Shown here: positions 1 through 36,522 of the stretch, one piece after another | Position numbering within the stretch: position 1 is the first letter of the stretch | How the letters are laid out: the number at the start of each line of letters is the position of its first letter | Origin: Bernardetia sp. | GTDB taxonomy: Bacteria > Bacteroidota > Bacteroidia > Cytophagales > Bernardetiaceae | Assembly (NCBI RefSeq): GCF_020630935.1 | Contig: NZ_JAHDIG010000050.1 | Location: 1-36,522, forward strand | Reading direction: 5' to 3' | DNA length: 36,522 nucleotides | The notes under the pieces: model-generated | What the model was told of the DNA's origin: nothing | Databases searched by the model: none | What the model saw: only the letters and a program-made list of their open reading frames with translations | Translations under genes and position numbers: made by a program

Positions 1-1
1 G

Positions 2-532
2 TTCATTCTTGATATTTGCCATTCTTTTGCTTACAAAATCTGCCATAGCAGCCAGTTCAGCAGGTGTAAGAGGACGTGTTTGGCTGCTAATTTTTTGATT
101 GCTAGTAAGTATAGTTTCTTCGTTTACCAATACTAGCTCCTTATCTTCCAATATTTTTTTATCTGTTCTTGCATCTTGAAGTGAATCTCTTACTTTTTCT
201 GAAATTTTCCATGCCTGTGGATTTCGTCGACTCGTAACTGTTGGCTGAACTGAAAAAATGGTTACTTGGTTAGACTTAGCAGCCAGTTGAAAGCTATTTT
301 CAATAAGTTTTGGAGAAAGACCAGTAAAAATAATTTCATTCTTTCCTGTCTTTAGATTGGCTTTTGTGGAGCGTGTAATTTGCGCCCTTGTTCTGAAAGC
401 AGTAACAGAGATGATTTTACTACTCACAGATTGAGAGTTTTGATTTTGGGCAAAAAGAGAATGGCTTAATAATGAAGTAACATAAATAGATGTCGTTAAA
501 AATAAGCAGAGGAACAATTTGAAGTTTTTCAT
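2..532 (-). CDS. DUF4140/DUF4139-family exported protein, 5' part only
   Basis: An open frame starts at an ATG on the minus strand (530-532) and runs off the left edge, giving about 177 residues. It opens with a signal peptide (MKNFKLFLCLF..., then SLFAQNQ). The mature N-terminus carries the pattern VTAFRTRAQITR, then LKTGKNEIIFTGLSP, which is typical of the DUF4140 N-terminal domain of the 'mucoidy inhibitor MuiA'/DUF4139 proteins. A polar helical stretch follows, matching the coiled-coil region that links DUF4140 to DUF4139 in this family. The C-terminal DUF4139 beta domain would lie outside the window. The molecular function of the family is not established; export to the periplasm or surface is inferred from the signal peptide. 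The family call rests on motif resemblance only. Confidence 0.75.
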   Translation of the reverse strand, partial: MKNFKLFLCLFLTTSIYVTSLLSHSLFAQNQNSQSVSSKIISVTAFRTRAQITRSTKANLKTGKNEIIFTGLSPKLIENSFQLAAKSNQVTIFSVQPTVTSRRNPQAWKISEKVRDSLQDARTDKKILEDKELVLVNEETILTSNQKISSQTRPLTPAELAAMADFVSKRMANIKNE

Positions 533-668
533 AAGATAGTAATAAGTTAATTTTTGTGAAATTTAAACAAGAAAATCAAAAAAAGGCACAAAACCAATTT
601 TGAGAGACTTATACTTGATAGATGATATACTTCGCTTTATTCCATAAAAAAATATTTCTAACTCTAGA

Positions 669-1961
669 TTATTTCAATAAATTAGAAGTAATAGAAGTTT
701 GTGAAGCATTACGTGCAGGAACAAAAGAAGCCAAAAGCGTTACCAAAACCACCGTAATACAAACCCATACTATATCCAAATATTCTAACTCTACTGGGTA
801 GGAATCTACAATAGAGTTTCCATTTCCTAAAGGAACAAAGCCCCACTTTTGCTGCGCCAACACCATCGAAACGCTAATAACAATTCCCACAACAGCTCCA
901 ATAGAAGCAACAATAGCACCTTCAAAATAAAAGATTTTCTTAATCATGGACTTTGAACCTCCTATTGAAAAAAGTAGGGAAATATCATATCTTTTTTCTA
1001 CAGCAAGCATAGCCAAAGAGAAAAATATATTGAAACTAGCTAGAGCAAGCACAAAAGAAAAGGCAATATAAGCAAAGAAACGCTCTATTTTAAAAGCTCT
1101 AAGAATACTAGCTTGCTGTTCTTCTGCATTTTCTACAACAAATTTTCCTTTAAATTTACCATCCGTTTCTGTTTTGGCATCTCTTACTAATAATCCAGAC
1201 TTGTCTTCTAGTTCTCTTCTCAATGCCTTTTGTACTTTTTTTATAGAAAAACCTTCTTTAACTTTGATTTCTAAAGAAGTTCGCTGTCTATCATAATCTG
1301 TTAGTTTTTTAGCAAAAGAGAGAGGAACAATAACATGATTTTGGTCAAACTGCTGTTCAATAAAAAGCACTCCTCCTGCCATAATTGGTTCTTGATTGAA
1401 TGCACTTAGTGGATTGGTAGGCGAGATATTCTTTACTCCTTTTTTCGGATACCAGACCTGCAAAGGGGTTACTTCATCGTTCATAGCGACAGAGAGCATC
1501 GTATAAACGCCATAGCCTAACAGGGCAAAATCTAAATTTCCTTCTTTTATTTTGAATTTTCCATCAATGATTTGGTCTTTTAGATTGTATTGCTCCGAAA
1601 AATTATCACTTACTCCCTTTAAATGAACAGCCATTCGTGTGTCTTTGTACTGAATGAGGGCATTATCTTCAATCACTTCTGTAACTGTTTGTACTCCTTC
1701 CACGCTCTTTATGGTTCTTACTAGCGAATCTGTCAAAAGAAAAGACTTTCCTTCTTTAGCTGATATTTTTAGCTCGGCATTGTAGGCTGTGTGTAGCTTG
1801 CGTGTTAGGTTTTCTAGTCCATTAAAGACAGAAAGCACAATGATAAGTGCAGCCGTTCCGATAGCTACTCCCACCATAGACATGAAGGTCAGTAGATTGA
1901 TAAAATTGCGTTTTTTCTTGGCAAAAAAATAACGACGAGCAATAAAAAAAGCAGTATTCAT
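669..1961 (-). CDS. LolC/LolE-like ABC transporter permease (FtsX/MacB fold)
   Basis: A 430-residue inner-membrane permease with the layout of lipoprotein-releasing LolC/E. It has a cytoplasmic N-terminus (IARRYFFAKKKRNFIN), TM1 at about 23-46, a large periplasmic domain at about 47-290, and three more TM segments at about 295-320, 346-368 and 397-413. Two family hallmarks are visible: the coupling segment EKRYDISLLFSIG (322-334) after TM2, and VPARNAS (414-420) at the end of TM4. In the family, such a permease works with a LolD-type ATPase to extract lipoproteins from the inner membrane or export substrates. No ATPase gene is adjacent, so the partner must be encoded elsewhere. Gaps on both sides (over 130 bp) suggest a single-gene unit. 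The specific Lol assignment is inferred; a general FtsX-like permease is the safe reading. Confidence 0.85.
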   Translation of the reverse strand: MNTAFFIARRYFFAKKKRNFINLLTFMSMVGVAIGTAALIIVLSVFNGLENLTRKLHTAYNAELKISAKEGKSFLLTDSLVRTIKSVEGVQTVTEVIEDNALIQYKDTRMAVHLKGVSDNFSEQYNLKDQIIDGKFKIKEGNLDFALLGYGVYTMLSVAMNDEVTPLQVWYPKKGVKNISPTNPLSAFNQEPIMAGGVLFIEQQFDQNHVIVPLSFAKKLTDYDRQRTSLEIKVKEGFSIKKVQKALRRELEDKSGLLVRDAKTETDGKFKGKFVVENAEEQQASILRAFKIERFFAYIAFSFVLALASFNIFFSLAMLAVEKRYDISLLFSIGGSKSMIKKIFYFEGAIVASIGAVVGIVISVSMVLAQQKWGFVPLGNGNSIVDSYPVELEYLDIVWVCITVVLVTLLASFVPARNASQTSITSNLLK

Positions 1962-2102
1962 AATAAATAGTTTGCCTCACAATAAGCAAACCTCTCTATT
2001 TCATTTAGTAAAAAAAAGTCTTACAAAATTTACTTATAATTGAAACAAGATAATTTTGTAAGACTAAAATAATAATCTGTATTTAAAAGTAGCAACTGAC
2101 CA

Positions 2103-2501
2103 CTAAGCAAGCAGCCAACTTACTGCTTCTTCTTCTGTTTTGAAATTTTTAGATTCTTCTGGATAGTCGCCTTCGTTTCTCATAGTGTCAAGTTGCTTTA
2201 AAGACATTTGGTTGTAAATATCTTCTGCCACAATACGAGCTACTTTGAAAAATTTAGTATCAGAAACTTGATAGGCTTTAGGAAAATAATTTTCTTTGAG
2301 CCAGTCTCTATTTTCTTCTGCGATAACCTTACTAGCACTCATATCTACAAGCAACTTATTGACTTGAGTCTTTTCAATAATATCTAATACCTCCAACCAA
2401 CAAGGTTTGTATTTCTCCAACACCAAAAAGCCTTTCATTTCTACTTTAATATAATTGCCTTTAGGGTGCTCTATATGTTCTACTTGATAACTACCAGCCA
2501 T
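2103..2501 (-). CDS. STAS/SpoIIAA-like small cytosolic protein
   Basis: A 132-residue soluble protein without signal peptide or TM segment. The order of predicted beta strands and helices (YIKVEMKGFLVLEKY, then VNKLLVDMSASKVI, then KFFKVARIVAED) resembles the STAS/SpoIIAA-like folds found in many Bacteroidota, which often act as small regulatory or binding modules. The gene lies 89 bp upstream of nothing obvious in function: the next minus-strand gene upstream in transcription order is the 479-residue helical protein that starts at 4030 and ends at 2591. No partner anti-sigma kinase or sulfate transporter is nearby. The exact role is unknown; the family call is by fold pattern only. Confidence 0.6.
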   Translation of the reverse strand: MAGSYQVEHIEHPKGNYIKVEMKGFLVLEKYKPCWLEVLDIIEKTQVNKLLVDMSASKVIAEENRDWLKENYFPKAYQVSDTKFFKVARIVAEDIYNQMSLKQLDTMRNEGDYPEESKNFKTEEEAVSWLLA

Positions 2502-2590
2502 ACGAGTAAAAAGTTAGTTTTTCTGAAATAATTATTAGTAATGAAATATAAGAACTAATTTAATAAAAGGCTAATTATTCAAACAGAAGA

Positions 2591-4030
2591 TTAGCAAATC
2601 ATTGCCATTAGCTTTTCATCGAACAAGATATATTTCGTTGGAGAAAAATGCTTTCTATCTTGGTCTTTCATCTTATTGAAAATAGAACGGATTTTATGTT
2701 GTTTGTTGCGTTTTGTATCATTGACAGCCGTTTTCAAAATCTTGACAAAATTGATAACGTGTTCACAATGCTCTTTGCCCATAAGTCTAATCTGACGTTG
2801 GATACTGCTAATAAGCTGATTGAATAAGTCATATTCTTTCATAATAGCGTATTCTAGTGCCAAAATAGATTTTATCTCTAATTGAGCATAGGGATATTTT
2901 TTCAAATTGACATTATTCAAAAGATTGTTGAGCCAACGAGAAGCTTCTTCATATTTATCAGCATAATGACAAGAAATTGCACGATAAGTAATGTATTCAA
3001 TATGCTTTGGCATATCGTCTTCATCTACTTCGTAGTCTGCAAATAGCATTTCATTTTCTATATACATATACGACTGTTCTCCAGCACGAATGCAACGCTC
3101 AATTTTTGTATGTAAAAACTGAGAAGGATAAGTATACCAACTATAATTTGTCAATAAGCTGCTGATTGCTTCATTAACATCTTCATAATATTTTTCAGCC
3201 TTACGATATACTTTGTAGTAGTTGTAGTACTCTAAGCGCAAGAACTCAAATAAAAGTCTGAAGTGATAGTAAATAGTATCTTTTTCGTAGGTAGCAAAAA
3301 TCTTATTTACTTTTATCAAAATATCCTCAATCGGTTCTTCGTCGTCTGTAATACCTTCATCTCCTTCTACAAAAAGCCTGTGGAAAATATTGATACAACT
3401 CTGATATACAAACAGACGATGTGACTCATACAAACGAGCTACATTTTCAATTTCATTTTTGAGAAGCGTTAGTCCCAAACGCTCCACCTCATCTCCTGTC
3501 ATAGAATAGACTCCAAACTTCTTGAAATAGTCAGAGAGAATATCTTCTGCTCTATCAATCGCCAACATATATGCAACGTGTTTGTTGTAGAGTTGAGAAT
3601 ACTCATAATGTTCTGGAGTATGAATATGAAGTTTTTTAAGAGCTTTATAAACTAGAGTAAGTTCATTGGAAAGGTCATAGTCTAATAACTCTTTTTCCAG
3701 TTTCTTAATCGTAGCAATAGATATGGTTTTCTTTTTTGTAAAAAGAACTTCATTGATGTTGGCAACCTTTTTCAGCAAATCGGTGCGAGGGCTTTCCATT
3801 TGCTGTAACAAATATTCTTCAATTTTTTGGTTTAAACGAGAACGCAATGTATAATACGCATTTGTATTTACATCCAATTCTTCCATCACTGTTCCATCTG
3901 CGTGAGTTCTTTCTCGTAAGGCTTTAAGTAAAAAAGCAGATTTATCAGCGTTACTGACAATTAGTGAATCGTATATTGCTTGGTAATCTTTTTCGGATAA
4001 TTGCAGTATTATATTGGTGAGTTTTGCCAT
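2591..4030 (-). CDS. Hypothetical all-helical protein, 479 residues
   Basis: I do not recognise this family. The protein has no signal peptide and no TM segment and is almost entirely helical, with many Leu/Tyr/Lys/Glu-rich amphipathic helices in pairs (for example around 280-400). That pattern suggests a TPR-like or other alpha-solenoid fold. The N-terminus (LTNIILQLSEKDYQAIYDSLIVSNADKSAFLLKALRE, given as two adjoining helices) resembles a small helical domain rather than an enzyme. No catalytic motif is visible. The ATG at 4028-4030 follows a 215-bp gap, so the gene probably has its own promoter and may be cotranscribed with the STAS-like gene downstream (89-bp gap). A scaffold or protein-interaction role would be a guess. 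Confidence 0.75.
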   Translation of the reverse strand: MAKLTNIILQLSEKDYQAIYDSLIVSNADKSAFLLKALRERTHADGTVMEELDVNTNAYYTLRSRLNQKIEEYLLQQMESPRTDLLKKVANINEVLFTKKKTISIATIKKLEKELLDYDLSNELTLVYKALKKLHIHTPEHYEYSQLYNKHVAYMLAIDRAEDILSDYFKKFGVYSMTGDEVERLGLTLLKNEIENVARLYESHRLFVYQSCINIFHRLFVEGDEGITDDEEPIEDILIKVNKIFATYEKDTIYYHFRLLFEFLRLEYYNYYKVYRKAEKYYEDVNEAISSLLTNYSWYTYPSQFLHTKIERCIRAGEQSYMYIENEMLFADYEVDEDDMPKHIEYITYRAISCHYADKYEEASRWLNNLLNNVNLKKYPYAQLEIKSILALEYAIMKEYDLFNQLISSIQRQIRLMGKEHCEHVINFVKILKTAVNDTKRNKQHKIRSIFNKMKDQDRKHFSPTKYILFDEKLMAMIC

Positions 4031-4245
4031 AATATTTTCTTGAATATATGCTTTCGGAAGCTATTTTTATATCACTTATTAAAAGGATGCTTAAAAAATT
4101 GGGAAAATCAGTCTCTAAACGTATGTTGAAATGAATACTTAATCATTTTAACCTAAAATTAAGAAAAACTCTAATGCCATAACAACTTTTGCATTCTTTT
4201 TTTTCAAAAAAAGTAAAATTTATACGTTGTTAATACAATTTTGCC

Positions 4246-4824
4246 CTATTCTTCTTCTTTATCCTCTTCTGTACCTTTGTATCTAGCTCGTAGAATAGAC
4301 ATATTAATTTTATCTGGAACTAAAATAGCCTCGGGAAAATCGTCTTTTATAGCTACTAATTTTCGCTGTGCTTCCAACTGACTTACAAAATACCCTGCTT
4401 TAATTTTAAATAACGGTTGCTCATATACCGACTCTGCTCTAAGCCCATGTTGAGACAAGATATAGCTTGCTTTATTTCTTACCTCCCTTGCTTTATCACT
4501 ATCTGAACCTGTGTAAAGTTGAATACGATAGCCAGGCAAAGATTTGAATTCGACATTTTTTGCAGCCAAGCGAACAAGCATAGCATCTACGGCTGTTGCA
4601 TCTGAAGTAGGTGGAGCAGTGTTGGTAGTTGTATTGATTGGAGTGGTAGTCTCTTCTATATTTTCTATATCTTTTTTTGGAGTTTTATAGGTAGCCAAAG
4701 CTGTTCTGAAAGCTCCCAAATCTTCATTATAGACAGAGGCTGTAGTATTGCCAGAAGGTTTTGTCGTTCCACAACTTGATAAAAATGCTACTGAAAGCAA
4801 AATGATTAGATAATAATATTTCAT
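4246..4824 (-). CDS. SPOR-domain lipoprotein
   Basis: A 192-residue lipoprotein. The signal peptide ends in a lipobox with Cys18 (SVAFLSSC). A Thr/Asn/Pro-rich linker (about 50-75) leads to a C-terminal SPOR-like domain (about 95-180) beginning PGYRIQLYTGSDSDKAREV and containing LFKIKAGYFVSQLEAQRKL. SPOR domains bind denuded glycan strands of peptidoglycan, often at the division septum, so the protein is probably tethered to a membrane and reads cell-wall state. It is separated from the upstream PfkB gene by a hairpin terminator (4860-4898) and so likely has its own promoter. The role in division versus general envelope maintenance cannot be told from sequence. Confidence 0.85.
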   Translation of the reverse strand: MKYYYLIILLSVAFLSSCGTTKPSGNTTASVYNEDLGAFRTALATYKTPKKDIENIEETTTPINTTTNTAPPTSDATAVDAMLVRLAAKNVEFKSLPGYRIQLYTGSDSDKAREVRNKASYILSQHGLRAESVYEQPLFKIKAGYFVSQLEAQRKLVAIKDDFPEAILVPDKINMSILRARYKGTEEDKEEE

Positions 4825-4859
4825 TATACTTTTATGGTAATTTGATGATTATATAAAAT

Positions 4860-4898
4860 GGCAAATCAAATTTCTTATTAGTTAGAATCTGATTTGCC
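4860..4898 (-). terminator. Hairpin terminator after the PfkB kinase gene
   Basis: The arms GGCAAATCA (4860-4868) and TGATTTGCC (4890-4898) are perfectly complementary over 9 bp, with some further pairing inside the loop. On the minus strand the hairpin is followed by ATTTTAT. It sits 35 bp beyond the stop of the minus-strand kinase gene and before the SPOR lipoprotein gene. Confidence 0.55.
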
Positions 4899-4932
4899 AA
4901 ACTACCTTTTATTTTTTAGAAACTTATATTAT

Positions 4933-5862
4933 CTATACAAATACAGTTCCTATCAAATCTGCAAACTTACGCTCACGCTGTGCAATTTCTTTTGGAGAAA
5001 GGTTTTCCAAACGCTCTGTGCCAAACTTTTCTACACAGAAAGAAGCCATAGCCGACCCTTTAACTACTGCCTTTGACATAGTTTGGAAATCTATTGTTCC
5101 TTGTTGTGCCATATAGCCAATAAAACCTGCTGCAAATGTATCTCCTGCCCCTGTTGGGTCAAATACTTCTTCTAATGGCAATGCTGGAGAGTAATAAATT
5201 TTATCCCCTTCTTCATCAAGTTGGAAAAGAAGCGCACCGTGTTCGCCTTTTTTAATGATTACGTATTTAGGTCCCATTTCGTGAATCTTACGAGCAGCTT
5301 TCACTAAAGAATACTCTCCAGAAAGCTGACGAGCCTCTTCATCATTGATAGAAAGAACATCTACAAGTTTTAATGTCTTTTTGAGTTCTTCTAAAGCAAC
5401 ATCCATCCAAAAATTCATTGTATCCATAACGATTAGTTTTGGACGTTTTTTCAATCTTTCAATAACTGTACGCTGTACTTGTGGCGCAAGATTACCAAGC
5501 ATCAAATACTCACACTCTTGGTATGACTCTGGAATGATTGGGTCAAAATTTTCTAAGACATTGAGTTCTGTGATAAGCGTATCTCTTGAGTTCATGTCGT
5601 TGTTATACTTTCCTTTCCAGTAAAAAGATTTTTCATCTTCTTTTACCTGTAATCCTTCAGTATTTACACCATGCGACTCTAACATCTGAATTTTGTCTTT
5701 TGGAAAATCTCCACCCACTACGGCTACCAAATTGACAGGTTTTGTAAAATAAGAAGCGCAAAGGCTAATATAAGTGGCAGCACCACCAATAATTTTGTCT
5801 GTACTTCCGAAAGGAGTTTCGATAGCATCAAATGCCACCGAACCGACTACTAATAAACTCAT
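4933..5862 (-). CDS. PfkB-family (ribokinase-like) sugar or nucleoside kinase
   Basis: A 309-residue cytosolic kinase of the PfkB/ribokinase superfamily. The N-terminal substrate motif GGAATYISLCASYF lies at about 27-40. The C-terminal signature DPTGAGDTFAAG (235-246) supplies the anion hole and the catalytic base Asp241. Family members phosphorylate a hydroxymethyl group of a sugar or nucleoside using ATP. The N-terminus (VVGSVAFDAIETPFG) resembles the PfkB subfamily often annotated as adenosine-kinase-like or 'sugar kinase' in Bacteroidota, but the substrate cannot be deduced. Its leader carries a degenerate heptamer repeat tract that ends just before the ATG at 5862. Confidence 0.88.
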   Translation of the reverse strand: MSLLVVGSVAFDAIETPFGSTDKIIGGAATYISLCASYFTKPVNLVAVVGGDFPKDKIQMLESHGVNTEGLQVKEDEKSFYWKGKYNNDMNSRDTLITELNVLENFDPIIPESYQECEYLMLGNLAPQVQRTVIERLKKRPKLIVMDTMNFWMDVALEELKKTLKLVDVLSINDEEARQLSGEYSLVKAARKIHEMGPKYVIIKKGEHGALLFQLDEEGDKIYYSPALPLEEVFDPTGAGDTFAAGFIGYMAQQGTIDFQTMSKAVVKGSAMASFCVEKFGTERLENLSPKEIAQRERKFADLIGTVFV

Positions 5863-5868
5863 AAAAAA

Positions 5869-5925
5869 CGAATGAATAATGAAAAATGGATAATTGACAA
5901 TATATTTGAATAATGAAAAATCAGA
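5869..5925 (-). repeat. Degenerate heptamer repeat tract upstream of the PfkB gene
   Basis: Read on the minus strand, this AT-rich leader falls into 7-bp words such as TTGTCAA, TTATCCA, TTTTTCA and TTATTCA, ending within 10 bp of the kinase start codon. It includes an exact 14-bp direct repeat (5874-5887 and 5908-5921, GAATAATGAAAAAT on the plus strand). Similar tracts precede clpX and the cytochrome gene. Confidence 0.55.
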
Positions 5926-5980
5926 TTGTCTATTACTTTTAAAATTTTAAAGAGACAAATTTCTAAAAAAAGCCTACCAA

Positions 5981-6859
5981 TTACAAATCATTTGTCTTGA
6001 AAGTATCGCCTTGTCGAATATCACCTGTCTGATAGCCTTTCAAAAACCAACGTTTTCTCTGTGCAGATGTTCCGTGTGTGAAGGTCTCTGGCACAGCATA
6101 TCCTTGTGCTTGCTTTTGTAAACGGTCGTCTCCGATGGCATTAGCAGCATTTAAAGCTTCTTCTATATCTCCTTCCTCTAAAACATCTTTCCACTTGTCG
6201 GCATAATGCGCCCACACACCAGCATAAAAATCAGCTTGAAGTTCTAGCCTCACAGAAAGCTCGTTTTGCTTGGCTTTAGAAACTCTGCCACGTTGCTGAT
6301 TGACATAATCGCTTGCACCTAGTTTTTTTTGTATGTGATGTCCTACTTCATGGGCAATTACGTAGGCTGCTGCAAAGTCTCCTCCTGCCCCAAAACGATT
6401 TTGGAGTTCATTAAAAAAAGTGAGGTCAATGTAAATATCTTGGTCTGCTGGACAGTAGAAAGGTCCTGTGGCAGACTGTCCCATTCCACAAGCTGTCGAT
6501 GTTGCTCCACTAAAAAGCACCAATTTTGGTTCTGGATAATCTGCATTAAATTCTTCTGCAAAAATTTTATTCCAAACATCTTCTGTATCTTTCAAAACAA
6601 CAGAAGCAAACTTTCCCATTTGGTCGGTGGGTTGTTCGTTTGAAGTAGTTGTGCTTTCTACACGATTTTGTGATTGAGGAGATGTAGATGCTCCTCCCAA
6701 AATGGCTGATGGGTCGCCTCCCAAAAGCATAATAATAATTACCATAATAACACCTCCGATGCCTAGTCCAGCTTTTCCAACTGTCCCACCCATTCGGCTA
6801 CCACCGCTACCACGACGGTCTTCAATGTTACCACTTCCTTGTCTTCCTTGCCAACGCAT
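5981..6859 (-). CDS. YpfJ-type neutral zinc metallopeptidase
   Basis: A 292-residue protein of the YpfJ (KPN_02809) neutral zinc metallopeptidase family. It starts with a cytoplasmic, Arg/Gly-rich segment (MRWQGRQGSGNIEDRRGSGG), then a single TM anchor at about 29-47, a low-complexity linker and a globular catalytic domain. The zinc motif HEVGHH is at 170-175 (HExxH, His170, Glu171, His174). The further glutamate typical of the fold is seen in the segment ELQADFYAGVWAHY. The N-terminal WQGRQGSGNIEDRRG pattern is a strong family marker. The natural substrate is unknown. The gene stands alone and is divergent from the membrane-protein gene at 7059. Confidence 0.92.
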   Translation of the reverse strand: MRWQGRQGSGNIEDRRGSGGSRMGGTVGKAGLGIGGVIMVIIIMLLGGDPSAILGGASTSPQSQNRVESTTTSNEQPTDQMGKFASVVLKDTEDVWNKIFAEEFNADYPEPKLVLFSGATSTACGMGQSATGPFYCPADQDIYIDLTFFNELQNRFGAGGDFAAAYVIAHEVGHHIQKKLGASDYVNQQRGRVSKAKQNELSVRLELQADFYAGVWAHYADKWKDVLEEGDIEEALNAANAIGDDRLQKQAQGYAVPETFTHGTSAQRKRWFLKGYQTGDIRQGDTFKTNDL

Positions 6860-6990
6860 AATTGTAAAAATTTAGAGTTTAAAAAATTAGATTACGGTAT
6901 GATAACTCCAAAATAGATAAATTGTCTTAAAATCTTTTTTTTATTCAAAAAATAATCGATTGTAAAGTCATTTTTCCATAATGTTCAATC

Positions 6991-6998
6991 TAAATTTG
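6991..6998 (+). promoter_or_regulatory. TAnnTTTG -7 promoter element
   Basis: TAAATTTG matches the Bacteroidota -7 consensus TAnnTTTG, 60 bp upstream of the ATG at 7059. No well-spaced -33 TTG was found, so this is a weak call. Confidence 0.35.
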
Positions 6999-7058
6999 TT
7001 TGTATAAGATTTTCTGTATTTTTGATGTTTTTCAAAAAAGTAAGAACAAAATTTTCAG

Positions 7059-8630
7059 ATGTTACAAGATAGTAAGAACAAAATTTTAGACCATCCTTTG
7101 CTAATTTGGATTTTTAGCCTTGTTTTACATAGCATTTTATTCTTGCTAGTGTATTCTGTTTTTTGGGCTTCATACAGCGAAACCACTTTCATATTTCTAC
7201 AAAACTTTTCGCCTCAAAAGACTTTATCTCCTTTCTTTCTTTGGTTATTGATTGTCTGTTTGGGAGTTAGCTTTTCAGCTATTTTCGTACAACTTTTTGC
7301 CTCCTTTCCTAAAGTAGAGCAAAAAACTAGAGTCTTGATTCTGTATATTTTAGTTTTTTTTGTAGCATTTATCCCATTATCTCTTTGGCTAGACAAGCAT
7401 GTTGTGGCTGCTATGTGTGTTCTTTCAGGTGTTAGTTTGCTTATTATTAACTTTAAAAAAAATATTCTCTTTTACACCAATAGTTTTGTAGGCATATTAC
7501 TTTGTTTGGCTGGGCTTTTTTGGTCATCAAAAGGATTTGGTTGGGCAATGGCTGCCAGTATTCCATTTTCTCTTTGGTATCTTCAAAAAGAAAACATCAA
7601 GCGTCAGTTTCCTCAATTTATTGTTTTGGTTTCCCTTATTTTATTAGCTACGCTATGGGATTTTATTCAAGATGAAATCATAACAGAACCATCTACCACT
7701 CATTTTTCATCAGAAAAAATTAAAAAAAATGTTCCTCAGTGGCTCTTAGACGAACACTTAATAGAAGTTGGCTGGTCGAAAAATGATTTTCGTTTGTGGC
7801 TTGGTGGCTTCAAAGGTTTTGATACAGAAAAAAAAGACGAGCATTTTTCGAAAGAAAGCATTGCAGAAATTACTGATTTTTTATTGCATTATGATACTGC
7901 CTTTCCAGTAGAGGGTAATCCAATTTTAGAACTTCGCTATGTCTTTTTACAAATTGCCTTACTCGTTTTTTGGTTTTTATTTTTGAAAAATGATGCACTC
8001 TCTCGCTATCGCTTACTGACATATTGGGCTGTTTTGTTTTTGATTTGGGCGTGGACAGAATACATCAGTCAAGATGATGAAAACGGATTTCTGATTGCTC
8101 TTTGTGCTTTTGGTGGACTTTTACCTCTCATTGGAGCAAATAGATTTAAAGATATTGTTTTTTTCAAAAATCATCAGAAAATTATTTTTATAGGAATTGT
8201 TATCCTTATTGTTGTAGAACTAACTGGAAGTTTGGCAGTCTATATTTCCAAAAGTATAGAGACACGCAGAGAATACGAAGAGTCAAAGGCTGTTTTAGAA
8301 ATTATCTACCAAGCTCAACTTATCCAAAAAAATATTTATATTGACTGGAATGCTCATCTTGTCTATAAAACTTCCTTGCCTTTTTCTGCTTCTATTCTTT
8401 CAAAATTTAATAAAGAGCAATTAGAAAACCATTTGGTTTTGCCTATTCAAGAAGCAAAAAAAATAAATATACTTTCTTCTGAGGTATATTTTGTTTTTCT
8501 CTCCCCAGTCAGAAAACAACAAACTGATATGCTTCGTATTTATTTTAGCGAACATCACAATAAACTCGTAGAATGGAAAATGCTTCGAAAAACAGGAGAA
8601 ATTGAAGTATGGAAGTTGATTGTTTTTTAA
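7059..8630 (+). CDS. Polytopic membrane protein of unknown function
   Basis: A 523-residue protein that I do not recognise. It has roughly ten hydrophobic segments. A first cluster spans about 15-200, a soluble loop about 205-285 (containing EEHLIEVGWSKNDFRLWLGG-like polar sequence), a second cluster about 290-395, and then a C-terminal soluble domain of about 125 residues (from KSIETRREYEESKAVLEII). The overall shape is a membrane domain with a cytoplasmic or periplasmic tail, and no transporter or enzyme motif is evident. It is divergent from the zinc peptidase gene and followed by a 311-bp gap before the sensor phosphatase, so the two plus-strand genes need not be cotranscribed. Confidence 0.8.
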   Translation: MLQDSKNKILDHPLLIWIFSLVLHSILFLLVYSVFWASYSETTFIFLQNFSPQKTLSPFFLWLLIVCLGVSFSAIFVQLFASFPKVEQKTRVLILYILVFFVAFIPLSLWLDKHVVAAMCVLSGVSLLIINFKKNILFYTNSFVGILLCLAGLFWSSKGFGWAMAASIPFSLWYLQKENIKRQFPQFIVLVSLILLATLWDFIQDEIITEPSTTHFSSEKIKKNVPQWLLDEHLIEVGWSKNDFRLWLGGFKGFDTEKKDEHFSKESIAEITDFLLHYDTAFPVEGNPILELRYVFLQIALLVFWFLFLKNDALSRYRLLTYWAVLFLIWAWTEYISQDDENGFLIALCAFGGLLPLIGANRFKDIVFFKNHQKIIFIGIVILIVVELTGSLAVYISKSIETRREYEESKAVLEIIYQAQLIQKNIYIDWNAHLVYKTSLPFSASILSKFNKEQLENHLVLPIQEAKKINILSSEVYFVFLSPVRKQQTDMLRIYFSEHHNKLVEWKMLRKTGEIEVWKLIVF

Positions 8631-8941
8631 AAAACAAACCTATTCCATTTTTTTTGAATGCAACTGATACACTATTTTCTACTTATAGTACAACATTCAA
8701 AATAGTATTGTACTACAAGTAAGGTAGTTTTAATTTACTCTTAGATGACTTTTTAGCTAGAAAAATACAATTTAGAGTGTTTAGAATTGTTAAAATTAAT
8801 TATTACATTTACCTAAACACCACATTCCTAAAAACCACTCAATATAGATACTTCTTCTAATTTGAAAAATATATAACTTATTAAATTACTTCTGCTTATT
8901 TAGCAAAATCTAGTTGAGATTTTGTAAAAGAATAGAACTAT
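8631..8941. other. 311-bp intergenic region with alternative hairpins
   Basis: No gene is visible here. An imperfect inverted repeat pairs 8680-8693 with 8708-8721 (13 of 14 bp, arms TACTTATAGTACAA and TTGTACTACAAGTA). Its left arm overlaps a competing pairing of ACTATTTT (8671-8678) with AAAATAGT (8699-8706). It could be a weak terminator for the upstream gene, though no clear T-run follows. The rest is AT-rich and probably holds the promoter of the sensor gene. Confidence 0.4.
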
Positions 8942-11926
8942 ATGTCTGATACTTATTCCCAAAAAGTACACTCAAGGCATCAAGTAAGAACATTACAAAG
9001 CAATGATAGCTATAATGCTAAGTTAATACGACGCATGCAGACAGCTACCATTTTTGCTCCTGTATTGATAGGTATTTTGATGGCTATTAGCTTTTTTGTA
9101 CTTCAAAATTTTCTTGCAAAACAGCAAGATGATGCTAGTGTAATCAATATTTCTGGACGACAGAGAATGCTAAGTCAGCGTATTGCGAAACATTCAGTAT
9201 ATATGACCATTACGAGGGGAGAAGCACAGGCTAGTCATATCAAGTCGCTTAATAAAGCCTTAGATACTTTTAAGGAATCACATCAAAACCTTACAAAAAA
9301 AAGTAATAGCTTAGGCTTTAGTGATAATTATATGCTCTCTGATAACATCAAACATCTATACGACTCTTTAGAACCCCACTATCAAGGACTTATAAAAAGT
9401 GTAGATAATTTGCTAGTAGCCAATATTTTACCTAATTCGGCAAAGCGAGCTGAAAATCTTGCAAAGAACTTTGAACACATAGAAAAACATGAAAGAGCTT
9501 TTTTACCTATCATGAACACTATCGTTTTTACCTATGACCAAGAAGGACAGGCAAAGGTAGTGCGTCTGCGCTGGGTACAAGGGATAGTAGCTCTTTTTGT
9601 ATTTTTATTTGCTGTGAGTTTATCTTTTTTCGGTATGCATCCTATGGTCAAAAAAGTTAAACAAGCATTTGTTGATGTAGAAGACGCAAATGCAGAACTT
9701 TCTACACAGAACGAAGAGTTACAAGCCTCAGAAGAAGAGATAAGACAAAATGCTGAAGAACTTAGTGCAATGAATGATAATCTTAAAATTTCAGAACACA
9801 CACTCAAGACGTATATCAACCGAGTAAGAGAAGCTAAAAAAATGGCAAAACTGGCTGCCTATGACTTTGATATTGTTACAGGAAAAATTGCACATACCGA
9901 ACATCTAAATTACTTACTAAAATTAGATGAAAATATAGTGATTACCAATAAATTAATTGCAGAGTATATTCATCACGATGATAAAGAAGAGGTTTTTGAG
10001 AAAAGACAAGAAGCTATCACACACAAAAAAGATGTTTTTTATCGTTTTAGGCTCAAAACAGAAAATTTTGAAGATTGGCATTGGTTTCAAGGAGCTACAC
10101 ATATCGTTTTGGATGAAGACGAAAGGTTAGATTATGTAGTCAATGTACTTCAAGATATTACAGAAACGGTTCAAAAAGAAAATGAAATAAAAAAACTATT
10201 AGAAAACTCCCAAAGCAAACAAGCCGAGTTATTAGCTTCAGAAGAAGAACTAAGACAAAATTCAGAAGAGTTACAAAGTATTAATGAGAATCTTTTTATT
10301 TCGCAGCGAGAAAGTGAAGAAAAACAACAGTTGCTCAACCGTGCAGAAGAAATGGCAAGAATGGGTAGTTATATACGACGATTTAAAACAGATACCATAA
10401 CACATTCCGAAAACTTACCTCTGATTTATGGCTTTCCAAAAGGCAAAAGAATTAATAGAGAAATTTTTGCCCAAATTACACACCCAGACGATTTAGAGCA
10501 AAATAGACACAAGGTAAAAGTTGCATTGGAGCAGCAAAAAAGCAACATCTTTGTTACCTACAGAGCAAGACCTAACCAAGAAGATGATTGGAAATACTAT
10601 GAATCTTTTACATTCATTAAATACAATGAAAACAAAGAACCAGATTCTCTGATAGGAACTGTGCAAGAAATAACAGAAGAAGTTTTGAAAAATCAAGAAA
10701 TGCAAAAACTTTTAGACGAAATTTCTACCAACAAAAAATACTTGGATGAAGCTCAAAAATTAGCAAAAATTGTGAGCTATGAAATGGATATTTATTCAAA
10801 AAAAATAAAATGGTCGGAGAGTTTCAGTGAAATTTTTAATATTTTGCCTCAAGATATTCCTTACGATACAGAAGAGTTCCAACAATGGATGAAGGGAAAA
10901 AACTTGGAAGAAGCAAATGAAGGTTGGGCAAAAGCAATCACTAGCAAGACGAAGTTTGACGAAATATACCAAATAAATACCCCAAAAGAAGATGTATTTT
11001 ATATTCGTGAGAGAGGATATCCTGTCTTCGATGAAAATGGAAATCTGATTTGTATGCGAGGAACGCTCCAAGATATTACTAAGACAGAACTTGTAAAAAA
11101 AGAAGCAGAGCAAAAGTCCAAACTTATCGAAAAACAGAACAATAATTTTCTTTCTAGTGTCAATTATGCTCAACGCATACAGTCTGCTATGTTAGGAGGA
11201 ACACAAGAAGTTAAAGATATCTTTAAAGATGCTTTTATTTTCTTCGAACCTAAAGATATTGTTTCTGGAGATTTTTATTGGTATGAAAAGATAGATGATA
11301 GTAGAAAAATAGCGATTGTAGGAGACTGTACAGGACATGGTGTACCAGGGGCATTTATGTCTTTGTTAGGAACTACCATTCTGAATGAAATCATTTTGCA
11401 AAGACAAATAACCACACCAAGCAAAATTTTAGATGAGCTACAAAAAGAAATTAGACACATTCTAAAACAAGATACAACAGGAAATCGTGATGGAATGGAT
11501 ATCGCTGTCGTTGTAATTGATGAAGCTGTGGGAATGATGGAATTTGCAGGAGCTAAAAACCCATTAGTTTACATTCATAAAAGACGAAAACGAGGAGGTT
11601 CTGAGGCTAATTTGACAGTCATAAAAGCAGACCCTTTTTCTATTGGTGGAAGGAAAAGTAAAGTTTTAGAATCCACTTATACCAATCATATCATCAACTT
11701 GGAGGATGTAGATGCCTTATATCTGTATTCTGATGGCTATCAAGACCAATTTGGTGGCGAAAATGGAAATAAGTTTATGTCCAAAAATTTCCGTAAGTTA
11801 TTATATGACACACATAGTACATCAATGCATCATCAGCGTGTTGCCTTAAAAAGAAAGCTCATGAACTGGATAGGAACAGAATACGAACAAATCGATGATA
11901 TCTGTGTGATGGGAATTACTGTTTAA
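8942..11926 (+). CDS. Membrane sensor: PilJ-like, three PAS domains, SpoIIE/PP2C phosphatase
   Basis: A 994-residue signalling protein. TM1 is at about 36-56, followed by an extracytoplasmic helical domain with ISGRQRMLSQRIAKHS (70-85), the signature of the PilJ-type/NIT-like sensor domain, and TM2 at about 212-232. Coiled-coil segments with near-repeated sequence (ASEEEIRQNAEELSAMN at 262-278; ASEEELRQNSEELQSIN at 432-448) separate PAS-like domains at about 295-415, 465-580 and 598-715. The C-terminal 250 residues are a SpoIIE/PP2C phosphatase with SGDFYW (775-780), GDCTGHGVPGAFMS (794-807), SDGYQDQFGG (930-939) and a late DD (985-986), the expected metal ligands. Such proteins dephosphorylate anti-anti-sigma-type partners in response to a signal. 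No STAS/anti-sigma pair is adjacent, although a STAS-like gene lies at 2103. Confidence 0.93.
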   Translation: MSDTYSQKVHSRHQVRTLQSNDSYNAKLIRRMQTATIFAPVLIGILMAISFFVLQNFLAKQQDDASVINISGRQRMLSQRIAKHSVYMTITRGEAQASHIKSLNKALDTFKESHQNLTKKSNSLGFSDNYMLSDNIKHLYDSLEPHYQGLIKSVDNLLVANILPNSAKRAENLAKNFEHIEKHERAFLPIMNTIVFTYDQEGQAKVVRLRWVQGIVALFVFLFAVSLSFFGMHPMVKKVKQAFVDVEDANAELSTQNEELQASEEEIRQNAEELSAMNDNLKISEHTLKTYINRVREAKKMAKLAAYDFDIVTGKIAHTEHLNYLLKLDENIVITNKLIAEYIHHDDKEEVFEKRQEAITHKKDVFYRFRLKTENFEDWHWFQGATHIVLDEDERLDYVVNVLQDITETVQKENEIKKLLENSQSKQAELLASEEELRQNSEELQSINENLFISQRESEEKQQLLNRAEEMARMGSYIRRFKTDTITHSENLPLIYGFPKGKRINREIFAQITHPDDLEQNRHKVKVALEQQKSNIFVTYRARPNQEDDWKYYESFTFIKYNENKEPDSLIGTVQEITEEVLKNQEMQKLLDEISTNKKYLDEAQKLAKIVSYEMDIYSKKIKWSESFSEIFNILPQDIPYDTEEFQQWMKGKNLEEANEGWAKAITSKTKFDEIYQINTPKEDVFYIRERGYPVFDENGNLICMRGTLQDITKTELVKKEAEQKSKLIEKQNNNFLSSVNYAQRIQSAMLGGTQEVKDIFKDAFIFFEPKDIVSGDFYWYEKIDDSRKIAIVGDCTGHGVPGAFMSLLGTTILNEIILQRQITTPSKILDELQKEIRHILKQDTTGNRDGMDIAVVVIDEAVGMMEFAGAKNPLVYIHKRRKRGGSEANLTVIKADPFSIGGRKSKVLESTYTNHIINLEDVDALYLYSDGYQDQFGGENGNKFMSKNFRKLLYDTHSTSMHHQRVALKRKLMNWIGTEYEQIDDICVMGITV

Positions 11927-11945
11927 TGTGAACTATATTATATAT

Positions 11946-11994
11946 TTGGTACTGACCTATCGGTCTGACATTAATTAACTTAGGTCAGTACCAA
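11946..11994. repeat. Perfect 14-bp inverted repeat between convergent genes
   Basis: TTGGTACTGACCTA (11946-11959) and TAGGTCAGTACCAA (11981-11994) are exact complements around a 21-nt loop, midway between the stops at 11926 (+) and 12052 (-). No T-run follows on either strand, so a standard intrinsic terminator is not certain. The right arm contains the GACCTAAG word (11979-11986) shared with three other gaps. Confidence 0.7.
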
Positions 11995-12011
11995 CAATTG
12001 TATAAACTACA

Positions 12012-12022
12012 TTAGCTTCGCT
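12012..12022. repeat. TTAGCTTCGCT intergenic element, copy 1
   Basis: The same 11-mer recurs at 23358-23368 and, inverted, at 22449-22459, all outside genes. Here it is followed by CGCTTTTAGGTC and at 23358 by GCTTTAGCAGGTC, so the similarity extends beyond the core word. Confidence 0.5.
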
Positions 12023-12051
12023 CGCTTTTAGGTCTTAAACAACTTTATTGT

Positions 12052-13236
12052 CTATTCAATGATTTCAAAGGTTAGGAGTTGTGTTTTTTGAGCAGAACTA
12101 AAATTATTGTCTGAAACAAAAATGAGCGTTTTATTGCCGTTTGCTAACGTTTTTCCAAAAGTCATTCCTTCAATATTATCTACATGTGCTAAACCCATCT
12201 TATCAAAATCGGCAATGAGCCTTTTCTTAACTGGAATGTAGTCTTGGTTGGGTATTAGATTTTTTAGGCTTTCAATTTCTCTAGAATCGGTTGCTCCTTT
12301 TGTATCTACTAAAAAAAGCTTTACTGTAGTAGCTTCTACTTTGTAGCCTTCAGAATAGGAACGCTCCAAAACTAAAAACTGCTGATTTTTTGTTTCTGAA
12401 TTTGTTTTCCATTCCAAAATTTCTACAATTCCATTGAGTCCAAAAGCTGTTTTTGGAATAGGTTCTTTTGCTACTGGTTCGGCTAAATAAACCAGTTCTT
12501 TTTCAAGTTTTGAAGTCTTTTTATCTAAAAATATCCAACGAACAGGAAACACTCCTTCTGTACTGTGTATTTTTTCTCCATCTTGTTGCAAAGGAGTTTC
12601 AGTGAGAAAACATATTGTTTTTTGATTATTTGAAAGAGCTAGAGCCTCAATAGATGCGTTGTGATACCAACCTTTATTTTTTGAAGTATCTATAAGATGT
12701 TGGGGAAGAGAAAATTTTCTGATATAATTTCCTTCTATATCCATTTCTGCGATAAAGGGAAAAATATTTCTTTCTCTGTCTCCCTCACTACTCCAAAAAA
12801 GTGTATTGGTTTGGCTTGCAAAACAAATACTTTCTGGGTCTGCTATTTTTGCACCTTCACTTTTGGTAGGATAATATTCTCCATTTCCTTGTTTTAAAAA
12901 ATGTTGAGAAAGAATATTTGCTCTCAAAAATGAATCGTTATTGTAATCTAATTTTGCGTTATAGAAACGTAATCTTCCATTTTCATCAAACAAATCGTCG
13001 GAGAGCAAATAATATGTATCATTTTTTGCATCATAATCAATGGCAGAAAGCCCTCCAACAGTCATTTTTTCATTTTTCTCTCCAAATGTTCTATCAAAAG
13101 GTATTATTTTTTCTCCAATATATCGAAGCGTAAAAGGTAACTTATCTCCTACTTCTTGGCTTGAGATAGTTTTTTTAGATTGACAGTTTGTAAATAATAA
13201 AAAAATACAAAGACAAAAGATAGTACAGTACTTCAT
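12052..13236 (-). CDS. Esterase-like/phytase-like lipoprotein
   Basis: A 394-residue lipoprotein with a lipobox at Cys19 (FLLFTNCQSK). The mature part fits the 'esterase-like activity of phytase' (phytase-like, PF13449-type) beta-propeller family. Visible marks are VGGLSAIDYDAKNDTYYLLSDD near the N-terminus (spanning about 61-82), ADPESICFAS in the middle, and IEGMTFGKTL with IFVSDNNF near the C-terminus. These blocks form the family's characteristic 'GLSGIDYD...LSDDR', 'DPEGI' and 'EGM' elements. It is probably an outer-membrane-anchored or surface hydrolase or propeller; the true substrate is unknown and phytase activity is not implied. The start lies 26 bp downstream of the rimM stop in the same direction, so it is probably cotranscribed with rimM. 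Confidence 0.85.
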   Translation of the reverse strand: MKYCTIFCLCIFLLFTNCQSKKTISSQEVGDKLPFTLRYIGEKIIPFDRTFGEKNEKMTVGGLSAIDYDAKNDTYYLLSDDLFDENGRLRFYNAKLDYNNDSFLRANILSQHFLKQGNGEYYPTKSEGAKIADPESICFASQTNTLFWSSEGDRERNIFPFIAEMDIEGNYIRKFSLPQHLIDTSKNKGWYHNASIEALALSNNQKTICFLTETPLQQDGEKIHSTEGVFPVRWIFLDKKTSKLEKELVYLAEPVAKEPIPKTAFGLNGIVEILEWKTNSETKNQQFLVLERSYSEGYKVEATTVKLFLVDTKGATDSREIESLKNLIPNQDYIPVKKRLIADFDKMGLAHVDNIEGMTFGKTLANGNKTLIFVSDNNFSSAQKTQLLTFEIIE

Positions 13237-13262
13237 TTCTTATAGTTTTTACTTTCTTCCAA

Positions 13263-13811
13263 CTATTTTTCTGCTTGGTCAGTATCTTCTAAATATACTT
13301 CTAAAAGACCTTCTGGAAGGTGCATCAAAATAGATTTATTTTCTCTATCAAACTCTTTGATAAGTTCTTTTTTTAAAGGAATCAATATTTCTTTTTCTTT
13401 ATAATTGATAACTAATAAGTCGTTCTGAGGAAGATTATAAATCGTTTCTATTTTTCCTAGCTTTCCTTTTTCTGTATCAGAAACAACAAAACCAATGATT
13501 TCGTGATAGAAAAACTCATCATCTTCTAGTTTTGGAACAAACTCATCAGGTAAAAATAATTTGAGTTTTCTAAATTCTTCGGCTTGTTCGATGGTGTCGA
13601 TTCCTTCTAGCTTCAAAATTACTTTCTGTCCTACTTGTGGTCGTAAATTTTCTACAAAAAACGGCACTAACTGCCCATTTTGCTCTACTAAAATGGATTC
13701 AATATTAAGATATAAATCAATATTATCTGTATCCCAAAAAGCCTGTATATCGCCTTTGAGACCGTGTGGTTTTATGAGTGAACCAAGTTCAAAACAATTT
13801 TCTTTTGTCAT
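13263..13811 (-). CDS. rimM: Ribosome maturation factor RimM
   Basis: A 182-residue protein with RimM's two-domain layout. The N-terminal RimM beta-barrel begins CFELGSLIKPHGLKGDIQAF, the family's signature 'G.i.k.hGlkGe.kv', and includes RPQVGQKVILKLEGIDTIEQAEEFR. The C-terminal PRC-barrel begins FFYHEIIGFVVSDTEKGKLG and ends with LIPLKKELIKEFDRENKSI. RimM binds ribosomal protein S19 and assists maturation of the 30S head. In many bacteria it sits beside rpsP and trmD; here neither is adjacent (MarR regulator upstream, phytase-like lipoprotein downstream), which is common in Bacteroidota. Confidence 0.95.
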   Translation of the reverse strand: MTKENCFELGSLIKPHGLKGDIQAFWDTDNIDLYLNIESILVEQNGQLVPFFVENLRPQVGQKVILKLEGIDTIEQAEEFRKLKLFLPDEFVPKLEDDEFFYHEIIGFVVSDTEKGKLGKIETIYNLPQNDLLVINYKEKEILIPLKKELIKEFDRENKSILMHLPEGLLEVYLEDTDQAEK

Positions 13812-13872
13812 ATAATAATTTTAGAGTTAAGAAGGTAGAGTAAATAACGAATGAAAAGTAAAATTACAAAAA

Positions 13873-14346
13873 TTATTGACTGCTTACTGATTCGTCTTCT
13901 TCCCTAAGTTTGTCTAAAAGTGCGCTCAAAAGTCCTGCTTCTGCATCTGAGAGGTTCAAATAATTTGGCTTATCAATAGGTTCTTCTTGGTCGATTTGTT
14001 TTAAAAGTTCTAACCCAGCTTCTGTAATTGAAATATTGACTTCTCTTCTATCAACTTCGCCACGGCATTTATTGATATAACCTTTCTTGATGAGTTTGTC
14101 CATTATACGAGTAGTATTGGAGTTTTTGTCAATCATTCGGTCAGTAATATCTTTTGCACATAAAGAACTGGGAGACGAACCACGCAGAATACGCAACACA
14201 TTGTACTGCTCTTGTGATAGTCCATATCCCTTTAGTTTGCTGATAACCTTTCCACGCAACCAACTTGCTGTAAACATAATATTTAACATCGCTTTATGCT
14301 GGTCAGATTTGAATTTATTGGTTTTTAAAGCACTTTCTATTTTCAT
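13873..14346 (-). CDS. MarR-family transcriptional regulator
   Basis: A 157-residue winged-helix protein of the MarR family. The N-terminal dimerisation helices (about 10-45) are followed by GLSQEQYNVLRILRG, then the helix-turn-helix around LCAKDITDRMIDKNSNTTRIMDKLIKKG-type sequence (about 62-88) and the wing with CRGEVDRREVNISITEAG (about 94-111), where the conserved Asp-Arg-Arg is intact. MarR proteins are dimeric regulators, usually repressors responding to small molecules or oxidation. A single Cys occurs at the start of the helix-turn-helix and another in the wing, and their role is unknown. The target cannot be assigned; the regulator is 61 bp upstream of rimM on the same strand. Confidence 0.93.
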   Translation of the reverse strand: MKIESALKTNKFKSDQHKAMLNIMFTASWLRGKVISKLKGYGLSQEQYNVLRILRGSSPSSLCAKDITDRMIDKNSNTTRIMDKLIKKGYINKCRGEVDRREVNISITEAGLELLKQIDQEEPIDKPNYLNLSDAEAGLLSALLDKLREEDESVSSQ

Positions 14347-14452
14347 GTTTTATAAATAAAGTAAAAATTCACAAACTTTTATTTGACTTATCAATTATTG
14401 TATCCACAACTACTTTTGATGTATTTATGTTTTGAAAATACGTTTGTATATT

Positions 14453-14968
14453 TTATCGTTGCGCTCCAAAAACTTGAGTCCAGTAGTTGGCTTCTCTTCC
14501 TACGCCCATCTCTTCAAAACTAGCCTTCATAATATTTTTACAATGTCCTTCACTGTTTAGCCATCCTTCGATGACAGCTTCTTCGGTGGTATAACCTTCA
14601 GCTATATTTTCTCCATACGTTCGCCAAATATATCCTTGATTTTCTATTCTCTCGCCAGCATCTGAGCCATTTTTTCCTGTGTGAGAAAAGTAATTATTTT
14701 CGCTCATATCTTTACTATGAAGATAAGCTGCTTTGGCAAGAGTTTCATTCCAACTAATCGGATTTACTGGTGGCATTTGTTCACTACCACATATACAACC
14801 TTGTGTTCTCTGCTGATTGACCAAATCAACTAACTTTTGCCCATCTACATTAAAACCTGTTGGAACAGTTGAAGTATCCGTATCTTCTTCGTCTTCTACT
14901 TGACAAGAAAACATAAGAGTAGAAAAGCAAAATAAAATAACACCTAATTTAATATGATAAGGCTTCAT
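14453..14968 (-). CDS. CAP/SCP-domain lipoprotein
   Basis: A 171-residue lipoprotein with lipobox LMFSC (Cys22) and a short acidic spacer (QVEDEEDTDTS). The CAP (SCP/PR-1) domain occupies about 45-171. Its marks are LVDLVNQQRTQGC, NPISWNETLAKAAYLHSKDM, NYFSHTGKNGS, GENIAEGYTTEEAVIEGWLN and SEGHCKNIMKASFEEMGVG. The cleft residues His (in SHTG and GHC) and Glu (in GENIA and EEMG) are all present. The C-terminus WTQVFGAQR matches the usual end of the domain. Bacterial CAP proteins are secreted with mostly unknown function. The two extra Cys (CICG) may form a disulfide. The gene stands alone. Confidence 0.93.
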   Translation of the reverse strand: MKPYHIKLGVILFCFSTLMFSCQVEDEEDTDTSTVPTGFNVDGQKLVDLVNQQRTQGCICGSEQMPPVNPISWNETLAKAAYLHSKDMSENNYFSHTGKNGSDAGERIENQGYIWRTYGENIAEGYTTEEAVIEGWLNSEGHCKNIMKASFEEMGVGREANYWTQVFGAQR

Positions 14969-15050
14969 AGTTGAAATAATTTTATTGTTTGAAAAATATA
15001 TTTATGACTTTGGCAAATGATTTTTTTAATAGAATAATTCTCTTTGTGTT

Positions 15051-15117
15051 GGCTTGCCCTACGGGACTGAGCTTATTTTCACTTATTTTCGTCCTTAGGT
15101 CAATTTGGTAAGCGACT
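15051..15117. repeat. GACCTAAG-type intergenic element (C)
   Basis: Read on the minus strand this gap contains GACCTAAGGACGAAAATAAG, close to GACCTAAGTAGAAAATAAG at 20973. The GTCCCGTAGGGC imperfect palindrome (15056-15067 on the complement) follows. The core word is at 15094-15101. Confidence 0.55.
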
Positions 15118-15142
15118 GATTTTGCGAAAGTCCTAATATTGT

Positions 15143-15448
15143 CTAATTATTTTTAACACGTATTTCCTCTAAGTTAGGTTTAAAAAAAGAAGAAGAAGGA
15201 AAATGTTCGTGATAAGCAGGAAAGTCTTGAAAGGGTGCAATCCATTCAGGCATAGAAAGATGACGCACATGGCGAGATTCTGTAGAAAAGCAAAAGTCTG
15301 TGAGCAAAAATTGTTTCGAAATCATCCTTTGGTTTTGGTAATATGTTTTTGTTTGGTTACTCTGAAAAACTTGATAACCAGCTACACCAAACAATAAGGC
15401 AAAGAAGAATATCCAAGTTAGAATAATGTATTTGAAATAGTTTTTCAT
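15143..15448 (-). CDS. Small single-pass membrane protein, unknown
   Basis: A 101-residue protein with a basic N-terminus and one strong TM helix (about 7-27, YIILTWIFFFALLFGVAGY), then a polar segment of about 70 residues that would face the periplasm. The second part contains TDFCFSTESRHVRHLSMPEW and PAYHEHFPSSSFF, rich in His and aromatic residues. I know no family that matches. The TM topology and a usual start favour a real gene. It stands alone and is divergent from the FKBP gene. Confidence 0.6.
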   Translation of the reverse strand: MKNYFKYIILTWIFFFALLFGVAGYQVFQSNQTKTYYQNQRMISKQFLLTDFCFSTESRHVRHLSMPEWIAPFQDFPAYHEHFPSSSFFKPNLEEIRVKNN

Positions 15449-15647
15449 AGGTTTATAGACAATAGGGCAACAAATTTACACACAAAAATAACGATTCTTA
15501 AACTCTCGTGTAGAGACTAATTTATTTTTATCAATAAAAAATCGTAACTTGCAAGCATATTAAACCATATCGTCTTTTTTGTTTTTGAAATAATTTATTT
15601 CGATAGCAAGAAAGATATTTTTTTTATAATTCAATTAAATTTAGAGC

Positions 15648-16115
15648 ATGTCACAGAGCGCAAAAAAAGGCGATTTAGTACAAGTACATTATGTAGGCAA
15701 ATTTGAAGACGGAAACGTTTTCGATTCTTCAAGAGATAGAAAAGAGCCTATTGAGTTTAAGGTAGGAGCAGGACAAATGATAAAAGGTTTTGATGCTGCT
15801 GTAGAGGGAATGAGCCTTAGCGAGTCAAAAACAATCACTTTACCACCAAGTGAAGCGTATGGAGAGTCAAATCCAGAAAATATTGTTACGTTTCCTAAAG
15901 ACAAATTGCCAGCAGGAATGAACCCTAATAAAGGAGACCAACTTGCTTTGCAAGGACAAAATGGTGAGCAAATCCCTGTAGTAGTAGTTGAAGCAAATGA
16001 GGAAGGCGTTGTTTTGGACGCTAATCACCCAATGGCTGGAAAAACTTTAGTATTTGAGTTAGAACTTGTTGGAATCAATCCTTCAACAGTAGAAGGTGGC
16101 ACACTTGCTGACTAA
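15648..16115 (+). CDS. FKBP-type peptidyl-prolyl isomerase, SlyD-like
   Basis: A 155-residue cytosolic FKBP-type peptidyl-prolyl cis-trans isomerase with the SlyD-like layout, where an 'insert-in-flap' domain is placed inside the FKBP fold. The N-terminal half shows VQVHYVGKFEDGNVFDSSRD and IEFKVGAGQMIKGFDAAVEGM, with SKTITLPPSEAYGE. The insert is at about 68-120 (NPENIVTFPKDKLPAG...). The domain closes with DANHPMAGKTLVFELELVGI. The C-terminal metal-binding His/Cys tail of E. coli SlyD is absent, as in many Bacteroidota. Family members catalyse proline isomerisation and act as folding chaperones. A strong hairpin terminator follows. Confidence 0.95.
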   Translation: MSQSAKKGDLVQVHYVGKFEDGNVFDSSRDRKEPIEFKVGAGQMIKGFDAAVEGMSLSESKTITLPPSEAYGESNPENIVTFPKDKLPAGMNPNKGDQLALQGQNGEQIPVVVVEANEEGVVLDANHPMAGKTLVFELELVGINPSTVEGGTLAD

Positions 16116-16141
16116 TTTTTAATAGTTTAACTCTATCAAAT

Positions 16142-16180
16142 AAAAAATGCTATTCCTGTTAAACAAGAATAGCATTTTTT
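16142..16180. terminator. Bidirectional terminator between FKBP and DUF1573 genes
   Basis: The arms AAAAAATGCTATTC (16142-16155) and GAATAGCATTTTTT (16167-16180) are perfectly complementary over 14 bp with an 11-nt loop. The A and T runs on the two sides make it work for both convergent genes. Confidence 0.88.
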
Positions 16181-16196
16181 TAATGTCTTATATTTT

Positions 16197-16643
16197 TTAT
16201 TTGCTACCTCCTTTTGGCAAAACTGTTCCAAACAAAACTAAAGATTCTGATGAATTGGAAGCATTAGAAATAACTGTAATTACTTTTCGCTGCTGCCCTG
16301 CTTTGTGAGCAGAATTGAAACGCACAATAATTTTTCCTTCCTCGTTTGGAGCAATAGGTTCTTTTGTCCATTCGGGGGCAGTACAACCACAAGTAGTTCG
16401 AATATCTTGCAGCATTAATGGATAATCTCCCGTATTTTTAAAGGTAAAGACACGCTCTACCACTTCACCTTCTTCTACTTCACCAAAATCGTGTTCACGG
16501 TCTGTAAAAGTAAGTTTAGCTTGTCTGTCGTCAGCTTTTTTAGTGAAAGTAGTTTTGTCGTTTGTTGTTTGGGCTTGCAACGTTGTTTGTCCGAAAAAGA
16601 AAACCATTGTGCCTAAAAGTGAGAGAAAAAAAGTCTTTTTCAT
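16197..16643 (-). CDS. DUF1573 exported protein
   Basis: A small exported protein of the DUF1573 family. I chose the start at 16643 (MKKTFFLSLLGTMVFFFG), which begins a normal signal peptide ending near QAQ. A longer in-frame ATG at 16673 would add ten residues before it. The mature domain carries FTDREHDFGEVEEGEVVERV, FKNTGDYPLMLQDIRTTCGCTAP and AGQQRKVITVISNAS. The hallmark CGCT is present. DUF1573 proteins have an immunoglobulin-like (ASH/MSP-like) fold, are very common in Bacteroidota and have no defined function. It shares a terminator with the convergent FKBP gene and is probably monocistronic. Confidence 0.93.
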   Translation of the reverse strand: MKKTFFLSLLGTMVFFFGQTTLQAQTTNDKTTFTKKADDRQAKLTFTDREHDFGEVEEGEVVERVFTFKNTGDYPLMLQDIRTTCGCTAPEWTKEPIAPNEEGKIIVRFNSAHKAGQQRKVITVISNASNSSESLVLFGTVLPKGGSK

Positions 16644-16844
16644 AATTTGTTGATATATTTTTTTTACTGTCAAAATTTAATTTATTCTAAAGTTTGTAAG
16701 GAAAACCTTATTTTGCTGATGTTTGTTTTTAGCTTTGAAAGCCTAATATTTTACAGATTATAATTCAATTATTTTGCCATAAAGCCAAAGTTTATAACTA
16801 AATCAAAATTATAAAATCATCATTTCAAATTTAATCTATTTTTT

Positions 16845-17369
16845 ATGAAAGTTATCTCATCTTATTCGTTTTTATATTTTTTTCTACTTTTATTTTCTAT
16901 CTCTTGCCTGTTTAGTTCTTGTGAGTTGGGTGATGAAAGAATAGGAGGTTTTCCACCCGAAGGACAAATTTGGGCTGAAATAGAAAACTTAGAATATACA
17001 TTTGCAGACCCAAGTGGTACGATTCCATCTCTTCTAAACACTTATTCAGAAAGTACCAAGTCTTTGTCTATATACCGTTCTACTGATTTTAACTCTACAA
17101 GATTTGGAGCTTTTCGTGTTCTGCTCACTCGCTTCGATTTTGATAATACTACACCAAGAACATTAGATAATAGTAATGTCAGACTAGAATTTTCACAAGG
17201 AAATATAGCCTATATTGGAACAGAAGATGCTGTTCAGTTAGAGATTTTGAGCATAGAAAATGATATTATTAAAGCTACTTTTAGTGGACTATTAACTAAC
17301 AGAGACAATCCGAATCAGCAAATTAGAGTGCGAAATGGCTCTTTACATATCAGAATTAGGAGAGAATAA
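16845..17369 (+). CDS. Small lipoprotein, unknown
   Basis: A 174-residue predicted lipoprotein with an unusually long hydrophobic signal (YSFLYFFLLLFSISCLFSSC), whose lipobox Cys is probably Cys26 (LFSSC). The mature part is beta-rich and polar, with IWAEIENLEYTFADPSG early and ITAT-like IIKATFSGLLTNRDNPNQQ late, ending in SLHIRIRRE. The shape resembles the small immunoglobulin-like lipoproteins of Bacteroidota, but I cannot assign a family. A hairpin terminator follows the stop. Confidence 0.75.
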   Translation: MKVISSYSFLYFFLLLFSISCLFSSCELGDERIGGFPPEGQIWAEIENLEYTFADPSGTIPSLLNTYSESTKSLSIYRSTDFNSTRFGAFRVLLTRFDFDNTTPRTLDNSNVRLEFSQGNIAYIGTEDAVQLEILSIENDIIKATFSGLLTNRDNPNQQIRVRNGSLHIRIRRE

Positions 17370-17395
17370 ACTTCTTAGCAAATATATATTTATCT

Positions 17396-17440
17396 AAAAG
17401 TCAATACATTATGATTAAAAAATATTTTGTATTGACTTTT
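17396..17440 (+). terminator. Hairpin terminator after the 16845 lipoprotein gene
   Basis: AAAAGTCAATACA (17396-17408) pairs perfectly with TGTATTGACTTTT (17428-17440), followed by more T. It lies 27 bp past the stop. Confidence 0.85.
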
Positions 17441-17449
17441 TTTATGTGA

Positions 17450-17477
17450 TTGAATCAAATATTATTTTGTAGATTTG
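17450..17477 (+). promoter_or_regulatory. Bacteroidota-type promoter for the NlpC/P60 gene
   Basis: A TTG (17450-17452) lies 17 bp before TAGATTTG (17470-17477), matching the TTG/TAnnTTTG layout of the Bacteroidota primary sigma factor. The start codon is 89 bp downstream. It directly follows the terminator of the previous gene. Confidence 0.5.
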
Positions 17478-17566
17478 TGGCTTTCAAAAAATAAAAAAAT
17501 AGTAAGGTCTAAAACATCTACTACAACACACTCACTAATAATTATTTTTTATCAAAATCCTATTGT

Positions 17567-18418
17567 ATGGACTTAAAGCATTATCCTTTAGTTTTTATTT
17601 TTGCTTCCATTATTTTTTCATCTTTTACAACAGGCAAACCTGCCAAACCCAGTACGACAAAAAGAAAAAATACACACGGTCTTATTTTTTCCTCAACTAC
17701 TTCAAATAGTTCAGTTTCATCAACATCTTATTTAAACTGCTTCCAAACTCCTTTCGATTTCATTCCTACTTTTAATCTTCCCATAGAGAAAGATACTCTA
17801 AAGAATAAAGTCCAAAGTGCAGAATTAGATATTTTATCCTTGTTAGATGAAGAAGCAAGTCAAAAAACAAATCCACAGAACATTGAATCTGATATAAACA
17901 ATACAGTCTATTTCCCTTCTCCAAATAATATCACAGTTGCGCCTCATATTTTAGAAAAAATAATAGAAAGAGAAGAGTTCACTAACTCATTAGTTGATAT
18001 TGCTATACAGCAAGAAGGCGTTCCTTATGTGTATGGAGGAAAATCTCCTAATGGTTTTGACTGTTCTGGTTTCGTTTCTTATGTGTATGGTCAGTTTAAC
18101 ATCAACCTTCCCTCATCTTCTCGCTCTTATGAGTATGTAGGTAGAGAAATTACACTAGAAGAGGTTCAAGTGGGCGATATTCTTTGTTTCACAGGTAGAA
18201 ATGCTCGTTCAGGGCGCACAGGACATGTCGGAATTGTTGTAGAAAATAATCCAGATGAGCCTATCAAATTTATTCACGCAGCCTCTGGAAGCAGAAGACA
18301 AATTACTTACAGCACAATGGAAAGCAGTTATTACAAACCTCGTTTTCGTTCAGCTCGTCGTATTTCTATGCCTATCATAGAAGATATTTTAGAAGAAAGC
18401 GTAGAAGAAACTGAATAA
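17567..18418 (+). CDS. NlpC/P60 (C40) cell-wall peptidase
   Basis: A 283-residue exported protein. The N-terminus (LKHYPLVFIFASIIFSSFTTG) is a probable signal peptide, followed by a Ser/Thr-rich linker and an NlpC/P60 domain at about 140-270. The catalytic Cys is in NGFDCSGFVSYVYG and the catalytic His in TGHVGIVVENN; the third polar residue is the His of KFIHAASGS. Upstream of the Cys is GVPYVYGGKSPNGFDC, the family's standard approach. Such enzymes cut peptide stems of peptidoglycan (gamma-D-Glu-diamino-acid bonds). The gene has its own promoter and a 14-bp terminator hairpin. Confidence 0.95.
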   Translation: MDLKHYPLVFIFASIIFSSFTTGKPAKPSTTKRKNTHGLIFSSTTSNSSVSSTSYLNCFQTPFDFIPTFNLPIEKDTLKNKVQSAELDILSLLDEEASQKTNPQNIESDINNTVYFPSPNNITVAPHILEKIIEREEFTNSLVDIAIQQEGVPYVYGGKSPNGFDCSGFVSYVYGQFNINLPSSSRSYEYVGREITLEEVQVGDILCFTGRNARSGRTGHVGIVVENNPDEPIKFIHAASGSRRQITYSTMESSYYKPRFRSARRISMPIIEDILEESVEETE

Positions 18419-18440
18419 CTTTTCTTCTCTCATAATCATA

Positions 18441-18480
18441 AAAAAACGGATATAGAACATGATTCTTATATCCGTTTTTT
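18441..18480. terminator. Bidirectional terminator between NlpC/P60 and methyltransferase genes
   Basis: AAAAAACGGATATA (18441-18454) and TATATCCGTTTTTT (18467-18480) are perfectly complementary over 14 bp, with A and T tracts on both sides, between two convergent genes. Confidence 0.9.
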
Positions 18481-18496
18481 TTAGTTTTTGGGGGCA

Positions 18497-19237
18497 CTAT
18501 CTCCCTTGCACGTCCAATACTTTTGTAAACTTCTTTAGTATTTTGAGTACGCTAAAAATAACTAAACTCACAGCAAAAATAACATACCACTCATTAGGCA
18601 GACCATACGTATAAGTTTGGAAGTAAAATCGAATACCTATAAAGACAGTAAAGATAAGCATCAAAGCAAAAAAACCATTGTATTCACGTTTCAAAACATT
18701 TTTAGTAGAAAACTCTAAGTTTGCACCATTGAAGTTTGAAAAACGAGGAATAAAAGGAGGAACGTTTTCTGCCCAATCTAAATATTGTTGTCCGAACTTG
18801 TTGCGTAAAAAATACTCTTCTGCATACATAATTCGCTCATAATACAGCCAATACGCCAATACAAAACACGTAATAAACCAAAAATTAGCTGTTAGCATTG
18901 CTACTCCTAGCCACATCAAAAAATTTCCTACATAAAGAGGATGTCTAACGATAGAATAAATTCCACTTGTATTCAGAGAATCAGCTACTTGTTTTTTTGT
19001 ATTTCTACCTGAAGTTCCCTTTGGCGTATGCCCAACTGTGTAAGCACGAACAAACTGCCCCAACAAACCAACAGCCAAACACACATATTCGTAATACGGA
19101 AACCACTCTGGAAATGCATTATGGTAGGCTTGCCACGCATAGATTCCCAACGCCAAAAACACAAAAGGAATAGGAAGTGTACCTCTGTGTTTGAATAAAA
19201 AGTTACCTTCTTTGTCTAGTTCTTCAATTAATGCCAT
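18497..19237 (-). CDS. ICMT/PEMT-like membrane methyltransferase
   Basis: A 246-residue integral membrane protein of the isoprenylcysteine carboxyl methyltransferase/phospholipid methyltransferase superfamily. The core motif SGIYSIVRHPLYVGNFLMWLG holds the conserved RHP; it is followed by two TM helices and then YYERIMYAEEYFLRNKFGQQYLDW, with the Glu-Glu and 'Y..W' typical of the cofactor pocket. About five or six TM segments are predicted. The family transfers methyl from S-adenosylmethionine to lipid or prenyl-cysteine acceptors; in bacteria some act on lipid A phosphates, but the substrate here is unknown. It lies 63 bp downstream of the GSCFA gene in the same direction. Confidence 0.85.
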   Translation of the reverse strand: MALIEELDKEGNFLFKHRGTLPIPFVFLALGIYAWQAYHNAFPEWFPYYEYVCLAVGLLGQFVRAYTVGHTPKGTSGRNTKKQVADSLNTSGIYSIVRHPLYVGNFLMWLGVAMLTANFWFITCFVLAYWLYYERIMYAEEYFLRNKFGQQYLDWAENVPPFIPRFSNFNGANLEFSTKNVLKREYNGFFALMLIFTVFIGIRFYFQTYTYGLPNEWYVIFAVSLVIFSVLKILKKFTKVLDVQGR

Positions 19238-19300
19238 TTTATCTATTTAAAATTTATGAGAAAATGTTCTGATTTTTTCGTGGTGCAAAGGTACGCTATT

Positions 19301-20314
19301 TTATCTAGCTCGTAAAGTATTGTTTTTTAAAAAATGTTTTTCTTTTTGTAGGTCAATTCTAAACTCTACTTCTATTTTTTCTAAATCACTCACTAATTTT
19401 TGCAAAAATTTCTGATGACTTTCTCTATTCGGAAAAAATGGCTTATGAGCAAGTGCTGCACTTATTTTTTTCCATTTTTTGAGGAAACTTTGTGTTTGGC
19501 TATCAAAACAACTTTCTGAAAATTTCTGCCAAATATATTCTATTGCTTGGCTGTTGGGATGAAGCAAATCTGATTCATAAAAACGATAATCACGCAAATC
19601 ATCTAAAACAAGTTCATACGACGGAAAATAAACCACATTTTCAAATTTTTCTGATGCAAAATGCGCCAAAACTCGCAAAATAGACTTACTAACACTATTT
19701 TCTACCAAACCTTCTTTCAAATGTCTTACAGGACTGACTGTAATGATAATCTGTTTTTTCTCTCCAAAAGTACTTAGTTTTCTGATGAGACTTTCCAGTT
19801 TTGATTTTGCTAGTTCTAAATCAATAAGTTTCTTTTCAAACAGGTTTTTAGACTGTTTATGACAATTTGAGATTGGTATTTTTTCATTTTCTTTGAGCAA
19901 ATCGTATATAAAAGCTGTTCCAAAAGTTAGAATAATGGTATTTGATATTTCTAAAAACTGGTAAGTTTGTTGAGCTATTTCTTTTATCTTATTTCTTAAC
20001 TCGTCTTTATCTTGACTAGCAATTCTTGAATGCAAATGATAATTGTACCATACTTCATCGTACAGAACATAATATTCTTCTAATTTTCCCTCAAAATAAT
20101 TTCCTGTTCTGTCTTCCAAAATCCATTCTAAAAGCTGAACCACAGACAAAGGATTAAAAATAACTCCATAAGGGTTAATGAGTGTTTCGAATTTATTTTC
20201 TGTGAGTTTTTGTCCAATGTTTTCTGAAAAACAAGAACCTATTAAAAAAATATTGCTAGAAAGTGTAAGTTTATTTTCTAATGGTAATGGTGTGATTTCA
20301 GTTCTGAATTTCAT
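19301..20314 (-). CDS. GSCFA-domain protein
   Basis: A 337-residue cytosolic protein with a GSCFA domain across about 1-245. The naming motif is seen as FLIGSCFSENIGQKLTENKF (25-44), with INPYGVIFNPLSVVQLLEWI next and TFGTAFIYDLLKEN, then TVSPVRHLKEGLVENSVSK and SYELVLDDLRDYRFYESDLLHPN in the second half. The family is SGNH-hydrolase-like: Ser in GSC, Asn/Gly in the middle blocks and Asp-x-x-His in DLLHPN form the presumed catalytic site. It is common in Bacteroidota and Alphaproteobacteria, with no defined substrate. It is divergent from pth. Confidence 0.93.
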   Translation of the reverse strand: MKFRTEITPLPLENKLTLSSNIFLIGSCFSENIGQKLTENKFETLINPYGVIFNPLSVVQLLEWILEDRTGNYFEGKLEEYYVLYDEVWYNYHLHSRIASQDKDELRNKIKEIAQQTYQFLEISNTIILTFGTAFIYDLLKENEKIPISNCHKQSKNLFEKKLIDLELAKSKLESLIRKLSTFGEKKQIIITVSPVRHLKEGLVENSVSKSILRVLAHFASEKFENVVYFPSYELVLDDLRDYRFYESDLLHPNSQAIEYIWQKFSESCFDSQTQSFLKKWKKISAALAHKPFFPNRESHQKFLQKLVSDLEKIEVEFRIDLQKEKHFLKNNTLRAR

Positions 20315-20388
20315 CTTTTTGAAATAAATAAAGTTGATTTTAGACTTTGGTTTGACTTATTTTGTAGTAAAATAACAAAAACAAAACT

Positions 20389-20949
20389 ATGAAATATTTA
20401 ATTGTCGGACTGGGAAATATTGGTTCGAAATATGAAAATACTCGTCATAATGTCGGCTTTATGGCTGTCGATAAGATAGCAGCGTCAAAAGGAGCAAGTT
20501 TTGAAACTGGACGTTATGCAGATATAGCTCTTATAAAGCATAAAGGAAGAAGCATTTATCTCATAAAACCTTCAACCTATATGAATTTGAGTGGAAAAGC
20601 TGTTCGCCATTGGCTTACCGAGCTTAAAATTGAAATTGAAAACTGTCTAGTGATTGTAGATGATTTGGCTTTGCCTTTAGAAACTTTGCGTATGCGAAAA
20701 AAAGGTTCTGATGCAGGACACAACGGACTAAAAAATATTCAAGACTTACTACAAACTCAAAAATATCCTCGTTTACGTGTCGGAATTGGAGATGATTTTT
20801 CGAAAGGAAAACAGATTGATTTTGTATTAGGAGAATTTAATGAGAATGAAAAAGCTGCCCTTCCATCTATTTTAGAAAAAATAGAAGAAATGACACTTTC
20901 ATTTTGTACTATCGGAATTGATAGAACGATGAACCAATATAATTCATAG
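20389..20949 (+). CDS. pth: Peptidyl-tRNA hydrolase
   Basis: A 186-residue peptidyl-tRNA hydrolase. It opens with YLIVGLGNIGSKYENTRHNVGF, which carries the catalytic His (in TRHNVGF) and the conserved Asn. The middle has LIKPSTYMNLSGKAV and LVIVDDLALPLETLRM with the catalytic Asp, then GSDAGHNGLKNI and YPRLRVGIGD. All signature blocks are intact. The enzyme releases peptides from peptidyl-tRNAs that drop off the ribosome. The common neighbour rplY (50S L25) is not present here; instead the gene converges on clpX across a shared terminator. Confidence 0.97.
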   Translation: MKYLIVGLGNIGSKYENTRHNVGFMAVDKIAASKGASFETGRYADIALIKHKGRSIYLIKPSTYMNLSGKAVRHWLTELKIEIENCLVIVDDLALPLETLRMRKKGSDAGHNGLKNIQDLLQTQKYPRLRVGIGDDFSKGKQIDFVLGEFNENEKAALPSILEKIEEMTLSFCTIGIDRTMNQYNS

Positions 20950-20972
20950 CTGATACCCAAAAAATCACATCT

Positions 20973-20999
20973 GACCTAAGTAGAAAATAAGGTCGGTCT
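20973..20999. repeat. GACCTAAG-type intergenic element (B)
   Basis: GACCTAAGTAGAAAATAAGG, then TCGGTCT. It matches the D element at 35687 over GACCTAAGTAG and the C element near 15094 over GACCTAAG followed by GAAAATAAG. Confidence 0.55.
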
Positions 21000-21057
21000 C
21001 TTTAGAGCAGATTATAAATAACTGTTATTTTTCTATTTTTAGTCAAACTTTTGGTAT

Positions 21058-21098
21058 AAAAAAACGGATTCAAAATAAGTTTTTGAATCCGTTTTTTT
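21058..21098. terminator. Bidirectional terminator between pth and clpX
   Basis: AAAAAAACGGATTCAAAA (21058-21075) and TTTTGAATCCGTTTTTTT (21081-21098) are perfectly complementary over 18 bp with a 5-nt loop, between convergent genes. Confidence 0.93.
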
Positions 21099-21124
21099 AA
21101 ACAGTTTAAAAGTAGGACAATTTT

Positions 21125-22381
21125 TTATGCCACTTTCAAACTACGCATCACTTCTGATTTTGTAAATTGTTCTTTAGCATAATCTTTTGTGATGACAAGG
21201 TTTGTCAGCTCTGGATTTGAAGGAACTTCATACATGGCATCTAAAACAATAGATTCACAAATAGAACGCAACCCTCTTGCTCCCAAACCAGACTCCATTG
21301 CTTGTTCTACAATATAGTCTAGTGCCTCATCTTCAAACGACAAATTTACATTTTCCATCTTGAAGAGTTTTTGATACTGCTTCGTAATAGCATTTCTTGG
21401 TTCGGTCAAGATACTTCTCAATGCTGTTTTATCTAATGGATTAAGATGAGTAACGACTGGCATACGACCAATAAGTTCTGGAATAAGTCCGAACGAGCGC
21501 AAATCTTGAGCATTTACGTATTGTAAAATATTTCTCTCATCAATACTTTTACTCCTCTCTTCATTGCTTTCAAAGCCTAAAGCTCTTGTATTGAGGCGTT
21601 TAGCAATTCGTTTTTCAATGCCTGCAAAAGCTCCTCCACAGATAAACAAAATATTTTCTGTATTGACAGCCACCATTTTTTGGTCTGGGTGCTTGCGCCC
21701 TCCCTGTGGTGGAACATTGACAATACTTCCTTCTAAAAGTTTCAAGAGTGCTTGCTGAACTCCTTCGCCACTCACATCACGAGTAATAGAAGGATTGTCC
21801 GACTTACGAGCAATTTTATCAATTTCGTCAATAAAAACGATACCACGCTCAGCAGCATAAACGTCATAATCAGCAGCTTGCAGAAGGCGAGTAAGAATCG
21901 TCTCTACATCTTCCCCTACATAACCTGCTTCTGTAATTACGGTAGCATCTGCAATACAAAACGGAACTTGCAAAGCTCTAGCTAGTGTTTTGGCAAGGAG
22001 GGTTTTTCCTGTTCCTGTTTGTCCGACCATCAAAATATTTGATTTTTCGATAGTAATTCCGTCGTCCATTTCAGAATGAACTCCCATTGCCTGCCCAGAG
22101 CGCATTAATCTTTTGTAATGGTTATACACAGCAACAGAAAGGATTTTTTTAGCTTTTTCTTGTCCGATTACGTACTCATCCAATAGTTTACGCATTTCCA
22201 TAGGCTTAATCAAATTGAGTTTGACTTTGCCTTTTTTACGTGCTAGTTCTTCTTGCTGTAAAATTTGATTGGCTTGCTCAATACACTGGTTACAGATAGT
22301 TACACCACCTGGTCCATCTACCATCAGACTACGAGAACGAGCCGAACCACCACAAAAATTACACGATTTTTCTTTCGCCAT
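21125..22381 (-). CDS. clpX: ATP-dependent Clp protease ATPase subunit ClpX
   Basis: A 418-residue AAA+ unfoldase. The N-terminal zinc-binding domain has four cysteines (C7, C10, C30, C33; SCNFCGG and TICNQCIEQ). The AAA+ module shows Walker A GQTGTGKT (120-127), pore loop GYVG (153-156), Walker B FIDEID (183-188) and the Arg/sensor region ending [23 protein letters not shown]. The end of the protein is complete. ClpX unfolds tagged substrates and feeds them to ClpP. clpP is not adjacent, as would be usual in many bacteria; the gene upstream here is the cytochrome c gene. The leader contains a heptamer tract. Confidence 0.98.
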
Positions 22382-22385
22382 ACTT

Positions 22386-22424
22386 TTTTCAATTACGAAT
22401 TTTTCAATTACGAATTACGAAGTA
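22386..22424 (-). repeat. Heptamer tract upstream of clpX
   Basis: Two adjacent 15-bp copies of TTTTCAATTACGAAT (22386-22400 and 22401-22415) are followed by TACGAAGTAAT. On the minus strand this reads TAATTCG, TAATTGA words just before the clpX start codon. Confidence 0.6.
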
Positions 22425-22448
22425 ATCAACGAAGCCAAATATTTATTC

Positions 22449-22459
22449 AGCGAAGCTAA
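22449..22459. repeat. TTAGCTTCGCT intergenic element, copy 2 (inverted)
   Basis: AGCGAAGCTAA is the reverse complement of the 11-mer at 12012 and 23358. A related GAAGC word occurs at 22431-22435. It lies upstream of the clpX heptamer tract. Confidence 0.45.
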
Positions 22460-22647
22460 TTACGAGTTATGAGCTGCCAAATCAATAAAAACACAGAATC
22501 GGCACAGCATAAAACAGTAATGTTAATTGCAATTCTTTTATAATAGAGAATGAACTAATCAAAGTGGTTATACTCTAATTAGTTCATCTTGATTTTAAAT
22601 TTTAAGATTATACAAATATCGTATTTTTTTACGACTTTTTTTATCAC

Positions 22648-23304
22648 CTATTTTCTTAGCGATTTTACATGCGTTACGACAGCATCAATTTCTTTCTCAT
22701 TCAAGACTTTTTCGTAGGCTGGCATATTTCCTTTACCTTCTACGATTTGCTTTTTGGTTTCTTCGTCAGAAAGGGTGCTTGTTTGTAGATTTTTAGCTCC
22801 TGAAAGCCCTGCTGCTCCGTCTGCTCCGTGGCAATTTTGGCAGTATTGCTCATAAAGCTGTTTTCCATAAACACTCGTTTCAGTAGTATTATAAACTACA
22901 TCTTGTGTTTCTGGCTTTTTATAACTTGCCTTTTTCACTTCTGCTAGTCCATAGGCAGCGAAAAGCAAAACCACAGAAAGAATAGCCAACACTTTATTTT
23001 TCTTCTTAAACCCAATAACTGCTAAAGGAATAGAAGCAAAAACAGCTACAATTTTTATCAGAAAAAGTGTATTGAAAGGGTCTGCCACAGCTGTCCACAT
23101 GGCAATTCCAGTTCCTAAGAAGAGAAAACTCAATACCATTTCAAAGATTTTGGCAGGTTTATTTTCTCTCATCTTGTCTAGTTTTTCTTCACTAAAAAGA
23201 AGCAAAGCCAGTTTGACGACATAGAGAACTACAAAAAGTAACACCACAAGTTTGTGAGTGTGTGAAAGCCCAGTATAGGCAGCAGTTGGAATAGCGTTTA
23301 ACAT
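22648..23304 (-). CDS. Membrane-anchored cytochrome c with SirB-like N-terminus
   Basis: A 218-residue protein. The N-terminal part holds about four TM helices (about 15-37, 53-72, 79-98, 104-121) and resembles the SirB family. A linker with VKKASYKKPETQDVVYNT follows, then a C-terminal monohaem cytochrome c domain with CxxCH at 155-159 (CQNCH) and a candidate axial Met194 in GNMPAYEKVL. The haem domain would sit in the periplasm. Such proteins shuttle electrons between respiratory complexes or oxidases, but the partner cannot be told. The short gap to the DapD gene (86 bp) leaves cotranscription possible. Confidence 0.88.
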   Translation of the reverse strand: MLNAIPTAAYTGLSHTHKLVVLLFVVLYVVKLALLLFSEEKLDKMRENKPAKIFEMVLSFLFLGTGIAMWTAVADPFNTLFLIKIVAVFASIPLAVIGFKKKNKVLAILSVVLLFAAYGLAEVKKASYKKPETQDVVYNTTETSVYGKQLYEQYCQNCHGADGAAGLSGAKNLQTSTLSDEETKKQIVEGKGNMPAYEKVLNEKEIDAVVTHVKSLRK

Positions 23305-23345
23305 AAGTAATTAATGATAAATGGTTAGTGATTAGTGATAAATGT
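23305..23345 (-). repeat. Heptamer tract upstream of the cytochrome gene
   Basis: On the minus strand the leader reads as 7-bp words ATCACTA, ATCACTA, ACCATTT, ATCATTA, ATTACTT directly in front of the start codon. This is the clearest example of the 7-bp periodicity in the window. Confidence 0.6.
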
Positions 23346-23357
23346 GTAACTTAATCA

Positions 23358-23368
23358 TTAGCTTCGCT
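23358..23368. repeat. TTAGCTTCGCT intergenic element, copy 3
   Basis: An exact 11-mer match to 12012-12022, followed by GCTTTAGCAGGTCGTAATTG, between dapD and the cytochrome gene. Confidence 0.5.
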
Positions 23369-23390
23369 GCTTTAGCAGGTCGTAATTGAT

Positions 23391-24227
23391 TTACACAGCT
23401 ACATCATTCTGACGTAGAGCTTCATTGAGCGATGTTTTAAGGTCTGTGCTTGCGCTGCGTTGTCCGATAATCAAGGCACAAGGTACATTATATTTTCCTG
23501 CTGGGAACTTTTTAGTATAACTTCCCGGAATTACAACCGAACGAGGAGGAACATAGCCACGATACGTAACAGGCTCTTGCTTCGTAACATCAATAATTTT
23601 TGAGCTTCCTGTAATGGTTACATTTGCACCCAAAACAGCCTCTTTACCCACTCTAACACCCTCTACCAAAATACAACGAGAACCAATAAAAGCACCGTCC
23701 TCAATAATTACTGGAGCAGCTTGTACAGGCTCTAAAACACCTCCTACACCAACACCACCACTCAAATGAACGTGTTTTCCAATTTGAGCGCAGCTTCCAA
23801 CCGTTGCCCACGTATCTACCATCGTTCCACTATCTACATACGCACCGATATTGACATACGAAGGCATCATCACAACGTCTTTATTGATGAAAGCTCCGTG
23901 ACGTGCAATAGCGTGAGGAACAACACGAACACCTAGTTCTGCATAATTTTTCTTGAGAGGAATTTTGTCGTGAAACTCAAAAGGAGGACATTCAATCGTT
24001 TCCATCTTGCGAAGAGGAAAATATAAGATTACAGCTTTTTTTATCCATTCGTGAACAGTCCATTCAGAAGTTGCGTTGTCGCTTTGGTTTGCATTTGGTT
24101 CTGCCACTCTCAAAACACCTTTATCCAAATCTTCAACAGTTTGAAAAACGGCTTCTTGTACTACCGTATTTTGTAAAAGAGTTCTGTCTTGCCAAGCTGC
24201 CTCTATGAGTTTGATACGTTCTTGCAT
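23391..24227 (-). CDS. dapD: Tetrahydrodipicolinate N-succinyltransferase
   Basis: The lysine/DAP-pathway enzyme 2,3,4,5-tetrahydropyridine-2,6-dicarboxylate N-succinyltransferase. I place the start at the ATG at 24227 (MQERIKLIEAAWQDR), giving 278 residues, the usual DapD length and N-terminus; an in-frame ATG at 24308 would add 27 residues that are atypical for the family. The N-terminal helical domain (AAWQDRTLLQ, then VEDLDKGVLRVAEP) precedes a left-handed beta-helix of hexapeptide repeats (from NIGAYVDSGTMVDTWATVGS to VLGANVTITGSSKIIDV). It then shows the C-terminal IGQRSASTDLKTSLNEALR. It uses succinyl-CoA; DapD in this phylum commonly belongs to the succinylase branch. Confidence 0.95.
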   Translation of the reverse strand: MQERIKLIEAAWQDRTLLQNTVVQEAVFQTVEDLDKGVLRVAEPNANQSDNATSEWTVHEWIKKAVILYFPLRKMETIECPPFEFHDKIPLKKNYAELGVRVVPHAIARHGAFINKDVVMMPSYVNIGAYVDSGTMVDTWATVGSCAQIGKHVHLSGGVGVGGVLEPVQAAPVIIEDGAFIGSRCILVEGVRVGKEAVLGANVTITGSSKIIDVTKQEPVTYRGYVPPRSVVIPGSYTKKFPAGKYNVPCALIIGQRSASTDLKTSLNEALRQNDVAV

Positions 24228-24389
24228 TTTTTTATGTTTAGGGAAGTTGTAAAGTTTTAATTTGTAGCTAACCACTAGAGATAACATTTGTTTCTCTAAA
24301 AAGCCCATTTAGACAAATGTACAAAGCCACGAAAAAATTGGCAATGTTTTGATGATGTAGTTTTGTTTTTTTATGAAGTGGGGATAGTT

Positions 24390-24833
24390 TTAAAGTGGCA
24401 AAACTCTTATGGTTTGTTTGAGAATAGCTGTTCTATCTACTCTGATTTTTTGCCCTTGTTCAAAAGTATTATAATCTTTCTCTAGTACAGTAATTCTTGT
24501 CTCTCTGATAAATAAATAATAAGTTGCACCTTCATTATAAACTACTTCTTTATGGTCTATATAACCTATAATTACCCACTTATAGCCTATAAGAATTTCT
24601 ACTTTGATAATAATAAATATTATAATCAATACAACACCTACCAAAACTAACATACCTAAGTCTAGCCAGTACCATCTATGATAATGGTCAAAATAATTCT
24701 CTCTGAAATAATAAATATAACTCCCACAAAGCATCAAGATTATCAGAATAATGGATAAGAGAGGTAAGCTAAACAGTTTTCTTCCTTTCTTCAATATTGC
24801 CTTATCCTCTTTTGTCAGTTTTTCTTTTTTCAT
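24390..24833 (-). CDS. Small membrane protein, tandem paralog B
   Basis: A 147-residue protein with two TM helices (about 23-46 and 57-79) and a C-terminal soluble domain of about 65 residues. It is a paralog of the gene directly upstream: both start MKKE.LT.ED..IL, share Y-K-W-V-(L/I)-I-G, a T/S-x-Y-(Y/W) block, the E-x-DY block, then GQ(R/K)I(R/K)V and I(R)V/I...L at the C-terminus. The start overlaps the previous stop by 4 bp (24830-24833, ATGA), so translation is coupled. Function unknown; the soluble tail may be an SH3/OB-like beta barrel (inference). Confidence 0.7.
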   Translation of the reverse strand: MKKEKLTKEDKAILKKGRKLFSLPLLSIILIILMLCGSYIYYFRENYFDHYHRWYWLDLGMLVLVGVVLIIIFIIIKVEILIGYKWVIIGYIDHKEVVYNEGATYYLFIRETRITVLEKDYNTFEQGQKIRVDRTAILKQTIRVLPL

Positions 24834-25258
24834 AACGCTGTAATTCTGATGATACGTTTTGATAGTGCTGTTTGCTCCACTTTTATTCTCTGTCCTACTT
24901 TATACTTTTTATAATCTTCTTCTGAAATGATAACAGTTTCATCATTTATTTTGAAAAACCAGTACTTACTTTCTGTATCAGCATATTTATCTTTCTCTTT
25001 AATTTTACCAATCAGAACCCATTTATAATGCTGCCATTCTTCTAGTGAGTAATATATCCAGCCAAATAATTTAACAATACCAACAAATGATAATAAAAGA
25101 ACGCTTTCAAACGTGTATTTTTCATCTGCAAAATATTCTTGATATATCCACCAACAAATACTACCTAGCACCAAAACAGATAAATATGTAGAAAACATTT
25201 TTTTGCTTCTACCTCTCAATATTTTTCTATCTTCTAATGTTAGATATTCTTTTTTCAT
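24830..25258 (-). CDS. Small membrane protein, tandem paralog A
   Basis: A 142-residue protein with two TM helices (about 21-43 and 53-72) and a C-terminal domain with HYKWVLIGKIKEKDKY, SKYWFFKINDETVIISEEDY and YKVGQRIKVEQTALSKRIIRI. Its N-terminus (MKKEYLTLEDRKILRGRSKK) aligns with that of the downstream paralog. It overlaps both neighbours by 4 bp (25255-25258 and 24830-24833). I do not recognise a family. Confidence 0.7.
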   Translation of the reverse strand: MKKEYLTLEDRKILRGRSKKMFSTYLSVLVLGSICWWIYQEYFADEKYTFESVLLLSFVGIVKLFGWIYYSLEEWQHYKWVLIGKIKEKDKYADTESKYWFFKINDETVIISEEDYKKYKVGQRIKVEQTALSKRIIRITAL

Positions 25259-25632
25259 TCAGAATGAAAATTCATTTTCTTAGTTTTCATATTCAACAAA
25301 ACTGTATCTTTTCTACCTGTTCCAACTATAAAAATACATTGAAAAATGCTGTCATTAAGCCTATTTTGATAGCCTTTTGTGTAATAAGGACGAGTATTTA
25401 AGAAACTATGTTGTATTTCATTTCCACCATTATCTATTTCAAATAACTGAACAGAACTATTGGTAGTAGCATTTCCATTCACGGAAACAATAATATAACT
25501 CTGAGTTTTATAAGATAAGTCAAACAATTTGATTTTCTGAGATTCATCAAATAGAGAGAACGAAGCAAGAAAATATATTGCTCCAAAAAACAATAGGATA
25601 CAAGCAAAAAGTACCCAACTAAATATTTTCAT
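25255..25632 (-). CDS. Small anchored protein, first gene of the three-gene unit
   Basis: A 125-residue protein with an N-terminal TM/signal-anchor (about 5-27, WVLFACILLFFGAIYFLASF) and a beta-rich extracytoplasmic part (SYIIVSVNGNATTNSS, QHSFLNTRPYYTKGYQN, CIFIVGTGRKDTVLLNM). It is the first of three genes joined by ATGA overlaps and is not a paralog of the other two. The family is unknown. Confidence 0.65.
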   Translation of the reverse strand: MKIFSWVLFACILLFFGAIYFLASFSLFDESQKIKLFDLSYKTQSYIIVSVNGNATTNSSVQLFEIDNGGNEIQHSFLNTRPYYTKGYQNRLNDSIFQCIFIVGTGRKDTVLLNMKTKKMNFHSE

Positions 25633-25697
25633 TGACTTTATAGTTTTATGTAACCATCAACGAGCTTGAAAGCGTTGTTGAGGAAAAAAGTAATCTT

Positions 25698-27020
25698 CTA
25701 AATCCTATTCCTAACTTCTTTCCAAATCGTTGGTAGCCACCCCACCACAGGAACATACATCAACAACACTTCTGGATTTTCTGTAACCAACTCAACGGTT
25801 TCTTGCAAAACGTCAAGTACATCTTTTTCTTCTTCTAGCTGTTCTTCTAGTTCGCTGGTTTGGGCAATTTCTTGAGCTTGAATTACTTTCTGCTCTAATG
25901 AGGGAGGAATATTTGAAAAATTATTTAGCTCAAAAAGGCGTTTGTTGAACTGTTTTTCGTGGTCTATGAAGCGAAATGCCCACGTAAAAGGTAAGTATTC
26001 TGGTAATTTTTTCCACTTCCAAAGTGCTGTTAGAAAAAACTCTTTCCAGTTGTACGGACTTTCTCCATATTGCTCTACAGCTTCGTTGAGTTCTCGCTGC
26101 ATAATGGCGTGAATGGCATCACGAAGTGCATAAATTTCTTCTTCGGTAGCGTCTTCTACTGGTTTTCCTAAGATTTTGTACGGCTTGATACGTCTGCCAC
26201 GAACAAAAATAAGTTTTGCAGGTAGCGCAAAATAAAACATCCACGGCTGCAAGGGAATCAAAACGGTCATAAAACCAACAGGCAAAAACGGAATTCCTAG
26301 TTTTTGCACTAAATTATCTAAAAACTCTATGCTATAACTAAACGGATTGATGTACTCTGCATTGACGGTAGCAAACGGAATAATATCAGCTTTGTGTTTC
26401 AAACTCATTCGCAGCGTTGAAGTAGAAAGACGTTGGAGTTCATATTTTTTATCAAATCCTTTTCCAATTCCTCCCACACCTTCTGGGTAAATCAAAACAT
26501 TAAAAATGCCTTGTTCCATCATTGTTTCAAAGTTGAGAGAAGTCGCATCTACTCCACCTGCTTTTTTCCAAAAGTTTTCGATGGCAAACGGACTCATCAG
26601 ATTGCTTTGAGAGAGCATTGGCGCAGTCAGTGGGCGAGCTACTTTGCTCATATCGTAGTTGTGGAGCTTCAAAAGCATCGATGAAAAAATAATAGCGTCC
26701 CAAGGAAAAGCCATTCCAGAGTGGTTACTAGCAAAAATCAGAGGCGCATCGTTTTTTCTGTCTGGATAATCTTCTCCCTCAAAACCTACAAATTCAGTTC
26801 TAAAATAATATTTGCTGAGTGGTTCTAAAATTCGTTTTATCAAACTAGCTGCATAGCGTGGGTCAAAAGGAGCATTTATTTTGATACCATTGGCTTCAAT
26901 AATTTTTTTATGGGTTTCTAATTTTTGAGCTAGAGTTTGAGCTTGTCTGTTGATGTGGTCAGACGAAATTCCTGTAACCGTAATATTATCAGAAGGCTTT
27001 TGATATTCCATGATATGCAA
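25698..27020 (-). CDS. PlsC-like lipid acyltransferase with variant motif
   Basis: A 440-residue protein with an acyltransferase domain of the glycerolipid (PlsC-type) family at about 65-290. Motif I is N99-HSGMAFPWD108; here His and Asp are separated by seven residues rather than the usual four. The second motif IYPEGVGG is at 177-184. Hydrophobic patches around 230-275 suggest membrane association. The C-terminal 150 residues are helical and acidic (EEQLEEEKDVLDVLQET). It probably transfers an acyl chain to a glycerol- or lysophospholipid-like acceptor at the inner membrane; the exact step is unknown. The first codons (MHIMEYQ) offer two starts; the second is 9 bp downstream. Confidence 0.8.
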   Translation of the reverse strand: MHIMEYQKPSDNITVTGISSDHINRQAQTLAQKLETHKKIIEANGIKINAPFDPRYAASLIKRILEPLSKYYFRTEFVGFEGEDYPDRKNDAPLIFASNHSGMAFPWDAIIFSSMLLKLHNYDMSKVARPLTAPMLSQSNLMSPFAIENFWKKAGGVDATSLNFETMMEQGIFNVLIYPEGVGGIGKGFDKKYELQRLSTSTLRMSLKHKADIIPFATVNAEYINPFSYSIEFLDNLVQKLGIPFLPVGFMTVLIPLQPWMFYFALPAKLIFVRGRRIKPYKILGKPVEDATEEEIYALRDAIHAIMQRELNEAVEQYGESPYNWKEFFLTALWKWKKLPEYLPFTWAFRFIDHEKQFNKRLFELNNFSNIPPSLEQKVIQAQEIAQTSELEEQLEEEKDVLDVLQETVELVTENPEVLLMYVPVVGWLPTIWKEVRNRI

Positions 27021-27124
27021 GTAGTTTTGATTTCTTTTTAAAGACAGAAAAACTATATTTGATTACAAAATACGTAAAAATTTAGGTTCTTTTGAATTAT
27101 ATTCTAATATATTTTACCCTTAGC

Positions 27125-27622
27125 TTAATAAATAGTTACAAGAATATTCACTCCTTTATTTTCATTATAAAAATTTGACAGCCTGTAAAACTCCTTCTTT
27201 ACTTCTTCAAATACGAACTCTTCCTCTTCTAGGCTTACGCCTACGTTTGGGTAAATGTCTTTTTCAGAGAGGTCTTTGATTCTAAAACTATCTCTGTAGA
27301 TGTCAAAATCTATATTTTTTACTTTTTCTACTATCTCTGCTACGTCTTCTTGTGGAGAGAAAGAAATATACTCATCTTCATACAATATAGGAGAAACTCC
27401 TACAACAAACTCACTAAGTTTGTTATCTTCTATCGGTTCAGACGCTGAATTTCCTGTCAAGATAAAATGAAGAATATCCCACATTTTATCAATATCAATT
27501 CTAGTACAGTCTCCTTTCTTTTGTATTTTCTCCACTTCTTTTAATAGTTTCTGATCTAATAACTTCTCTAATTCTGTTACTTCTTTGTCATCTAAGGCAA
27601 TATAAACAGCTCTGATTCCCAT
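27125..27622 (-). CDS. DUF1877 (YfbM-like) protein
   Basis: A 165-residue cytosolic protein of the DUF1877/YfbM family. It begins MGIRAVYIALDDKEVTELEK, contains RIDIDKMWDILHFILTGNSA (the 'DIDKaWhgIHfLLTG' signature) and ends with VKKEFYRLSNFYNENKGVNILVTI. The family has a known fold but no clear function, and is scattered in bacteria next to unrelated genes, including toxin or effector loci. Here it lies between the acyltransferase and DUF58 genes; 40 bp separates it from the DUF58 stop. Confidence 0.88.
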   Translation of the reverse strand: MGIRAVYIALDDKEVTELEKLLDQKLLKEVEKIQKKGDCTRIDIDKMWDILHFILTGNSASEPIEDNKLSEFVVGVSPILYEDEYISFSPQEDVAEIVEKVKNIDFDIYRDSFRIKDLSEKDIYPNVGVSLEEEEFVFEEVKKEFYRLSNFYNENKGVNILVTIY

Positions 27623-27662
27623 GTTTTTTAGTGTGAATTTAATTTAATGTTTGTTTACTTCC

Positions 27663-28583
27663 CTACTTCATCTTAGCTCGTTTTATTAGATAAGGTAACA
27701 AAATTCTATCCATCGGCTGACGAATATCTACTTCTACAAAATCGATTTTATATTGTCCACTTTTTAATTTTAAAGCCTGTTCTTTGGCTTTAGTCTGCTG
27801 ACGATAATATTCTCTGACTTGTGCTGGTTGGAGCTTTATTTTTTCTCCTGTTTCTACATCTGTAAAAATATATGGACGGTCTTCAAAATCAAATTCAGTT
27901 TCTGTTTTGGAATCTTTTACATGAAAAAGTAGAACCTCGTGATGGCGATGTTTTAAGTGTTGAAGAGCTGCAAAAAGCTCATCCGTTTCGTTCATATTGT
28001 CTAGCATATCACTAAAAATAATCACTAACGAACGTTTGTGTAACCTTTCTGCTATCTCGTGCAAAACTTTAGCTGTGGAAGTTTTCTTTCCAGTAGGAGC
28101 AGGAGCATTTAAAAGACGTTGAAACTCTAAAAAAAGTGTATGAATATGCTTTGAAGTTGCTTTTATGGGAGTTTGAAGTTCTAGCTCATCAGAAAATGTT
28201 GTTGCACCAATCGCATCACGCTGTTTTTGAAGCATATAAGCAATCGAAGCAGCAGCCATAATAGAAAAGGTAATCTTTCCATTCTCAAATTTTCCTTCTC
28301 GTGGGTAGTACATAGAAGGCGAAACATCTATCAAAAGTTGCGCTCTAAGGTTAGTTTCTTCTTCATAACGTTTTACAAAAAGTTTGTCTGTTCGTGCATA
28401 GACTTTCCAATCGATATGACGTGTACTTTCGCCTGTGTTGTAGAGGCGATGTTCGGCAAACTCTACTGAAAAACCGTGATAAGGCGACTTATGAAGTCCA
28501 GAAATAAATCCTTCTACCACTTGGCGAGCCAAAAATTCTATATTGCCAAATTGGCGAATAGCTTGTATGTCTAATTCTTGCAT
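27663..28583 (-). CDS. DUF58 (VWA-like) protein
   Basis: A 306-residue soluble protein of the DUF58 family. Marks are EFLARQVVEGFISGLHKSPY, the block STRHIDWKVYARTDKLFVKR, then VWA-like LLIDVSPSMYYP (a DxSxS metal site) and LVIIFSDMLDN. DUF58 genes usually lie beside a MoxR AAA+ ATPase and encode partners of MoxR/VWA chaperone systems; no moxR is adjacent here. It may be expressed from its own promoter, since a terminator at 28712-28750 lies between it and the reverse transcriptase gene upstream. Confidence 0.92.
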   Translation of the reverse strand: MQELDIQAIRQFGNIEFLARQVVEGFISGLHKSPYHGFSVEFAEHRLYNTGESTRHIDWKVYARTDKLFVKRYEEETNLRAQLLIDVSPSMYYPREGKFENGKITFSIMAAASIAYMLQKQRDAIGATTFSDELELQTPIKATSKHIHTLFLEFQRLLNAPAPTGKKTSTAKVLHEIAERLHKRSLVIIFSDMLDNMNETDELFAALQHLKHRHHEVLLFHVKDSKTETEFDFEDRPYIFTDVETGEKIKLQPAQVREYYRQQTKAKEQALKLKSGQYKIDFVEVDIRQPMDRILLPYLIKRAKMK

Positions 28584-28610
28584 ATTTTTTTCTTTATTTA
28601 CTGCTGTTCT

Positions 28611-28630
28611 GAATAAGGCAAGCCTTATTC
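28611..28630. repeat. 9-bp near-perfect palindrome
   Basis: GAATAAGGC and GCCTTATTC (28611-28619, 28622-28630) are separated by two bases, just upstream of the DUF58 gene. The role is unknown; an operator or repeat element is possible. Confidence 0.45.
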
Positions 28631-28711
28631 CTACATTTTATCAAAAATACAAATAACTGTGTAACTTTACCTGACAAGCAATTCCTAAAAAAGCTCAAAT
28701 TCTATTCAAAA

Positions 28712-28750
28712 CAAAACAGGTTAGAAAATCTATTTTTCCGACCTGTTTTG
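28712..28750 (-). terminator. Terminator downstream of the reverse transcriptase gene
   Basis: CAAAACAGGT (28712-28721) and ACCTGTTTTG (28741-28750) form a 10-bp stem, with a further GAAAA/TTTTC pairing inside. On the minus strand TTTTG follows. It is placed 20 bp past the RT stop. Confidence 0.75.
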
Positions 28751-28769
28751 CTGTATCTCTGAAATATAT

Positions 28770-31109
28770 TTATTCAGTCTCTTGATGTAGCCTGTTAAAA
28801 ATAGTTTCTAAAGGTACGAGTTCTGTCATCAGAAAACGGAACGTTCCGAAACTATCCAAAAGTTGATAACCATAAGTATATAAAAGCCATTGCCAATAAA
28901 TTCCTAAACCATTTTGTTTTTTTCCACTTACTTCTGTTCCTCTGTCAATAAAATCGTTCATTAGTCCTTGCATTACAGGTGTAGATTTTGGAGCTAGTGG
29001 CTGAAGTTGTTGGTTTCTATATGTTACAAATATTTCTCTTAGTGTTGAGTCTTTTTGATACTCATCTAAGCCTTCAAAACTTTTCTTTGCTGGCTCTACA
29101 AATTGTTTTTGCCTTTGAGCAATAGACACAATATGACAAAATGGATTTTGAAGTGCAAAACCTCCTGCTGTAAGCGACCAATAATACCAAGCCTCTGGCA
29201 ATTTTTCTATGGCTTGTTTCATGGTTGGTATTTTCTCTACCAAAAGATTTTGTAATGCTTGAAGGACTGTCGTATTATCTTTAAAAAGCTGTTTTTCAAA
29301 AAGAACAACTGCCTTACTAATTTCCTCAAGGTGCTGATTTCCCAAAGGATAACCAATTCCAAAACTTTTGAGTAAGAAAGAAATATGTGTGTTATAGACG
29401 TTACAAAACTCAAAAATAGAACCTGTATTTTCTAATTTTTCAGAAAGTATTTGAGCAAAATTTGAAACTGCACTTTGATTAATTTTCCAGTTTCCATCTT
29501 GATGTAGAGAAAGAAACATCCAGTTGGGAAGTGTTATTTCTGTTTGGAGTTCTTTATTTATTTTTTCTATAAAACTATCTTTTTCCTTAGATTCTCCTAT
29601 TCTGACAATGCCTATTTTTTCTTTGTTGAGTTCTAAACCTGTCATTTTATAGAAATCTGTCAGAGTTTGCCAAGCATTTTGAGCATCCTTTTCCGAATCA
29701 CAGAAAATATACATATCGTCCATATAACGAAACGTAGCAATACCTTTTTGTGTCCAAAATGCTTTGTCTAAAAGAAGTAAAAGCGTGTCTGCAAGCATAG
29801 AGGAAAGCAAGTGAGAAAGTGAAATTCCTCTTTTTGCAGAATATATTTCATCTTTATATGAATAAGGAACTTCCAAATACGTTTTGAAAAAATTTAACCA
29901 CTTCTGACTAATTCCTACTTCTTCTAAAACAACGAGCAACGTCTGATGAGGAAGTGTTAGGAAATAATTTTTGAGGTCAGTTTGAATAATATATGGAGTA
30001 GTAACCTCTTTTAAATCATTACGTCTTGCTTCTGTTATTTTTAGCTGTGCATTTAGTCCTTGAAAGAGTTTGAAATAGGTATCTTCATTACTCACTATAC
30101 TGACTATATCGCCATCATATCCATTATAAGAATCTTGAAAAGTGATTTGAGAAAAATCAATATGATTAGGAAATTCTTTAAAGGTAATTTCATTTCGAAG
30201 AAGTTTATGCCAGTATTTTAGATGGTTGTATTCGGGTTCTTTTCCCCAAAAATCTTTATCTAACATGCTTTCTCTGAAAGCACGACCAAAACGCATTCCT
30301 ATTATTTCCAACAACAAAGATTCTAAAAGTTGTGTAGATAAATAGGGTCTCCATTTGTGCTTTGTCCAAAGTGCATTGAGCTTAACACCCTGTCCTGCCC
30401 ACGTCCACGTTTCGAAATTATTGAGCAGAACAGTAATTGTTCCAGCCAGTTCATTGACTAACGATTCTTTTCCTACGATAGCAGAAATTTCTGACTTTAG
30501 TTTCGTGTGATGATACGGATGCGCTTTCATATAACGAAGAATATAAGCTGTTTCTTCTTTACTCACAGGCTGCAAGATAGTTTCATCTAAAAATTTCTGA
30601 TGTCTTTCCCTAACTTTTTCTACATCGTGAGTATGAACTCTTATCCATTCTCTCAATTTCGTTTCATTTTCAAGCTGATGGATTTGCTTGCTTATAAGTT
30701 GTAAAAAACCAATTTCAAAGTCTATTTTTTTCTTATTGGTAGAGTTTTGCGTATTCCAAGTATCTTCTAAAGCTCGTCCGAAAACCAAACCTGCTTCTAG
30801 TCGTAATTTTCCTTGTTCAATTTCATTTTGAAGGCGACTTATCCAACTTTCCAATAAAGAAATAGAAACCGTATTATTTTCTAACTGTGTTTGCAAAACG
30901 GTTAGGTTTTCAACATCTGGATGAAGCTGTTTTTGAGCAAAAGTAATCTTACAAAGACCTTGATAAAGAAGTTGAAATTTTTCTTCTATCTTAGAAGTTT
31001 TCTCAACTTGCCTAATAATTGTATTGTACTGTTTATGAAGCTCATGATATTGGCGATTTAGCTCGTCTAATTTAATACGAGTTACTTGTTTGGAGGTGAG
31101 AGTTTGCAT
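28770..31109 (-). CDS. Reverse transcriptase of unassigned lineage, with long N- and C-terminal extensions
   Basis: A 779-residue RNA-directed DNA polymerase. Residues 1-370 are helical, with a coiled-coil-rich start (DELNRQYHELHKQYNTIIRQ) and no known domain. The RT core spans about 250-510: a region of fingers motifs, motif A with D378 (IIQTDLKNYF), motif B-like RGISLSHLLSSMLAD (427-441), motif C YMDD (462-465, D464/D465), and motif D GLELNKEKIGIV. So all three metal-binding Asp are intact. Residues 510-779 form a helical region with no thumb/maturase, HNH or endonuclease motif. It is unlike group II intron RTs (no X/DNA-binding/En domains), and I see no msr-msd RNA, no TR/VR pair and no Cas gene nearby. 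It may belong to the 'unknown group'/DRT or Abi-like RTs used in phage defence (inference). It is a single gene with its own terminator. Confidence 0.9.
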   Translation of the reverse strand: MQTLTSKQVTRIKLDELNRQYHELHKQYNTIIRQVEKTSKIEEKFQLLYQGLCKITFAQKQLHPDVENLTVLQTQLENNTVSISLLESWISRLQNEIEQGKLRLEAGLVFGRALEDTWNTQNSTNKKKIDFEIGFLQLISKQIHQLENETKLREWIRVHTHDVEKVRERHQKFLDETILQPVSKEETAYILRYMKAHPYHHTKLKSEISAIVGKESLVNELAGTITVLLNNFETWTWAGQGVKLNALWTKHKWRPYLSTQLLESLLLEIIGMRFGRAFRESMLDKDFWGKEPEYNHLKYWHKLLRNEITFKEFPNHIDFSQITFQDSYNGYDGDIVSIVSNEDTYFKLFQGLNAQLKITEARRNDLKEVTTPYIIQTDLKNYFLTLPHQTLLVVLEEVGISQKWLNFFKTYLEVPYSYKDEIYSAKRGISLSHLLSSMLADTLLLLLDKAFWTQKGIATFRYMDDMYIFCDSEKDAQNAWQTLTDFYKMTGLELNKEKIGIVRIGESKEKDSFIEKINKELQTEITLPNWMFLSLHQDGNWKINQSAVSNFAQILSEKLENTGSIFEFCNVYNTHISFLLKSFGIGYPLGNQHLEEISKAVVLFEKQLFKDNTTVLQALQNLLVEKIPTMKQAIEKLPEAWYYWSLTAGGFALQNPFCHIVSIAQRQKQFVEPAKKSFEGLDEYQKDSTLREIFVTYRNQQLQPLAPKSTPVMQGLMNDFIDRGTEVSGKKQNGLGIYWQWLLYTYGYQLLDSFGTFRFLMTELVPLETIFNRLHQETE

Positions 31110-31149
31110 AGATAAATGTGGGTTGAAATTTCGTTTTAATTATCTATTA

Positions 31150-31157
31150 CAAATATA
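31150..31157 (-). promoter_or_regulatory. -7 element of the reverse transcriptase promoter
   Basis: Minus-strand TATATTTG matches TAnnTTTG, 41 bp before the RT start codon. It overlaps the divergent element at 31156-31163 by two bases. Confidence 0.5.
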
Positions 31158-31163
31158 ATTTTG
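31156..31163 (+). promoter_or_regulatory. -7 element of the glycosyltransferase promoter
   Basis: Plus-strand TAATTTTG matches TAnnTTTG, 53 bp before the ATG at 31217. The divergent RT element overlaps it. Confidence 0.45.
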
Positions 31164-31216
31164 CAGACCTCAACAGATGTGAGAAGTGATTTTTTATCGA
31201 TATAAAACCCAAAATA

Positions 31217-32416
31217 ATGACAGCATTTAGAAACGATAAAACAGAAAATGTAGAGAATAAAAAAATTGCTATTCTTTCTGTTTTGAAACCTGTCGATGAT
31301 GTTCGTGCTTACAAAAAAATAGCAAAGTCTGTCGTAGGAAATCATAAAAAGATTACACTCATAGGTTTTGAAGCAAGTAGTTTTTCAAAAAAAAACAATA
31401 CAGAAAAAAATATTGAATTTATAGAATTATTCAGCCAAATAAATCATGGAAATAGACTGGGATTATGGCGTTTTTTTGCTGGCTTTAGAGTCTTATATCA
31501 GCTTTTGAAAATCAAACCTCATACAATTATCGTTTGTGCCGTCGAACTCCTACCATTTACTTTGCTTTACAAATTTTTCTTCAAAACAAAACTCATTTAT
31601 GACATGCAGGAAAATTATGTTTTCAATATTCTCTATCAAGAAAATTATCCTCGTTTTTTAAAGAAGCCACTGGCTTTTTTGATTAGAAATTTTGAAAAAT
31701 TCTCATCTCGTTTTATTGATTTGTATTTGTTAGCAGAGCGATGTTATTTGGAAGAAATACCTTTTTTGAAAAAACAGAACTACATTTTTTTAGAAAATAA
31801 ATTTTTGATAGAAGATGATTCTGATTTTGAAAGAAACTCAATCGTTCCATCTGACTTTCTAACTACAAAAAACATCAAATTTTTACTTTATGGCTCATTT
31901 TCAAAAACCTATGGAACAGTAGAAGGCATTTTATTTTTCAAGAAACTGCAAAAAGAATTCTTTAAAAAAGGCATTCAAATTCAGCTTGTTTTGGCTGGGT
32001 ATTGCTCAGATAAAAACTACTCTAAAAAGATTACGGAACTGATAAAAAATGAACCTTCTATTTCTTTGCTGAATAATTCTGTTTCAACTCCTATTTCTCA
32101 TAAAATTCTACTTGAAAAAATTCAAAAAACGGATTTTGTTATTTTACCTTATTTATTCAATCGAAGCACACAAAACTGTATTCCAACAAAGTTTTATGAA
32201 TGTTTAGCTTACCAAAAACCAATGCTTTTTTCTAAAAATGAAAAGTGGAAATTTTTTTTAGAACCTTTACATGCTGGATTTTCAGTTGATTTTGAGAGTC
32301 AAAATTTAGAAAATGAAGCTAAAATTGTAGTGAAAAAAATTATAGCTCAACAATTTTACTCAAAGCCTATTGATGAGAGTATTTGGAGGTTTGATAGAAG
32401 TAGTTTGAGTGTATGA
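31217..32416 (+). CDS. Glycosyltransferase, GT4-like
   Basis: A 399-residue GT-B-type glycosyltransferase. The N-terminal domain starts KIAILSVLKPVDDVRAYKKI, a pattern seen in surface-polysaccharide glycosyltransferases of Bacteroidota, and holds IIVCAVELLPFTLLYKFFFK and KLIYDMQENYVFNI. The C-terminal domain has KFLLYGSFSKTYGTVEGILF (donor-loop glycine), VLAGYCSDKNYS and the nucleotide-sugar pocket region VILPYLFNRSTQNCIPTKFYECLAYQKPML, in which the usual acidic residue is Glu of YECL. There is no TM segment, so it is cytosolic or peripheral. Donor and acceptor are unknown. No polysaccharide cluster surrounds it, which is unusual. A 3' remnant of a paralog lies at 35559-35629. Confidence 0.85.
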   Translation: MTAFRNDKTENVENKKIAILSVLKPVDDVRAYKKIAKSVVGNHKKITLIGFEASSFSKKNNTEKNIEFIELFSQINHGNRLGLWRFFAGFRVLYQLLKIKPHTIIVCAVELLPFTLLYKFFFKTKLIYDMQENYVFNILYQENYPRFLKKPLAFLIRNFEKFSSRFIDLYLLAERCYLEEIPFLKKQNYIFLENKFLIEDDSDFERNSIVPSDFLTTKNIKFLLYGSFSKTYGTVEGILFFKKLQKEFFKKGIQIQLVLAGYCSDKNYSKKITELIKNEPSISLLNNSVSTPISHKILLEKIQKTDFVILPYLFNRSTQNCIPTKFYECLAYQKPMLFSKNEKWKFFLEPLHAGFSVDFESQNLENEAKIVVKKIIAQQFYSKPIDESIWRFDRSSLSV

Positions 32417-32575
32417 GGTAAATGAGTACTTTATTTTTAAATACAAAACCATATTATTTTTATAATTTGATTAGAACTTCTTAGATTGTGTTTTATTTTT
32501 AATCGCACCTTCGTTTACTTACTCTTTTGGAGCAACAAACAAAATTCAAAATAAATGAATTTCATTTATATAGAT

Positions 32576-32587
32576 GTTATATACAAG
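32576..32587 (+). other. Possible attC-like core preceding the esterase gene
   Basis: GTTATATACAAG matches 10 of 12 bases of GTTATGTACAGG, the complement of the outer end of the attC-like element downstream of the same gene. If real, it would mark the cassette's left boundary. Confidence 0.25.
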
Positions 32588-32617
32588 TCAAACAAAACAA
32601 CATAGAAACATTAATTA

Positions 32618-34222
32618 ATGAACAAACCTTATTATCTAACTCTTCTTACATCGCTTTTATTTATTTCAATTTTCACTTTTCCAATTTCAGCTCAAAATAA
32701 TAATGCAACAGCTCTTATTGCTGGAGAAAAGATTGACAAGACTATTTCTGCATTAGACAAACATACTTATACTGTTGAATTAGAAAACGGAATGGCAGTA
32801 ATTGGAGAAGTTCTTCAAAAAGAAATAGACCTTGTAATTGATGTATATAGACCCAATGGAAAACTTCTAAAACAAATTGATAGTCCAAACGGAACAAATG
32901 GAGTTGAACCTATTGATATCACCTCAGATGAATCGGGAGAATATAAATTGATAGTTCATACTCTAGATAAAAACGTAAAAAAAGGAATGTACACTTTGAC
33001 TATTAAAAAAATATTAAGTTTATCAGACAATACAAAGCGTATTACAAAAAAAGAACTTCCAACGAAGACGTTATACAACTTATGGGAATCTTCGCTAACT
33101 GATGAAAATGCGATAAATTCTTTCATTGCCAAGAAAACAGACAGACATATTATTGAACCGATTGAAGGAAATGATAAAGATATGTTGGTCACATACTTTT
33201 GCATACCTAACGATAATACTGAGTATGTAATGTTAAGTGGTGGTCCTGATTTTTTGGGTTTACGTTTTCAGCGATTACCAAACACAAAACTTCATTTTGT
33301 AACGCAGAGAGTTCCTAAAGATGCTCGTTTCAACTATGGATTCAATTATTTCAATCTAGATAAAGCAGGTCCAAATGAAGAAATCGAAATCAGAAATGTA
33401 GAGCATGCTTATGATGGAACTGTTGAGATGCCAAATGCACCTAAGCAAATCTACATTGGTGAAAGAGAAAATGTAGATAAAGGAAAAGTATTACCAACTT
33501 CAATTAAAAGTAAAATTTTAAATGAAGAAAGAAAAATCACAATACATACACCAGCAAATTACAATCCAAAACTAAAACATAATTTAGTAATAATATTTGA
33601 TGGAGAATCCTATGGAGCAATACCAAATCGTAGGTCAAGAATACCTGCGCCAACCATAATCGATAATCTAATATCAGATAAAGAAATTCCACCTACTGTC
33701 ACGGTTTTAGTATGGTCAATGGGTAAACGTAATAAAGATTTGATAAGCGAACAATTTGGAGATTTTATTGCAACTGAACTTATTCCTTGGATGCGTTCAA
33801 AATATACTATTCATACTACATCAGATAAAGTAATTTTAGCAGGTTCAAGCCGAGGAGGTTTTGCAGCTAGTTTCATTGCATTAAATCATTCTGATGTCAT
33901 AGGCAATGTTCTTTCACAATCTGGTTCATATTGGATTAAAGGTACAAATAACGAAAACCATTGGATTTATCCTGAAGATAATGGTAAACTCATTAATGCA
34001 TATATGGACAGTGAAAGATTACCCATAAAATTCTATATGGACATCGGACTATATGATGCAGGAGCTTCTATGCTCGGAATGAATAGACAGTTTCGAGATA
34101 TTCTTAAAGCAAAAGGATATAATGTGAATTATCAAGAGTTTAAAGGTGGGCACAATTATGTAAATTGGCGTGGAACTCTTTCTAATGGATTAATATCTTT
34201 GATTGGATTAAAAACAAAATAA
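32618..34222 (+). CDS. Secreted esterase, Fes/enterochelin-esterase-like
   Basis: A 534-residue exported protein with a signal peptide ending near PISAQ (25). A first domain at about 32-130 is PPC-like (bacterial pre-peptidase C-terminal type): GMAVIGEVLQKEIDLVIDVY and GEYKLIVHTL. The second segment at about 180-275 resembles the N-terminal domain of Fes-type esterases (YVMLSGGPDFLGLRFQR). The alpha/beta-hydrolase catalytic domain follows at about 290-534: FDGESYG, nucleophile elbow GSSRGG (409-414, Ser411), candidate Asp480 in GLYDAG and His512 in KGGHNY. It resembles siderophore (enterobactin) esterases and their carbohydrate esterase kin, but the substrate is not known. It is followed closely (8 bp) by the attC-like element, and may be a mobile cassette gene. 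Confidence 0.88.
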   Translation: MNKPYYLTLLTSLLFISIFTFPISAQNNNATALIAGEKIDKTISALDKHTYTVELENGMAVIGEVLQKEIDLVIDVYRPNGKLLKQIDSPNGTNGVEPIDITSDESGEYKLIVHTLDKNVKKGMYTLTIKKILSLSDNTKRITKKELPTKTLYNLWESSLTDENAINSFIAKKTDRHIIEPIEGNDKDMLVTYFCIPNDNTEYVMLSGGPDFLGLRFQRLPNTKLHFVTQRVPKDARFNYGFNYFNLDKAGPNEEIEIRNVEHAYDGTVEMPNAPKQIYIGERENVDKGKVLPTSIKSKILNEERKITIHTPANYNPKLKHNLVIIFDGESYGAIPNRRSRIPAPTIIDNLISDKEIPPTVTVLVWSMGKRNKDLISEQFGDFIATELIPWMRSKYTIHTTSDKVILAGSSRGGFAASFIALNHSDVIGNVLSQSGSYWIKGTNNENHWIYPEDNGKLINAYMDSERLPIKFYMDIGLYDAGASMLGMNRQFRDILKAKGYNVNYQEFKGGHNYVNWRGTLSNGLISLIGLKTK

Positions 34223-34230
34223 AGACCTGT

Positions 34231-34363
34231 ACATAACAATGGCTATAAGTAATTGCTCTAGTTGGTTAAAACAAGGAGCGTTTATTACATTTATTCTACT
34301 CCGTTAAATCGGAAGAACAGAACAAACAAAATCGCAACTACTCATAGCCGAGACCGTTCATGT
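34231..34363. repeat. attC-like imperfect inverted repeat after the esterase gene
   Basis: Arms GGCTATAAGTAATTGC (34241-34256) and GCAACTACTCATAGCC (34334-34349) pair at 14 of 16 positions, and both mismatches are A/C on the top strand but T-G wobble on the bottom strand. Outer 7-8 bp ends ACATAAC (34231-34237) and GTTCATGT (34356-34363) are nearly complementary, ending in AAC/GTT. Between outer and inner stems are unequal spacers AAT and GAGACC. A variable 77-nt loop lies inside. This is the architecture of integron attC sites, and length (133 bp) and position just after a stop codon fit too. No integrase is in the window. Confidence 0.5.
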
Positions 34364-34428
34364 CCAGTACTCTAAAATACATTACGTTTATACAAATATT
34401 GGCAAGCATTAGAATGAAAACTCACTTA

Positions 34429-34483
34429 TTAAGTAATTATCTACTACAATTTTGTTAAATTTGATTTATTTTTTTATAAAACA
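34429..34483 (+). repeat. 55-bp direct repeat, copy 1 (insertion-sequence end)
   Basis: It matches 36468-36522 at 54 of 55 bases (T/C difference at 34475 versus 36514). It starts TTAAGTAATTATCTACTAC. It lies just upstream of the transposase-like fragment at 34499, so it is probably the terminal end plus leader of an insertion sequence. Confidence 0.8.
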
Positions 34484-34498
34484 CAATTTATCAATGTT

Positions 34499-34717
34499 AT
34501 GCGTTTCATAGCTTCTTTAAATGCTTTTCAAACCCAAGAACTTCGTCGTTATTTATCTAGTACAGATGTTAAGCTCTTACCAAGAGAACGCAAACGTTTT
34601 AGTGCTATTTATTTAAGTTCTTTTCATAAATTGACTATACAGGAACTTAATTATATCAGTACTGATAATTGGACTTTTAGGATCTTGCGACAAACCCCTA
34701 AGGGAATTTCAACTTGA
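34499..34717 (+). pseudogene. Truncated transposase N-terminus (IS630-like, tentative)
   Basis: A 72-codon frame starting just after the 55-bp repeat. The first part (MRFIASLNAFQTQELRRYL, then LLPRERKRFSAIYLSSFHKL) resembles the helix-turn-helix start of IS630-type transposases. After about 50 residues (TIQEL) the frame departs from the pattern and the reading frame of the next gene begins, so the transposase is cut off near 34640 by fusion to unrelated DNA. Family assignment is by pattern only. Confidence 0.45.
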
Positions 34718-35480
34718 CAATGATATTCAACATAAGACATTGAAACTGTTTACTGACTCTACATTTATTGAAGAAATTACAGAAATCGAAGACTCATATC
34801 AGTATTTGGGTACTTGGACAGGTTCACTTAAAGAAGGCGATACCTTCAAAACAATTACAACAAAAAAGGGAAGTCAAATATTGAACCTAACACCAAAACA
34901 TAAATACCGAATAGTAAATGGGCAACCTCTTGAAATAGAAACCTTGAGAGAAAGTCAAAAAAGTGTAAGTTTCCAATCAATATCCTCAAACTATTCAGAA
35001 GAATTTCAAAACCATTTACAGGAGAGCAACCTAATCCTTAAAGCTGATACAATACTTTTTCCAGACTCTTCGATTGTGCTTATTCCTAAATACATCACAA
35101 ATGACCAAGAGGTAATATTTAAATCAGAAAGTGGAAACTTAATTACCATCCAACAAATAAACTATACTGACATAGAATTTGAAATTCAATATCATGACCA
35201 GAACTACAAAGGAAAGGCTTCCTTATCTCCATATTTCTATTTAGGAATGGAAACTGTTGGATTCTCAGAGGGAGAATATGTTATCACTCATTATTACGTA
35301 ACTGAAACTAACAACTCTTGCCTTGACTTTATTGGTCTTGGAAATCAAAATATTGCTAAAGAAAATTCTGAAAATGTTTATGCCTTAGTTTCTGTATCAG
35401 ATGATACTTGTAAAGATGAACTAAACGAACTGACTAATAAAAAATTAAATACGATTACCAAAAAAACCTATAAGCAATAG
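34641..35480 (+). pseudogene. 5'-truncated lipoprotein gene
   Basis: The frame ending at 35480 is open well upstream of the first candidate start (TTG at 34740). Reading back it gives RNLIISVLIIGLLGSCDKPLR: a hydrophobic signal followed by lipobox LLGSC (Cys codon 34686-34688) and then 263 residues of mature protein. No ATG, GTG or TTG lies between the upstream stop at 34632 and the Cys codon, so the native start seems to have been replaced by the insertion-sequence remnant. The mature sequence has KLFTDSTFIEEITEIEDSYQ and YLGTWTGSLKEGDTFKT near its start, resembling small Bacteroidota lipoproteins that begin with a LTLFSDNTF-type strand, but I assign no family. It is probably not translated from its own signal. 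Confidence 0.6.
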
Positions 35481-35558
35481 CACCATGTGAGAAACTACTG
35501 CACACAGCCAAAACGTCAATAGTAAGTAATAGTATTGTGACACTGACAGACAAGATAA

Positions 35559-35629
35559 AATTTTATATACAGCCTATTGATGAGAGTATTTGGAAGTTTG
35601 ATAGAAATATAACCAACGAAATGATTTGA
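35559..35629 (+). pseudogene. 3' remnant of a glycosyltransferase gene paralog
   Basis: The segment 35571-35606 matches 32364-32399 (3' end of the intact glycosyltransferase) at 35 of 36 bases. Translated, it reads FYIQPIDESIWKFDRN, then ITNEMI and a stop, against FYSKPIDESIWRFDRS in the intact gene. Similarity fades just upstream of 35559. It is therefore a fragment left by duplication and deletion, lying between two unrelated lipoprotein genes. The rest of the 35481-35793 gap holds the D element and a terminator. Confidence 0.75.
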
Positions 35630-35686
35630 ATTTTGTATCTTCTAAACTTCAAGTCATACAAACTATCTTCTTTAATCTTCGTCAAC

Positions 35687-35709
35687 GACCTAAGTAGGAA
35701 AGATTAAGG
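35687..35709. repeat. GACCTAAG-type intergenic element (D)
   Basis: GACCTAAGTAGGAAAGATTAAGG; it shares 11 bases with B at 20973. It is flanked by TTAATCTT (35672-35679) and AAGATTAA (35700-35707), an 8-bp inverted repeat whose right arm lies inside the element. Confidence 0.5.
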
Positions 35710-35741
35710 CAATTTCCAAATACAGGAAATTACCTTTTTTT
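35706..35741 (+). terminator. Hairpin terminator in the rearranged zone
   Basis: AAGGCAATTTCC (35706-35717) pairs with GGAAATTACCTT (35725-35736) at 11 of 12 positions, followed by seven T (35735-35741). It would end plus-strand transcription from the truncated lipoprotein gene or from the lost glycosyltransferase copy. Confidence 0.75.
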
Positions 35742-35793
35742 GATTCCAAAAAATATTTATCTGTTTTATACCTAGCAAGTTTGGGACTGCCCA

Positions 35794-36470
35794 TTATTGA
35801 TAAATAAAACTTACAATTTTTCCATTTTCCCAAGTAATTTCGCTATTAGATGGAAAAAGTCCTTCTGTGTTGGTAAGATACTTTTTTCCATTAGGAAAAA
35901 CATACTTTATAGTCATATTTTCTGTGAGTGGGCTCATAACCATTGACCCATCTTTCGTCTGTGCAATATCAAGAACTTTTCCTTCTACATAAGGTTCTAG
36001 TGGAGTAAGTAAGTTTACAGATTTTTCATACTTACTCACTAACTCTTTCATTTCTGGAATAATTTCTCTATCATTTTCAATACCTAGATTTGTTTTGCTT
36101 ACTTGATATACATCACTAGAAGGTGTAGTAATATAGAATTCAATGTCTTGCTTTTCGTCTATTAAAAAATAAGCATCATTAAACCCTTCTCCTAAATCAT
36201 GAGAAAAATCTAGTCCTAGTCGCATATCATCAACTCTCTTCAAGTCTTCACCATTCGACTTTGCTTTAATAAAAACCATTTCATTATCTGGATTGGATAA
36301 TTCGAAATAAACGTATTTCTTACCTTCTGGAGCTAAAATACTTACCTTCTGCTCGTCATTGGAGAGAAGAGTAGTAGCTTTTATTTTTTCTATTTTAAGT
36401 TTTTTTCCATCTACATCAAACTCTTTTCCTAGCTCTATATTGACTGGTTCACTAGAACTACAACTTGTTA
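35794..36470 (-). pseudogene. Lipoprotein gene with signal peptide broken by an insertion sequence
   Basis: The minus-strand frame ending at 35794 extends upstream past the first internal ATG (36279). In frame it reads LTSCSSSEPV with the lipobox Cys codon at 36460-36462. Upstream of the TTA codon (36469-36471) the sequence becomes the 55-bp repeat, whose in-frame TAA (36505-36507) separates the lipobox from the only upstream ATG. So the signal peptide is lost and no start remains in frame. The mature protein (about 223 residues) has IELGKEFDVDGKKLKIEKIK and KKYVYFELSNPDNEMVF, a pattern like DUF4352-type lipoproteins, though this is tentative. It seems recently inactivated, since the rest of the frame is intact. 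Confidence 0.65.
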
Positions 36471-36522
36471 AGTAATTATCTACTACAATTTTGTTAAATT
36501 TGATTTATTTTTTCATAAAACA
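36468..36522 (+). repeat. 55-bp direct repeat, copy 2, running off the window
   Basis: It is the same sequence as 34429-34483 in the same orientation, beginning in the signal-peptide codons of the broken lipoprotein gene. The rest of the presumed insertion sequence would lie beyond the right edge. Confidence 0.75.

Follow-up and report, generated by a model that had tools for sequence, protein, structure and literature searches.

The stretch of DNA analysed here, referred to as the window, comprises 36,522 nucleotides and is contig C50 of the 4.75 Mb draft genome of a Bernardetia sp. (Cytophagales). A gene for a reverse transcriptase (RT) is situated on its minus strand, and the features of the locus are summarized in Table 1. 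The protein contains a single RVT_1 (Pfam) domain, whose score of 60.1 bits exceeds the cut-off of 29.6. Asp378 of motif A as well as Asp464 and Asp465 of the catalytic motif are invariant in all five members found of UG37, the group to which the protein is assigned below; the catalytic motif reads YMDD in three members, and the two distant members have QLDD or LLDD. None of the five members carries an internal stop. The dN/dS ratio (NG86) is 0.10 between the relatives in two genomes of the same genus, G003 and G004, and 0.16 between the window and either of them, the synonymous divergence being close to saturation in the latter comparison. The 779-residue RT is real, intact and under purifying selection. 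A preliminary description, made from the letters alone, had placed an intact motif A and YMDD at these residues, correctly, and had called the enzyme likely active; judged from the intact core, it is probably active. The long non-catalytic ends that were described on either side of the core are also borne out, and a low-confidence model gives the part ahead of the core a mostly helical fold. The terminator that had been proposed after the gene agrees with an inverted repeat followed by a T-rich run; the inverted-repeat scan, with a loop limit of 8, omits this hairpin.

Table 1. Coordinates of the features at the RT locus of the window.
Feature	Position	Strand	Remarks
UG37-type reverse transcriptase	28770..31109 including stop	(-)	779 aa, ATG start, no internal stop
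RT catalytic core, approximately residues 346-520, with D378 and YMDD (D464, D465)	29550..30074	(-)	Pfam and family alignment
N-terminal conserved module, residues 1-120, UG37-specific, mostly helical (low-confidence model)	30750..31109	(-)	81% identity to G003
C-terminal tail, residues 701-779, most conserved stretch	28773..29009	(-)	Invariant Tyr 738, 744, 746
Conserved noncoding 5' block, promoter-like	31127..31207	(-)	Local alignment between RT-positive genomes
21-nt core of the 5' block	31163-31183		TAnnTTTG-type box at 31150-31157
Terminator-like hairpin, CAAAACAGGT...ACCTGTTTTG then T-rich run	28712..28750	(-)	Inverted repeat, 10 pairs, after stop, by eye
Divergent neighbour, weakly glycosyltransferase-like	31217..32416	(+)	18.5 bits against a cut-off of 400; marks the site

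Among the PADLOC models, RT_UG37 (PDLC03776) matches the window protein at 485 bits (E 9.1e-146), and the runner-up, RT_UG19, at 75 bits (E 1.8e-21), 124 orders of magnitude behind. The alignment covers positions 2-273 and 362-774 of the RT_UG37 profile (685 of 778) and leaves 274-361 unaligned; the G003 protein aligns to profile positions 1-775. Taken separately, the N-terminal piece (residues 1-345) matches PDLC03776 at 162 bits and the C-terminal piece (510-779) at 220 bits, with no other PADLOC family at E ≤ 10 for either. UG37 is likewise the sole DRT model matched by the N- and C-terminal pieces of three members, namely the window and the two distant ones; the C-terminal piece of the distant member G450 has two extra PADLOC matches, both to non-RT models (E 0.006 and 0.012). 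The rule of group membership in myRT asks for a second match at least 1e5-fold worse than the best (PMC8934634); the values of the window protein, 9.1e-146 and 1.8e-21, lie further apart than this, on the models of PADLOC rather than those of myRT itself. Because the profile match spans both ends and the core, and the next model is far behind, the RT almost certainly belongs to UG37. It shares the N-terminal, core and C-terminal parts of that group, and nothing excludes membership. The preliminary description had seen no recognisable class and a possible new branch; a class is recognised at 485 bits, and an RT that falls in an already named group is therefore no new branch. The general kind suggested at the time, UG/Abi-DRT, was correct, UG37 being filed by PADLOC under DRT. 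A known DRT class had been named as the outcome that would speak against the description, and it was found in name; no experimental study or mechanism of UG37 was found in the literature searched, which was open-licence, most subscription journals lying outside it.

Comparison with other RT classes agrees with the earlier statement that intron, retron and CRISPR contexts are absent. The group II intron model TIGR04416 gives 76.3 bits against a cut-off of 300, with no Rfam match around the gene, and NF038233, which represents one retron family, gives 24.7 bits against 235. NCBIfam models of group II, Drt3a/4/5 and retron-St85 match the RT core, far under their cut-offs. Since, to our knowledge, most msr-msd RNAs are absent from Rfam, a retron RNA was judged absent from the lack of conserved structured flanks. 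As to a CRISPR-associated RT, Pfam detects no Cas1 domain, a weak Cas1_IIIb match is confined to the RT core (residues 363-503), and the 10 neighbouring ORFs have no PADLOC match. A scan of 25000-36522 for repeats of the type found with diversity-generating RTs (DGR) gave direct repeats of 25-29 nt with 72-82% identity touching the RT gene, the best two pairs lying elsewhere, at 32352/35559 and 34424/36463. Within UG/Abi, Class 1 enzymes possess an alphaRep helical-repeat domain after the RT and perform template-free, protein-primed synthesis, Class 2 enzymes (DRT2, DRT9, DRT10) have a cis-encoded structured ncRNA beside the gene, and in Class 3 enzymes the RT is fused to a nitrilase or phosphohydrolase domain. 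Pfam at E ≤ 0.1 finds neither of these two domains in the window protein, its matches being RVT_1 and two sub-threshold ones, EAD9 and Arfaptin. Class 3 is thus disfavoured, and Classes 1 and 2 remain.

The tree of RT cores that had been advised contains 28 rows, five of UG37 and 23 hand-chosen out of 31 RT loci (L016, L019, L020, L022, L025, L029, L030 and L033 were left out); its labels GII, retron and x were assigned by us, and the PADLOC scan covered 10 of the 23 non-UG37 rows. UG37 forms one clade with support 100/100, and is joined to a UG21-like row, L036, at 94/99, a join that long branches make unsure; no mechanistic class could be fixed from the tree. The L036 enzyme, a UG21/UG32-type RT from a Vampirovibrionales MAG, has the same RYMDDMYIF motif and 31% identity over window residues 377-503. 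It differs in being encoded by a 539-aa ORF, a 361-aa piece of which scores 188 bits with UG21 and 176 bits with UG32. The ORF (L036:7458-9077, plus strand) is located beside tyrosine-recombinase-like pieces and UmuC/UmuD-like genes, named by eye, and is a possible unrecorded defence locus. The genome of the window also encodes a second RT of 528 aa, unrelated to UG37, on contig C124 (L001:1117-2703, minus strand), which has a retron-like RYADD motif and adjoins a WGR-like protein, both names given by eye.

The five UG37 members are those of the window, G003, G004, G450 and G557. G003 and G004 belong to the genus of the window (71-72% identity to its RT), and G450 and G557 (31-33%) come from a different family within the order. 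Among named relatives, the closest is that in the Bernardetia MAG JAHDBD010000027.1 at 71% identity, the same match as G003. Counting the window's own genome, carriers make up 3 of 7 genomes in the genus and 5 of 390 in the order, and 2 of 15 in the distant family. The UG37 profile found the window's own genome alone among 295 genomes of the class, 296 of the phylum and 285 order genomes of at least 99% completeness, sets that overlap in part; outside Bacteroidota it was run on 14 control genomes alone, none of which matched. A protein search of 395 phylum genomes gave a match in 65, and among the matches listed all except the window's own concern the RT core only. A tblastn search with the RT gave nothing in 72,556 plasmid and 50,697 phage records, and IMG/VR scans gave no confirmed UG37 copy; the contig scan with a single protein query reaches only close relatives. 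UG37 is a rare, already named and apparently uncharacterised group.

The UG37 RT is a one-gene locus. All 7 genomes of the genus have the glycosyltransferase-like gene. In the four RT-negative sister genomes, it stands side by side with a small gene (CsaA-like, by eye) in the same direction, with one small ORF between the two in G001. In G003 and G004, the RT alone separates the same two genes and is read from the opposite strand; the gaps to its neighbours measure 180-181 nt at the 3' end and 143-148 nt at the 5' end. The window retains the glycosyltransferase side of this arrangement, and a DUF58 gene lies on the other side at 186 nt from the RT; in G450 and G557 the RT neighbours differ, by eye. 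No conserved partner gene was found across the member loci compared, and no PADLOC model matches the 10 neighbouring ORFs of the window at E ≤ 0.001. The RT had been described as solitary, which is borne out, and its neighbours as giving no clue.

Several other observations concern the surroundings of the gene. The gene order around the glycosyltransferase-like gene in the window differs from that of the sister genomes. The 3' end of that gene is repeated 3.2 kb downstream (32352-32402 and 35559-35609, 51 nt, 88%), perhaps as a remnant of a duplication or rearrangement. The second copy of a 60-nt repeat (34424-34483 and 36463-36522, 97% identical) coincides with the last letters of the contig, and the assembly likely broke off at this repeat. 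Two adjacent minus-strand ORFs, 24390-24833 and 24830-25258, are paralogues by BLASTP grouping.

Between the window and its sisters, the RT (71-72% identity) and the glycosyltransferase-like gene (69%) have diverged about equally, which fits slow vertical inheritance no less than a defence gene. In the tree of the glycosyltransferase-like gene (seven rows, midpoint root), the window is outermost and the RT-positive genomes do not form one clade, although a single clade is not rejected (p-AU 0.118). Such a pattern would suit ancestral presence followed by losses. Together with the similar divergence and the lack of PADLOC matches among the neighbours, it speaks for an alternative in which the RT has been domesticated for a host function outside phage defence, such as DNA repair, and some of Bernardetia and its relatives have retained it by vertical descent. 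Against this reading stand the patchy presence in genus, order and distant family given above and the filing of the group by PADLOC under DRT, the latter a label rather than a test. We consider domestication quite unlikely.

The noncoding block directly 5' of the RT is strongly conserved. Its local alignment between RT-positive genomes scores 74, against 19.3 ± 3.2 for dinucleotide shuffles (0 of 500 reach 74), and it is far more conserved than four-fold degenerate sites, which are 52% identical. The 21-nt core, with up to 2 mismatches, is present once in each of the three RT-positive genomes and in none of the four RT-negative ones. A TAnnTTTG-type box, as found in promoters of Bacteroidota, stands next to it, and a regulated promoter is the simplest reading of the block. 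The block was also considered as a peptide, the end of a 69-aa ORF, and this was rejected, the frame stopping earlier in a sister genome (by eye). Folding of the 5' flanks is not beyond chance when compared with shuffles (z of -0.73, -0.59 and -1.01). The 3' flanks of the window and the sister genomes are unrelated (137/500 and 242/500 shuffles do as well). Rfam models match nowhere in the window when gathering scores are applied, and the section 28300-31500 gives no match even at E ≤ 1. Because the 3' flanks are unrelated and the 5' flanks fold like shuffles, no cis ncRNA is apparent. The search for conserved neighbours and ncRNA that had been recommended thus yielded the 5' block, and neither a partner gene, conserved 3' sequence nor an Rfam match. 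An imperfect palindromic repeat of the CAGACTTCCTAGTCTG type was seen by eye just 3' of the sister-genome RTs (L046:4190-4370 and L047:7921-8100).

The same flanks bear on the alternative that UG37 acts like the Class 2 DRTs, binding a cis-encoded ncRNA that lies in the 5' block (31127-31207) or overlaps the gene, and copying it into repetitive DNA. The strong conservation of this noncoding block, some 80 nt directly 5' of the gene and with a core found only with the RT, is in line with such an RNA. The block, however, has a promoter-like box, is placed in the 107-148 nt between divergent genes and folds like chance; it has no Rfam match and is undetectable in the two distant members, where 53/500 and 103/500 shuffles do as well. 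The structure models speak on both sides. With the partial model, DRT9 entries account for four of the five best matches (Z 8.4-9.2) and are level with R2 and group II RTs, whereas the full-length model is led by LINE-1 and R2, with the best DRT9 at rank 32 (Z 12.6), both models being weak. On balance an RNA-templated enzyme of this sort is rather unlikely.

Conservation is higher at the two ends of the protein, residues 1-120 and 701-779, than in the catalytic core. Identity between the window and G003 amounts to 91% (72/79) in 701-779 and 81% in 1-120, compared to 69% in the core (346-520) and 59% in 521-700. With three of the five rows being close relatives, invariant columns number 23/40 in 721-760, 17/40 in 81-120, and 9/40 in 441-480 around the catalytic DD. 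Tyr738, Tyr744 and Tyr746 are invariant in the tail, and nine more tyrosines are invariant elsewhere. A profile of residues 635-779 finds the same five genomes only, among 271 searched. The AlphaFold model of the full-length protein has a mean pLDDT of 58.4 and a pTM of 0.50, and residues 215-779 modelled alone are worse, with a mean pLDDT of 50.8 (5 sequences in each case). The last 80 residues are at pLDDT 30-35; the C-terminus is helical in this weak model, whose confidence is too low to identify an alphaRep fold. In Foldseek and VIA-align, the matches include LINE-1, R2, group II, DRT9, DRT4 and Abi RTs, whose scores are tied or weak, and AbiK is not among the structural matches listed, at most 50 per search, which excludes nothing. 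Because the models are weak and the scores are tied, no mechanistic class is drawn from the structure; folding the protein and searching by structure, as had been advised, gave similarities of the RT core and, at mean pLDDT of 58 and 51, no class.

The N-terminal helices could alternatively represent an EAD9-like effector-associated domain coupling the RT to a separate conflict system elsewhere. For the window N-terminal piece, EAD9 ranks first in Pfam (residues 8-48, E 0.008), and it ranks second at the same place in the 33%-identical G557 protein (E 0.011); the RT N-terminus is the best EAD9-like site in 3 of 5 carrier genomes. These matches stay below the curated cut-off of PF19962, which is 25 bits, the window protein scoring 14.9 to 20.1 bits; moreover, the G450 N-terminal piece lacks an EAD9 match, and 11 of 14 control genomes show weak ones. 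The EAD idea predicts a second EAD copy in the genome (PMC7159879), yet no carrier genome has a match over the cut-off. With scores below the cut-off, no second copy above it and weak matches in control genomes, the EAD9 identity of the N-terminus was not adopted, and a coupling of this kind is very improbable.

Comparison with DRT enzymes provides a glimpse of how UG37 may work. The Class 1 Abi/DRT RTs (AbiK, AbiA, AbiP2 and DRT4/UG15) have a long helical C-terminal part after the RT, as in the UG37 model, whereas the UG15 match to UG37 concerns the core only. DRT9 (structures 9vma, 9ioa and 9nlx) resembles the window protein in the RT core, and both possess conserved tyrosines in a C-terminal tail; in contrast to UG37, for which none is apparent, DRT9 has a cis ncRNA. 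The window protein scores 38.8 bits with the Drt9 model, and its structural match is weak (Z 9.2, rmsd 8.5, 249 residues). DRT1 of Class 3 is a large multidomain RT, reported to perform protein-primed and template-free synthesis, and UG37 is proposed to act likewise; the nitrilase/phosphohydrolase feature of the class is what sets DRT1 apart from the window protein. Protein priming has been reported in DRT9, where the primers are two conserved tyrosines on a tail that lies C-terminally and close to the active site (PMC12483538), in DRT10 on a serine (PMC12632851), in DRT1 on a serine and template-free (PMC13275509), and in DRT3b on a tyrosine (PMC13174585).

We propose that the UG37 RT, encoded by a single gene, is an anti-phage DNA polymerase belonging with the UG/Abi enzymes (DRT), and that its synthesis is probably protein-primed without a cis RNA template; we would call the chances of this account even. 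Phage infection would release or activate DNA synthesis by the RT, and the primer would be a hydroxyl of the RT protein itself. Because DRT9 primes on conserved C-terminal tyrosines and other DRTs are also protein-primed, priming from the tail is proposed, the best candidate site being the conserved C-terminal tail (Tyr738, Tyr744 or Tyr746). The choice of residue is a guess, given the tail pLDDT, the nine other invariant tyrosines and the many roles that a tail may have. The DNA product would probably be made without a cis-encoded RNA template, or the coding sequence itself may conceal the template. Oligomerisation, sensing and/or toxicity may come from the N- and C-terminal parts specific to UG37, which would thereby replace a separate effector gene.

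The components of this proposal differ in strength. That the group is anti-phage, which we take from the PADLOC filing and from the DRT groups studied, seems fairly probable; the library behind the DRT label is restricted to defence systems, and the label does not test function. Protein priming that dispenses with a cis RNA is our best guess, held tentatively and at slightly less than even chances. The proposal as a whole is supported by the UG37 match, the Asp and Asp-Asp kept in five members, the dN/dS of 0.10-0.16 and the presence or absence of the gene as one unit; it is weakened by the lack of PADLOC matches in the 10 neighbouring ORFs and of any phage, plasmid or viral-contig copy found. 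A still bolder version, in which UG37 is a self-contained defence enzyme with a new mechanism that combines sensing, priming on a C-terminal tyrosine and its own toxic or adaptor EAD-like N-terminus, with neither RNA template nor partner, is decidedly improbable.

The DNA products reported for the DRT groups studied so far are varied and odd, among them poly-dA, dinucleotide repeats, semirandom DNA and genes created de novo out of repeats. UG37 adds to these a rare and intact one-gene group, for which no study was found in the open-licence literature searched. Comparison with the sister genomes indicates that a test construct of about 2.7 kb, consisting of the gene and short flanks, suffices. 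The terminal modules outdo the active site in conservation, and thus indicate the seat of the group-specific function and the residues to mutate. The window RT offers a good and compact object for tests within a named but uncharacterised group; it is a useful lead rather than a new branch.
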